This document shows positions 1 through 64,000 of a stretch of DNA of 64,000 bases, one piece after another (positions within the stretch are counted from its first letter, which is position 1; every line of letters begins with the position of its first letter). The DNA is from Cyrtodaria siliqua. Its lineage: Eukaryota; Mollusca; Bivalvia; Adapedonta; Hiatellidae. The notes beneath the pieces were generated by a model. That model was not told where the DNA came from and did not search any database. It saw nothing but the letters and a program-made list of their open reading frames with translations. The translations under genes and the position numbers were made by a program. The stretch is from assembly GCA_037043455.1 (NCBI GenBank), contig JAWPHD010010213.1, forward strand, positions 1 to 64,000. The letters run 5' to 3'.

Positions 1-345
1 CCTATTATTCAATACAAAGCAATATCAGAACTTATCTGAGGTTTGTAACCCAGTCAGGTTGTAGAAAAAAAAGGTTTCAATGAAAAGAAATGTCAACTAT
101 GATGTCCTCCTAAATGTTTCCAACCCTCTTTTTACATAAAGTGATCAAACATTATTCTGTAATTAACGTTTAAATATAACATATACTACATTGTTAGCAT
201 AGTTGAAAATGTCTATGGTACGTTTCGCGTTTCCTCTTAGTATAATGATAGTATATCTATGGAATAACTAACCTTCATGATATAGAAAATAAACTATGAT
301 TTCTAGTTGAAATATCGTTATTTGTTTATCCAACGATTTTTTTAT

Positions 346-655
346 AAGGGGACACATGGCATATCAGGCATTATAATTAGTACAGCGATTTATTAATGCT
401 AGTATCATTTTGACTTAAAACTGCATTGCATATAATTAAATAAAAATTGAGAATTCTATTTCCTTCATTATTCTACACATTTTTTAAAATATATTATTTG
501 GTGCAATATTATCAAAAGTCAATAATATGTAAAAACAATTTGCTTTGAAATATTGTAACAATTAATATTATTGATGTGAACAAATGCAAGTTTACGAGAA
601 CAACTAAACTACAAGTTTTTAAAAACATCAAGACTGCCGTGTGTCCCTTTCAAAT
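346..655 (-). mobile_element. MITE family A, full-length copy
   Basis: AT-rich ~310-bp element with inverted ends related to AAAGGGACACACGGCAATCT. The left end is diverged (GGGGACACATGGCA) and the right end is near consensus (GACTGCCGTGTGTCCCTTT). The same interior (a GCAATATTATCAAAAG-type stretch, then TATTATTGATGTGAACAAATG) recurs in many copies across the window. There is no coding capacity. This is a non-autonomous DNA transposon whose superfamily is not assigned. Better-preserved copies are flanked by TTAA. Confidence 0.75.
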
Positions 656-1229
656 AACAACAAGCAAACAGCCGTTATGTCCCTTAAAATAAATATTGCA
701 ATCTACGTCAATGCTATATAACTCAAAAAAAAATACAGTCACGAATGTAGAATTTTATTTATCACACAACAACAATAATATGACGTAAGGTTTCCCTTTA
801 AATATATTTAATTTACATAACATATTATAACCCAGAAGCAACATTAATGTTTATAAAGTGAAGACACGTTTGGCACGTTTTATGACGATTTCAGTATGTA
901 TAAATAGATATCATCATTGTATTAATTCATTACTGAAAACCCGTGATTGTAATCTCGAGCAGTTAAAGAACCATAGGTAATATATTCGATTAGATAATAG
1001 TAGAGCACGGTTTACGGATTCCCTACTGTATCCCGGTCCCCTCTCTCTGGGGCGGCTCTACAATAACCTTTACTGTGTCAGATGAGCCGTTAACAACATT
1101 CAGTATATATTCATTACTGATTTTTTAAACCCGTTGGGAAAAAAATGTTCTTCATCACTCGTTAAATGAGTTAATAAACACATTTTATTATATAAGAAAA
1201 TTATATCTCATTATTTTTTCCAAAGTTTA
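656..1229. other. AT-rich non-coding stretch
   Basis: I see no convincing exon, RNA gene or clear repeat boundary here. It is AT-rich with a short GC-richer patch near 1034-1060 (GTATCCCGGTCCCCTCTCTC). It separates a family A MITE from the first degenerate units of the 57-bp satellite. Confidence 0.4.
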
Positions 1230-1825
1230 ACAGTGACACGCGGCAATCTTGATGACTATTTATCACATGTATCATACTTTGACTATAAGTGACACCGGGC
1301 AATCTGGAAAAGTGTGTAATATAACTCAACCCTAATCAAGTACTGAACCCTAAACTGACAAGAATCCTATATAACAATTTACCTTCTTCCATAGCTAGAT
1401 TACTAAAAGTGCCTACCAAATCCTAGAAATCAATATCCCTATTCCAAATAAGTTACGTATCAACCACCATAACCTAATCAACTTACTCACTCCCTATACA
1501 TTTCTATATAAACTATAACACCTTCAAATTAAATACTACAACTATCCATCTACACAATCTATTATCCAACAATACACTAACCTAAAATACAACTCATGCA
1601 CCTCTCTTCCACAAACTCCATAATCAAGACCACACACCTAAACACATCATCCAATACCCTATACCTTCATCCAATCCCTATATATACAAACAACACATAC
1701 AACCAACAATTAAAACTATCACCTTCAATTTCCAACCTATACTCGTCGCAGCAATCATGAAATATACCAATCACATCCAGCCTATCAATACCAATCCATA
1801 GACCACTCGCATCCAATAACTGTAT
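1230..1825. repeat. Degenerate satellite margin with a strongly G-depleted core
   Basis: Two degraded units of the 57-bp satellite are visible near 1230-1320 (GTGACACGCGGCAATCTTGA and GTGACACCGGGCAATCTGGA). From about 1330 to 1740 the + strand then has almost no G and reads as runs of A, C and T with fragments such as CATCCAAT that resemble CATCCAGTATCA of the unit. This may be very decayed satellite or a badly resolved consensus of long reads over the array. Confidence 0.5.
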
Positions 1826-3051
1826 ATTCATCCAATTTGACTAAGTCCACCGGCAATCTAGAAAGTTGTGTACAAACATCAACATGTCCATCAATTAATC
1901 CTAAAGTGACACTCTGCCACTCATGAAGTGTGAAATATCATCCCGTATCACTTTGCACTAAATGACACGCGGCAATCTTGAAGTGTGTAATAATCATCCA
2001 GTATCATTTGACTTAAAGTGACACGCGGCAATCTGAAGTGTGTAATAATCATCCAGTATCATTTTGACTTAAGTGACACGCGGCAATCTTGAAGATGTGT
2101 AATATTCATTCATTATCATTTTGACTTAAAGTGACACGCGGCAATCTTGAATGTGTAATATTCATCCAGTATCATTTTGACTTAAAGTGACACGCGGCAA
2201 TCTTGAAGTGTGTAATCATTCATCCAGTATCATTTTGACTTAAAGTGACACGCGGCAATCTTGAAGTGTGTAATATTCATCCAGTATCAATTTGACTTAA
2301 AGTGACACGCGGCAATCTTGAAGTGTGTAATATTCATCCAGTATCATTTTGACTTAAATTGACACGCCGGCAATCTTGAAGTGTGTAATATTCATTCAGT
2401 ATCATTTTGACTTAAAGTGACACGCGGCAATCTTGAAGTGTGTAATATTCATTCCAGTGTCATTTTGACTTAAAGTGACACGCGGCAATCTTGAAGTGTG
2501 TAATATTCATTTCAGTATCATTATGACTTAAAGTGACACGCGGCAATCTTAAAGTGTGTAATATTCATCCAGTATCATTTTGACTTAAAGTGACACGCGG
2601 CAATCTTGAAGTGTGTAATATTCATCCATTATCATTTTGACTTAAAGTGACACGCGGCAATCTTGAAGTGTGTAATATTCATCCAGTATCATGTTGACTT
2701 AAATTGACACGCGGCAATCTGAATTGAAGTGTGTAATATCATCCAGTATCATTTTGACTTAAAGTGACACGCGGCAATCTTGAAGTGTGTAATATTCATT
2801 CAGTATCATTTTGACTTAAAGTGACACGCGGCAATCTTGAAGTGTGTAATATTCATATCCAGTATCATTCGGACTTAAAGTGACACGCGGCAATCTTGAA
2901 GTGTGTAATATTCATCCAGTATCATTCGGACTTAAAGTGACACGCGGCAATCCTGAAGTGTGTAATATTCATCATCCAGTAACATTTTGACTTAAAGTGA
3001 CACGCGGCAATCTTGAAGTGTGTAATATTCATTCAGTATCATTTTGACTTA
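1826..3051 (+). repeat. 57-bp satellite derived from MITE family A
   Basis: About 21 tandem copies of a 57-bp unit containing GTGACACGCGGCAATCTTGA, then GTGTGTAATATTCATCCAGT, then ATCATTTTGACTTAA. Most differences are single-base indels. The unit matches the terminal inverted repeat of family A (GGGACACACGGCAATCTTGA) joined to its subterminal CCAGTATCATTTTGACTT, so it looks like an internally deleted MITE end amplified in tandem. A complete MITE copy abuts the right edge. Confidence 0.85.
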
Positions 3052-3378
3052 AAGGGACACACGAGCAATCTTGATTTTTTATTAAAAACTCACGGCGTCC
3101 CGTTAATTTTACTCTTAACTTGAATTTGTTCAATCATTAATATTAATTGTTAGAATAGTTCAAAGCAACTTATTTTACATATTATTGACTTTTGATAATA
3201 TTGCACCAATAATATATTTAAAAAAATTGTAGAATAACGAAAGAAATAGAATTTTTCAATTTTTTATTTAATTATATGCAAGCAGTTCGAAGTCAAAATG
3301 ATACAGGATTAATAAATCGGTGTACTAATGCTAATGCCTGATATAAAACTCCAGATTGCCATTGTCCCCTTTAAACCT
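3052..3378 (+). mobile_element. MITE family A, full-length copy
   Basis: Begins AAAGGGACACACGAGCAATC and ends CCAGATTGCCATTGTCCCCT, with the shared interior (TGTTCAATCATTAATATTAA, TTATATGCAAGCAGTTC, AAAATGATACAGGATTAATA). It directly abuts the satellite, which supports origin of the satellite from this family. Confidence 0.8.
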
Positions 3379-3940
3379 ACTTGTTCATGTTGAAACACCC
3401 AGTACTATTGCATAAGTACACATAACTATTGCATGCAGGCTGTCAACCTTCTATATGTGTTTTGTATCCTCATGAGTCTTATGACCTTTTGGAATTTTGC
3501 TGAATAAAAAGAATATATATAAGTGAACACAAGTATGAGTTTCGTGTTTTTTTTAAAAAAAATTCTACCATAGGTTATTCATATTATTAGTGACATATGA
3601 AAAGTAACATGCGCAAAACAATTGGCTTTAAACTGTTCTTGCAAATAATATTTATCACTTGATTGCAAGCTATGTAGACAAAATAACGCGATTTTTAAAT
3701 AAAAAATAAAAAAAAGGTCAAGATTGCCATGTTTCTATTTAATTATAAAATTGAGCGCTCATGCAAGATCCTCTTTTCCAGAAATTAGCGTTTGCACGAC
3801 TTCAAAATTAACGTTTTCAATTTGCATACAATTTACGGTATGGAACGGAAGTTCGTACCTGTTAACGTTGGTGGTATATTGATACTTTTTTACAACTTCA
3901 TTTGATTTAACTTGCTAAACTACATGCTATGTATTAATGT
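3379..3940. other. AT-rich non-coding stretch
   Basis: No gene or well-bounded repeat recognised. It contains A/T homopolymer runs near 3548-3562 and 3690-3715 and a decayed AGATTGCCATG motif at 3722-3732 that may be a remnant end of MITE family A. Confidence 0.4.
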
Positions 3941-3941
<1 letters not shown>

Positions 3942-4012
<71 letters not shown>

Positions 4013-4022
4013 TAATAATAAT

Positions 4023-4053
<31 letters not shown>

Positions 4054-4135
4054 TTAATAACAACAACAACAGCACTACTGATACTTCTACTAAACTACTA
4101 CTACTACTAATACTACTACTACTATTAATTATAAT
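3942..4135 (+). repeat. Trinucleotide microsatellite (ATA/AAT, then ACA/ACT)
   Basis: Nearly pure ATA repeats to about 4060, then shorter AAC, TAC and ACT runs. The apparent open frame across it (Ile, Asn and Leu homopolymers) is an artefact of the repeat. Confidence 0.95.
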
Positions 4136-4860
4136 AAAGATTTTATTTAACGAGAGAACTCATTTGAAACGTGTCAATCTTCCATGAGGCCTCAACAATA
4201 TACGTATATACAATATTTACAAAAGGAATGTGAAATACATTTAAAGTGATTTTTAGAACAATAACTATTCAGTAATGGACATATATTCAAATAGAGTTGC
4301 ACGCCTTACAAAGATAAGGGTTGTATTATGTTTATGTACACGTGCAGGCTAACACGTGCTCAGAATTACCATTGTATACAAAGAAATTCAGTTCAGCATA
4401 TCAACACGTCTCTGAAATGTGCTATTTACTTTCTTCTTTAGATTATTTTTTATCAAGAACTAAATTATTTTCATTGATAAAATTAATAATTTCCGCATTT
4501 TACTAGCTGGTCTCTGCTGCTAAATTCATCATAAACGGACCACATCTTACGAATGTGTCTCTCAATTTGAGATATTTCCAGTTAATAGCATAATGATTTC
4601 CTTATTCTCTTACGTTTCAACAAATTAACACCGAGTCGGAAAATGTACATTTTACACGTGTTAAAATGGCGTTTTTGTAACCCAGAACCGCGTGCCGTGA
4701 AAGCACCCATTTATCTGTAGATCAAATTTGTAAAACAATATTGGATCTTGGTTCCACATGGAGCTTTTCTCCGGTGGAATGAAGGAAAGAATTTACTTAA
4801 ACCTGATTGCAATGCAAGACAGTAATGTAGTTGTTACAAATGAGTTATTAAAACTTTTTT
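4136..4860. other. Non-coding stretch
   Basis: No exon, RNA gene or bounded element seen. Short open frames here have no recognisable domain and no plausible splice or start context. Confidence 0.4.
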
Positions 4861-5220
4861 AAAAATACAGCAAAGTAGTTTCAAACTGTTTTAATTAGAT
4901 TATATACAAAAGACGACACAGTAATTGAAAATAGCTTTATATAAAAAAAAAAAAAAATGTTTGGTTGCAAACTGTGTTATTACAGGGAGTAAGTAAGTAT
5001 ACTTACTCCCTGGTTATTAAGACTATACAAATATACAGACAAGTAGTTGTTAACTGTTCTATAAAAACTGTACAAAAAAGACACCGAATTAGTTACATAC
5101 CAACTATTGTATTAAAACGATACAAAAGACAGCGGAATAGTTATCAACTTTGTCATAAATTCTTTGCACTGTTTCATTAAGACTACACAAACAGACTAGT
5201 TAGAAAACTAGTTACACATT
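4861..5220 (+). repeat. Degenerate ~45-50-bp minisatellite, block 1
   Basis: Loosely repeated units around a theme of GACAGCAAAGTAGTT, CAAACTGTTTTAT, TAAGACTACACAA. The same theme continues at 6470-6765 and 7015-7135, so one old array appears split by a foldback element and a SINE. A perfect 11-bp inverted repeat with an 8-nt loop (CAGGGAGTAAG / CTTACTCCCTG) lies at 4984-5013. Confidence 0.55.
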
Positions 5221-5279
5221 ATTATATACTGAAAGGAGAAAGAAATACATAATGTGTATTTCCGCTATATATTGTATAT

Positions 5280-5831
5280 TTAAAGGGAATGTAGCGACAC
5301 AGCCAAACAAGCTCTGTTATTAAGAGTTCTGAAAAACTTGGAAAAAGGGAAAGAATTATCAAAATCGGATGATAAACAAGAAAGTTATGACCATTTAAAT
5401 GTTGTTCTAAAACGAACATGTGAGCCGCCATTTTTAGAACTATGACGTCATAGTTCCATATTACCATATATGGAATATTGATAAATATCATTTAAAATGA
5501 AGAAAATCACTGCAAATGAATGGAGTTTTTTTACTGGTCATATAAAGCATTATTGCCATTAAGTATTACATATTTTTCATACAGTTGTTGTCATTTTTTC
5601 CCTATAAATCAGCAAATTTTCATATTTACAAATATTCCATATATGGTCAATTAGGACCGTGATGTCATAGCTCTCAAAATGGCCGCTTCCATATTCGTTT
5701 CAACAGGATCTTCAAATGATCGTATCTTTTTTGTTTATCATCCGATTTTGATAATTCTTTCACCCTTATTCAAGTATTTCAGAACTCTCAATAATAAAGA
5801 TGGTTTGGCTGTGTCGCTACATTCCCTTTAA
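5280..5831 (+). mobile_element. Foldback MITE family F, copy 1 (552 bp)
   Basis: Begins TTAAAGGGAATGTAGCGACA and ends TGTCGCTACATTCCCTTTAA. The arms are long, diverged inverted repeats of roughly 200 bp around a short centre, so the whole element can fold into one hairpin. TTAA at both ends suggests a 4-bp target duplication. The arms carry a CRE-like TATGACGTCAT and a GCCGCCATTTTT motif. Copies 2 and 3 are at 18490-19044 and 24901-25452. Confidence 0.85.
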
Positions 5832-6469
5832 TATGCTAATCGAATGGTGCATAGTGACATTAGGCCTGTCCTTTTGGAAAGAAGGCTTAAACAGAACCGA
5901 ACACACCAATGGTTACCTACCGACTTGTATTTTATTGTATTGCAAATGGTTTGTCAATGACTGAATGATTTCTATTTGCGATTTTACACCGTATCATTTC
6001 ACTTCGAACTCTATCAATTCACTTTGTAACGAATGAACCGAGTTTACACGTCGCATCGAATCAATATGTACGTCATTAAATGACACCATGTTAAATTAAA
6101 CGGCCTGTCATTGAATGGTTTGTAAATATCCACTTTTGACGGTTATGGCTTCCCATAGTACCCCCCTTTAAAGTTTCATTATCGACAGAATGCGCATTTG
6201 GCTCAAGACGTTGCAATCTCTTAACATTAAACACAATACTGAAATGACTTGATTTTTTTCAAGCGAAATTTCAACATTTATCCGTTTGGTGTAAAAGAGT
6301 ATACTTTGATTAAAACGTCTTCTACATGACAGAGTTGTACTTTCTGTAATTATTGGTAGCCCCTTTTTGTACAAAACACATTGATATATCTGGAATATTA
6401 CGTGAAATTAGGTATATATAGTGTAGTATAGGCAATTTTTTTGATTATGCGTTTCTTTTTCCTTTCAGT
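5832..6469. other. Non-coding stretch
   Basis: No gene or bounded repeat recognised; short open frames lack domains. It lies between the foldback element and the second block of the degenerate minisatellite. Confidence 0.4.
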
Positions 6470-6765
6470 ATATACAAATGTTACACCAAGAAGGCAAAGT
6501 AGTTGAAAACGGTCTCATTAGGAGAGTACAAGAAGTTACGCAATATGTGTTTCAAGACTAAATAACAAGACAGCAAAGTAGTCTCACACTGGTTTATTAA
6601 GACTAAACGGAGATGGAAACAGTTGTTTAAGACTTTACACGAAGACAGCAACGTATATAATTACAAACTATTTTATAAAGTCTACACAACACAGCAGAAT
6701 AGTTGTAATGTGCTCCGTTAAAACTAAACAAAAGTTGCAAACTACTGTATTAAGACAGGAAAGTA
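6470..6765 (+). repeat. Degenerate ~45-50-bp minisatellite, block 2
   Basis: Continues the AGACAGCAAAGTAGT / CTGGTTTATTAAGACTA theme of 4861-5220. It is broken at its right edge by the tRNA-derived SINE. Confidence 0.5.
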
Positions 6766-6773
6766 CTTACACG

Positions 6774-7030
6774 TGTCTCCGTGGCCGAATGGTTATCGAC
6801 GTTGCGTTGTAAACCTTCGCCTCTCACCGCTGCAGTTTCGAATCCCACTGGGAGCTCGACTTGTGAGGAAGTGTCGATTCTTACGGATGGCGGGAGGTGT
6901 ACAGTACATGTACTGGTTCTACTCAGGAAAAGTGGGTGGTCTGCCTCCACCACAAAAAAAATGACCGTCCTATATAACATTACATGTGTTGAAAATGACG
7001 TAAAACACCAAACAAACAAACAAAACAAAC
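6774..7030 (+). mobile_element. tRNA-derived SINE
   Basis: The 5' head is a class II tRNA-like sequence: box A region GTGGCCGAATGGTTATCGA and box B GTTTCGAATCC, the internal RNA polymerase III promoter. The body contains TGGCGGGAGGTGTACAGTAC and TCTGCCTCCACCAC. The tail is CACCAAACAAACAAACAAA. This architecture is typical of bivalve SINEs. A truncated body lies at 42660-42740. Open frames over it are not genes. Confidence 0.85.
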
Positions 7031-7139
7031 TGTTTTATTCAGATTTTTCATCTAGCAAACTGTTTTATAAAGAATATACACAGAGCAATTACAAACAGTT
7101 GTATTAAGTCTATATATAATAATGCAGCAGAGTAATTAC

Positions 7140-7952
7140 TCCCGGATATATTCGTCAATACGTCGGTCCATTCGTGTGTCTGTCTGTCTGCATGTCGTCA
7201 ATCGCTCTCTATTCGTTGTTTTGTAAAATAAAACCACATCGCAGCATGTTAATCCGCATCATTAGAGATTAGGAGTATGTAAACAAGGCAGTAGCATTTC
7301 ACGCCTCATTGCGCGCAGCGGCACTCGGAGTCTGCGCGTCACGCATCGTTAATTATGAAGTGGCGAAAATTAACTTCCTCGACAAGAGTATAACAGCGGC
7401 TGCGATTTTCATCTAATTTCTGCCGTTGATCGCGCCTTCCGGTGGAAATATATGTAAAGAAAACATCGACAATTCAGGGTCATTTAGAAAATGAGAAAAT
7501 ACACTTGTTACGTAATTTTACACATGTTAAGAAAACAAGTTTTTGTTTATGATTTATTCTGCGATGGCATGGTTTGAGAGGAAAGAACATTCCTCGGATG
7601 ATAAGCATCTACACTACAATTACAGTTGCCGGAAAGAAATGTGCACAAAGGCTGTGTTTTTTCCTTTTAATTTCCAAAGAAAGTAAATAAAGAAATAAGC
7701 GACTAATTGACTGCATAATCAGTTATTGAATGGAAATATAGACACATGGATAAGGAAACTATACATCTGTAAATGAAATGTCCTTTTTCATTAAAGAATT
7801 TTAAAAATTGAGCTAGCTGAATGAATGTACTTTTCATAAATTCATAATTGTGACAAAGTATGTATGAATTAATGGAGCCGCCCCAGAGGGGAAGGATACA
7901 TTTTTAGGGCCTGGAAGACTGACTAGTTTAAAATGTGTTCTCCCGTTAAATG

Positions 7953-7957
<5 letters not shown>
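7140..7957. other. Non-coding stretch
   Basis: No gene recognised. A CpG-richer patch at about 7305-7440 (GCGCGCAGCGGCACTCGG, TCTGCGCGTCACGCATC) could be regulatory, but no promoter architecture or exon is evident. Confidence 0.35.

Positions 7958-8028
<71 letters not shown>
7958..8028 (+). repeat. ATT microsatellite
   Basis: About 23 copies of ATT with a single TTTTG interruption. Confidence 0.95.
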
Positions 8029-8496
8029 GAATTCCGCGAACCTGCCCTACTATTACTAACGAATATATTCATATGGTTCTCTAGCATGAATTCGATACAC
8101 GGGATCGCCCAGTGGTGTGCGTCACCATCGGACGGACAATGCTAAGGGAAAGAGTCTTTCCCAATAATACAAATTATAGCAAACTTTATACTAGCAATGA
8201 AACCAATCACCATGATGCTAAATTCGTAATGATGGAGTTTCTTAACGGAACATTTGAAGTTTACAAAGTGATAGAATAAAATGCAATATTGGTTTGATTT
8301 TAATTTCTCCTCAAAAATATGCAAACAGACAAGTCTTCGAGCGTGTGTGCATGAATTGTCTAATTTTACAGGCATACAATTCAAAAACTATATATTTAGT
8401 TGTTGTAATCCCAAAATTTCATTTCAAACTTTCTTTTCGTTTTAAAAGTTTTCAAAACTTACTTTTCCAATGTTTTTTCTAATCTGGATTCAGGTC

Positions 8497-8670
8497 ATAT
8501 GATAATGTATATGTGCCGATTAAAAGTATATGTTTATTCACGGGTTCTTAAAGTAGCCGTGATTGAATATGCGTAAACTGAATTATGAGTTGGTAACTCT
8601 TAATTCAACGCTCTAGTTTTGGTGTTCAAGCCGTTTATAGTTTGGATTCACAAAATATGTACGTTATATA
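8497..8670 (-). mobile_element. MITE family C, truncated copy
   Basis: Reverse-strand match to part of family C: GTGCCGATTAAAAGTATA, GAGTTGGTAACTCTTAATTC and AAGCCGTTTATAGTTTGGAT correspond to the interiors of the copies at 24507, 32665 and 34081. Both termini are missing. Confidence 0.6.
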
Positions 8671-9209
8671 AATACCTTGTCGTCAGTAGGTTTAGAAACG
8701 GTGTGCATTTATCGTAGAATGTGTCTGTTGACGGTGTGATAGGGACTTTGTTGAGCCTGACAAATAGACTCATAATGTTGATGAATACCACTGAGTTCAT
8801 GTGTTTGTTGATTCTGAGTTCTCCTCGAACATATTGATAAAGATACCAGTACGTGGTCCGAGTATTAACTTTCATACCCCATCCAATCCCTTCTACAAGA
8901 CGCGAAAACGGGGTTGGCTGGGGTATGAAATAAAACCTTAATTTAGGCTTAAAATGTTTGCATATTGCAAAATGAAAACATTTAATAGGCAATTTTAAAC
9001 AGGTTATCGCATGTTTCAGTAAAAAAATGTTTCTCAGCGTGTTTTATTGTCGAACTATCTTTTAAAAAATGTGTGCAAATATATTTTTGGAATTATTCAA
9101 AAAGTTGTATTGTCAAATTCGGCAAAACACGTTTTATAATATACAAAATGTATGAACAGTAACAGAGTTTCAGTTCCTCAAAGTCATAAAAGAGCGAAAC
9201 AAAAATTGA

Positions 9210-9410
9210 GGATCTCCCAGGGGTTTTGGGGAACAAGGGAACATTGTCCGTTATTGGTAATATTTTTGGGAAACAAGGGAACATTGGAAAAAATATTTTT
9301 TGGGGAACAAAGCAAAATATTTTTGGGGAACAAGGGAACATTGGGTCATATTTTCATGGAACAATTGAACATGGACCCCCCCCCCCCGCCCCCCCCCCCC
9401 CCCCTCTGGG
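9210..9410 (+). repeat. Short tandem GGGAACAAGGGAACATTG units and poly-C tract
   Basis: Four imperfect copies of TTTGGGGAACAAGGGAACAT are followed at 9372-9403 by a C tract of about 30 bases broken by one G. The tract could form an i-motif or, on the other strand, a G-rich structure. It is also a likely site of length error. Confidence 0.75.
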
Positions 9411-9570
9411 AGGGCCTCACAATTGTAAAATGCATGAAATTAAATGGGAACCAGTCATCGTGTTAATTGCTGGTTCTCTGTTATTTCTCATGAATTTTTA
9501 ATTTAATTTCTTCTCAAACATGAAGTAAGGAAGTCTGAACACATTTATGATATGAAAGTTTACAGCAACG

Positions 9571-9790
9571 TTATATTCGTAATGAGTTGATTACGTTATA
9601 TTCGTAATGAGTTGATTACGTTAATTCGTAATGAGTTGATTACGTTATATTCGTAATGTTATATTCGTAATGAGTTGATTACGTTATATTCGTAATGAGT
9701 TGATTACGTTATATTCGTAATGAGTTGATTACGTTATATTCGTAATGAGTTGATTAGAGTTGATTATGTTATATTCGTAATGAGTTGATT
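9571..9790 (+). repeat. 25-bp tandem repeat
   Basis: About eight to nine copies of a unit ATATTCGTAATGAGTTGATT plus ACGTT. A few units are shortened. It is non-coding. Confidence 0.9.
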
Positions 9791-10440
9791 ATGCAAATGT
9801 TGTTTGCACACTTTCTGTTTTGACTTAGTATATTTGTCCAGATTTATGGAATTGATAGACATGTTGATGACCAGCCTAGATCCACTTTATTTTCGTTAGA
9901 CTATGTTTGCTATCCTAAAACTTAGTTTATAATAACATGAATCTCTTAGGAAATGAGTATATCAATGAAATCTTAAAAAGACACAACAAAATAGCACCTA
10001 TTAACATTTCTTAACAATACTATGCGTGTTTTTAAGTATGGGGAAAATAACCGTCACTGCTATTCTTCGATGTGTTTGCTCATAATAACGTATATTTTGG
10101 TTATATGGTGACGTCATCTCATCTCCCTCTGAGGTTGCTTTCACAATATAACATAATATCATATGTTAACGAGACGTAAAACCCCATCTAATTTCATTGA
10201 TTAAAGAGGTTGTATCATTTTTTAAATAAATCAATATCTTACACCGTTTAGTAAGAAGATAAGCAGATGGGGGAATTGAAATGAACATAAGTTTGTATTA
10301 CAGTAGAATTTGTTTAATGTAAATGGTTAATTTCCGATTTGTTTGTATTAAGAAGATGATATCACAATCAAAATTCCATCAGCTTAACAGACATAATCGG
10401 TTTCTGAAGCAAAAAAGCAGCGCGTTCAGTCTTATATTTA
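9791..10440. other. Upstream region of engrailed
   Basis: No gene seen. AT-rich. This is the immediate 5' flank of the engrailed promoter candidate and may hold cis elements, but I cannot point to a specific one. Confidence 0.4.
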
Positions 10441-10445
10441 TTTCA

Positions 10446-10505
10446 GCCATTGGTTAAGCCTGTATTTAAACTCCGCCCGCGGCTCCTCCCATTTGTATAA
10501 ATTAC
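10446..10505 (+). promoter_or_regulatory. Candidate engrailed core promoter
   Basis: Three classic elements occur in order: an inverted CCAAT box (CATTGG, 10448-10453), a GC box (CTCCGCCCGCGG, 10471-10482) and a TATA-like GTATAAATTA (10496-10505). This implies transcription starting near 10530, about 540 bases before the ATG. It is the only GC-rich patch of its kind in the flank. Confidence 0.5.
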
Positions 10506-11046
10506 CTCCGAAACACGTTAATAACATTGTATGTTTGTGAAAGAGGTGTAATATAGTGCTAATTCTTCACGTTGCGCACTTTCGATGTTTATTGAAGAAA
10601 TCGAAACTCTGTGTTACAAAACTGTGCAAATTGAATCGTCTGGAGCTTTTTTGATGTTGTACTTTGCTATAATTAAGATTTTCTAGTGCACTACTAAATA
10701 ACAAGAGCTCTCCTGTAGTTTAATTCCACCAACTTGAAAACTGTTTTGTCATTAACTGCAACGGTTGTGGGTTTATCAATGAAAAGAAAAGAAAAAACAT
10801 CTGCAGTTTTTGTCTTTTTATAATGATGTACCGTTGGTATTCCTTTAAAATGGATGTACAAAATGAAGCAAAGGTGTATCGTAAATATTTCACTGTAATG
10901 TAGACGTAATGCAACTTGATTCCAGTACGTCCAATGGGTCTCATAAATAATCTAAGGATACAGAATATATATAGGAATTTGACATTTGAAACATTGATAT
11001 ACTCACGAATAAATACGATAACATTTTCGCATTGACTCTAGTGTGG

Positions 11047-11061
11047 ATTTCTTCCCCTCAG
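11047..11061 (+). promoter_or_regulatory. Possible 3' splice site in the engrailed 5' UTR
   Basis: A pyrimidine tract TTTCTTCCCCTCAG ends just before GTGACGTCAAT and the start ATG. It fits a 3' splice acceptor, so the 5' leader may be split by an intron of a few hundred bases. The adjoining TGACGTCA (11062-11069) is also a perfect CRE palindrome. Neither use is proven. Confidence 0.4.
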
Positions 11062-11071
11062 TGACGTCAAT

Positions 11072-11939
11072 ATGATCAAATTCGGTCAAAGCCTGATGGA
11101 CCTTATGCCAGTATGGCAAGGAGTTGGGCCTCCTGTCCAACAGTGTGACCTCGGAGACACTGGCGACACTGCAATAGGCCAAGATGATGATCCCCCAGAA
11201 AATACTGTTAATACGTCACATAAACTGGGACTCGGTGGCTGTAAGGATTCCATCTCGATTGGAACAACGAAACACTCTGAAATTCCGCAGAAATCAAATA
11301 TAACGGTCACTAACTTCTCAATACAAGAAATATTAAAACCAACTTTCGGAGGAGATTTAAGGTATATTGCAAATGACTCCAAAGAGAAAACACTATGCGA
11401 TCAGGATTACTCCTACGATGGAGGAAAAGTATCTAATAGAAATATCGGGAAATATGAAAATACGTCAATTCTCAGAATAAATACATCGAAAGCGAACCCA
11501 AGTCTATTATTTAATTTTGACTATTTTGCAAATGCCTTTCACCCGATGGACAAAAGTCGTCTGCTTTATTGGGACTACGTTGACCAGCGTTTTGGGACAA
11601 GCGTTAAAGAGCATGTAACGCAATCAAACGATTCGAAAAAATGTGAAATCTCTGATACCGGTGCTATATGGACTTCACAAACTAGAAATCCTTATGCTAC
11701 CAAGCTAAGTAAAAATAGTGTTAAAACAAAACACACCCGGTCGACATCACCGGAAGTGTCGAACAGCCGATGTGAACATTCTGAGTCATTTTCCAAAATG
11801 GCTGAACATGATGTATCATCAGAGCCCGTGACGTCACCAATGAGATCACGTGACACATCTTCTAAATCGGATACAGAGGCAAAATTGCTATGGCCAGCAT
11901 GGGTCTACTGCACGAGATATTCCGACCGACCGTCCGCCG
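11072..11939 (+). CDS. en: engrailed exon 1
   Basis: Encodes residues 1-289 plus the first base of codon 290. It holds EH1 and EH2 joined by a long Ser/Thr-rich, low-conservation linker. The donor is GCCG|GTAATT. Reading on past the donor meets a stop nine codons later, consistent with splicing here. Confidence 0.93.
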
Positions 11940-14900
11940 GTAATTTCATTGTAGATGTTGTGAAATGATAAGCTTATGCATGTGCAAAACATTATTTTCC
12001 CATTCCAGTGATGTTTTGTAGTTTATTTAAAGGGACATACGGCTGTCTAGTTGTTTTTTAAAGGGACACACGGAAATCTTGAGTTGTGTAAAACTCGTGG
12101 CGTCCCGTTAGTTTTTCTACATACGTTGCATTTGTTCAATCATTAATATTAAGCATAAGAATTGTATAAAGCAAATTGTTTTTGCATATTACTAACTGTT
12201 GATTACATTTCACCAATGATATATTCAAACCCATGGTAGAATAACGACTGAAAGTTGAAAACTCAAAATTGTATTTAATTATATGCAAGCAGGTTTAAAG
12301 TCAAAATGATACTGGATAAATAAACAGAGACGCTAATGTTAATGCTTGATACACATTTGAAGATTGCTGTTTGTCCCTTTAATCGAGGCGTCCCATTTTC
12401 CGTATTTGTAAATCATAAAACAACTACTTAATGATTGAAGAAATGCGAGTTATACAGTACAGTGTAGCTCACGCCATCCGCAAGAATCGACACCTTCCCA
12501 TATCCCAGTGGAAATCTTGTGTAAAAAATATATACTTATTTAAATACCTCTTGCGGAAAAAAACTTTTAAAATGCGATTCTACGTAAACTATATATCTAG
12601 TTTATGCAGTATGGGACAGGGAAGCTAAAGTATGCTGGTCCCCAACTGATCTGACTGCTTACCTACATGTATGTGGTTCCCGGACAAGAATAGGTACGCC
12701 CCGCCCCCACTCCCCCCTCCCCACCCACCCACCCCGCGAATTCATGTTCATGTTGTCATGTTTGTCATGTTCACTGTCTTGTTTCAGTTGCTACTTGAAC
12801 AGAAACTGATAGTGTGATAGTGGCTCCAGCGAAAAATGGAGAGTTTACAAGAGAATTTGTAGCAACTCTGCAGTTCTGCAGTGAGAAGGTTCTAGACCCA
12901 TTCTGCAGATGTAAATGGAGAGTGAGTCTGGAATGTTCATTCCAGTTGGCGCCATATAACCTTTTTCGTGTTGGTGCGCCGTAAAACGGCAATTTAACGT
13001 CCACTATACTGTCACCTGGTTGCGGTGGGAGTTGTGAACTAGCACATCAGTTTAGCTGTTAACAGTTTAGATAACTGCATTATAAGAACATTAATTCAAA
13101 TAAAGATAACACTGATACAAATTGATACATATTTATATACCGCATATACGACATATTTTATGTTTCCGCAACCTGGGGCAGCGCGTGATGATCGTGTCAT
13201 CGATATATTTGAATATAAATTCAAATAAATGTCTGAAGTAAATGTATGGACCTAATGAAGGGTAGAGATAACATACTTCTCAGGAAAAAAGTCTTAATTA
13301 GGTACTGGCTTAGTCACTTGAAGCTATATGACACATGACAATGTTGATTTTTTTAAAAACTCACGGTGTCCTGATAGTTTTTCTTCATAACTTGCATTCG
13401 ACCAACCATTAAAATTAATTATAAGAATAATATAAAGCAAATTATTTTTGCATTTGATAACATTGCACCAGTAATATATATATTATATATATATTATATA
13501 TAAATATACTGAATCCAAACAGCTAACACACCAGTAGACAATACCTTCAATGTAGGAATTTATTATATGCCGATTGGTACCGTTGGAGACAGGTGATTTG
13601 AATGATTTTTTTTAATTTACAGTCGTTATTGACAAGATATTTGTCTCGTTCAGAATGAAATTTGTTTTGATTTATTGATTGGTATTATTGAGATATTAAA
13701 AGGTAGCGTCTACTGGTGCGTTAGCTGTTTGGTTCAGTATATGTATACGCCTATGGTACAATAAGAAGAAAGAAAATGAAAACTCGAAAATTTTATTAAA
13801 TTTATGCAAGCAGTTTTAAAGGGACACACGGCAATCTTGAAGTATTTGGAATGGGTGTCTCGATTTATATATCCAGCATCATTTTTGCTTATACCCTGGT
13901 TACATTTAAAATAAACCAAATTTTAAGTATTCACTATTTCGTCTTATTATACTTTAAGTTTTAACATATTACTGGTGCAATACTATCAAAAAGTAATAAT
14001 ATGCAAAAACAAAGGCTTAATACAATTCTTATAATTAACATTAATGATTGAACACATGCAATTTGTGTAGAAAAACTAAGGGACGCCGCTAGTTTTTAAA
14101 AAATCAAGATTGCCATGTGTCCCTTTAAAGTAAAAAAACATACTGGATTAATAAATCGAGATGCTAATTGTACTGCTTGATAAAAAGTCAAGATTGCCGT
14201 GTGTCTCTTTAATCGGAAGATTGCCGTGTGTCCCTTTAATCGGATTCGAGGTTGTGTGAAGTTAGAGCAGAGGTGGTGGTTCGGCTTTTGTTATTTGTTG
14301 GTGTTAAAGTGAAATTGAATTGAAAGTCTTTATTTATCGAGGGTGACCCAATTAGTTTATACTAATCTTCCTTGGGGCCCTCTATAACAAATACACGTTA
14401 GAAAATACAAGAAAGGCAAGATATATGTAAACATAATAACATTGTTGGTGGTGGTAGTTTGAACGATATTTACACAATAATAAGATGAGATGATAAGTCA
14501 CCTTTCACATTTTGTGATTTTATAATATCAAAGTTGTATCTGTTTAATTTTTTCTGAAAAGGATTTAAAGGCGTTTAGTTGTTATCCTATTGCCTCTAGT
14601 TTATATCAAAATACAAACATTTGTCCTTTATGTCCTGCATACAGTAGGATATTGAAATATCGATTTCCAACCATCGATCATCCAATATTGATTTGTCTTC
14701 GGTCTTGCTGACTGCTACGCCGTTGTTTAAGGAAGTTAGACTTTATTACTAATTTTTTGACGTTAATTGAAACACGCTTTCAAAGCAAGTTGGCACGGTA
14801 TATCTCATGATAGATATGTCTAGAGTTAGATAAACTTTATATGACTATATTTAACGCATGTTCGTGATTTATATTTGCATTTCATATACGGCTATCGGAA

Positions 14901-16049
14901 TTGAATTGGGGTTTGCCGTCGCATCAACACAAACAGGTTATATGACAGCAACAGGAATGAACATTCCAGGCCCAGCCTCCATTTACATCTTGATATAAAT
15001 ATGCAGAATGGGCCTAGAACCTTCTCACCTGCATGACTGCAGGGTTGCTGCACAATTCTATTGCAAACACTTCATTTTTCGCAATGGCCACGATCATTGT
15101 TTTCTGCCACCACTCAAATAGCATCTGAAACAATACAGAGATCACGATGAAGACCTTTAATAAACATGGCAACAATGACACAATGAACATGAATTCGGTG
15201 GAATTTTACCCCTCTGCCTGGATAAGCAGGGTCCTAGTATCTTAATCGTATAGAGCATTTCGTGTTTACTACTGTTTTGTAGGTTATACTAGCGTAAATG
15301 AATAGCCCCTTTCATAGTAAAGTGAGAATGTTGACAACCTGAAAAAATATCAAAACTGGTTAGAATTCTGGGAAACTGGCTTTATCGTGCAAATAAACAT
15401 GTCTGCTATTAGACATCAACAAGGAAATAGGGGGTTGAATATCTTCTAATTTGTTCAGCTGTATACTAACATCGGGTCAAAGGTCAAAGCTATTGTTATC
15501 CCTTGCAATTTCATACCCTGTCTACTTTCACTTTTGAAATTTATATTAAAAAACTGTCAAAACATGATGAGCTGCATTTTCAAATATCAACAACATGTCT
15601 AGAATAGAATAGAAACAGCCAAAAAATAACATAAAACTGCAAAGAATTTGTTTTAGCGCTCTTTAATACAGAACTACTTTCTGTAGTACAGTTTTGTTCG
15701 TGTCAGGTCAGTCTTATTAAACTTATGTATTTCAGGACCACGATCCAGAAAAACACGCCGTCGTGACAAGCGGACAGACGAGAAGCGTCCAAGAACGGCT
15801 TTTACTCATGACCAGTTACTGAGATTAAAATCCGAGTTTGAATTAAGCCAATATCTTACGGAACATCGACGGCGGGAACTCTCTCTGACTCTGAATCTCT
15901 CAGAGGCTCAGATTAAAATCTGGTACCAGAACAAGCGTGCAAAGATCAAGAAGACGAGCAGTGGAGACAGGAGCTCACTGGCGTTTCAGTTGATGGAACA
16001 AGGCTTGTACAATCACAAGACGAGTGTACAATTTACTGGAGACAGTTGA
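11072..16049 (+). CDS. en: Engrailed homeobox protein (two exons: 11072-11939 joined to 15736-16049)
   Basis: Engrailed is a nuclear homeodomain transcription repressor used in patterning, in molluscs also around shell-field margins. The joined frame encodes 393 residues. Engrailed-family boxes appear in order. EH1, the Groucho corepressor motif [14 protein letters not shown], is at residues 80-93. EH2, the Exd/Pbx-binding [15 protein letters not shown], is at 274-288. EH3 (GPRSRK) is at 290-295. The EH4 homeodomain is at about 305-364, and the EH5 tail contains [13 protein letters not shown]. The intron falls inside EH2/EH3, the family's usual place, with GT (11940) and AG (15735) and matching phase. 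The ATG has A at -3 and an in-frame stop upstream (11039). The homeodomain keeps W48, Q50, N51 and R53 but has Tyr for Phe at position 49. Confidence 0.95.
12056..12382 (+). mobile_element. MITE family A, full-length copy in engrailed intron
   Basis: Starts TTTAAAGGGACACACGGAAA and ends TGCTGTTTGTCCCTTTAA. A second, partial start (TTTAAAGGGACATACGGCTG) lies just upstream at about 12026, so the left side may record an earlier insertion. Confidence 0.8.
12765..13015 (-). mobile_element. Dispersed repeat S2, reverse copy
   Basis: Reverse complement of the S2 family: TTGGTGCGCCGTAAAACGG, TTGGCGCCATATAACC, GAAGGTTCTAGACCCATTCT. Other copies are at 14897, 21432, 27665 and 35000. Confidence 0.8.
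13509..13737. mobile_element. MITE family D (229 bp) nested in MITE A
   Basis: Inverted ends CTGAATCCAAACAGCTAACA and TGCGTTAGCTGTTTGGTTCAG, with about 29 matching bases including CCAGTAGAC / GTCTACTGG. Flanked by TATA on both sides, consistent with a TA-type target as used by Tc1/mariner-like transposases. No coding capacity. Confidence 0.8.
13816..14128 (-). mobile_element. MITE family A, nested full-length copy
   Basis: Begins TTAAAGGGACACACGGCAAT and ends GCCATGTGTCCCTTTAA, with TTAA at both borders. It sits inside an older copy of the same family in the opposite orientation. Confidence 0.85.
14897..15245 (+). mobile_element. Dispersed repeat S2 in engrailed intron
   Basis: Starts GAATTGAATTGGGGTTTGCC and contains CAGGTTATATGACAGCAACA, GGGCCTAGAACCTTCTCACC and TTTTACCCCTCTGCCTGGAT. 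It is about 350 bp with no open frame. The family copy at 27665 has a 14-bp target duplication, which suggests copying by reverse transcription. Confidence 0.8.
15262..15700 (+). mobile_element. Dispersed repeat S3, copy 1
   Basis: Contains AAACATGTCTGCTATTAGAC, CAACAAGGAAATAGGGGGTT, GTATACTAACATCGGGTCAA and ATGATGAGCTGCATTTTCAA, all shared with 20545-20935 (+) and 29052-29525 (-). A DR1-type GGGTCAAAGGTCA is at 15474-15486. The class is not identified. Confidence 0.8.
15736..16049 (+). CDS. en: engrailed exon 2 (homeodomain and EH5)
   Basis: Acceptor TATTTCAG|GACC; the first two bases complete the glycine codon begun in exon 1. Encodes EH3, the homeodomain and the EH5 tail, ending TGA at 16047-16049. 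Homeodomain helix 3 reads [13 protein letters not shown]. Compared with the usual family pattern, the helix 2 region ([12 protein letters not shown]) is also diverged. Confidence 0.95.
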
Positions 16050-16468
16050 TTGAGCTCATTGAGTTTCGTATCAGTAACTATATAATGGTATATACAGTGC
16101 CCTCCATAGTTCTCTTTACATATTGTTATACTCTCGTTTTATTACATGTAAACCCCATTCAATGTATATCTTAACATTTACAGAAAAATCTTACAATTAA
16201 TTCCTAAATTTATTACTTTTAGAATACATGTTAAACTTTGTAATACATATGCTAGTTTTCATGACATAAGCCAACATTTAGACAAATGTACGAGATAATG
16301 ACCATTAAATTGTATTTCCATTTAAATCAATGCAAAATTTCAGTAGAAAGATAAACTTTTCATTATTCCATCTGGGTAGGTGAGACGACAGTTTGAAAAT
16401 GAAAAGAAATTGCACATTAAAAATGAATTAAATGTATTTCCATCAAATACATGGTAAATACATGTTGG

Positions 16469-16474
16469 AATAAA
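16469..16474 (+). terminator. Candidate engrailed poly(A) signal AATAAA
   Basis: A canonical AATAAA about 420 bases after the stop codon, giving a plausible 3' UTR. Other signals further on are possible. Confidence 0.45.
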
Positions 16475-18489
16475 CAGCATTTGCATTTTTTCTTAAGGTT
16501 TAAAATTAATTGATCCATCATGTAATGCAATATAATTATAACGGTTGTAAAGATACTTATGGATGGCACTGTGTTTTGTCCCACTGTAAGTGTGGGAGGG
16601 GAGATAAATCAGTACAAATGTATCAACAAGAGTTACCTTTCGTGAAATTATTGGATTTGTGTTCCAATATCGATTTGAGGCAGTTTCTTCTATAGTCCAG
16701 ACTCGATTGTACCCATACCTTGAGGACGTCCTATTTGTTAAAAGGCGGAGGGACTATAAACCTTAGAACTACACACACTCGTAGTATACTCAAGAATACA
16801 TGAAATATGAAAAATACATGTATCTAAATAATTAAAAAATGCACGTGCATGAAATGGATAACATAAAATGACGAGTAGGATCTAGTAACGTTTTGGCATA
16901 CATTTTAGTATATGGTCCATTGCATCTCAAGTTTCGTATAATATAAAACATAAAAGTATGTGTTCATATTTTTGTTTTGATCGTAAAAGCAATGCGATAT
17001 TGATGTACCGGTTTGTGGTACCGGACCCACGGTATCAGTATGGGTGCTGTCTTAACTGTAACTTCGACCCACTGGATTCCTTAAAACAGTTTGTTGCCAT
17101 CGTCATGATGAGATTCGTACTCGAATGATAATTTCAGAAAAGGGGATCCCTTTGAAACAACCAGCGCATACAAGGGAGAAAAGAAACATACTTGGTTGTC
17201 TTGGGTCTGTTCATGAGAGATAATATAAAAGGCAACACCTCTCAAGACCGCTAGCACTGGCTTAAGCGGTACTCTACTTTAAAGCCACAAGACTGTGCTT
17301 GATCATTCCAAAGGACCAGTAAGTAATAAGCCGACTGATTTGTAGTCGGGGCGACTTTTTACGGCCGACACACGCCACTAAACAAACGCTAGTGTGAATG
17401 TCAATAAATACTGTAAACGGGATCCATTGGAAGCAACAAACACAAACAAGAGAGAAAAGTAGCGGATTCGCTTTTATTGAGTCTGATCATGAGAGGTAAT
17501 AGAGGGTTTCTCACTTCATACCGAGTTTGTAAGATAAGTGGTATAGAGGGTAAATATTCGGATATGACCAATACCGTCGTAGGTACTTAAACCAAATTAT
17601 TAATTAAAATGCACAATGTGTAATGTTAAGCACAGATATTCTATTCAGAGGTAAAAAACAGCGTTCTGTACAAAGATATACGTTGTGTTTCTTCATAAAA
17701 CGCATTTCCGAGGACAGACAATTAAGCTCCGCTACGCGGTTAATTTTGTTCACGAATAAAGAAATGTGCTACTATTACGATCGTATCTATCCCTTATTTA
17801 AATGAACGACACTTCTTGTCATAACTTTCATATTTCAAAATCCATTATATCTCCGCCACTGTGACCATATTTAGTTTAATACGTTTACAGACCGTTTAAA
17901 ATCATTTTATCAACATCGATAGCGATCTAGAATATAGATGTAATTGAAAGAAAATTGTTTAAAAATGACAGGCAAATTCTAATGGCTAGAGAAAATATAT
18001 CTATTATAAAAACATAAATTTGTATTTGCACAATGAAGACAATTTCGCGTGAGTTTGAAATACTTATTCCTTCGTGATTTACGGATGGTGATAATATCGA
18101 GCGAACATGATTTGAATATTAAAATCGTTACTGGTCCGAAATATGATGTTCGTGTTTTAGTTTATTGGTTGTTTTTTTGGTTTTTAACAACTACACCAAA
18201 ATAACAAGATAACATTATTTCTTTATGAAAACAGTTTAAGGTATAAGTATCCTCGACGATAAAATATATATTAATTAACTACACTATGGTACATACTTGA
18301 GAATGATTATTCAGCTTATATAATTGGTGTGCTAGAGCAAACATCGAATAAACTGTTACAGGACACGACGACAAGACAAGACTGTAGAACAAAAAACATA
18401 TACCAATATTACATGGTGAAGCTGAGGTCCATAAATCTGTTATTGTATGACTGGCAGGGTTGTATTCATAAAGCTTATTAGCAATATCT
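16475..18489. other. Intergenic region 3' of engrailed
   Basis: No convincing gene. Two related segments at about 17140-17225 and 17420-17510 share GGATCC, AACAA, GAGAAAAG and TCTG(T/A)TCATGAGAG motifs and may be an old duplication. Short open frames lack domains. Confidence 0.4.
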
Positions 18490-19044
18490 GAAATGGAATA
18501 TAGCGACACAGCCACACAATCTTTATTATTGAGAGTTCTGAAAAACTTGAAAAACGGTGAAAGTATTATCAAAATCGGATGATAAACAAAGAAGATATAA
18601 TCGTTTGAAGGTTCTGTTGAAATGTATATGGAAGCCGCCATTTTTAGAGCTTTGACATCACAGTTCTAAATTACCATATACGGAATATTAATAAATATGA
18701 AAATTTACTCATTTATAGGGGAAAAAATTAAAGTAACTGTATGAAGAATATGTATAACTAATGACAATAATGCTTTATATGACCAGTTAAGGAATTTGCA
18801 TTCATTTGCAGTGATTTGCTTTGCTTTAAATTATATTTATCAATATGCCATATATGGTCATATGGAACTATGACGTCACAGTTTTCAAAATGGCGGCTCC
18901 CATATCCATTTTAGAACAACCTTTAAATGGTCATATCTTTTTTGTTTATCATCCGATTTTGATTGTTTCTTCATCTTTTTGCAAGTTTTTCAGAACTCGC
19001 AAAAAATAGCTGTTTGTTTGTCTGTGTCTCTACATTCCCTTTAA
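18490..19044 (-). mobile_element. Foldback MITE family F, copy 2
   Basis: Same element as 5280-5831 in reverse orientation. The left terminus is decayed (TGAAATGGAATATAGCGACA) and the right ends ACATTCCCTTTAA. It carries TATGACGTCACAG and AAAATGGCGGC in the right arm. Confidence 0.82.
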
Positions 19045-19502
19045 GTCAAAATTTTCAATTTTTGAAACACCTTTTTTTCTATCATTTTAAGGCATTTTTT
19101 CTTTATACTTTTCATAACGCTATGGATTAATAAAACCCACAGCTAAAAACATATCTAAAAATAGGTGCCCTGTAGTGTCGCTGAGATGTAAAAAGGGTAA
19201 ACTATGTAAACATCTTAAACTTTTTACTTAAGTAATATTTTCTACTTAAGTTGCTTTATGAATACGGACAACTTGCACATGCCCAAAAACGCAATGTACT
19301 ATTTTTGAAATTATTCCGAATCAAAGTTTTCAAAAAAACATTTTGTTTAGACAACCTAACACAGATTACTTGTTTTTGCATTTTCACAACGAATGAACAG
19401 AATTTCACCTATACGTTTTTCACGTGCTTATTTAGATCGCGTGCATATCAAGTGAAGACTAAGCATGTCTTATTGATAGTGCTCAGCACTTATAACCTTT
19501 TA

Positions 19503-19652
19503 TTTAGGTGGAGAAAGAAGGATAGAGAGAAGAAGAAGAGATAATGTCATAATATATGTATGTACATGTACTATATATACACTATACCACTATTTATACA
19601 TATACTAGAACACTATCTCTTCTTCTCCCTTTCCTTCTTTCTCTACCTAAAT
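19503..19652. repeat. Inverted repeat with purine/pyrimidine arms
   Basis: Left arm TTTAGGTGGAGAAAGAAGGA then TAGAGAGAAGAAGAAGAGAT; right arm mirrors it as ATCTCTTCTTCTCCC then TTTCCTTCTTTCTCTACCTAAA. The ~70-bp centre is rich in TATA and GTAC. It could be a small MITE or a cruciform/triplex-forming sequence. Confidence 0.7.
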
Positions 19653-20544
19653 GAAATCCTGAGGCGCAAAGAAGGAAAATTGTGCCGACTTGGAAAATCA
19701 TAAGTTTTCATTGTGTACACGATCGTTTTCAATGACATTTCTTAAATTGCTGCACTCCACCACTATGCTTAAATTTAGAAACCTGAAAAATAATTTAAAA
19801 AAATCAAATAAAAAAATAAAAAACGTCTAAAGTTTCATTGATAAAAAAAAACATCTTAGATTTCTTTGATGTGAGTGTATATAAATCGAATTTAAGAAAC
19901 GTAATTGCATTTACCTTAAAGCATAGCAATTGAAAATAGTATCATTACATAATTTAAACAATTCCAATTTGTGCAGCGTGTCGACCCATCATGCTAATAG
20001 AGCTGGTCAAAACAAGAGCCGGAAGTAAAGTATTTAAGTTAAAGGTAGGCTAAAAAGCCGCCGTCGAATACAAACATGTAAGAATTTACGCATAAACACA
20101 ATCAAAAGATGTATGTATGTATGCAGCCATTTGAAGTTACAGCTTATCAAAATGAAAGCGTGCCAGAAGTCAATGAAACCAGTGGAAGGAATTGGTTTGG
20201 CCACTTAATGAGCCTGAAACTTGTAAACAGAATATTTGAAATATTTATCGCAAATCATAAAAGAACTGTTAGTTTTCCGCTAATTAAGATTAAATTTAAA
20301 TATTTCCAGTCACGTGTGAGTCGGACGGCGGCTGTCAGCACCACGTGCTTTTGCGCGTCTTGTTATTCAACCAGTAGTCGATCTGTTGCTGTCAGCGCCA
20401 CGTGCTTTTGCGTGTCATGTTATCCAACAAGCGAGGTTCAAATGATTTTACCCAAACATTGATTACTCCAAACTGACAAATTTCGCAAAGCCATTTAACC
20501 AGTGTGTTGTGCTAAACATACACCGCATACATAGTGTCATGTAG
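19653..20544. other. Intergenic stretch
   Basis: No gene seen. A ~65-bp direct duplication at about 20327-20445 contains GCCACGTGCTTTTGCG-type sequence with an E-box CACGTG in each copy. Confidence 0.4.
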
Positions 20545-20935
20545 TGTATAATAGCGTAAATGAGTCTCCATTGCTATAAAAAAAAAAAGTTTTTCATAAA
20601 CATGTCTGCTATTAAACATCAACAAGGAAATAGGGGGTTTAATACCTTCTAAGAAATATTTCTTCAGTTGTATACTAACACCGGGTCAAAGGTCAAACTA
20701 TTTTTACCCCTTGCAATTTCGTACCCTGTCTACGTTCACTTCTGAAATTTATATCAAAAACTATCAAAAACATGATGAGCTCCCTTTTCAAATATCAACA
20801 ACATGTCCAGAATACAGTTACAGCCAAACATTAACAGGAAATTGCACTAAAAAGGTTTTAAAGAGAAAAAAAGATTAGCACTCTTTAATACTGAACTACT
20901 TTCGATGCACCAGGCAAGCACATCCGGCTGATTTA
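20545..20935 (+). mobile_element. Dispersed repeat S3, copy 2
   Basis: Shares AACATGTCTGCTATTAAACA, GTATACTAACACCGGGTCAA and AACATGATGAGCTCCC with the other S3 copies. The DR1-type GGGTCAAAGGTCA is at 20683-20695. Confidence 0.78.
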
Positions 20936-21431
20936 GTGGAATTAAACCTAAAGCATGTTAGCAGTAAATAAGCATGCGTTCCATGCGTTTTCAATGTCCA
21001 TTTAGCGTTGGGAAATAGGTTCTTACTCATTAGAAGCATGCTTTTCCTGTTCTTGTTCCTGTATGCTTCGCTTCTTGAACATAAGAGGAATATATTCAAC
21101 AACAAACAAACAAAAAAGTAGAAATAGCAGGAGTCTGTTGATCAAAACATGGTATACATACAATGAAGTTTTGTTTATTATTTCTGTATTACACATTGGT
21201 GTCGGACATAATGGATAACAGTTTATTTCTTACTTATTCTCAAACGATATTGCAGATTTATTGTACTGATGTCCTAGTTCAATTATAGACGAAAAGACGT
21301 TTAAACAACTCTCCTTTTATTGCAACGTATATTATCAAACATATTAAAGGGACTAGATGAGATCTGGAAGTGATAGATGCAAATCAAAATATAAACGATA
21401 ACCCTCAAGTGTTTCAGTTTCATTTGGATTG

Positions 21432-21790
21432 AGTTGAATTGGGGTTGTATAGCGCACCAACACTAAAAGGTTATATGGCGCCAGCAGGAATGAACATTCC
21501 AGGCCCACTCTTCATTTGCATCTAGATACAAATACGCAAATAGGGCTGGAACCTTCTTGCATGCGGAACTGTAGAACTGCTACACATTGTCTTTCAAACA
21601 CTTCATTTTTCGCTGCAACCACAATCATTGTTTTCTGCCACAACTCAATTAGCACCTGAAACTAAACAGGATCAAGATGTACCTTTAATGAACATGACAA
21701 ACATGACAAAATGAACGTGAATTCGTGGGGATTATATCCCTCTGTCTGGAAAAGCAGTGGTCCTATTCTTGCACAGGAACCACACGGACT
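21432..21790 (+). mobile_element. Dispersed repeat S2
   Basis: Contains TTGAATTGGGGTTGTATAGC, GGTTATATGGCGCCAGCAGG and GAACCACACGG at the end. About 360 bp, no open frame. Confidence 0.8.
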
Positions 21791-22191
21791 AAACAAATGA
21801 AAACCCTTGAGTCTTTCAATTTCATTTGAAAAGTAAAGATTCCAGATGTAACCGTTAATTGTTAATGAAAATGTGTCTGGAAAACTAGACTACTCATCTG
21901 TTTATTTGTTAAATCGTGAATATTAATTCATATTGCAGTTATCGTATTACCAGTTGTACGAATAGATCAATACAAGTGTACTTCGATAAACTCGACTACT
22001 CATCTGTTTATTTGTTAAATCATGAATATTAATTCATTTGGGTTATCGTATGACCAGTTACAAGTACGAGCGTACTTGGATCACAAAAGAAGAATTGATT
22101 ACAACCTTGAAGCATTATATGAATTAATATTGATGCTTTATCCAACAAAAACTAGCCGAGTCTTGGAGTTTGCGAGATTGTAATATTTCAT
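21791..22191. other. Intergenic stretch with an internal duplication
   Basis: A segment at about 21882-21960 (TACTCATCTGTTTATTTGTT, AATATTAATTCAT) is repeated at about 21995-22060. No gene seen. Confidence 0.5.
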
Positions 22192-22515
22192 TAAAGGGAC
22201 ACACGGCAATATTGAAGTATTTAAAAAAAAAAGGACTGAAAACGACGTCTCGATATATTTATCCCGCATCATCTTGACTTTAAACCTGCTTGCATATAAT
22301 TAAATCATTTAGTGAGTCTTCATTACTTCGTCTTATTCTACCCTAGGTTTAAAAATATTGTGCACTTTAATCAATAGTTAATAATATGCAAAAACAATTG
22401 GTTTTATACTATTCTTCTAATTAATATTAATGATTGAACAAATGCAATTTATGCAGAAAAACTAACGGGATGCCGCGAGTTTTAAAAAATCTAGATTGCC
22501 GTGTGTCCCTTTGAT
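22192..22515 (-). mobile_element. MITE family A, full-length copy
   Basis: Begins TTAAAGGGACACACGGCAAT and ends TAGATTGCCGTGTGTCCCTT. The interior matches the family. Confidence 0.85.
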
Positions 22516-22789
22516 AAAGCATACACCCCGGATTATTTATTTGGAACCCACCAGTTTGAAAAAACTCTAACCAAAGGGAGACAACAGTAGTGAAAACATA
22601 TACTCGCGTTAAATTAAGTTGTCTTACCCGCCAAATTGGCATTAGGGCTTTTCCTTTATTTTTTTGCCACGAGTTGAACGTGTAGTGGTATACTTGATGA
22701 TTTTAGTTCGTGGATTTATTCAATATGCGATTTGTGAACATGGTTAAGTCTTTATAATGGAATGAATACCTTATCAAAAGTCACATTCC

Positions 22790-23871
22790 AGGCCCGTAGC
22801 CAGGTTTTTGAAAAGGGGGGTGCGGATATCGCCGAAACGCGGCGAATTGAGCCACGAAGTGGCGATGGGGGTAGGTGCGGGAGGGGGTGTCCCCCTCCTG
22901 CAGGTGGGGGGTTAGGGGGTCCTCCCCCTAGAAAATGTTGAAATTGAAACGGTAAATCATGCATTCTGGTGACTTTTATATCTATATTTAGGGACAGAAG
23001 CTATAGAGCATTTTTTGTATGAAATCTCACTTTTATTGGCCTTACCTCAATACATGCAGGTTAGCGGGTCCTCCCACTAGAAAATGTTGAAATTGAAACG
23101 GTAAATCATGCATTCTGGTGACTTTTATATCTATATTTAGGGACAGAAGCTATAGAGCATTTTTTGTATAAAATCTCACTTTTATTGGCCTTACCTCAAT
23201 ACATGCAGGTTAGCGGGTCCTCCCACTAGAAAATGTTGAAATTGAAACGGTAAATCATGCATTCTGGTGACTTTTATATCTATATTTAGGGACAGAAGCT
23301 ATAGAGCATTTTTTGTATGAAATCTCACTTTTATTGGCCTTACCTCAATACATGCAGGTTAGCGGGTCCTCCCACTAGAAAATGTTGAAATTGAAACGGT
23401 AAATCATGCATTCTGGTGACTTTTATATCTATATTTAGGGACAGAAGCTATAGAGCATTTTTTATATGAAATTTCTCCTTTATTGGCCTTACCTCAATAC
23501 ATGAGAAGTGGCGATGGGGGTAGGTGCGGGAGGGGGTGTCCCCCTCCTGCAGGTGGGGGGTTAGGTGGTCCTCCCCCAAGACAATTTTGAAATTGAAACG
23601 GTAAATCATGCATTCTGGTGACTTTTATATCTATATTTAGGGACAGAAGCTATAGAGCATTTTTTGTATGAAATCTCACTTTTATTGGCCTTACCTCAAT
23701 ACATGCAGGTTAGCGGGTCCTTCCACCAGAAAATTTTGAAATTGAAACGGTAAATCATGCATTCTGGTGACTTTTATATCTATATTTAGAGACAGAAGCT
23801 ATAGAGCATTTTTTGTCCAAAAAAGTTGGGTGCGGACGCACCCAACGCACCCCACCTGGCTACGGGTATGC
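22790..23871. mobile_element. Inverted-repeat transposon with internal 149-bp tandem repeats
   Basis: The outer ends are inverted: GGCCCGTAGCCAGG at 22791 and CCACCTGGCTACGGG at 23855-23869. Inside are six copies of a 148-149-bp unit (marker GAAATTGAAACGGTAAATCA at 22941, 23089, 23238, 23387, 23589 and 23738). The gap between copies 4 and 5 is 202 bp because a GC-rich block (GGGAGGGGGTGTCCCCCTCC) from near the left end is repeated there. No transposase is seen. These ends are common in marine invertebrate genomes. Confidence 0.8.
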
Positions 23872-24145
23872 ATTCTTTATATATTGCAGTTAGCTTAAAA
23901 CTAAATAGCTGTTCACGTGCAGATCCTCCGCCAAAATGCATTTCCGTCCGCCGTTCCTTCTTTCCGTCGCCAATTTCGTTTCCGACCAATAACTTTAATA
24001 TTTATAATCCGATATTGATGAAATTTTAGGAACATGTTTATGGGATATACAGGTCAAGTTCGACAACCAGTCAGATCGCACATATAATGCCAGAGTTATG
24101 GACCTTGGACTTTCGTTTCCGACCAAAAATTTTAATCTTTATACT

Positions 24146-24402
24146 CTGATCTTAATGCATACAATTAAATAAAAGTTTGGGTTTTCTTTTTTTTCTTCTC
24201 ATTCTGCCATATGTTAAATATATTATAGGTGCAATATTCTCAACAGTTAGTAATATGCTTAGATATATACACTTTGCTTTATATATTTCTTATTATTAAT
24301 ATTAATGATTGAACAAATTCTTTGTCGAAAAAGTAATCTAGAAAAACTAAAGGAATGCTGCGAGTTTTAAAAAAGTCAAGATTGCCGTGTGTCCCTTTAA
24401 TA
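24146..24402 (-). mobile_element. MITE family A, truncated copy
   Basis: Starts inside the element (ATGCATACAATTAAATAAAA) and runs to the intact end TCAAGATTGCCGTGTGTCCC. Confidence 0.78.
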
Positions 24403-24506
24403 TTCATGATTAAGTAATGGCTCCCTCTGTCAATTCACATCATTGTCGCTTAGTAATATCCTAATATCATGAATGTATTGATATTCTTACATTCTTTTAT
24501 CTTCAA

Positions 24507-24836
24507 CTTTAAGTAGCTATCCCACTAACAGCCAAATTTTACAACATTTGTGTAACGTTTCTAAACGTACTGACGATAAGTTTAATCATAAGGTATATAT
24601 ATAACTTATATATTTTGAGAATCCAAACTCTATAGAAAAAATATAAATGGCTTTAACCAGCCAGGCCAAATCTCGAAAGCGTAGTTTCGTATTAAAGAGT
24701 TACCAACTTGTAATTCATTTTACACATATTCAATCATGGCTATTTAAACCCGTGAAAATCCTGTATTTTTAATCGGCACATATACCTGGATAGAGTTTTG
24801 TAGTGTAATTTTGCCGTTATCTGGCGCGTTAGTTTC
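24507..24836 (+). mobile_element. MITE family C
   Basis: Left end TAAGTAGCTATCCCACTAAC, right end TTATCTGGCGCGTTAG. The interior GAGAATCCAAACTCTATAGA and GAGTTACCAACTTGTAATTC is shared with 32665, 34081 and the fragment at 8497. Confidence 0.75.
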
Positions 24837-24900
24837 ATTTAGAAGAGAACAGGAAGAACGAGATTTTACAGTTTTACCTTGTGTCATAGGAGAATACTTC

Positions 24901-25452
24901 TTAAAGGGAATGCAGCGACACAGCCAATGATGCTCTTTTATTGAGAGTTCTGAAAAACTTGCAAAAAGGTGAAAGAATTATCAAAATCGGTTGATAAACA
25001 AAAAAGATATGACCATTTGAAGGTTGTACTAAAATGGATATGGGAGTCGCCATTTTGAAAACTATGACATCATAGTTCCATATGACCATATATGGAATAT
25101 TGATAAATATCATTTAAAGCAAAGCAAATCACTGCAAATGAATGCATACTCAACTGGACATATAAAGCATTATTGACATTAGTTATACATATTCTTCAAA
25201 CAGTTACTTTAATTTTTCCCCCTTATAAATGAGTAATTTTTCATATTTATCAATATTCCATATATGGTCAATTAGAACTGTGATGTCATAGCTCTAAAAA
25301 TGGCGGCTTCCATATCCGTTTCAACAGAACCTTCAAACGATCATATCTTCTTTGTTCATCATCCGATTTTGATCATTCTTTCACCATTTTCCAAGTTTTT
25401 CGGAACTTTTAATAATAAAGATTGTTCGGCTGTGTCGCTATATTCCCTTTAA
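24901..25452 (+). mobile_element. Foldback MITE family F, copy 3 (552 bp)
   Basis: Exactly the same length as copy 1, with TTAA at both borders (24901-24904, 25449-25452). Inverted ends are AGGGAATGCAGCGACACAGC and GGCTGTGTCGCTATATTCCC. Confidence 0.85.
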
Positions 25453-25712
25453 GCTCTTACATTTCTGATCAAAAGAACAACACCAATAATGTATAATGTA
25501 GCCATGCTATTTATTGACTTCACAATAAATGAACAAGAATTAATTAATTTCAAACATTTAAGACATAGTCTATTGTTCACAATATGAATTAGGACGGAAT
25601 GTTTCATTTAAAACCAACCAATACTGGAGTATATACGAGATTGTTCCTTCTTAATCAAAAGTAAAATTCTGACAAATTGATTATGTTTAGGCTAACTCCA
25701 TTTAAATAATCT

Positions 25713-25943
25713 GGGCCCCGTTTTATAAAACATCTTACGATAAGTCTCACATTTAAAATCGTTCACTTTTTTCGCCTAAGCATTCAATGTAGACAATTAT
25801 GTGTTCATGTAATGCAGAAATATCACATGTATAAGAAAATGAAATAAAATCACGTTCATTTGTGAACTGTAAATCAAAGTAAAGAATTTAAGAAATTAAC
25901 TTACGATCAAAATTGTCGTAAGTTATTTCATAAAACCGAGCCC
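25713..25943. mobile_element. Small inverted-repeat element (MITE family E)
   Basis: Ends GGGCCCCGTTTTATAAAACA and TTTCATAAAACCGAGCCC, extended by ATCTTACGATAAG / CTTACGATC...GTCGTAAGT. About 230 bp, non-coding. Target duplication unclear. Confidence 0.65.
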
Positions 25944-26121
25944 TGGTTATCATCTGACTCAGCTATGGCCAGCGATTCTTTCATTTAAATATCTGGTACC
26001 AATAAAAGCACCCATTCTCAAGTAAAAAAAGTATTTCTTAAATTGAAAGCAGTTTAATTTTTTAAATAAGAAATCGTAACAAATGTGATGCCAGAATCTT
26101 CAACAACTGTCATTAAACTAC

Positions 26122-26961
26122 TGCACTGAGCATGTATACACGGTAATGTGTTTGCACTGAGCATGTATACATGGTAATGTGTCTGCACTGAGCATGTATA
26201 CACGGTAATGTGTTTGCACTGAGCATGTATACACGGTAATGTGTTTGCACTGAGCATGTATACATGGTAATGTGTCTGCACTGAGCATGTATACACGGTA
26301 ATGTGTTTGCACTGAGCATGTATACACTGTAATGTGTTTGCACTGAGCATGTATACATGGTAATGTGTTTGCACTGAGCATGTATACACGGTAATGTGTT
26401 TGCACTGAGCATGTATACATGGTAATGTGTTTGCACTGAGCATGTATACACGGTAATGTGTTTGCACTGAGCATGTATACATGGTAATGTGTTTGCACTG
26501 AGCATGTATACACGGTAATGTGTCTGCACTGAGCATGTATACATGGTAATGTGTTTGCACTGAGCATGTATACATGGTAATGTGTCTGCACTGAGCATGT
26601 ATACACGGTAATGTGTTTGCACTGAGCATGTATACACGGTAATGTGTTTGCACTGAGCATGTATACACGGTAATGTGTTTGCACTGAGCATGTATACACG
26701 GTAATGTGTTTGCACTGAGCATGTATACATGATAATGTGTTTGCACTGAGCATGTATACATGGTAATGTGTTTGCACTGAGCATGTATACATGGTAATGT
26801 GTTTGCACTGAGCATGTATACATGGTAATGTGTTTGCACTGAGCATGTATACATGGTAATGTGTTTGCACTGAGCATGTATACATGGTAATGTGTTTGCA
26901 CTGAGCATGTATACATGGTAATGTGTTTGCACTGAGCATGTATACATGGTAATGTGTTTGC
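26122..26961 (-). repeat. 31-bp satellite, about 27 copies
   Basis: Unit on the + strand: GCACTGAGCATGTATACACG then GTAATGTGTTT. Units vary mainly at two sites, CACGG/CATGG and TTTG/TCTG. The right-hand third is all CATGG. Because 31 is not a multiple of 3 and the unit lacks stops on the - strand, all three reverse frames stay open for 280-330 codons. This is a repeat artefact, not a gene. Confidence 0.95.
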
Positions 26962-27605
26962 AAAGTATTTAAGCCTACAATAATGCATTTGTTTGATATT
27001 TAAGACTAAACAATATGAATTTTCCCTATTGAACAGGAATGGGTACCATGCCCAAAAGTGTGAAAATATCGCTGATGGTTTTCCGGATTGGCTAAGGCAG
27101 TCTAGATTATAGTACAAAAACGTTTAAACAAAGCATTACCATTTTGTCTGGATTAAAAATAATATTATGTCGGCACCTTTTATTATCAATGTTATTAGGC
27201 TTGGCAACAAAATGCAGAATGGTTCGGCACACCCTTTGTATTTTTTGTTTTCTAAGCCTCACCCAATAAACTTGATAGTAAAAGGCACTGAGATAATATT
27301 TTCCATATATAAACGATAAGCCAAGATACGTGTGATGCGATATAATAGGCAATACCAAGAGATATGTGAAAGTAGAATTTCAGGGCCGAAACCAATATTG
27401 GGGGGTAGAAACATAATTTGGCATATTTATTTTCATATTGTTAAATCTGTTATACAAAAAAAAAAACGGACAAAAACATGACAGCTATACGAATACTATG
27501 TGCATATCAACATAAACATGAAATGAACAAACAGTCAGACCTATTCATGTAAGAGTACAAAATGTGTTTGCCAAAATTAACTAGTTGCAATACAATGGAA
27601 CTAAA
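26962..27605. other. Intergenic stretch
   Basis: No gene or bounded repeat recognised. Confidence 0.35.
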
Positions 27606-28085
27606 ACCGTGTCAATTTTTTTTTAAACTCACTGGGTCACGTTAGTTTTTCTACTAATTTGAATTGAATTGAATTGGGGTTTTATGGCGCACCAACACAA
27701 GAAAGGTTATATGGTGCCAAACTGGGATGAACATACCAGGCTCATCCTCCATTTACATCTAGATAAAATATGGAGAATAGGCCTAGAACCTTCTAACCTA
27801 CAGAACTGCAGAGTTGCTGCAAATTCTATTACAGCAGACACTCCATTTACGATGTAGACACGTTTCCACATTTGCATATGCGGTGTCATGAAGCAAAACT
27901 GATAAAAACTTACAAAATGAACATGAACATGAAGTGGGGTGCGGGGATCCTTCCCCTCTGCCTCTAGTAGGATTTGCAGTGGTTGTATTCTACCCCGGCA
28001 ACCACACGGGGATCTACTAATTTGAATATTTGAGAATCATTATTAATAATTAGTTCAAAGCAAATGATTTTTACAAATTATTAAT
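27606..28085 (+). mobile_element. MITE family A fragment interrupted by S2
   Basis: Left piece 27606-27664 (CGTGTCAATTTTTTTTTAAA, ACTCACTGGGTCACG) and right piece 28014-28085 (GAATCATTATTAATAATTAG) are one family A sequence split by the S2 insertion. Confidence 0.7.
27651..28027 (+). mobile_element. Dispersed repeat S2 with 14-bp target duplication
   Basis: The element body (27665-28013, ~349 bp) runs from TGAATTGAATTGGGGTTTTA to CCCCGGCAACCACACGGGGA. It is flanked by exact copies of CTACTAATTTGAAT at 27651-27664 and 28014-28027. The long direct repeat is typical of target-primed reverse transcription (SINE or LINE-driven). There is no clear polymerase III box and no poly(A) tail. Confidence 0.85.
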
Positions 28086-28189
28086 GTTGTTTGGTTATTA
28101 AAGCTTGTTTAATACTTCTCTCAATGCCATGTAAATTATACTATTACTAAAACATCACTTTAATGCGAGAAAAAATGGTAAGTTGCATA

Positions 28190-28350
28190 GAAACTCTGAT
28201 GTTGAATGATTCCAATGTTGAGCGATTTTGATGTTGTGTGATTTTGATGTTCAGTGATTTTGATGTTCAGTGATTCTGATGTTGTGTGATTCTGATGTCG
28301 TGTGATTTTGATGTTGAGTGATTCTGATGTTCTGTGATTCTAATGTTGAG
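28190..28350 (+). repeat. ~16-bp minisatellite, block 1
   Basis: Repeats of TGATGTTGAGTGATTC with variants (TTGTG, TTCAG). The same unit returns at 28957-29050 and 29541-29692. Confidence 0.85.
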
Positions 28351-28956
28351 AGAAATTTTGATGTTAAGTGCATTCTATACATACACCGGCTACGTCATAA
28401 TTGACGATAAGCCTCTATGCTTAGACGCATTACCGAGCAAAATATGGCTTTTGTCTACATACGCCAACGGCATAACCGCCAACGGATTACTTTATATTTC
28501 AATAATTTTTTTATAAATCATTTTTTAACAAATTATTTGTTTGTACAAACACAGGAGTTCATAGTTTAATAAGTAAAACCTAATGTTTTTATTTACTATC
28601 ATTTTACTGTCTAAACATAACGCTTTCTCTTTCATGACTTTTGAAGTACTTTCATTTTCGATTTATAAATAGGCATTATGCTAATTAGCCACGAGCTACT
28701 CACGAGGTAGCGACAAACTATTTAATAAATTATATCGGTCAACTTGTGACAGATATTGGTCTAATTATGGATCTGACATGGGTACGTATATAGGAACTGT
28801 CAAAATTAGAAGATAGTGGCCAGTCCTCCCCAAAATATAACTCGCAGCAGACGGTATTATTGTTTACACTGCCATTGATTACCGGCATGCCTTGCGCAGA
28901 ATCACACAGGTCAATCGCGCAGCAACACCTGTCAGACACAATGATGTTAAGCGGTT

Positions 28957-29050
28957 ACGTGATGCTCAGTGAATCTGATGCTAAGTGATTCTGATGTTGA
29001 GTGAATCTGATGCTAAGTGATTCTGATGTTGAATGAATCTGATGTGGAGT
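28957..29050 (+). repeat. ~16-bp minisatellite, block 2
   Basis: AATCTGATGCTAAGTGATTC-type units; lies between block 1 and the S3 insertion. Confidence 0.8.
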
Positions 29051-29051
29051 T

Positions 29052-29525
29052 TAGCTGCACTAAATCAGACGGATGTGCTTGCCTTGTGCATTCGAAAGCA
29101 GTTCTGTATTACAGTGCTAATCTTTTTTCTCTTTAAAAACTTTTTTAGTGCAGTTTCCTGTTATTTTTTGGTTGTAACTGTATTTTGGACATATTATTGA
29201 TATTTGAAAATGCAGCTCATCATGTTTTTGACAGTTTTTGATTAAACATTTCAGAAGTGAAAGTAGACAGGGTATGTAATTGCAAGGGGTAAAAACAATG
29301 TTGACCTTTGACCCGGTGTTAGTATACAGCTGAAGAAAACTTTCATAGAAGATATTCAACCCCCCATTTCCTTGTTGATGTTAAATGGCAGACATGTTTA
29401 TTTGCATGATAAAGCCAGATTCCCAGAATTCTAACCAGTTTTGAGATTTTAACAGTGTCTTCATCCTGACTTGAATATGGAAAGGGCATGGAGACTCATT
29501 TACGCTAGTATAACCTATTGGGTGA
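29052..29525 (-). mobile_element. Dispersed repeat S3, copy 3, inside the minisatellite
   Basis: Reverse-strand match to S3 (TTGTTGATGTTAAATGGCAG, CATGATAAAGCCAGATTCCC). It splits the 16-bp minisatellite. DR1-type TGACCTTTGACCC is at 29302-29314. Confidence 0.8.
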
Positions 29526-29540
29526 TTGTTGGGAGATTAT

Positions 29541-29692
29541 AACGTTGAGTGATTCTGATGCTAAGTGATTCTGATGTTGAGTGATTCTGATGTTCATTGA
29601 TTCTGAAGCTAAGTGATTCTGATGTTGAGTGGTTCTGATTTGAGTGATTCTGATGCTAAGTGATTCTGATGGCGAGTGATTCTGATGCTGAT
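29541..29692 (+). repeat. ~16-bp minisatellite, block 3
   Basis: TGATGCTAAGTGATTC and TGATGTTGAGTGATTC alternate here, suggesting a two-unit higher-order pattern. Confidence 0.82.
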
Positions 29693-32530
29693 AGGCATTG
29701 TAATTTCTTCAGTCTCTCGAAAAATGATGTCTTGATTCATAAAATAACATATCAGATAAGAAATATAACATTTCCGGCTGTTTTATAATATAAATCTTAA
29801 GCGAGATCCAAACTGGTATTTGGGATTCTGTAAAAGAATCTGTGAACCGTGTGCCCTTGGTATGGTATCAATGATTTTAAAGTCATATCATCTGGCACAA
29901 TATAATAATAAACCTGATGAAAATATTTTATTGCTATAAAGGAAATAGGAAATGCTGTGTATGTATACTACCACATTTCCAATGTGTTTCTATGGATTTA
30001 GCATCATGTATTTCAAACTTTTACAATATGAATAACAATTTAATATATATGCATGCACATTTTAAGTTTATTAATATGAAATAGGCACTACCTATGTAAC
30101 GGGCAAAGCAATTTGATCGCATGTACACTTTTTAGCCATCTCTATTTAATTTTAAAGGTCAGAACTAACTATAAATTTGATCAGATCTTAAAGTCAGGAA
30201 ATAGTTATAGATAGATCTTTGCACAAGTATGTAAATAAATATATTTGTAAGGCCTAATAAAATAATACCCTTGTTTACTGCAACAATAAGTAATGGGTAG
30301 GAAGGTCAGCTTTTTGTTTTATTTTGTATCTGTAATAAGACTTTAAGCTTGAGAACAATAAGATACGGATAGATTTGAGTGCAGACTTTATTTGATCTTT
30401 TCCTTTACACAGAAAATATGCGCAAGCATTTCTGGTGCAGTTTTGTGTGAGTCGGTGTATTTCAATTTTCGGGGGGCTAACAAACTGAACAGTTTTCGGA
30501 AGAAATAGATTTGTTTTATTCTCATAAAAGATGTCGGCAGCATTTTAAAGGAGATGGTCCGGTCACGGTGAACACATGTTTATTTGTAATCCGAGCCTTC
30601 TCTGACTGAACCACTGTAGATAATCTCAAAGAATCTAGCAACATGTTTATTATTTATTCTAGCATGTCCAACGGAATGTAAGTGTATACATAAAATTGAA
30701 ATATATCAAGGTTCTGTTTGTTGGCATAAATACCCATCAAAATACATAGTATGTTTTTTCTATGTTTAATGAATGAGACTCATAGGTAGTGGTAAGTAGG
30801 TAGTCATGGCCGTTTAACCCTTTTTTGCATCGGTCCGTATAAGGCCACTTCCCCACCCAAATTACTTTGAAAATCATGCAGTTAACTGTGAAAATGTCAT
30901 TTCCCAGTCGTGGATCTTTCCCACATTCTAGGCAAAAATGCCCCTTTCCAGACCTCAGGGCTCTTTTAACCTATTTAACAGGGGCCGAAATTCGGCCTCT
31001 TCCAAATTACAAAAACCTCTTTTTTCCCTTGGGGTAAAAAATTCCCATTTAAAAAAAAACAACGTATGTATATATATTTATTTTTTTGGTAATTAAGTGA
31101 CATACTTTACATAGTTTGTATGTTAAAATAACTCAGTTGTAAAACCTAATCAATATTTTACCTAAAACTACATTTTAATGAAGTTTCCCCTTGATTTTTT
31201 TTCCCCAAAACAACGAAAATCACGCTATTTTTTTCCCAATTTGGACAGTCTCGCGCTTATTTTCCCTAAATTCAGCAGGCCTAGGCCTTTTCCAAATTTT
31301 CTTGAAAAAAAGACCTGTATCTAGTAAAAGGCTCTGGTGGTGTTGAGGATGGGGAGGCAAGTTTATTTTCATATCTTAAACTGTTATTAGTGAAATTTAT
31401 TTTTTGTTATCTGTTTAGAGTTATTGAGAATATTTAATTGATCTTTGTTACCTGTTATCAAATTCTTACTCCAGTCCACATCCATTCCATACAAAATTAA
31501 ATTAATCATTCATTGTATCAAAGTACTTTGACCGTTATCTAGGCAGTGCCTGTTTCATATTAAAACATTATTGTTAATTTTTTAACTTTCGATTAAGGTA
31601 AACATATATATATTTGTCTAGCCTTTTCCTTATTTTATGTAGGATCTCTTTACTGGAAACACATATTTACTAAAATAAACTCTTCTTAATCACAATTACT
31701 GGTATCATATTTTGTTATAAGGGGTCGAAATTCGACTCATTCCGTCTCAAAAATGTATTTTATTGCAGTAAACCTCACCTACTTGGAACCCATTTAAAAT
31801 TCGATGGAGAACCCGGAAATCTCGCCGTGTTTTGAACCTGTCCTTTTTAACCAGTAAAGAGATTAGTCTCCCTTTATTATAAGTACAACTTTGTTTTTTC
31901 TCGAGGTTTAGCGAATGTGAATTTTAGAAACCCTGACAAGAAATATGCAACAGAGCTGCGTTAATTTGTTTGTTTATTAAACGAAAACATTACACAGCAA
32001 GGTCACTTAATTCGTATTTTCCGTAAAAATAGCGGAGAATAAGGCCAGTGACCTGTAATAGTCGCACGTCGTAGAGAACGCTAACGCGCTGTGGAAACTT
32101 TCATTACGACGTGTGAATCTTACGACCTATACCGATTACGACGTGCGAAACGTACAATCTACACCGATCACAGACGCTTCAAAATTGAAGCGCTTCAGAG
32201 TCCTAGAAATACTGAAAAACATATAGAAAACTCCTAGGTACTTCATAAAAATGAAAGCATTCTTCAAAATTAATTATTTCTGTTAACAATGGAACGCCGG
32301 TAAGTTACTTTTGGCTTTCAACTGTTAATCACGTCTGCGTGACTTCACCGTGAGACAGGAAGCTGGTCAAAAATTCGACCGGAAGTTTCAAAATGGCGCC
32401 GTCCGCGTCGTCTGCCATCTTGGAGACAAAATTCAAGTTTGATGCACTACGAAAATGAAAATTAGTAGCGTTAGTTAGTGAGTATTTAACATATTCATTC
32501 CCATGCATACATGTACATACGTGTAACCTA
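29693..32530. other. Intergenic region, old repeats only
   Basis: No exon recognised. 30820-31330 has ragged T/C runs and short fragments (AGGGGCCGAAATTCGGCC) that look like a decayed repeat. 32040-32170 is CpG-rich with repeated TACGACGTG motifs. 32380-32430 has AAAATGGCGCC and GCCATCTTGGA (YY1-like) motifs that could mark a promoter, but no gene follows that I can support. Confidence 0.4.
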
Positions 32531-32533
32531 TAG

Positions 32534-32578
32534 TCGGGCTTCGCCCGACCTGCCTTCGGCAGGTCGAGCTTTGCCCGT
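32534..32578. repeat. Compact double hairpin
   Basis: CGGGCTTCGCCCG (5-bp stem) runs into GACCTGCCTTCGGCAGGTC (perfect 8-bp stem, TTC loop) and a decayed third arm GAGCTTTGCCCG. The GC content stands out from the flanks. It may be a transposon terminus. Confidence 0.6.
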
Positions 32579-32664
32579 ATTACATATCAGACAATACAAT
32601 TTAAAATGTTATGAAAATAATAAAAAATATTTAAATGCAGGTTCAACAGAAATCTGTCAAATCT

Positions 32665-33016
32665 TAAAGTAGCTATCCCGCCAAATATTACAACTTATAT
32701 ATGCCGTTTCTAAACCTACAGAACGTTAGGTATATATATATAACTTGACATATTTTGAGAATCCAAACCCTATAGACACAATATAAACGGCTTTAACCGC
32801 CAGATCAAACTCCAAAACTTAAGCATTGAATTAAGAGTTACCAACTCATAATTCATTTTACGCATATTTAATCATGGGTATTTTAAGAACACATCAATAA
32901 ACCTATACTTTTAATTGGCATATTTACATTATTATCTGACCTGAACACCTGGACAGAGTTCTGATAAACGGTTTTGTAGTGTCATTTTGTCGTTATTTGG
33001 GGGGTTAGTTCTTTTA
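32665..33016 (+). mobile_element. MITE family C
   Basis: Left end TTAAAGTAGCTATCCCGCCA, right end GGGGGGTTAGTTCTTTTAA. The interior (CGGCTTTAACCGCCAGATCA, AGAGTTACCAACTCATAATT) matches the family. Confidence 0.78.
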
Positions 33017-33829
33017 ACCTTGTATATGTTAACATCAACAACAAAATATTCAACTTAACATGTTTATGGTTACAATAACAACAGATAATGCTGCTTGTTG
33101 TAGTATTTCATCCAAACAGAAACAATAACAAATCACTACATCACAATTATTTTATTTCACTAACAGACATTTAGACAACAATGTTTGGCTATAGTAGGTC
33201 ATGGTTTGTACGTAATCTAACACACCTTCTTACAAAACTCTCTGAATTATCATTAACACTTTCCAAAGATTATTGTTTAAAGATACTCACAGCAATCTTT
33301 AATTCATAATTTTCCATTGCCAAGATGTTGAGATTTTACCTTATTTTCACTAGGTGATACAATTTCTGTTACTCGGTTTTTATCCTTAGCTTCTATAGCA
33401 AAATAAAAAGCTTTGGCAGAGTAAAAAGATGATAATTTTCAATATTCGATTTTGAGAGATAAATATACTGAATCTGCATAAATGTGCATGAAATATGCAG
33501 GGTTTCAAAATAATCAGACTGTGCACACCTTAATTTTGGTTGAACATTTAGTACAAAGACCGAGTTTATCACCTACCAGAAGTTAGAGGTGTCAAATTTC
33601 TGCTCACTGATCGGTCAGTTTATTTTGATGATGCTTTATCAAAATTATGAATACATTCAAACAGCAACAATAACAGATCACTGCATCAACATTGTGTTTT
33701 ATTTCATTAACATTTAGACACAACAATGTGTGACAATATTTATAGTCCGCCATAGTTCAGATGAAACCTAACATGCCTTCATCCAAAACTCCCAGAATTA
33801 TCTCACCTTTAACAGATTCTTGTTTAAAG
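33017..33829. other. Intergenic stretch with an internal duplication
   Basis: Two related segments (about 33105-33250 and 33650-33800) share AAACAG(A/C)AACAATAACA, ATCACT(A/G)CATCA and TTTAGACA(C)AACAATGT. Probably an old duplicated repeat. No gene seen. Confidence 0.5.
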
Positions 33830-33922
33830 GTTTACACAGCAATCTTGATTTTTTTTTAAAACAAGCGACATCAAGGTGTTGATCATCTATTTCAAGATTG
33901 CCATGTGTCCCTTTAAAACAAC
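33830..33922. mobile_element. MITE family A, minimal internally deleted copy
   Basis: Two family ends (ACAGCAATCTTGATTTTTTT and CAAGATTGCCATGTGTCCC) lie only about 90 bp apart. Confidence 0.6.
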
Positions 33923-33939
33923 AGTAGCATGTACTACTC

Positions 33940-34555
33940 ATTAAGGGGACAAAAGGCAAGTTTGTTTTCAGCATTACTTACAAATAATTATTTGAATAAG
34001 TAAAAGCAAATTATTTTTGCATAATATTAATAATAATGTTTGAAACCTATGGTATAAAAAAGAAAGAAATTGCCTTTTATTTAAAGAAGCTATCCCGCTA
34101 ACAAGAACCAACTTTTACATATGTACACCGTTTTTAAACCTACGGACGACTAACATATATTTGGGAATCCAAACTTTATAGACACAATATAAACAGTTTT
34201 AAACAGCTAGGCCAAACCCCAAAACTGGAGCGTCGAATTAAAAGTAACCAACTCATAATTCATTTTACTTGATTCGATCACGGGTATTTTAAGAAACCGT
34301 GAACCTTTACTTTAATTGGCAAATATACATTATTATATGACTGAACACCTGGACAGTTTTGATAAACAGTTTTGTAGTGTAATTTTGGCTTTATTTGGCA
34401 GGTTAGTTTCTTTAATTATATGCAAGCAGATTTAAAGGAAACTGGATTAATAAACCTAGGTGCTATAATAAACCTAGGTGCTATAATAAACCAAGGTGTT
34501 ACCGTAACTGTAATGCTTGGCAACTATTTCAAGACTGTCATGTGACGTTTAAGAG
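33940..34555 (+). mobile_element. MITE family A copy interrupted by MITE C
   Basis: Left TTAAGGGGACAAAAGGCAAG and right CAAGACTGTCATGTGACG flank a MITE C insertion at 34081-34415. The right part has a small tandem duplication of AATAAACCTAGGTGCTAT. Confidence 0.72.
34081..34415 (+). mobile_element. MITE family C, clean TTAA insertion
   Basis: TTAA|AGAAGCTATCCCGC on the left and GGCAGGTTAGTTTCT|TTAA on the right. Because the host sequence (MITE A, normally TATTTAATTATATGCAAG) is known, this proves a TTAA target duplication for family C. Confidence 0.85.
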
Positions 34556-34654
34556 GGATGGCACATCTATTTATGTAGACAAGAAGCTTCAAGAACACAG
34601 ATGTTCCAACCACTAGCTGATTTCAACATGTTTTGTTGTTCTGTCCACCACCGT

Positions 34655-34945
34655 TACAGTGGCATACTGTAAACCGGAAATGTGTCCATGGGACACGGAA
34701 ACCCCCACTGAAAACAATCAGTGGAAAGCATAAAAATTTATGAAACGGGCCATAACTCAGGTAATACATGTCAACGCGGAATCGATAAGCACATCTTGCC
34801 ATCATAGGTAAGCATCATGTAAATTTTTGAAACAATCGGTTGAAAACTGTGGGAGGAGATAGATACACAACCTTTTTGGGACGGTCACTCGGACGGACAT
34901 GGCCAACACTTTATGATCCTTCACCATTCAGTAGTGGGGGCATAA
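34655..34945 (-). repeat. Dispersed repeat (GTGTCCATGGGACACGG family)
   Basis: Contains AAATGTGTCCATGGGACACG, CGGTTGAAAACTGTGGGAGG and CACTCGGACGGACATGG, shared with tandem-like copies at 61650-62250. Class unknown; orientation arbitrary. Confidence 0.65.
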
Positions 34946-34999
34946 AGACAACAACACCCAATTGTTTCCAATCCAGTCATCTGCGCATTGCAGCAGAAT

Positions 35000-35305
35000 T
35001 GAAATGAATTGGGGTTTTAAGGCGCACCAACACATGAAAAGTTATATGGCGCCTAATAGGAAAGAACATGCCAGGCTCAACCTCCATGTACAGCGATATA
35101 CAATATGGAGAATGGGCCTAGAACCTTCTCACCCTAAACTGTAGAGTTGCTTCAAATTCTATGTAGACCCTCCATTTACGCTGGAGCATGAACGAATTTT
35201 GAGGGGTTTTACCCCTCTGCCTTCCCCTCCAACGGGATCTGCAGTGGCCCTATTCTTTGCCCCGTAACCAAAAGGGGCCCCCAGGACCACACGGGGCTAC
35301 AGCAG
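35000..35305 (+). mobile_element. Dispersed repeat S2
   Basis: GAATTGGGGTTTTAAGGCGC, GTTATATGGCGCCTAATAGG, GGGCCTAGAACCTTCTCACC and a CCACACGGGG end. Diverged copy. Confidence 0.75.
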
Positions 35306-35442
35306 AACGGCAATGTCAAAATGTTGTCATCTGCATCAACACATGCATGTTGCAGAACTGATAAGTGAAGCTGTACAAGAAGGATGATAAAATATTCCAT
35401 TTTCACTATTAATGTTTGCTATCATGGCACAGATTGCGACCC

Positions 35443-35448
35443 TTTATT
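35443..35448 (-). terminator. Candidate ankmy2 poly(A) signal
   Basis: AATAAA on the - strand (TTTATT on +), about 270 bases after the ankmy2 stop codon. Confidence 0.45.
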
Positions 35449-35715
35449 GCACTTGGGCATAGCAAAAGTTAAAATAATTATGTACAAGGATGTTTATCCC
35501 CTTAATAAATCCTGATTCTGAAGAACCAGAATTTGTTGTAGGTACTATTGTCCACTATGTGACAAGTACTATTACTGATGTTAATCTAGTTTATAAGGAA
35601 CTATCCCCTGTTACTGTGAATGTCCTATGACTTTTGCTGAAGTCTAGTTATAAAGAACCGTCCCATAAATCCAGTTATGAAGTACTATCCCTTGCAGCTG
35701 TTATTGTATCCACAG

Positions 35716-35798
35716 TTAGTCTAGTTGTTCAGAAATATTCTGTACTCCTGTAATATTTGCTGCATCATAGACCGGTTCCGAGGGTTTTGTGGGGGAAT
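35716..35798 (-). CDS. ankmy2: ankmy2 last coding exon
   Basis: Strong acceptor (TTTCTTCTTCTTTACACAG|ATTCC). Two bases complete an Asp codon, then 26 codons and TAA. The tail [18 protein letters not shown] is unstructured. This C-terminal region is poorly conserved in the family, so the call rests on phase and splice signals. Confidence 0.78.
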
Positions 35799-38700
35799 CT
35801 GTGTAAAGAAGAAGAAATTAAATGAACAACCGATGAGAAATCAGTTTTTTAGAAATGTCACTGGGACTTCAGGTAGCCAAGTGTCAAAAAGCTTGAACAT
35901 TTTCACAGTATTAACTTATCTAATGAAATATACTCTGTATAAGGTGTAATTACACCATTGAGTTTGTGCCTCCGTGGTGTAGTAAGGTTTCCCCGCCTTA
36001 GTTAAAATTCATCCAAATGATGTACTGGAAATATTTATTAGTGTTTGTTGGAGATATTTAATTATAACTGACATAGACAGTAAAACGAATCTGAAAATAG
36101 AACGTGACATCGTTCAGCAGATTGGCTTTTCCTTACATGATAAGTAACTCCCTGCTTTTATTGCATTTTTCTACTGGTGATCACTCGATCGATGTTTTAA
36201 AATTGGAATTTTAAATTAAATGTGTTTTTTTTGAAAATGAATATTCAACAAGAAATGTTACAATGACAAATGCTCCCTAAAAGTTTTCTGACCTTTGACC
36301 TCCAAGTGTGACCTTGACCTTTGAAGTATGGACCTGATTCTTGCACGGCACACACCTTCTCAATGTGATAAACATTTTCGTGAAGTTTCATGCCATTCCT
36401 TTCAGTTATTTAAAGATATGGTTTAAACATGTTCATTTCGGACAGACGGACGAACGAACACAGGAAGAATGGTACAATTACTATATGCCTACCTTTGTGG
36501 GCATAATTAAAAATAACAATGAATTACATGAAAAAACTAGTTTTACCTTCAGGAGATCCTGTTTCCGTACTTTTTTTTTCCTTTTCCTTTCTCTCTCTTT
36601 CCTCATCTAGAATCTTATTTTTTTCTTTCTGTTCCTCAATTCTTTTGTAATCCTCTAGAAAATACAAAAACAATCAAAGATACATTACAGTATAAAACAA
36701 GAGACCCAACATGACCTGAGTACACTCTACTCACAAACATGGCTCGTTTAGCAATAAATGCAGTTAGGTATGTATTCTGTCAATCTCATTAAAATCAGGC
36801 CTTTTAGCACGTTACCATACTGTTCGCTACTAAGGATCTGTCCACGCTCCATTGTAGATTTCAGCCTACAAAATTGTTCGCTATTGACAGCTTCACTGCG
36901 CATGTCGCGTTTCATTAAAATGCTGTGGAGCAGTCTATGCGGAGTATTGAAAGAGACAATGTCCGCAATGTTAAGCTTATAAAACACAAAATAATTGCGT
37001 TTACAAACCTAATACACCAACCATTATTGTATATTTACTGATTGACGAGTATTTAATAGCAGTTCAAACATTTTTACCAATTCGTGGGATTGATCCCACA
37101 CTACTAAAATGACACTCATGGGTCAGCGGTCGAGTACGCTATCAACTGAGCTAAGCGGGCCAGATGTACTGTGGCTTACTATTTAGAATATCTAATGTCG
37201 TAACAATTTCGGTGGAATATATATTTTCAAAATACACGACAGCGATGATTTTCTTCGTATCTTGATGTACAACATGCCATTTAGTGCATCACTTTGAAGT
37301 TATCGTGCAATAACTCAGCAATATCACAGCAATAACACAGCAATAACACACGAAGACTTTATCTTTATTCGGATATAGATCTGTTTTATGTACATTTTCA
37401 TTTGTTCAGTTCACTCGAATGTCATATGAAGTGCATATGAAACGCGCAATTTCATTGGTTGAATTTAGTTGATCTTCTCATGAATACTGATTAGATGAAA
37501 GGTCAATCTGACGTGAGTTGTCAGATCCAATAGCGGAGAGTATCAAAGCTATTGGATATGATTTTAATGAGATTGGTATTCTGTCAATCGGATGCAAAAC
37601 AACCTAATATCATCTGTAGAGCAGTATCAGAGAAGATCTGTTTGTTTTGTTTACCATGATGCAGACACTTATTTTCCGTTTTGTCCAAAATGATGCAAAC
37701 TGCAACCATTTGAACAAACTTGGTATAGGACCAAAGGAAGTCAGGGGTGTAACTTGTTTAAGTTATTTTTGAAGGTTATTACAGTTTGGGGTGTTTTTCT
37801 TTCTTCAAATTAACTGCATCTGACAGGTTATTTTCAAATATGAATTCATTTGCATCTATTTTTAAATCAGTTTAATATCAAAACCAGAATTTTCCTGTAC
37901 CATGATTTTGTTCCTTGGTTCTTTTATCTTTGTTGATTTGCCAAATTATTTATGCAAGCTTTTAACGATGTACATGTTACATAACAAAATTGGTAATTAA
38001 CTGACTTAAGGGCAATCCTACCTAATGGTGCCATCATTATTCAATTAGATGGTTAAGTTTTCTGTTGAAAGGATTTTTTGCCTGGGCTTTATCACTGCAG
38101 AAACTGGTTTTATTACACCAATTTTTCACGAAAGTAACCTAAACAAGATACTCCAGTATTTCATGGCATGGCAATACATGATGTCCCCTAGGCCTACCGG
38201 TCAGATGTTTGACAGTAAATGTTTTTTGTTGGACCAGATCAAACAAAAGGCTATGATTTAGACAAATAACAAAGGCATGCTACATTTCGCAACCTTAACA
38301 AAACAAGTTTGAGTACATAATCTTCCTTACAAATTTGTAAAGGATATACCTCACGTGTTTTTTTTTAAATCCAGTAAATTTACAAACATATTACAAATGT
38401 AATATAATACAAGTAATAAAAATACATAAGCCAAGAATAAACATCAATTTCAAGTCATGTATTAACATATAACTCTATCTGAAGGGAACTATCAAATATT
38501 TATTGAGTATAAAGATAGATGCATTAAGCTCCCTTATTCAGCTGTATACACCTGAATTCTGTTACCATAACAACCACAATTTTGGCCATATCACCAAAAT
38601 AAAATTGTGTGCGAAATCTCTATAAGCCTACCTATGTACCAAGTTTTAATATCTTCTATAGTTTTAAAGTTATAGCATGATCCTATTTTGTGTGCATTTT

Positions 38701-41700
38701 TTAAACTATTTTGTTGCAATTGCAACCACAATTTTGGCCATATCAACGAAATTAAATAATGTGCATAATCTCCTTATGCCCCTCTACCATATGTAAAAGG
38801 TTTCATGAAAATATCTTATACTTTTTAAGTTATTGCAGGATTCAGTTTTCTGGACAGATTTTATTTTACTATTTTGTTGCCATAGCAACCACAATTTAGG
38901 CCATATCAATAAAATTAAATAACGTGCATAATCTCCTTATGCCCCTCTGCCATATGCAAAAAGTTTCATGAAAATATCTTCTATGCTTTTTAAGTTATCG
39001 CAGGATCCAGTTTTCCGGACGGACAGACGAGAGGTAAACCTATAGTCCCCTCAGATGAAACAATGGTAGGGGACTAACAAGTTATTTTACCTTTAATAAG
39101 TAAGAGGAATGAACTCTTACTCTGTGTCGAAGGGAAATCATTTTTATCTTGAAAAATTATTCAGTTATTTCAAAAATAACAAGAAACCCCTGACTGATAA
39201 GCCTTAGTGCAAAATATCAGACCTCAAACTCTTGTATTGCGGCAGTGGCGTAGTAATAGAGCATCCACATTTAAATACATGCTCAGGGCCTTCCCCAGGA
39301 ATTTTTTAAGGGATAGTGGCATTTAACGCGCGAGAATGGGTGCGGGAGGGGGCTCCCCCCGCCTGCATGTCGATTTTTTTTCATGTTTTGAAGTAAAATA
39401 CTGGTTTTGGCATACACATGACACATTTAAAACATGTTTTAAATATATCTTGTTTTAAATATATCTACCAGTCTGCCATAGATAGTACATGTATGACCAT
39501 TTGTTCACTGTTTTTTGTTTTTTTTCTGGAAAAAGATGATACCTCAACTTTATACATCGTTTCCTTTGCTGTTCTAGAATTTTTTTTATCTTGTAAACAC
39601 TTCATTATAAATGTGGTGAAGTTAAGTAGGAGTAATTGTTATTTTTAATTGAATAACATTTAAAAAAAAACACACTTGAAAACGCAGTGTCGTGTTTTTT
39701 AAGCATCCGAAATAAGGACTCCGGATTTACATCAACTTTTTACGCTGACATTGTCTTACGATAACTTAACGTCTAAGTAATGTTTACTGCATCAAGTCAT
39801 TAGCGTTTTCGGAAAAAAAAGGTAGGAAACCGTTACAAGTTCATTTAAATGTTATAAAATTGCTGCCTTTATTCATAATTAATCGTTTTAGTTTTAAACA
39901 CGAAAACACGGAAGCAAATTCAAAACCGGAAGTAACCTAAATTTATAATCTACAACCCCGAGATTCTTATAATTTTATGTGGTTATCGAATAATTTGCGT
40001 TTGTGAGATTATATTCTCATCATTATCTATTTAAAATCGCTATAAAATGGATGGAGGCACGTTAATTCAACGCTACAATAAAATATAACATAAGTAAATT
40101 GTTTTCACATTTGATTACGTAATAAGTTTACAGGTCATGTACGCATGGTTGAATTCTTGAATTAGACCCTTATCGCGGAGGTAATTAACATCTCTGCCCC
40201 TCTAATCCTTATGAAAACACTCCAATCAGGAGCTAAGGACGTATGCTTGTCAGGAGTTTATGCCTCAAGGCGTTTTTTGGTCAGATATGTCATTAATTAA
40301 CACTGGGAAATGAATGTTTTGACCCACTTTTAAGGGATCACGGCACGGTTTTAAAGGGTCGCGGTCAGATTAAGGATCGCGGCATGTCTGTTTCAAAAGT
40401 TAAGGGATCGCGGCGCCGCTACGCCATAAATGGCTGGGGAAGGCCCTGATGCTTGAAGTCCTGGGTTCGATCCCTTGCCGAGTCACACTAAAGACTTCGT
40501 AAAAATGGTACTAATAGCTTCCTTGCTTGATGCTCGGCGTATTAAGCGTACTGGTCGGCCTGGTGTCCGTATAATGTGACTGGGTGGGGTATAGTATCAT
40601 ATGTCTACAGTCTGTTTATTTTGGTGTGGCAGCACTATAAAGCTGAGAAGACCATGTTGTGATGACTGAAAGATTGTTAAAAGCGATGTCAAACCCTATT
40701 CGTACAAAATTTAATCTAATTCTTCTTATTTTCGCAGAAGATTTGTTGAAATTGTTCCAATATAACTTTAAATCATACCTGCTAACTGTTTACAGAACTT
40801 TTTATGAGTAGGCCAGTGTAAGGTTTGGCACTCCCTGTTGCAATAACAAACCTGCAAGGCAAATGAAAACATCCTAAATTGCATACGTAAACAACACATA
40901 CAAGACAAAATGTGGTAAAAGGCGAAACAAATATTGGTGATAATAAATTAAACTATATCATAACATTTTGTCCTGTCCTGGAGCTTTTCTAAAATGGAAC
41001 TGTAATTACACTGCAGCATGACTTTCCTTAATAGCCTGTAGGCGGGTGGTTTAACCTCCTACTATGGTTCGCAGACAGGCTATCTTTAGCAGTCCCCAAT
41101 ACAACAATAAACGGAACAAGAAATATCACTGTAAGTGATAAATGCCCCCGAAGTGTCCTTTGACCTCTATGTATGACCTTGGATTTAGTGCACGACATGT
41201 CGTTTGGTTGTGGTGAGCACTTGTGCCAAGTTATTTGAAAATCCGTCCAGGCAGGCAAAAGTTATTGACCGGACACCTCTAAGTGTGACCTTGACCTTGG
41301 GGCCACAGACCTGGATTTTGTGCGCGACAAATCGTCTTCTTGTGGTGAGCACTTGTGCCAACTTATTTGAAATCTGTCCATGAATGCCAGAGTTATTGAC
41401 CGGACACAATTTGACTTTTGACCTCCAAGTGTGACCTTACCTTGAAGACCTGGGTTTTGCGCGCGACACATCGACTTGTTATGGTGATCACTTTCGCCAA
41501 GTAATTTAAAAATCCCTGCAGGGGTTGTGACGTTACGGTCCGGATCCGAAATTGCGTACCTGTTTTTGACCTATGAACTGCAACCTTGACCTTTGAGGTA
41601 CAGACCTTGGTTTTGCGAGCGACACATCGTCTTGTTATGGTGATCACTTGTGCCGAGTTATTTAAAAATCCCTGCAGGGGTTGTGACCTTACAGTCCGGA

Positions 41701-44700
41701 CACGAAATTGCGTATCTGTTTTTGACCTATGAACTTCAAGTGTGACCTTGACCTTTGAGGTACGGACCTGGGTTTTGAACGCGACAATCGTCTTGTTATG
41801 GTGATCACTTGTGCCAAATTAATCAAAAATCCATTCAGGGGTTTTGAAGGTACAGTCCGGGCACGAACTGCGGAATGACGGACGGAATCCGGACGGTGCG
41901 ATTACTATATGCCCCCGAAACCTTTTCTAAAACTATAAAAAAAAATAATCTTACCCCGTTACCCTGTTACTTAAGAACAAAGGACAACCCTGTGTGCCAT
42001 CTTGAAAATAAATTACTTCATGAAAAATTATTTTCTCATGAGCTATCTCCGCGAAAAGGTGTTGCAAATAATACGAGTACAAGATTACCATTTTACACTT
42101 GGTGCATTTTTTTGCTTTCTGTTCCCCACATGTTGTACAGTCCTCCACCTCATCAAAGGTAAATTTCTGTCCATTTACACCTTGCATTAAAATGTTGAAA
42201 GAAGTAGGAGTATCTCCCTGTAAGACAAAACAACATGAATTATCTCCCTGTAAGACAAAACAATATGAATTATCTCCCTGTAAGAAAAAACAACATGAAT
42301 TATCTCCCTGTAAGATAAAACAACATGAATTATCTCCCTGTAAGAAAAAAAAACATGAATTATCTCCCTGTAAGATAAAACATGAACTAAAGGCTGTTTT
42401 TATCCACCAAAAATCATCCCTGCCAAGATTCACTGAAATCCATCCTTGGGTTTAGGAGAACTAGTCTGAACAAAGTTTCTGTATATGGGGCCATAACTCC
42501 GCCAAAAATCATTCAACCGTAACATGGTGATGATATGTGCAACTAGGCATGGTACTAATCATTCCTGCAAAGTTTCATTGAAATCTAGCCAGGGGTTCAG
42601 GAGATATAGTCCAGACAAAGTTGTCGTACATGCAACTTTTTAGCAAGAAATGTTGATTCTTCTGGATGATGGGAAGTATACGATACTGGTTCTACTTAGG
42701 AAAAATTGGTGGTCTGCTTCAACCAGTTTTGGCGGGCTCTGAGACCATATCATGCAGTTCACTGCTGTACTTCTGCAATGATTGCATAAAACCTTGTTTG
42801 ATGTTCATATTAAAATCGACTTACAATTTTGGTTTTGGACAGTTGCGTGACCATATTGCGCAGTAATATAGATTCTACATAAGAGAATTCTGCAGTAATA
42901 TAGATTCTACATCGGGGAACTCCTGCAAAGACCTAGTAAAACCTTGCTTGATGTTCATATTAAAATCGACTTACAATTTTGGTTTTGGACAGTTGCGTGA
43001 CCATATTGCGCAGTAATATAGATTCTACATAGGGGAACTCCTGCAACGCCTGCCTGATCAGTTTGTCCTGTAACTCTGGGTAACCATCCTCATCTCTTCC
43101 TGCCACAAGGCTGCAAGAAATAAAATTATTCCACATAAACAGTATATACTTATATAATAAGATCCTTTCAATATATGACAAGAGGCACCACCTGTCGGTG
43201 CAGACGCTCATCTGTCAAGTTTAATGATGCCGAAGTTTCAATACATTATGTAAAACAGTTTGAAAGATACAACCTTTTGTACAAAACGTTAACCAGGGAA
43301 CGCACTCGCATGATTAAATGGTGACATACCTCATCAGGTTTGAGCTAATAAATCTTTTAGGGTAGAATAAGATATCGTTTATATTTATATCTATTAACCC
43401 TTAACCCACTAATCACGACTATAATAGCCTTTGCGTCCATTGTAACCCAGATCAGCCTGGGAGTCACTCGCAAGGTTTACAATGTCTGGCTGCTGATCAG
43501 TCATTTTCCTCAAAACACGCCTTTATCACATAAATGGAATGGTCTTAATTCAAAGAAAGAACATATATTTAGCGGGTTAAGGGTTAAGATAAAATCGAAG
43601 CAGTTCAACCAAATTTGCAAAGCTATCGGAATGCTTATTGTAGTGCATCTATTTTCTTATAAATATTTTGCACGATGAATATTAAAACTTAGGTCAACCT
43701 GGCATAAAAAATATTTCTGTCTAAATAAAAATTCTGTCAAAATAACCTTGCATATCTTCCGGCCAATTTTTTTTCTCCATGTAGACAATTTTGCTTCTTA
43801 ATTTTTATATCACAACACAGAAACCACTTATTTTATCACATAACTTGCGGTGTGCGAGCGCAATAAAGCTGTGATGTATTTATCATATTACACTAGTCAA
43901 ATTAATATGTAAATGAAGGCCGAATCATCGTTCAGTATTTTCTGTTCAGCTCTTTGTACATCGGAATTGCTTCGACAATTTCCGTAACTGTTTAAAATAA
44001 CGGATTATGGATATCAACGAGTTAGTTGCGTTGTTTGGTGTCTTCAGAAAAGACTGAGTCAACATACGACATCACCATACAAACATATGACATCATCTTA
44101 TGACAACGCTATATAAGAGAGGCAGCTACAATAATACATGTTCCATATGAAGGCTTTTTAGTAGTTATGTAATAAATAGAATCTCACATTCATCAACTGA
44201 AAGTTTTAGAGCAATTAAGGCCTTTATTACCTAAAGTTATTGAGATTTCTTAATTTTTTGCAATCCCAGCAATAAGGAAAAAAGCAGTTTGGCTGTTAAA
44301 TATTTATTCCTATCGGATTCTCAAAACTAATGTTTTTTTATTTAACACTAAAAAATCCAGTTCTAATATATACTTTATGTAAACTGAACAAAAAAAGAAA
44401 CGTCCGACTTTTTTGCTGGTATTTCCATAGGCCAGTTTTTGAGGGCGTTTAAAAGCTTAAACAGCGTTTTAATAAAACAATGTTTGATGCTTGTAAGCAC
44501 ACTTAAGTGAGTACTAAATATCCCATTAAACAGTTTCAGTTTCAATTGTCGAAGCAATTACATATCAAATTTGCCAAGCAATAATAATTAAAATCTGCCA
44601 TCTACACAATCTGTGTTATGTTTTTTTGTGATTTTTTTTGGTAAGGGCTGTTCCAGGAAAAAAGCCCTGGGGGGGTCGGAACGAAAACGAATTAAAAATC

Positions 44701-47700
44701 TGTGGGTGGGGGGTGTCAGAAGAATTCTAATTATGTGGGTTGGGGGTGTCAGAAGAATTCGAATTCTGTGGGTGGGGGTGAAATGTAAATCGTATTGAGT
44801 TGTTGGAGGGTGTACATACATGTGATACCTCACGGCGTGAGATGAAATCTCACGGAATTCTAACCTTCCTCCCGGCCCCACGGAATTGTGTGAAAAACTC
44901 CCGTAAAATTGCTAAATCGATTTTTGTATGTTAGCAGATGTTGCTTCTAAAAATAGAATGAATTCAAGAATGACAACTCCTACGAAATTTCGTACTTCGT
45001 ACTCAATTAGATTCGTACTATTTTACATTGTACTCAATTTGATTCATACTATCGGTTATTTTCCAGAGGGGAAGTTATTAGGCAGCCAACCGTGCAGCCG
45101 TTTTTTGCACGGCCGTTTTTGAAAAATCGCGGCCAATATTTGGTGGTGTGGGTGGGGTAAAAAAAAAATTTTTTTTTTTTTTTTTTTTGAAACTCTTACT
45201 TTCTCAATATTTTTATGTTTTGTAAGTATGAAAATATAACAACAAACTTTAAAAGGACACTGTCTGTAAGTATTAAAGCACATTATTGAGCATAACCAAA
45301 TAACAGAGAAATGTTTATCAATTGTTATTAAATAAAACAGGATTGTTTTCTTTATGAATATGGACCCAGGCCTACAGGATTGTTTTCTTTATGAATATGG
45401 ACCCAGGCCTACAGGATTGTTTTCTTTATGAATATGGACCCAGGCCTACAGGATTGTTTTCTTTATGAATATGGACCCAGGCCTACAGGATTGTTTTCTT
45501 TATGGATATGGACCCAGGCCTACAAGATTGTTTTCTTTATGAATATGGACCCAGGCCTACAGGATTGTTTTCTTTATGGATGTAGCAATTATGCTAGAAC
45601 CAGTCCAGGTAAATACGTCACTTCCGGTTTGTAGCCTGGAATTCATTACAAATCCAGAGCTCATACAAGACAGACGTCAACCCAATACAGTGGAAAACCT
45701 CCATCTGACTGTGTCTGACTTCTGATTACGTGAGTTACCATTTGTAATCACTGTATAATATGTATATCTAGGGCAAGATTGCTTTAATGGCGTTGTCGGC
45801 AATAAAGTACCTAGAGGCACATATTGGGAAAATCCCACTTGTGGAATTCACATCGACAGCAAAGTTAGGCTCGATGCAGAATTTCGGTCTGTTGCCGATT
45901 AATTCGGTAGACAACTGTTGTAAACGACTGTTGTAGGTCATTTTATGACATTTTATGTCCGTAGCACTCTAAAAGAGAAAAAACTGTCGGTTTTTATCTT
46001 TTATTGTGTTGCGGTAAACGCAATTTGGCAGGAAGGCAGCCATACCATATCCGGCTTGCTCAACTTGGAAGCATGCGCAGTGATATGTATTTAAGACCAC
46101 GAGGCATTGCAAATTGTAAACATCCGTTTTGCAAACCGGAACATCAAAATCGAAATAAAAACATCGATTAATCAAAGGAAAAACATATAATTTAATACAT
46201 AGAAATCTTTAGAGTTCAAAATTATTATATGATAAACTTTAAAAGAAATATTCAAACTCTAAAATAAAATTATCATTATTATTTTTTTTATTACAGAGCA
46301 CTTTACTCTTACATTGCTCTTAAAGGGATATATACACTACAAGAATATTTTTTTTTTTTAAAGCGACGCTTACTCGCTCACACTAAACGAAAGAGATTGT
46401 CGGTTTCTTCTCTTTTGGTGTGTTGCGGTAAGTAAACTTTTTTAAAGGTGATATATTCTTTAGAAAGGGTACGTAATATTCAGGAATATATTTTTTAAAG
46501 GGATACTTACTCGCTTCCACTAAACGAAAGAAATTGTCGGTTTCTTCTCTTTTGGTGTGTTGCGGTAAGTAAACTTTTTTAAAAGGTGATATATTCTTTA
46601 GAAAGGGTACATAGTATTCAAGAATTTTTTTTTTTAAAGGGATACTTACTCGCTCGCACTAAACGAGGGAAACTGTCGGTTTCGTCTCTTTTGGTGTGTT
46701 GCGGTAAGTAAACTTTTTTAAAGGTGATATATTCTTTAGAAAGGGTACTTAGAATTCAATATTATTTTTTTTAAAGGGATACTTACTCGCTCGCACTAAA
46801 CGAGGGAAACTGTCGGTTTCGTCTCTTTTGGTGTGTTGCGGTAAGTAAACTTTTTTAAAGGTGATATATTCTTTAGAAAGAGTACATGGTATTCAAGATT
46901 TTTTTTTTTTTTAAAGAAACACTTACTCGCTCACACTAAACGAAAGAAATTGTCGGTTTCGTCTCTTTTGGTGTGTTGCGGTAAGTAAACTTTGTTTTTT
47001 AAACTTTTGTTTTTTATACACTTGTTTTTTTGGAAAAAAAAAAATAAATATTTAAAGGGACACTTACTCGCTCACACTAAATGAAAGAAATTGTCGGTTT
47101 CTTCTCTTTTGTTGTGTTGCGGTAAGGGATTTTTTTTATTTATTTTTTTAAAAAGAATATGTACACTTATGAACAATTTTTTAAAGGGACACTTACTCGC
47201 AAACACTAAACGAGAGAAATTGTCGGTTTCTTCTCTTTTATTGTGTGCGGTAAGGAATATATATATTTTTTTTAAAGGGATACTTCCTATATTGTTCGAA
47301 TATTTTTTTTTATTACTTTTAGATAACTGATATTTTTTTTCCACAGAGTAATTACATCTCTAACTGGTTCTAGTTAAAGTGCAGGACCACGAAGAGCATA
47401 TTAGTAACCATCCTAGTGTAACACCACAGGATGGTGGGATAAGGGATACAAGACAAAAAGCCTAGTGTGTCATCACAGGCTTATTCATCGATAAGGTTTG
47501 GTTTTCAATTAAATCAAAACTACCAGTTATCAATTATACAATATCTTTCGTTATTTATAAATATGTAAAATAATTAACAATGTAAGTAAAATTATCTTTC
47601 AGAAATTATGTAATTTTTCATTTTTTTATTTATTTTTTTTCTATTTTTTTATTCTCATCACTGTTAATTCTAATCATGTACTCGGGTCAGTCTCCTTCGG

Positions 47701-50700
47701 GTCAGTCTTACTTGGGGTCAAAGGTTAGAATTAATTTTTGTGCAGCAAGGGATTTGATGTCATTACCGGGTATCGGTAATAAAATTGCGCATTATATAAT
47801 GCAATTTAGGGAAGCAAATGGGAACCTATCTCGGGAGGATTTAATTTCAATGAACATAAGGTCTAATGTTAACTTGGTCGACTGTATAGATTTTACATTT
47901 TGGCAACCAAATACTATACAAAGAGACCCTATGGCCCTAGAAAATAGATCTGCCCTAGATATAGCATCAGGGCAAGATAACTCAAGGGCATTGAAAGAGG
48001 AAAAGGAAACGAGGGAGTTCATGACTCGCACAATAGATGCGATACATTCCAGCCCATACACCGGCCCAGTCGCACAAAATCAACAAACAAGTGAGAACAT
48101 ATCTGAAATGTCTCACAGCGTTAAAACTCCACAAACACAAAATCCAGAAGGAACTAGTGGACAACAACCAATTGCGTCCCCATCGTCTAAGGTGATAGAA
48201 AGGGGTAACAATCAAGAATCGCAATTGAGAATTGACCCTTATTCATCTAGAGGAGACGACAGCAAATATCGAGATACAACTATCCGATATGATCCTTCGC
48301 GAGCTAGGATGACAGATGGGAGCACATATCGAGAACAACAGTTCCAGTATGATGCATCTCTCAAAACACCAGTTTGGTCTACAGGTATACCACCGTCAAA
48401 TGTACAAAGAGACGCGTATAGTGGTGGTTATTACGGTGTCAACAACCAACAAACATACCCAGGCTATATACCTATAGATATGGCTCAAAGACCGTACCCA
48501 CCACCAATTGGTTACCCGCCACCAATGCAACTGGTGGAACCTCCACGACCTTTCAAGGATCCAGTAAAGCCACGGTCCGTATCAATGCCAAAGTCTATTT
48601 CCTTTGATGGCAAAGGAAACTGGCAAGCATTTAAGACCAAATTCACATCTTTCGCTGATGGTCAGGCATGGACATCAAAAGAAAGGAGGAACAACTTGTG
48701 CTGGAGTTTAGAAGGAAGAGCTAGTGAATTCTACTCTAGATTGATTGAAAGAGAGCCTGGAATGGACCTCTTCGATGTATTAAGACAAATTGGAGAAACG
48801 ATTTGATATGAAAGAACTTCCTGAGACGGCTCAAGTTAGTTTTTCATATGCAACACAATCAGTTGCAGTATCAACAGTAGAATGGGCGGATAGAATCGTG
48901 TGTTTGGCAATGAAAGCTTATCCGGATTTGACCGACACGCAGATATACAAACAAGCCATACTGAAATTCTGCCAAGGATGTCTAGATAGAACAGCCGCAC
49001 AATATGCTCTCAACCTTAGACCGCAAACCATGGAGGAAGCCATAGACAAAATTCGGTGGTACCAACATACGGACAGAATTATGTTTCATCGACCGACCAC
49101 CAAAAGAGACCCCATGAAAGTAATGGTGACTAGAGCATTTGACCCATATTATGAAAGGGAAAGTGAGGGAGAGGAGTCGTTCAATGTTATAACTCCCAGA
49201 GTTGCTAGGCTTGCACCACAACCTGAGGTTCAAAGGAAAGTGCGTTTCGAAGAAAAACCTCAGGTAATACCGAAAACCGGGAATATTGAAGAAAAGTCCT
49301 CAGAATGGAAGAAAAAAACGAAGCGTCTAGAGAATAGAATGGACAGTATGGATACCAAATTGGGCAGCATGGATTCCAAAATAACTAGTTTATTGGAAGC
49401 CATGGAGAGGCTGACGAATTCTCGTAGAGAAGCACGTTCCCAATCCCGGTCCCCATCCAGGTCGCCGAACCGAATGAGGTCAGTGGTATGTTACGAGTGC
49501 AATCAAGAAGGTCACTATAAAACAAATTGCCCCCGGTTAAGGAAAGAAGAGAAGAAAGTGTCTCAGGTAGTCGAGGATGATCAAACCTATGAAGAGGAGG
49601 AGGACAGCGACGTTTATTCCAGTGATGAGGATTTAAACCAACCAGGGTTGATCAGTCAGGCCTGAGATCAACCCAGGACGAGGAAGGCCATCCAATAGAA
49701 TCCGATGATCTAGTGCAGTCCGATAACAATGAAGCAACAACATTCGAGAACATCCACATAACCAAGTCCATCGATGAGTTGCCATCAGATATTGAGATTA
49801 GCACTAGTTTTGAAGAGCCCATCTTTGTAAACCAGTTGCGCTCAGAGTCAATGTTAAAAGTGCCTGTGACAATAGAAGAAATGGAGTTAAAAGCGGTAGT
49901 CGACACAGCAGCTCAGGTGATTATAATATCAGACAAGATATATAACCAACTTGGGAGAAAAACCACCCACAATTAGAAAGATTGTTCTACAGACTGCTGG
50001 AAGACAAATGAAAATACCCGGTTCGGTTATAGGACCGGTTTCATTGACCCTGGGAAAGAGGAAATATCTCGAAGAAGTGTATGTAGCGCCCATAGAAGAT
50101 GACATGCTTCTAGGATTGGATTTCTTGAGGAAGCAATGTATCACCCTCGATCTGCAGAAAACTGAGATGATCTTGGGAGAAGAATGTATTTCAATGGTGT
50201 TAGGAGCGCCCACGATGCGAGAAAGAGTAGCCAATGTAGTGGTATGCAAAAGAACAGTAGTTCCACCAAATTCAGTAAAGAGGGTAGAATGTTCAGTCAG
50301 TAGGCCGATGTCGCAGTTCATGATAGAGCCAACAAAAGACATGCCAGGGGCAATGCCAAGAACGGTGCATTCTGGAAATACACAACCAAAGGTTTGTGTA
50401 GTTAATGTGTCAGATCAAAACATTATTTTGATGGGCAAACAGCACATTGGATTTGCAACAGAGGTTACGATGGTGTCCATGCCAATGGAAGAGGATGAAC
50501 ATGGCTATGAAGGGATAATCATTCAAAAGATATCTCACGACGAGCAGCCAGCTAAGGAAATTCCACCCCACCTACAAGGTTTATTAGAGCGATCCGTGAT
50601 AAACTTAAACAATGAAGAAAAGGAACAGCTCACCGATTTACTTGTGGAATTCGAAGATGTGTTTGCCAAAGATGATCTAGATCTTGGAAACTTTACAGAA

Positions 50701-53700
50701 GTTGAACATTCTATTGATACGGGTAACGAAAGACCAGTTAAGCAACGTATGCGACGGACACCGATCTGTTTTGCTGGTGAAGAAAAGGCAAATCTAGAAA
50801 AGATGCTAAAAACAAAAGTGGTTAAACCCTCTATGTCGGAATGGGCATCCCCTCCAGTCCTGATCCGAAAACGAGATGGGAGCGTCAGGTGGTGTGTAGA
50901 CTACAGAGCCCTCAATGCTGTAACAGTCAAGGATGTTTTCCCATTGCCACTAGTAGACGACTGTCTAGACACTCTGGCGGGTAACACATTATTTTCCAAA
51001 CTCGACGCTAACTCCGCTTATTGGCAGGTCAAATTAAAACCGGAGGACCGGAAGAAGACTGCTTTTTGTACGAAGTATGGATTATATGAGTTTGTTCGGA
51101 TGCCGTTCGGATTGACCAACGCCCCGGCTACCTATTGTCGAGTGATGAACTTAGTTCTAAGAGGTTTGAATTGGGATATTGTCCTCGCATTCCTTGACGA
51201 CATCTTAGTTTTGGGTAGGATCTTTGCTGAGCATTTAAAGAATCTCAGAAAAGTGCTGGAGCGATTTAGAACCTTTCGACTAAAATTAAAACCCAGTAAA
51301 TGTGTCCTATTCCAAATAAAGGTAGAATTCCTGGGAAGAATGGTTGGACCAGAGGGTTTAGCATTAGGAGAAAGTCATATCAAAGCTGTACAGGATTGGT
51401 CCGTACCCAAAAATACAAAACAGGTTGAACAATTTCTGGGATTGGTAAATTACCACAGGAGCTTCATTAAAGATTTTGCTCATCTGGCAGCGCCTTTGTA
51501 CAGCATTACAGGGAAGAATAAGTTTGAGTGGGGAGAGGCACAGGAAGTTGCTTTTATAAACATCAAGAGAGCATTAACAACAACACCAGTGTTGGCACTC
51601 CCGAATAAAACTGACTATTTCATCCTGGATACAGATGCGTCCGAGGTAGCCATAGGTGCAGAGCTGTTACAACTTCAAGCTGGCCTAGAAAAAGTGATTT
51701 GTTTCGGCAGTTTATCACTATCCCATGAACAAAGACGGTATTGTGTGACTAGAAAGGAACTGTTAGCAGTTGTGCGATTTACAAGACAATATAGACATTA
51801 TCTATTAGGTAGAGAGTTCACGGTGCGAACAGATCATAGTAGTCTGACCTGGCTTCTCAACTTCAAAGAACCCCAAGGGCAACTGGCCAGATGGATTGAG
51901 GAGCTGAGTCAATATCACCTGGTCATAGAACACCGCCCTGGAAAGAAACATGGAAATGCAGATGCCCTGTCAAGACGACCAGAAGAAGACGCGGTCTGTC
52001 CCGAATACAGGCTGGGTATGAAGCTAGCAGACTTGCCATGTTATCCTTGCAAGTATTGTGAGAAAGCACATAGAAACTGGTCAGACTTTGCAGAGACGGT
52101 GGACGATGTCAAACCACTTGCGACTGGTTCCAAACGCACAGTGTTCCAAGGAGAAGAAATAAAAGGTCAGGTCATACAGATCAAGACTACATGGCCTGAA
52201 CAGCAGGTGAAAAGCGTAACTTTAGACAATGATGACTGGGATATTCTAAAAGAACAACAAGAGGACACTGATTTGAAGTTAATAGCTGCCTGGTTGGAAC
52301 AGCAGAAAATCCCAGAGGAGGATGTGCTATTTTCTTCGAGCCCTGCAGCAAAGTATTACTGGATCAACAAGGAGGTGTTCTGCTTGAAGTCACAAGTAAT
52401 ATGGAAGAAATTGCTCGACGGTCAAACCCTTTTAGTGGTACCAAAATCATTGCAGACAGTTATGATACACGCCAATCATGATATACCATCAGCGGGACAC
52501 CAGGGCGTGGATAGAACCAAAGCACGTATCAAAGAAAAATATTACTGGTATGGAATGTCTATAGCCATTAAAAATTATGTGGGTACCTGCGGACTGTGCA
52601 ACCGTAATAAAGGGGGAAATAGACTAGGCCGGTTCCCTCTCACAAATTTCCAGGCAGGAGCCCCAATGGAGAGAGTTCATTTAGATTTTATGGGACCTCT
52701 TCCGAAGACACCTCAGGGAAATGAGTATGTGCTGATGATGGTAGACCAGTTCACCAAATGGATAGAATGCATACCTTTGCCATCACAGACAGCTGAGATA
52801 ACCGCCCATGCAGCCGTCACGGAATTCTTCAGCAGATTTGGGTATCCATTTCAGATCCATACCGACCAAGGTAGGAACTTTGAAAGTCAATTGTTCAGCA
52901 CAATTTGCAAACTTTTGGGAATCCACAAGTCTAGAACCACTCCTTACCGGCCCTCCGCAAACGGCCAGGTAGAGCGTTTCAATAGAACATTGATGGATGC
53001 GGTCCGGTGTTTTGTGGGTAACCAAAACAGCTGGGATAAGCATCTAGCACAGTTGGCGGGAGCTATAAGGTCCTCGGTCAATCGTCAGACCGGATTTACG
53101 CCAAACAGATTAATGTTGGGTAGGGAATTGAACCAGCCAGCAGATTTATTGTTTCCAGGAGCACCCAGATCAGTGGCAGAACAATCCCCGGATGAGTATG
53201 TTAAAGAGTTTGGAGGGGCAATCACGACCGCTCATGAAGTAGCTCGAGAAACTCTCAAGACAGCACAAGAACGGATGAAAAGAGATTATGATGTCAAGGT
53301 TCTTGTGAAAACATACAAAGTAGGAGACCCAGTGTTTGTGTTGGACACAGCATCTACAAAAGGTACAAGCAAGAAGCTTTGTCCTAAGTATAAAGGCCCT
53401 GGAATTGTTGTGGAAAAAATAACAGCGGCGTTGTTTCGCGTAAAGATCCGAAACAAGGAATTTGTTGTAAACCACGATCGCCTGAAGTTCTGTTCGGACA
53501 GAGAGTTGCCTGCGTGGATTATCCGACTTCAGAAAGATCCCACTCTCTTAACAGCAGAACGTCCTGTAAATAAAGCGGGGGCCCTTGAGGACGAAAAATT
53601 GTATTGTACTTGCCGAAAGCCAGATGATGGGAAATTAATGGTCCAGTGTGATGACTGCCTAGATTGGTTTCACGGGGCTTGTGTAGGGGTTACTAGCAAA

Positions 53701-56700
53701 ATGGTTAAGCGGTTAGGGAAATATGCTTGCCCAAATTGTAAGGCTGACCCAATCGCGAGACCTGAACCGAGTCCTTAATTATTTTAGGTATACGGCCATG
53801 ATGGAGGTCCCGAAGGATGAAGACTGGAAGCGGGTGATGTCAAAGGGAGAGAAGGACATCCGGTCTTCAACCTCCAGAGGGATTCTCGTGCCTGCGGTAC
53901 AGTTAGCCAGGGACCTAGGAATGATCAGAGGCATATCCACAGCGTCCTACTTGCAGCTGGCCAAAGGGCAATATGGTCTGGCCGTAGAGAGGAAATATGT
54001 GCCATGGATACGAGACTTCCAATGGGCATGTGAGATATTTCTGAGCCGGAAGGAAATAAAGGACAATTTTCCTATTCCAAAGGACATCAGCCAACCTAAG
54101 CAGCGGTCAACTAAACAGCGAGTTGCTAAACCAGCGACCGCCGTTAGAACCCAGGAGGCTGATGCGAAAGTCAGCGATCAACCAAAACAACGGTCAGTGC
54201 CACAGCGAGTTGCTGATCTAGCGACCATCGTCGCTAGATCAGCGACCGTCACTAGACCAAAGGATGCCGAGGCTGACACTAATCCAACCGGTAAGGTATC
54301 TGAGATGGAAATAGATATCCGGATACCACAAACAAGGGAAGGGTACAGCGTTTCACCTGCTCGAGCAAAACCGATCATGATTTCACGGGCATGCGAGACC
54401 TCTCCCTCCCTCCTTCGAGATTATCTGTTGCCCAGGGAGGCATCTATACCAAAGAAGAAGTCCATCATACCAAGAGCTGAGACTGGTCACAGATCTATAG
54501 GCCCGAGACCCAAGACTGGACCAACTCCCTTGGTGGTGGATTTCAGAATATCACGGCCAGTCGTGGAAAAGGGGCGATCATTAAGCCATAAACGGTATGA
54601 GACGCGGGTGTTCTACAACAAGGACTACCAGGGATCTTTGAGTCCACCTAGGGACCGGAGAAGCCCATCCAGGGAACACCAGGAACGCCGAAAAAGTCGA
54701 AAAGATTCCTACAACAAGGATCACCGGGGATCTTTGAGTCCACCTATGGACCGGAGAAATCCCTCCAGGAAATCTAAGGAACACCAGGGACACCGAAAAG
54801 ATGTGCGTCCTCATCCGGACCGGAGAGTTTCACGTTCGCCACAGAGGGCAGTGAAATACTACTCACCGGTGTATGAACGACGACGAAGTTCGCGTTCATC
54901 CCGGAGAAGTCCATCCAGGAAACATCCAGGACGACGCCATAGTAGTTCAAGTTCCCCTTTGGATCGGAGGTATGCCCAACAGGTTCATCGAATTTCACGA
55001 CGCCAATCACCTTCGCACCGGGATCACAGAGGTTCGCATTCTTCTAGGAGATCTCCAGTAGACCCTGGTAGAAGACGCCCTCTGGATGATCCCATAGACA
55101 AGGATCGAAGAGCTCCACTCAAGAGGGCACAAGATTCCCCCCTACCAACGGAACCAGCCAAGAAGATTAGAAGATCTTGCTGTCCTTTAGAGGATTGTGG
55201 AATTTATGCCCGCAGAGTGAAACGACATGTTTACTCTAAACACATACCGGTAGTGTTTCACGATTTCGAGACCCCGGAAATGCTGAGTAGTCGTTCGTTT
55301 CAGGAGCGCCGTCTATTAGGACTCAAACTCTTGGCTACCATGGTCCTTGGTACTGATGGAACTCCAGAGAGACTGGTAAGGTTTGTCGAGACGAACCTGT
55401 GGATTGACCCGCTAGCTACTATAACCCCCGAGACCGGGAGAGCGATGCTAAGCTTGTGTCAAGCCGCAGTGGATTGATCCAGGGAAGTTTACCCTGAATC
55501 CTGTCAACTCGCCAGCCGTGCTCATCCATTGGAGACCATTGTCATTCCTTATGAGTCGTCTCACAGGACCGGACTCTAGACTAATGTGGGAGCATTTTGG
55601 ACCGGATGTTGAACCAGTTCAAACAACTGCGTCTCAATCTGTTCCTGGGTTCAGCAAGTCCCGAAGGAATCGACCTAATCCCATCAGACGGGCCAAGGCC
55701 AAGAATCGGGAAACACACGTCTCTGAAGAGAATCAGGAAACCCTAGCCAAGGAGGAGTCGGTATCCAAGGAACGAAGCCTAGTGTTGACTTCTACTACAG
55801 GAGTACCAGTCTCGTTGACTTCATCCACAAGTGGATCACTATCAAGGATGTCCCAGTCTGTGTTCGCTTGTGGAACAACAACTGGACTGAAGCTGTCCCT
55901 TGTGGAAGAGCCCCTACCAAGGCAGGTACAGGATCTAACTCTTGTATCGGACGTCACCATGAAGGACCTGGAATTGGATTATCAGGATAGTCCAGACAAA
56001 CCTAATGCTGGATCCATCGAAATTCCATCCCAGAGTGAAGAAGAGGCTTTGCTGAGATCCGATCATGGCAGTCTAGATGGGTCACCTACCAAATTAAGGA
56101 CAGACGTCATTGTGACAGAGCCCAGTCTCGTTGAGTCTCCTTCAGAGCTAACGACAGACGGGAGTGTTGCAAGTGCCGTGTATACAAGGACTCTTCCTGC
56201 TATAACCGTTTTGGGGTCATGTGTGTCCCCTTCGGGACCCAGGCCCTCCTACGCAGCAATGGCAAAGAGATCTCCGGTTGCCCGAATAAATCCTCAAGCT
56301 CGACAAAGTCCCGAGACGAAACCTCCGGAACCAGCTCTCTTGACCAGCAGAAACAACGAGGCGTTTGATAGCCACTTTCATCTCGATCGTCTTTCTAAGA
56401 CCTTAAACGTGTCAATGAAGGACCTAGAGAGAGTGGTTACTCAAAGCACTGAGGTAATATCTCAACACCCAACAACCCTGGTGGGAGGAGTAATGGTTTT
56501 TTGTGACCCAATAAATCATGGGAACATACCGTGGGGTTTAGGTAGTCAATGGAGAGTTGCTGTAGGCGTTCATCCTAAGAAGATCGAGCAACTTACCCCG
56601 GCAAGATTTGATCGTCTGGCCCAAATTCTGATGAAACCAGAAGTGGTAGCTTTAGGGGAAGTAGGTCTAGATTATACCGATCCCTCTACAACATGGGAAA

Positions 56701-59700
56701 ATCAGACCCGAACGTTGGAAAAGGTATTGGGCCTGTGCAATCCAAGGCTGGTGTTAGTCTTACACATAAGAGGCAGTAGAGGAGACCATCTGGCAGAAGT
56801 CTCAACTCACTGCCTGGACATAGTAAAGCGTCACTGCCCACCAGAACAAGGAATACATTTACACTGTTTCGGTGGGGACCTGGACCAGCTAAAAGCATGG
56901 AGAAGTGCGTTTCCGAATTGCTACTTCGGATTTACTGGGCAAGTTTCTCGGTTTAATAAAGCCCAACGAGAAGCACTTAAGGCCGTCCCTCAAGATCGAC
57001 TCCTCATAGAGACCGATGCACCCTATTTACCCATGCTCATTGGGTTGGTTGTCACAACACCGGCTTACATTGGAGACGTGGCATACCAGGTGGCCCGGGT
57101 ACGACTAGAACCAGTTTCAGTCGTTATCCAGACTTCCAGGGTGAATGGGGAACAACTCTATGTGGCCTCATCCGTGGAGGAATCAACGACGAACATGTAA
57201 AAAGAACATGTACAGTCCCCGTACAGTCCCCGGACTAGAATTTATCTCAGTCCATTCTGGGTGAGGAAACTAAAAAGAGGCTAGGACTAGAATCTAATTC
57301 AGTCCCAGTTTACAAGAATACTTCTCTCAAGCTGAAGACTCACAAAGGACTAGAGCTTGTCTCAGCCCACAATCCAGGTAATCAAAGGACTAGAGCTTGT
57401 CTCAGCCCACAATCCAGGTAATCAAAGAATTCCACGAAGTTCTACAAAAGAGAACGGGGAGGTGTGTAGCAATTATGCTAGAACCAGTCCAGGTAAATAC
57501 GTCACTTCCGGTTTGTAGCCTGGAATTCATTACAAATCCAGAGCTCATACAAGACAGACGTCAACCCAATACAGTGCAAAACCTCCATCTGACTGTGTCT
57601 GACTTCTGATTACGTGAGTTACCATTTGTAATCACTGTATAATATGTATATCTAGGGCAAGATTGCTTTATGGATATGGACCCAGGCCTACATGATTGTT
57701 TTCTTTATGGATATGGACCCAGGCCTACAGGATTGTTTTCTTTATGAATACGGACCCAGGCCTACAGGATTGTTTTCTTTATGAATATGGACCCAGGCCT
57801 ACAGGATTGTTTTCTTTATGAATATGAACCCAGGCCTACAGGATTGTTTTCTTTATAAATATGACCCAGGCCTACAAGATTGTTTTCTTTGTGAATATGG
57901 ACCCCGGCCTACAGGATTGTTTTCTTTATGGATATGGACCCAGGCCTACAGGATTGTTATCTTTATGAATATGGACCCAGGCCTACAGGATTGTTTTCTT
58001 TATGAATATGGACCCAGGCCTACAGGATTGTTTTCTTTATGAATATGGACCCAGGCCTACAGGATTGTTTTCTTTATGAATATGGACCCAGGCCTACAGG
58101 ATTGTTTTCTTTATGGATATGGACCCAGGCCTACAAGATTGTTTTCTTTAGGAATATGGACCCAGGCCTACAGGATTGTTTTCTTTATGGATATGGACCC
58201 AGGCCTACAAGATTGTTTTCTTTATGGATATGGACCCAGGCCTGCAGGATTGTTTTCTTTATGAATATGGACCCAGGCCTACAGGATTGTTTTCTTTATG
58301 AATATGGACCCAGGCCTACAGGATTGTTTTCTTTATGAATATGAACCCAGGCCTACAGGATTGTTTTCTTTATGGATATGGACCCAGGCCTACAGGATTG
58401 TTATCTTTATGAATATGCAGTGCTCACACTGGCCATTTTAACTTAATAGCCGCACATTTTTTAGTTAAGAAAATAATAGCCAACTTTAATGCGTAAGAAA
58501 ATTTGGTCAGTCGTAAGAGCCAAATTTTCAATCAGGTTTTATTAGACTATATCCTCTGGATATATTTTTCTATTTGTCACCACTTTCTCCATTTTGGTGA
58601 AATAGTAGGAGCCTAGACTAAAATTCATTTAAAAGTAGGATTCCAGGAACTCCTTACACATTGATAAAACAAAGAATGATGGATTAAATAATGAATAGAA
58701 GTATACTTTATGTATCTGTCATCTATATATCGTTTTTCTTTCCAGCAACATGTATTTTTAAAGGACAGTTTTTCTCATTCGATTAGGTAAAAAAAAAAAA
58801 AAAAAAAAAATAATCAGAAATTATGTACCATCCGAAGTACTATGACACCGCACTTTTACGGCCCGAAAATTTCGAACATTTAATCGAAATACCATTAATT
58901 ACAAAAAAAATTCATGCATTAATGTGTTTTGAATGCCAAAAATGGTCTTTCTTATCAAAGGGGAAAGAAAACACAACCCTAATAGTAGGATAATGTAGTT
59001 TTATGTCATTAATTGTCGATCTCAAAGTTGTGACAAATTGAAACTGCCGACACGAAGCCAGGCACAATATTCAAACTTCTTATTGTTTCAATCTTTTTAT
59101 TACTTTATTGCAAGTGTTTTCACAGTTCACAATACACATGGGAGTTTGCTACCTATCGGGATCATCATGGGATAGCTATTTATGCAGATGATAGTAGCGA
59201 CTATGTTCATAATAGTGCGTGCACAAATTAATTTCATCTCTTTGTAGTTTGTGTACAGAAAAACAAACAGGAAACTGTACCTACTGTTGGATGTGTAACG
59301 GATTGTCTGATTGGTCAATCGCCCGAAAGATAACAAATAACGGCATATCTGATTGGCTATTCGGTTCATTAATCACATGATGTTTGCGTGTATCAACAAT
59401 GCCGATTATCCGACAACGAAGTGCCAATTAAGGGAATTAACAACTTTTTACAAGCGATAATTGATAAGTGCGTGACGACATCACAGTCGGCGTGAACGGA
59501 TTATGTAATGTTTATTGCGGTCATTTATTACTTGGGGTGTCAAACAGACAATAATCGCCATTTCTTGTCGACATTTCTTTAAAATAATCGACAGTATTAT
59601 AAAATAATCGCAAATGGCGACCATGGCGTATAGTAGCGTGAGCACTGAATATGGACCCAGGCCTACAGGATTGTTTTCTTTATGAATATGGACCGAGGCC

Positions 59701-62700
59701 TACAGGATTGTTTTCTTTATGAATATGGACCCAGGCCTACAGGATTGTTTTCTTTATGAATATGGACCCAGGCCTACAAGATTGTTTTCTTTATGAATAT
59801 GGACCCAGGCCTACAGGATTGTTTTCTTTATGGATATGGACCCAGGCCTATAGGATTGTTTTCTTTATGAATGTGGACCCAGGCCTACAGGATTGTTTTC
59901 TTTATGAATATGGACCCAGGCCTACAAGATTGTTTTCTTTATGAATATGGACCCAGGCCTACAGGATTGTTTTCTTTATGAATATGGACCCAGGCCTACA
60001 AGATTGTTTTCTTTATGAATATGGACCCAGGCCTACAGGATTGTTTTCTTTATGAATATGGACCCAGGCCTACAGGATTGTTTTCTTTATGAATATGGAC
60101 CCAGGCCTACAAGATTGTTTTCTTTATGAATATAGACCCAATCCTCAGGTCCATATTAAATGTTACCGCTAGGAAAAAGCTTATCTGGAGCACTGATTAT
60201 AAGAGTGATTTGAAGGTCAATTTATCAAATTTACTAAATTTGTAAAAAGTTCCAATTCTGTGGGTGGGGGGTTCTTGGCGAATTCAAATTCTGTGGGTGG
60301 GGTGTGGAAAATAAATCGAATTCTGTGATGGGGGGTGTTTTTTTGACTGTCATTCTTGCCCCCCCCCCAGGCCTTTTTTCCTGGAACAGCCCTAAGGAAC
60401 ATATAGAGAATATTGTCTCGGACAAATTTCGGTAGTTTTCGTAGATTTGATTTGTTTCTTGTGGCCAAAATCCATGTTTTAAGAAAAAGGGTGCTAACTC
60501 CCTGTACTGAACTTTTCACAAACATCTTTGTTTGGGCTATGGTTGTCGGTCTATCTAATTATTCTTAAAACATCATTAATTTTTCCTGCATCGAATCAGC
60601 GGAAGTTGTTTTTTTCTTCAGAATACTTATTATTAAAATTCCTCATGTTAATGCTGAAAAACATTTGGCTGAAACAAGTGCCCCGAACAATAAGATTGTC
60701 AAACATACAAACCGTTTAATCCATGTATCAATGGCATTATCATCCTTAGAAGACCAGCGTATCACCGTTGCGAAGTAATGTGCCTTCATGGCCATGACGT
60801 CGTCGGTGTCGCGAGCCTTCATTGCTTTCTCACAAATGACGTCGAGAACCTTACACACTTTGTTACTCTCCTGTATCATCAGTGGGTTTTTCTTTAAATG
60901 TAAGGATACCTACAACAGAAGTATATTATCAGCAATTTATAATGCACTTGGCAAAAATCCTGCAATTTAATTGGTTGACATTAACAAATTTGCAACGAAT
61001 AATTAGAGCACAATATGTCACAAATGAAATCACGTGATGTTAAACCGTCAAAAGTGTAACAACATATTGAGTCATTGAAAATAAATTAGTAACAGATTAA
61101 ATGGTATTGATATTTTGACTTTTGCGACCGTATATACGAGTTATTTTTTATTTAACTATTGTAATTCGCGTTTAATTGTTCTGTTGACAAAACAAAATTT
61201 AATGGTCGAAGGTTAAATTTTAATGGCTACACGAGTGCACAAATTGGGGCAATTAATGACTGATTTCAAAACTGGCTAACCCGTTTCATTGTTTTTGAAA
61301 GTTTGACTGATAAATGCATTGAATGATTGAAATGAAACTAAATGACAGAATATGGCATTGTGTGACAAATCTATCAAGTTATAACTCTGTGGTTAAAATT
61401 AGTGGTTTTCAAACTTGTCCAAGATTTCATTTATATATAGACCCCGGCAAAGTTTGGTAAAAATTAAATGCAAAACGGCATTGATAGAGTATTGATAAGG
61501 CAGAATATGGCTCTTTTCATTAAAACAAGGGCCACAACTCTGTTTTTTTAATAACCAATTTTCCCCCCAACTTATTATTGATATATAGAACCTGACAAAG
61601 TTTGGTAAACATTAACAGCGAAATGAAAATGCTATAGTATTAAAAATAACTAGAAATGTGTCCATGGGACACGGATGCCCCACTTAAAACAATCCGCATT
61701 TTAAGTCACTAAAACGGATGAAAAAAGGTCAGATAATACAAAATCAATTTTGAAGGAGAATCGATATGCATATCTTGACATTATAGGTAACCATCCTGTA
61801 AAGTTTCAAAGCAATCGATTGAAAACTGGGAGGAGATTATACACACACAAACTATTTTAAAGTGAAATTTGACGAAAAAAGGGCCGTAACTTTGGTAATA
61901 CAAGATCGATTTTAACGCAGAATTGAAATGCACATCTTGACACAAGCATCCTGTAATGTTTCAAAACATTTGGTTGAAAACTGGGGAAGGAGATTGACAC
62001 ACAAACTATTTTAACATAATATATGACGAAAAAAGGACAGTAACTCTGGTAATACACGGTCGATTTTAAAGCAGAATTGATATACACATTTAGACATCAT
62101 AGGTATGCATCCTGTAATGTTTGGAAACAATCGGTTGAAAACTGTGGGAGGAGACAGACACAAACACTTTTCAGGACGGAGGGCAGATACTTGGACAGTC
62201 GGAACGGACATGGCTTGCGCTATATGCCCCCTCACCATTCAGTGGTAGGGGGCATAAAAGTTAATGGATGATGAACGGTAGACAACGTGCCATCGCATAA
62301 GCTCATCTGGATTTGGCCAGACCTAAAAATGCAACAATTGTTACCTTGACTGGGTGCATATTGGCCATATTGAGCAATTCTAACAACGCAGGCAACACAT
62401 TGGGGGGCAACTTGGGCTCTGTCTCTTGTCCTGTAATATACAGATGCTTATAAAGTACAGTGTTGAAATGTGCACAATTCACATAATGAGTTATCAAATA
62501 CCAGGGTCTTCCCCAGGCCATTAAGGCATAATGGCACCACTACTCCTTAATGTCAAACAGGTGCTTGCCACTACTCCTTAAATTCTTGCCACTATCTCTT
62601 AACTTTTCAAAATCAATCTTGATCCAATTACAAAATGTACATATTTTTTTAAATAATCTTTTAAAAAGTAACAATCTGTAAAAAAAAAAAAGCCATCAAT

Positions 62701-63973
62701 TTAGTCTCTGAAGTAAGTATACCAAGTCAAGTCAAGTGACATAATATCTGAATTTCCATAAAAAAATAAATCATTTTTAGTCTATTTTTTGTAACCGAAT
62801 AAATACCCCTCTCCCATACCCATCCCTATGTTTAAAATCCCACCATCCACCATGAACTATGCATAAATGTTATATCTCACTCTGTGAGACCAAAACTCAC
62901 AGAATTTCGGCTTGTTAGAAGTCGAAAATCTGAGAGATTTGGAAATCGCACAGAAAAAATGTGAATAGAAAACAAATTTAAAAGCTCTTAAGGTTTATTC
63001 AATTAAGATATACCGGGGACCCCAGGAAGGCAGTTTATTAAACATCTATGGGTGAACCCTATTTTCCAAAAGTTGGTTCTTTAAACTCAATTTTGCATCT
63101 ATGGGTGGGTGTTCAATATCAAAAGTGCCCTCATGGGGTCCCATTTATGTTTTAATGGAAAAGCCCTAAATGACATTTTCCTATTTTATTTATCATCAAA
63201 TGCTTTAAAAAGCTTAAATGTATGAAAATATTTAATAAAACCTAACTTATACCTTATTTTTTATAGAATCTCACAGATTTTGGGAAAATCTCCCTTAAAA
63301 AATTCTTGAATCTCCAAATTGTGGCTTTGCATGGCTATGTCAAAAGCCCCTAATATGGATCCAAGTAATATCAGCAGATGAGATATTGATAAAAAAGCAG
63401 AATAATACGGAGTTTTGTTTTAGGGATATTCCATTAAACATATCTGGCAATTTAATAAAGATCTATGGGTTGTTTAAACTCAAATTTTCTTTTTCTAAGG
63501 TGATCCGTGTTTTGCATGGGTGCTGGAAAGCCTGATCTTACACATGGGGGAAGATAAAAGTCATGTGCTGATATAAACAGTTGCACGACGTCATTGCGTA
63601 AATAAACATGCAAAACGTTAGAAGTTGGCAAAGTTAATGCACAGTGTAAATAGTATGCAAGTAAAAGAATCAATCATGTATCAATCACTCGGTTTAATTG
63701 TTTTGCAGACCCTCGGCTCCAATAAAAACAATTATACCTCAGTTTGGAATTCTCAATCTTCACCAGATACCCATGAAAGAATGATTCTTATATGCATCTA
63801 TGGGCAGGTGTTCAATTTCAAATGTGCCTTCTTGGGGTCCCACGTTATGTTTTAATGGAATAGCCCTTTACACAAACCATCCCTAACAATCATCCTACCT
63901 TGTATTTGTGTGTAGTAGTCAAGGTCTTCTTTAGCATAAAAGTTGTTAATGACGGCCACACACTGGTGTTGTC
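35716..63973 (-). CDS. ankmy2: Ankyrin repeat and MYND domain protein 2, 3' part (8 exons, 5' end outside window)
   Basis: Exons, in gene order: 63899-63973, 62345-62430, 60713-60909, 42975-43110, 42089-42217, 40779-40851, 36547-36654, 35716-35798. All junctions are GT/AG and all phases match, giving 294 residues and a stop. The protein follows the ANKMY2 pattern: the end of the ankyrin region ([15 protein letters not shown]), the conserved linker ([36 protein letters not shown]), then a MYND zinc finger with all eight ligands ([16 protein letters not shown] then [18 protein letters not shown]) and a charged coiled tail. Vertebrate ANKMY2 is about 440 residues and acts in ciliary targeting of adenylyl cyclases and Hedgehog tuning. 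About 130-140 N-terminal residues lie past 64000. Confidence 0.92.
36289..36510 (+). repeat. Dispersed repeat with DR1 motif and GGACAGACGGACG end
   Basis: Starts TGACCTTTGACCTCCAAGTG and ends near ATTTCGGACAGACGGACGAA and ACTATATGCC. Related to the tandem block at 41140-41900. Lies between ankmy2 exons. Confidence 0.65.
36547..36654 (-). CDS. ankmy2: ankmy2 exon: charged coiled tail
   Basis: Acceptor TATTTTCTAG|AGGATT, donor CCTGAAG|GTAAAA. Encodes [13 protein letters not shown] followed by a Glu/Lys/Arg-rich helix, matching the family's helix right after the MYND finger. Confidence 0.85.
37081..37162 (-). mobile_element. tRNA-like sequence, probably a SINE head
   Basis: On the - strand GCCCGCTTAGCTCAGTTGAT has a perfect polymerase III A box (TAGCTCAGTTG) and, ~55 bases on, a B-box-like GGGATCAATCCC with two mismatches. 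The anticodon arm does not fold properly, so this is not scored as a working tRNA gene. Confidence 0.55.
37163..38540. other. ankmy2 intron, no further feature
   Basis: No additional exon recognised. Short repeat AATAACACAGCAAT near 37312-37348. AT-rich. Confidence 0.4.
38555..39060 (+). repeat. ~155-bp tandem-like repeat, three units
   Basis: Each unit has CAACCACAATTTTGGCCATA, then ATCTCCTTATGCCCCTCT, then TTTAAGTTAT(C/T)GCAGGAT. The last ends CCGGACGGACAGACGAGAGG, a terminus seen in many bivalve repeats. Confidence 0.75.
39243..40690 (+). mobile_element. tRNA-derived SINE split by an inverted-repeat transposon
   Basis: The head GTGGCGTAGTAATAGAGCAT (39246) is separated from its B box GGGTTCGATCCC (40465-40476) and body (AATAGCTTCCTTGCTTGATG, ATAATGTGACTGGGTGGGG) by the insertion at 39284-40448. 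Removing the insertion restores a normal tRNA-like spacing. Confidence 0.75.
39284..40448. mobile_element. hAT-like inverted-repeat transposon (1,165 bp), nested in a SINE
   Basis: Ends CAGGGCCTTCCCCAGG and GCTGGGGAAGGCCCTG, flanked by exact ATGCT at 39279-39283 and 40449-40453 (5-bp target duplication). The right subterminal region repeats GGGATCACGGCACGG, GGGTCGCGGTCAG, GGATCGCGGCATG and GGGATCGCGGCGC, likely transposase-binding sites. No transposase frame. A relative with the same ends starts at 62502. Confidence 0.8.
40779..40851 (-). CDS. ankmy2: ankmy2 exon: second half of MYND finger
   Basis: Acceptor CCTTGCAG|GTTTG, donor TTAGCAG|GTATGA. Encodes [20 protein letters not shown], the last four zinc ligands of the MYND finger (C, C, H, C). 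One leftover base joins the next exon in phase. Confidence 0.93.
41140..41900 (-). repeat. Tandem-like ~120-140-bp repeat rich in TGACC half-sites
   Basis: About five units, each with AAGTGTGACCTTGACCTT, then ACATCGTCTTGTTATGGTGA, then TCACTTGTGCCAAGTTAT. Ends GACGGACGGAATCCGGACGG. The reverse-strand open frames across it are repeat artefacts. Sits in an ankmy2 intron. Confidence 0.8.
42089..42217 (-). CDS. ankmy2: ankmy2 exon: first half of MYND finger
   Basis: 43 codons, phase 0 at both ends. Starts [13 protein letters not shown] and ends [17 protein letters not shown] with donor ATG|GTAATC. The proximal acceptor is TTACAG|GGAGATACTCC. Five more copies of the same acceptor lie 30, 60, 90, 120 and 150 bases upstream; any of them would add whole 10-residue repeats in frame. 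Confidence 0.9.
42211..42388 (-). repeat. 30-bp tandem repeat spanning the ankmy2 intron-exon boundary
   Basis: Six units, read on the - strand as a pyrimidine tract, CTTACAG and GGAGATAATTCATG. AG boundaries fall at + positions 42217, 42247, 42277, 42307, 42337 and 42367. The unit is a multiple of 3 and stop-free in the exon's frame (10-residue repeats GDNSCCF(V/I)LQ). Confidence 0.92.
42440..42640 (+). repeat. Dispersed ~150-bp repeat
   Basis: Two related segments with CCAAAAATCAT, AAGATT/TTTC(A/C)CTGAAATC and ATAGTC(C/T)GAACAAAG. Resembles other microsatellite-like bivalve repeats in the window. Confidence 0.5.
42660..42740 (+). mobile_element. Truncated SINE body
   Basis: GATACTGGTTCTACTTAGGA and TTGGTGGTCTGC match the body of the SINE at 6774; the tRNA head is missing. 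Confidence 0.65.
42789..42934 (-). pseudogene. Partial tandem duplicate of an ankmy2 exon end
   Basis: Repeats about 95 bases of 42935-43030, including the 3' half of the exon ending ACCAAAATT|GTAAGT, plus a third short piece (GTAATATAGATTCTACAT). Read on the - strand from a possible acceptor TTTGCAG|GAGTTCC it meets TAG after 15 codons, so it is probably dead. Confidence 0.75.
42975..43110 (-). CDS. ankmy2: ankmy2 exon: linker region
   Basis: Acceptor ATTTCTTGCAG|CCTTG, donor ACCAAAATT|GTAAGT. Encodes [16 protein letters not shown] and the following helices up to QLSKTKI. First base completes an Arg codon from the exon 17.6 kb upstream. Confidence 0.92.
43394..43587. mobile_element. piggyBac-like MITE (194 bp)
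   Basis: Ends TTAACCCTTAACCCACTAA and TTAGCGGGTTAAGGGTTAA: TTAA target plus CCC-starting inverted repeats, the piggyBac signature. No coding sequence. Confidence 0.8.
43588..44640. other. ankmy2 intron sequence, no feature recognised
   Basis: AT-rich, no exon or bounded repeat seen. Confidence 0.4.
45343..45580 (+). repeat. 37-bp satellite, left block
   Basis: About 6.4 units of AGGATTGTTTTCTTTATGAA then TATGGACCCAGGCCTAC. Ends at the 5' LTR; the array resumes after the 3' LTR at 57671. Confidence 0.95.
45577..45580 (+). repeat. Target-site duplication TGGA (5')
   Basis: TGGA before the 5' LTR is repeated at 57671-57674 after the 3' LTR. Joining the flanks at this site restores a normal satellite unit. 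Confidence 0.85.
45581..45786 (+). repeat. 5' LTR (206 bp)
   Basis: Runs TGTAGCAATTATGC to AAGATTGCTTTA, identical to 57465-57670 except one G/C difference. It starts TG but ends TA, not the usual CA. Contains TACGTCACTTCCGG (CRE-half and ETS-type sites) and TATAATATGTATAT. Confidence 0.93.
45788..45802 (+). other. Primer-binding site, tRNA-Ser type
   Basis: TGGCGTTGTCGGCA begins two bases after the LTR. It complements the 3' end of animal tRNA-Ser (…TGCCGACNACGCCA) with at most one mismatch, going by known tRNA-Ser sequences. Confidence 0.65.
45961..46030 (+). repeat. Outlying copy of the leader repeat core
   Basis: CTGTCGGTTTTTATC and GTGTTGCGGTAAACG match the core of the seven repeats that follow but sit 400 bases earlier. 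The donor here is weaker (GTAAAC). Confidence 0.75.
46346..47283 (+). repeat. Leader tandem repeat, seven ~138-bp units
   Basis: Each unit has CTTACTCGCTCACACTAAAC, TTGTCGGTTTCTTCTCTTTT, then GGTGTGTTGCGGTAAG. Every unit ends in a consensus 5' splice site GCG|GTAAG at 46428, 46565, 46704, 46841, 46981, 47122 and 47250. A small hairpin (GAAA(T/C)TGTCGGTTTC) is kept, with T-G replaced by C-G in units 3 and 4. Confidence 0.88.
47320..47346 (+). promoter_or_regulatory. Strong 3' splice site of the retrotransposon leader
   Basis: Branch-like ATAACTGAT, then TATTTTTTTTCCACAG ending at 47346. It is the natural partner for the repeated donors, 330 bases before the gag ATG. Confidence 0.7.
47407..47482 (+). 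other. Twin stem-loops with matching 13-nt loops
   Basis: ACCATCCT (47407-47414) pairs with AGGATGGT (47428-47435), loop AGTGTAACACCAC. AAGCCT (47458-47463) pairs with AGGCTT (47477-47482), loop AGTGTGTCATCAC. Loops agree at 10 of 13 positions. Placed like a packaging/dimer signal, between acceptor and gag. Confidence 0.6.
47676..48806 (+). CDS. Retrotransposon Gag, N-terminal frame (helix-hairpin-helix + capsid start)
   Basis: 376 codons from ATG 47676. Residues about 18-60 form a ComEA/PsbU-like helix-hairpin-helix (core LPGIGNKIA), a non-specific DNA-binding fold unusual for Gag. A Pro/Gln/Tyr-rich middle follows. From about residue 305 a Ty3/Gypsy capsid domain starts ([16 protein letters not shown]). 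The frame ends mid-domain and the protein clearly continues in the +1 frame from about 48790, so this is a break within capsid, not a normal gag end. Confidence 0.85.
   Translation: MYSGQSPSGQSYLGSKVRINFCAARDLMSLPGIGNKIAHYIMQFREANGNLSREDLISMNIRSNVNLVDCIDFTFWQPNTIQRDPMALENRSALDIASGQDNSRALKEEKETREFMTRTIDAIHSSPYTGPVAQNQQTSENISEMSHSVKTPQTQNPEGTSGQQPIASPSSKVIERGNNQESQLRIDPYSSRGDDSKYRDTTIRYDPSRARMTDGSTYREQQFQYDASLKTPVWSTGIPPSNVQRDAYSGGYYGVNNQQTYPGYIPIDMAQRPYPPPIGYPPPMQLVEPPRPFKDPVKPRSVSMPKSISFDGKGNWQAFKTKFTSFADGQAWTSKERRNNLCWSLEGRASEFYSRLIEREPGMDLFDVLRQIGETI
48790..49665 (+). CDS. Retrotransposon Gag, C-terminal frame (capsid end, zinc knuckle)
   Basis: Continues the capsid domain of the preceding frame; there is no ATG at its start (first in-frame ATG 48808). 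Contains a coiled coil ([14 protein letters not shown]), an SR stretch ([10 protein letters not shown]), a perfect CX2CX4HX4C nucleocapsid knuckle ([14 protein letters not shown]) and an acidic tail. Stops TGA 49663-49665, inside the loop of the frameshift stem-loop. Confidence 0.88.
   Translation: MEKRFDMKELPETAQVSFSYATQSVAVSTVEWADRIVCLAMKAYPDLTDTQIYKQAILKFCQGCLDRTAAQYALNLRPQTMEEAIDKIRWYQHTDRIMFHRPTTKRDPMKVMVTRAFDPYYERESEGEESFNVITPRVARLAPQPEVQRKVRFEEKPQVIPKTGNIEEKSSEWKKKTKRLENRMDSMDTKLGSMDSKITSLLEAMERLTNSRREARSQSRSPSRSPNRMRSVVCYECNQEGHYKTNCPRLRKEEKKVSQVVEDDQTYEEEEDSDVYSSDEDLNQPGLISQA
49632..49674 (+). promoter_or_regulatory. -1 ribosomal frameshift signal between gag and protease
   Basis: Slippery heptamer T TTA AAC at 49632-49638 in the gag frame. 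Six-base spacer. Stem GGGTTGATC (49645-49653) pairs perfectly with GATCAACCC (49666-49674) around a 12-nt loop that holds the gag stop. Slipping by -1 enters exactly the protease frame, which is open from before the heptamer to 49976. Confidence 0.88.
49635..49976 (+). CDS. Retrotransposon aspartic protease, N-terminal frame
   Basis: Reached by -1 frameshift from gag. The catalytic motif is [12 protein letters not shown] (DTAA in place of the usual DTGA/DSGA, a variant seen in invertebrate Gypsy elements). The frame stops at 49976, but protease sequence continues in the +1 frame from about 49951, including the C-terminal LLGLDFL motif. Confidence 0.85.
   Translation, partial: KPTRVDQSGLRSTQDEEGHPIESDDLVQSDNNEATTFENIHITKSIDELPSDIEISTSFEEPIFVNQLRSESMLKVPVTIEEMELKAVVDTAAQVIIISDKIYNQLGRKTTHN
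49951..53778 (+). CDS. Retrotransposon Pol: protease end, RT, RNase H, integrase, PHD finger
   Basis: 1,275 codons; no ATG at the frame start, so it is made as a fusion. Residues: protease tail (LLGLDFL ~53-59); RT about 290-470 with [19 protein letters not shown] and catalytic FLDDILV (~414); RNase H about 555-680 ([29 protein letters not shown]); integrase zinc domain about 845-895 (H-H-C-C); DDE core with HLDFMG, IHTDQG and [10 protein letters not shown]; a GPY/F-like tail ([10 protein letters not shown]). The last ~60 residues are a complete C4HC3 PHD finger ([29 protein letters not shown]), an unusual integrase end in the chromodomain position. Confidence 0.93.
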   Translation: MGEKPPTIRKIVLQTAGRQMKIPGSVIGPVSLTLGKRKYLEEVYVAPIEDDMLLGLDFLRKQCITLDLQKTEMILGEECISMVLGAPTMRERVANVVVCKRTVVPPNSVKRVECSVSRPMSQFMIEPTKDMPGAMPRTVHSGNTQPKVCVVNVSDQNIILMGKQHIGFATEVTMVSMPMEEDEHGYEGIIIQKISHDEQPAKEIPPHLQGLLERSVINLNNEEKEQLTDLLVEFEDVFAKDDLDLGNFTEVEHSIDTGNERPVKQRMRRTPICFAGEEKANLEKMLKTKVVKPSMSEWASPPVLIRKRDGSVRWCVDYRALNAVTVKDVFPLPLVDDCLDTLAGNTLFSKLDANSAYWQVKLKPEDRKKTAFCTKYGLYEFVRMPFGLTNAPATYCRVMNLVLRGLNWDIVLAFLDDILVLGRIFAEHLKNLRKVLERFRTFRLKLKPSKCVLFQIKVEFLGRMVGPEGLALGESHIKAVQDWSVPKNTKQVEQFLGLVNYHRSFIKDFAHLAAPLYSITGKNKFEWGEAQEVAFINIKRALTTTPVLALPNKTDYFILDTDASEVAIGAELLQLQAGLEKVICFGSLSLSHEQRRYCVTRKELLAVVRFTRQYRHYLLGREFTVRTDHSSLTWLLNFKEPQGQLARWIEELSQYHLVIEHRPGKKHGNADALSRRPEEDAVCPEYRLGMKLADLPCYPCKYCEKAHRNWSDFAETVDDVKPLATGSKRTVFQGEEIKGQVIQIKTTWPEQQVKSVTLDNDDWDILKEQQEDTDLKLIAAWLEQQKIPEEDVLFSSSPAAKYYWINKEVFCLKSQVIWKKLLDGQTLLVVPKSLQTVMIHANHDIPSAGHQGVDRTKARIKEKYYWYGMSIAIKNYVGTCGLCNRNKGGNRLGRFPLTNFQAGAPMERVHLDFMGPLPKTPQGNEYVLMMVDQFTKWIECIPLPSQTAEITAHAAVTEFFSRFGYPFQIHTDQGRNFESQLFSTICKLLGIHKSRTTPYRPSANGQVERFNRTLMDAVRCFVGNQNSWDKHLAQLAGAIRSSVNRQTGFTPNRLMLGRELNQPADLLFPGAPRSVAEQSPDEYVKEFGGAITTAHEVARETLKTAQERMKRDYDVKVLVKTYKVGDPVFVLDTASTKGTSKKLCPKYKGPGIVVEKITAALFRVKIRNKEFVVNHDRLKFCSDRELPAWIIRLQKDPTLLTAERPVNKAGALEDEKLYCTCRKPDDGKLMVQCDDCLDWFHGACVGVTSKMVKRLGKYACPNCKADPIARPEPSP
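53771..53787 (+). promoter_or_regulatory. Possible 3' splice site before ORF3
   Basis: GTCCTTAATTATTTTAG lies just after the pol stop and 10 bases before the ORF3 ATG. It is a moderate acceptor; with the leader donors it could make a spliced mRNA for ORF3/ORF4. Confidence 0.4.
53798..55477 (+). CDS. Retrotransposon ORF3: Arg/Ser-rich protein with C2H2-like finger
   Basis: 559 residues from ATG 53798, 20 bases after the pol stop; the frame is open upstream into pol. The first ~95 residues look globular ([29 protein letters not shown]). The middle is basic and SR-like ([18 protein letters not shown]), like nuclear RNA-binding proteins. Near the end [20 protein letters not shown] keeps a C-x4-C and two His, C2H2-like. 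It sits where other elements carry env, but no signal peptide or membrane segment is seen. No known family recognised. The stop lies at a frame break leading into ORF4. Confidence 0.75.
   Translation: MMEVPKDEDWKRVMSKGEKDIRSSTSRGILVPAVQLARDLGMIRGISTASYLQLAKGQYGLAVERKYVPWIRDFQWACEIFLSRKEIKDNFPIPKDISQPKQRSTKQRVAKPATAVRTQEADAKVSDQPKQRSVPQRVADLATIVARSATVTRPKDAEADTNPTGKVSEMEIDIRIPQTREGYSVSPARAKPIMISRACETSPSLLRDYLLPREASIPKKKSIIPRAETGHRSIGPRPKTGPTPLVVDFRISRPVVEKGRSLSHKRYETRVFYNKDYQGSLSPPRDRRSPSREHQERRKSRKDSYNKDHRGSLSPPMDRRNPSRKSKEHQGHRKDVRPHPDRRVSRSPQRAVKYYSPVYERRRSSRSSRRSPSRKHPGRRHSSSSSPLDRRYAQQVHRISRRQSPSHRDHRGSHSSRRSPVDPGRRRPLDDPIDKDRRAPLKRAQDSPLPTEPAKKIRRSCCPLEDCGIYARRVKRHVYSKHIPVVFHDFETPEMLSSRSFQERRLLGLKLLATMVLGTDGTPERLVRFVETNLWIDPLATITPETGRAMLSLCQAAVD
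55551..57200 (+). CDS. Retrotransposon ORF4: TatD-family metal-dependent nuclease
   Basis: 549 residues from ATG 55551; the +1 frame is open upstream to 55452, overlapping the end of ORF3. The first ~265 residues are Ser/Thr/Pro-rich and disordered. Residues about 270-500 are a TatD DNase domain with the family's metal ligands in order: FDSHFHLD (HxH), GEVGLDY (Glu), LHIRG (His), HLHCFGG (His) and ETDAPYLP (Asp). VGVHPKK matches the family's GIHP turn. TatD enzymes are 3'-5' exonucleases or AP endonucleases acting on DNA. All catalytic positions are intact, so it is predicted active. Confidence 0.88.
   Translation: MSRLTGPDSRLMWEHFGPDVEPVQTTASQSVPGFSKSRRNRPNPIRRAKAKNRETHVSEENQETLAKEESVSKERSLVLTSTTGVPVSLTSSTSGSLSRMSQSVFACGTTTGLKLSLVEEPLPRQVQDLTLVSDVTMKDLELDYQDSPDKPNAGSIEIPSQSEEEALLRSDHGSLDGSPTKLRTDVIVTEPSLVESPSELTTDGSVASAVYTRTLPAITVLGSCVSPSGPRPSYAAMAKRSPVARINPQARQSPETKPPEPALLTSRNNEAFDSHFHLDRLSKTLNVSMKDLERVVTQSTEVISQHPTTLVGGVMVFCDPINHGNIPWGLGSQWRVAVGVHPKKIEQLTPARFDRLAQILMKPEVVALGEVGLDYTDPSTTWENQTRTLEKVLGLCNPRLVLVLHIRGSRGDHLAEVSTHCLDIVKRHCPPEQGIHLHCFGGDLDQLKAWRSAFPNCYFGFTGQVSRFNKAQREALKAVPQDRLLIETDAPYLPMLIGLVVTTPAYIGDVAYQVARVRLEPVSVVIQTSRVNGEQLYVASSVEESTTNM
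57343..57422 (+). repeat. Exact 40-bp tandem duplication in the retrotransposon 3' region
   Basis: CAAAGGACTAGAGCTTGTCT plus the next 20 bases is repeated exactly at 57383. The flanks carry looser GGACTAGAA(T/G)(C/T)T copies from 57233 on. Confidence 0.92.
57446..57462 (+). other. Polypurine tract
   Basis: AAAAGAGAACGGGGAGG, broken by one C, two bases before the 3' LTR: the plus-strand primer site. Confidence 0.85.
57465..57670 (+). repeat. 3' LTR (206 bp)
   Basis: One substitution relative to the 5' LTR (C for G in CAGTGCAAAACC). Followed by the target duplication TGGA and the resumed satellite. Confidence 0.93.
57671..58417 (+). repeat. 37-bp satellite, middle block
   Basis: About 20 units of the same repeat as 45343-45580, mostly one or two changes per unit (GAATATGG/GATATGG, CAGGATT/CAAGATT). 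Open frames across it are artefacts. Confidence 0.95.
58418..59647. mobile_element. Inverted-repeat DNA transposon (1,230 bp) inside the satellite
   Basis: Ends CAGTGCTCAC and GTGAGCACTG (10 bp), flanked by AATATG at 58412-58417 and 59648-59653. Removing it restores a satellite unit, which proves a 6-bp target duplication. CAGTG ends suggest hAT or a related superfamily. No transposase frame. A 20-A run is at 58791-58810. Confidence 0.82.
59648..60131 (+). repeat. 37-bp satellite, right block
   Basis: About 13 further units, breaking off into unrelated sequence after TATAGACCC. Confidence 0.95.
60713..60909 (-). CDS. ankmy2: ankmy2 exon: helical linker
   Basis: Acceptor CTGTTGTAG|GTATCC, donor ATTAAACG|GTTTGT. 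65 codons plus two bases: [18 protein letters not shown] and [14 protein letters not shown] match the conserved family linker. Next exon is at 43110, across the retrotransposon. Confidence 0.93.
60970..61640. other. ankmy2 intron sequence
   Basis: No exon seen. 61380-61640 has two diverged units with ATAACTCTG and CAAAGTTTGGTAAA(A/C)ATTAA, a dispersed repeat of the same style as 42440-42640. Confidence 0.45.
61650..62250 (+). repeat. Dispersed repeat, three tandem-like units
   Basis: Starts GAAATGTGTCCATGGGACAC. Three ~150-bp units each contain AATCG(A/G)TTGAAAACT, GGGAGGAGA and GGTAATACA. Ends GACAGTCGGAACGGACATGG. Same family as 34655-34945. Confidence 0.75.
62345..62430 (-). CDS. ankmy2: ankmy2 exon
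   Basis: Acceptor TATATTACAG|GACAAG, donor GTCAAG|GTAACA. Encodes [10 protein letters not shown], then a leucine-rich helix and NMHPVK, matching the family's EPKLPP and HPVK signatures. Confidence 0.93.
62502..62640 (+). mobile_element. End fragment of hAT-like family (relative of 39284-40448)
   Basis: CAGGGTCTTCCCCAGGCC start, then three subterminal GCCACTA(C/T)(T/C)(C)CTTAA repeats; the same motif (reverse) is in the left end of 39284. No right end found in the window. Confidence 0.65.
63050..63168. mobile_element. Right-end fragment of MITE family G
   Basis: GCATCTATGGGTGGGTGTTC, CATGGGGTCCCATTTATGTT and TTTTAATGGAAAAGCCCTAA match the right end of 63422-63868. Confidence 0.7.
63422..63868. 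mobile_element. MITE family G (~447 bp)
   Basis: Inverted ends AGGGATATTCCATTAAACAT and ATGTTTTAATGGAATAGCCCT. The interior has subterminal ATCTATGGG motifs. No coding sequence. Abuts an ankmy2 exon region. Confidence 0.75.
63899..63973 (-). CDS. ankmy2: ankmy2 exon: end of ankyrin region (first exon in window)
   Basis: Acceptor GTGTTTCAG|GACAAC, donor AATACAAG|GTAGGA. Encodes [20 protein letters not shown]. The first two bases complete a codon begun in an exon beyond 64000. Confidence 0.9.
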
Positions 63974-64000
63974 CTGAAACACAAATCAGAACAACCTTCA

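What the first reader, a model, noticed from the sequence alone, without database searches (positions are those of the whole stretch)
45581..57670. Young 12-kb Gypsy element with four non-standard protein modules
Seen: Gag with an N-terminal helix-hairpin-helix, integrase ending in a PHD finger, an Arg/Ser-rich C2H2 ORF, and a TatD nuclease ORF, all between LTRs that differ by one base. Gypsy elements normally carry only gag-pol, sometimes env or a chromodomain. Together the modules suggest an element managing its own DNA binding, chromatin targeting and DNA processing. I know no named family with this set, but absence from memory is not proof of novelty.
Basis: partly seen in the sequence, partly recalled or inferred. 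Interest (0 to 1): 0.92.

Follow-up and report, generated by a model that had tools for sequence, protein, structure and literature searches.

The report
Gypsy retrotransposon with PHD and TatD
This is a recently inserted jumping gene that carries, besides the usual copy-and-insert machinery, a domain that resembles readers of active-gene chromatin and a large extra gene ending in a nuclease, and related genes occur in shellfish, sea urchins and starfish.

Summary
In detail: 45581-57670 is a 12,090-bp Ty3/Gypsy element with 206-bp LTRs (one mismatch), cleanly inserted in a 37-bp satellite. Gag starts with an HhH, integrase ends in a PHD finger, and the 3' end encodes an RS-rich C2H2 region and a TatD nuclease.

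Corrections: (1) ORF3 and ORF4 are one gene; many relatives carry both as a single protein. (2) The copy is frame-broken inside Gag, protease and ORF3/4 (indels or assembly errors). (3) The modules are not peculiar to it: 116 of 120 listed integrase relatives carry PHD, and 87 proteins match the TatD part, named ones mostly from molluscs and echinoderms. Four contig lengths are shared by pol and TatD proteins (0.26 expected), one Acanthaster model fuses both, and their distances correlate over six pairs.

The PHD resembles H3K4me3 readers with cage-type residues kept; TatD keeps its class II metal ligands. Likely, PHD tethers integration to active chromatin and the 3' protein is a nuclear nuclease acting on element nucleic acids; the second step is the weaker. 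My searches of open papers returned no description of this set. Copies in the same genome could not be examined.

The parts
45337..45580 (.). 37-bp satellite, left flank; last 5 bases ATGGA are the target duplication
   Evidence: TRF
45581..45786 (+). 5' LTR, 206 bp
45788..45805 (+). candidate primer-binding site TGGCGTTGTCGG... (tRNA not identified)
   Evidence: position and TGG start; assignment inferred
45945..47257 (+). 5' leader with eight copies of a stem-loop (one at 45945-46020, seven tandem at 46354-47257); in seven of eight the stem pairs CUUAC...CGC with GCGGUAAG, a splice-donor-like sequence
47676..48803 (+). Gag, first half (open frame from ATG)
47718..47843 (+). HhH (HHH_3, ComEA type) at the Gag N-terminus
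48784..49662 (+). Gag, second half in another frame, with CCHC knuckle 49486-49533; contiguous with the first half in P0141, so the frame change in 48784-48806 breaks Gag in this copy
49629..49973 (+). start of protease; frame changes again within 49927-49976 although relatives read protease and RT in one frame
49927..53778 (+). Pol: rest of protease, RT (50863-51336), RNase H (51529-51915), integrase H2C2 (52438-52611) and core (52660-52953)
53605..53739 (+). PHD finger at the integrase C-terminus
53779..53787 (+). splice-acceptor-like TTATTTTAG between the Pol stop and the ORF3 ATGs (53798, 53801)
   Evidence: function inferred
53798..55474 (+). first half of the ORF3/4 gene: helical N-terminal domain (about 53801-54073), RS-rich linker (54467-55156), C2H2-like motif (55178-55249)
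   Evidence: domain limits carried over from P0005
55452..57197 (+). second half of the same gene in another frame: rest of the C2H2/HWR domain (HWR motif about 55497-55565), linker, TatD nuclease (56364-57161)
57446..57464 (+). purine-rich tract before the 3' LTR
   Evidence: assignment inferred
57465..57670 (+). 3' LTR, 206 bp
57670..58417 (.). target duplication and 37-bp satellite, right flank

Best explanation
A recently inserted, now frame-broken copy of a Ty3/Gypsy LTR retrotransposon from a widespread invertebrate lineage whose integrase ends in a PHD finger and in which at least some relatives carry a 3' gene for a TatD nuclease. Shown: architecture, clean insertion, homology of the modules, recurrence of PHD and of the 3' gene in many relatives, conservation of the catalytic and cage-type residues. 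Inferred, in falling order of support: (a) the ORF3/4 protein is a nuclear, nucleic-acid-binding, active class II TatD nuclease (about 0.7) that acts on the element's own reverse-transcription products or RNA:DNA hybrids around nuclear entry and integration (about 0.4); (b) the PHD binds H3K4me3 and tethers the integration complex to active promoter chromatin, as chromodomains do for other marks (about 0.65); (c) the ORF3/4 protein is made from a spliced RNA using a leader donor and the acceptor after pol (about 0.4); (d) the Gag HhH adds nucleic-acid binding to the particle (about 0.4).
Against: The single insertion seen is in satellite DNA, not at a promoter. Linkage of PHD-pol and TatD in other genomes rests on equal contig lengths and one gene model, not on DNA that I read; so the share of PHD elements with the TatD gene is unknown. 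The PHD count comes from a query that included the PHD and from the 120 best of 1544 hits, so it is biased upward. A strict scan finds all five TatD ligand motifs in 64 of 87 relatives (partial proteins included), 78 to 86 of 87 for each alone. A few weak relatives at the tail (P0084, P0086, P0087) carry other domains and may be cellular. The Acanthaster PHD is cut short in its gene model. This copy cannot make intact Gag, protease or ORF3/4 protein as it reads. No activity, expression or splicing was tested. Nothing shows that the nuclease acts on the element's own nucleic acids.
Confidence: 0.55

Rival explanations
1. The ORF3/4 protein is a counter-defence factor: a TATDN2-like nuclease that removes R-loops or degrades RNAs that feed host silencing, rather than a replication enzyme.
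For: Human TATDN2 is reported as a structure-specific RNase resolving R-loops, and tatdn2 is needed in germ cells of medaka (PMC12709183, abstract and passages); TATDN2 proteins share class II HxH and an extended N-terminal region often with a nuclear localization signal (PMC10085689, passages). An orchid Gypsy element carries an active m6A demethylase with a proposed role against host surveillance (PMC9289625, abstract).
Against: No direct evidence of host targets; descent from TATDN2 specifically was not shown here.
Confidence: 0.25
2. The ORF3/4 protein works like CERV of Cer1: a nuclear protein from a spliced RNA that lets unspliced genomic RNA leave the nucleus; the TatD fold is used mainly for RNA binding.
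For: CERV is a 3' ORF product of a Gypsy element, made by splicing and required for genomic RNA export (PMC10309623, title, start of abstract and passages). Here the leader has five GGTAAGT donors inside strong stem-loops and an acceptor-like TTATTTTAG ends 10 bases before the ORF3 ATG; ORF3 is RS-rich.
Against: Catalytic residues of TatD are kept across distant relatives, which a purely structural role does not need. GGTAAGT as such is not over-represented in the window (9 against 7.3 expected). Similarity to CERV was not tested.
Confidence: 0.15
3. The PHD does not read H3K4me3 but another partner (unmodified H3, a host factor, or integrase itself), as the vestigial chromodomain of Ty3 contacts Brf1 and DNA rather than histones.
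For: The Ty3 chromodomain makes histone-independent contacts with Brf1 and DNA (PMC8632968, passages). The single insertion seen lies in satellite.
Against: Sequence is closest to H3K4me3-reading fingers and the Tyr/Phe, Met and Trp positions are conserved.
Confidence: 0.25
4. The extra genes are a one-off capture, host gene fragment or assembly chimera in this copy.
For: The copy is broken in several frames and no second copy in the same genome could be examined (genome search did not complete).
Against: Everything lies between near-identical LTRs; PHD and the 3' gene recur in independent contigs and species; ORF4 relatives are 27-50% identical yet keep the catalytic residues.
Confidence: 0.03

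Closest known systems
Chromoviruses (Ty3/Gypsy with C-terminal chromodomain)
   Same: Histone-reader-type module fused at the integrase C-terminus
   Different: The module is a PHD of the H3K4me3-reader type; no chromodomain match in Pfam at E 0.1
Ectocarpus Gypsy-10_Ec32 with Tudor domain (PMC12477816, passages)
   Same: A different histone reader on the Gypsy integrase C-terminus
   Different: Brown alga, Tudor not PHD; no TatD gene in the passages seen; the word PHD does not occur in that text
CR1-like non-LTR elements with PHD and esterase (Kapitonov and Jurka 2003; title seen in a reference list; paper not read)
   Same: PHD finger carried by a retroelement
   Different: Non-LTR elements without integrase (recalled)
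Bdelloid Juno and Vesta elements with ORF3 DEDDy exonuclease (PMC5408684, part 1 of 5 and passages)
   Same: LTR element with a nuclease gene after pol
   Different: DEDDy fold, not TatD; no chromodomain there; PHD occurs in that text only in a reference title
Orchid Gypsy with AlkB m6A demethylase (PMC9289625, abstract and passages)
   Same: Extra enzymatic ORF in a large Gypsy element
   Different: Different enzyme, plants; TatD and PHD do not occur in that text
Cer1 CERV (PMC10309623, passages)
   Same: 3' ORF in env position, nuclear, spliced RNA
   Different: No nuclease domain described in the passages seen; nematode
MolGy clades of mollusc Gypsy elements (PMC6238403, passages)
   Same: May include this lineage (inference)
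   Different: Defined by RT/RNase H only; PHD and chromodomain do not occur in that text; assignment not testable here
TATDN2 (host nuclease)
   Same: Class II TatD after a long, disordered N-terminal region
   Different: Here joined to a conserved N-terminal helical domain and a C2H2/HWR domain and carried by an LTR element; orthology untested

Membership tests
Ty3/Gypsy LTR retrotransposon | LTRs, target duplication, primer-binding site and purine tract | tested here: met
   the primer tRNA was not identified
Ty3/Gypsy LTR retrotransposon | Pol order protease-RT-RNase H-integrase with Gypsy-type RT | tested here: met
   best solved match Ty3 Gag-Pol E 3.6e-109
Ty3/Gypsy LTR retrotransposon | Intact coding capacity of this copy (not needed for membership) | tested here: not met
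   frame changes inside Gag, protease and ORF3/4 relative to relatives
Chromovirus | C-terminal integrase chromodomain | tested here: not met
   no chromodomain at E 0.1; PHD instead
Named Gypsy clade (C-clade, MolGy1-16) | Position in RT/RNase H tree with reference elements | not testable with these tools
   no reference set held; see PMC6238403
Env-bearing Gypsy (errantivirus type) | Third gene is an envelope glycoprotein | tested here: not met
   third gene ends in TatD and no envelope family is matched
H3K4me3-reader PHD | Zinc-ligand pattern and cage positions (Tyr/Phe, Met, Trp; recalled) | tested here: met
H3K4me3-reader PHD | Binding of H3K4me3 peptide | not testable with these tools
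   needs an assay
TatD nuclease, class II | HxH plus Glu, two His and Asp ligands on a TatD barrel | tested here: met
   window ORF4 holds all of them; conservation; fold of the relative P0005
TATDN2 orthologue | Groups with TATDN2 in a TatD tree | not tested
   no TATDN2 sequence was at hand; solved matches include TATDN1 but no TATDN2
Family with HhH Gag, PHD integrase and TatD gene | All three in one element of another genome | tested here: inconclusive

The most novel reading that the evidence does not exclude
An old, widespread animal Gypsy lineage evolved a self-contained nuclear programme: an integrase that reads H3K4me3 to insert at active promoters, the mirror image of chromoviruses that use heterochromatin, together with a dedicated TatD nuclease, a kind that my searches did not find reported in any retroelement, which matures or protects its RNA:DNA intermediates; several genes annotated as TATDN2 or TatD in marine invertebrates would be parts of this element.
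Probability: 0.3. Interest if true: 0.82.

Novelty: new variant of a known kind. Interest (0 to 1): 0.62.

Why it matters
Natural PHD-integrases would be a ready test of histone-mark-guided integration outside chromodomains and could inform targeted integration. A conserved TatD gene in a retroelement would tie a poorly understood nuclease family to reverse transcription or to host surveillance. It also warns that proteins annotated as TATDN2 or TatD hydrolases in molluscs, echinoderms and symbiont metagenome bins can be retroelement genes.

Tried and rejected
Rejected: ORF3 and ORF4 as two genes. One-off capture. Single-protein scans of viral contigs and genome contigs found no relative. Alignment scans gave three loci of genome contigs: L001, a mussel-symbiont contig with a Pol 40% identical over 694 residues, L002 and L003, none with a PHD motif; and seven TatD loci of viral contigs at 25-30% identity, taken to be bacterial or phage TatDs; one search found none. 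The Gag N-terminal piece had 1059 candidates, none at E 0.001, so the HhH is known from one relative only. Rfam found nothing in 45000-58500. PDB fold comparison was filled by TatD; the N-terminal and C2H2/HWR domains were not searched alone, so nothing is claimed about their folds. Foldseek searches of the P0005 model and a model of the N-terminal domain did not complete. The 5' stem-loop array folds well (z -5.6 for one copy) but covariation is thin: 2 of 23 pairs with changes on both sides, covariation term -0.01. PMC3601003, PMC6875170, PMC3286476 (passages) and PMC6338049 (part 1 of 4) gave nothing on PHD or TatD in Gypsy elements; PMC10294476 was not read (one search failed). Most subscription journals, Repbase, Dfam and GyDB are not held, so absence from print is only as wide as that.
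Full report
What is there. The element runs from 45581 to 57670. Its LTRs (45581-45786, 57465-57670) are 206 bp with one difference. It sits in a 37-bp satellite (45337-45578 and 57666-58417) and is flanked by ATGGA on both sides; joining the flanks restores the satellite in register (79 of 83 positions at lag 37). A TGG-starting primer-binding candidate follows the 5' LTR and a purine tract precedes the 3' LTR. The insertion is therefore real and recent; with one difference in 206 bp no useful age can be given.

Genes. Open frames and Pfam give Gag with an N-terminal HhH (HHH_3; weak ComEA matches below cut-off in NCBIfam; EEPD1 and ComEA among solved structures) and a CCHC knuckle; [quoted passage not shown] a PHD at the integrase C-terminus; an RS-rich ORF3 without a Pfam match at E 0.1; and a TatD domain in ORF4.

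The copy is broken. Gag halves are contiguous in P0141 but in different frames here; protease and RT are in one frame in relatives but not here; ORF3/4 likewise. The breaks lie in 48784-48806, 49927-49976 and 55452-55477. The frames on either side are long and open, so fresh indels or assembly errors are both possible. A Gag-to-protease frame change at 49629-49665 may be natural.

Spread. A search with the integrase-to-PHD part of Pol gave 1544 hits, 120 listed. By my count of that table 116 of 120 carry PF00628; a motif scan finds it in 115 of 120, in most about 20-30 residues from the C-terminus. The query contained the PHD and the list is the top of the ranking, so the true share in the wider Gypsy group is lower and unknown; the more distant Pol on L001 (40% identical) shows no PHD motif. 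Named hosts include Pinctada, Haliotis, Nucella and Lytechinus for Pol, and Ruditapes, Mya, Magallana, Pecten, Mizuhopecten, Dreissena, Diadema, Patiria and Acanthaster for TatD. Several proteins labelled as Sedimenticola or Thiodiazotropha MAG products are probably host contamination (inference). The host of the window was not identified here.

Linkage of the two genes elsewhere. P0024 from Acanthaster is one gene model with integrase, a shortened PHD, C2H2/HWR and TatD. Among 64 TatD and 94 Pol rows with contigs up to 100 kb, four exact length matches occur (8390, 8316, 9947, 9881) where near-misses predict 0.26 (which corrects). Over six pol/TatD pairs (the window, those four and Acanthaster), integrase and TatD identities correlate at r 0.96 (Mantel 4 of 720) and 0.84 without the closest pair. 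This fits joint inheritance; I did not read the DNA between the genes in any relative.

How it probably works. The PHD is closest to CFP1, PHF2, DIDO1, BPTF, SPP1, KDM7A, PHF8, TAF3 and ING fingers, which from general knowledge read H3K4me3. In the 103 of 120 relatives fitting a strict motif, the Met position is Met in all 103, the residue before the first Cys is Tyr or Phe in 100, and the Trp is part of the motif. ING2 PHD-LEDGF fusions send HIV-1 integration to start sites (PMC8149907, passages), so a natural PHD-integrase would be expected to do the same. Against this, the one insertion at hand is in satellite. TatD keeps the class II HxH, Glu, His, His and Asp residues as invariant or at least 90% conserved columns in 45 aligned proteins, class II as defined in PMC10085689 (passages); a strict scan of all 87, partial proteins included, finds all five motifs in 64. 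An active metal-dependent nuclease is therefore likely. TATDN1, TATDN3 and bacterial TatDs show 3'-5' exonuclease and AP-endonuclease activity (same paper), and human TATDN2 is reported to resolve R-loops (PMC12709183, passages). I take processing of the element's own RNA:DNA or cDNA intermediates in the nucleus as most likely, with counter-defence and CERV-like RNA export (PMC10309623, passages) as rivals.

Expression. The leader has eight copies of a stem-loop, seven of which enclose GGUAAG; one copy folds at -33 kcal/mol against -16.3 with sd 3.0 for shuffles, though covariation is thin. An acceptor-like TTATTTTAG lies between the Pol stop and the ORF3 ATG. Splicing of an ORF3/4 RNA is plausible but untested; GGTAAGT is not over-represented in the window as a whole.

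Known or new. Close analogues are chromoviruses, a Tudor-bearing Ectocarpus Gypsy (PMC12477816, passages), CR1-like non-LTR elements with PHD (title only), bdelloid elements with a DEDDy nuclease ORF3 (PMC5408684, part 1 of 5 and passages) and the orchid AlkB Gypsy (PMC9289625, abstract and passages). The mollusc survey that named MolGy clades uses RT/RNase H only, and the words PHD and chromodomain do not occur in its text (PMC6238403). A bivalve survey limited LTR distance to 11,000 bases (PMC8905726, passages); here it is 11,884, so that setting would probably miss this element. None of the topical paper searches returned the set in listings, abstract starts or the papers opened. I file it as a new variant of a known kind.

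Noticed in passing
window 45945-47257: Eight copies of a strong stem-loop (seven in tandem, about 137-bp period) in the element's 5' leader, seven enclosing a splice-donor-like GGTAAG; few compensatory changes.
   Followed up: partly
P0147 (relative of Pol), residues about 1063-1232: A KptA/Tpt1 RNA 2'-phosphotransferase domain lies between integrase and the PHD in a related Pol protein, so this lineage may accept other enzyme modules.
   Followed up: partly
P0002, P0003, P0004, P0008, P0026, P0062, P0102, P0127, P0148: Proteins filed under Sedimenticola and Thiodiazotropha metagenome bins are relatives of the element's genes; likely host DNA in symbiont bins.
   Followed up: no
literature: PMC6962438 (one passage): The giant squid Hox cluster figure lists an ORF named TATDN2 beside transposon-related genes; it could be a gene of this kind of element.
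   Followed up: no
window 59646-60140: A further array of the same 37-bp satellite beyond the element.
   Followed up: no
window 26122-26962: A 31-bp tandem array open in several frames on the minus strand (long spurious ORFs).
   Followed up: no
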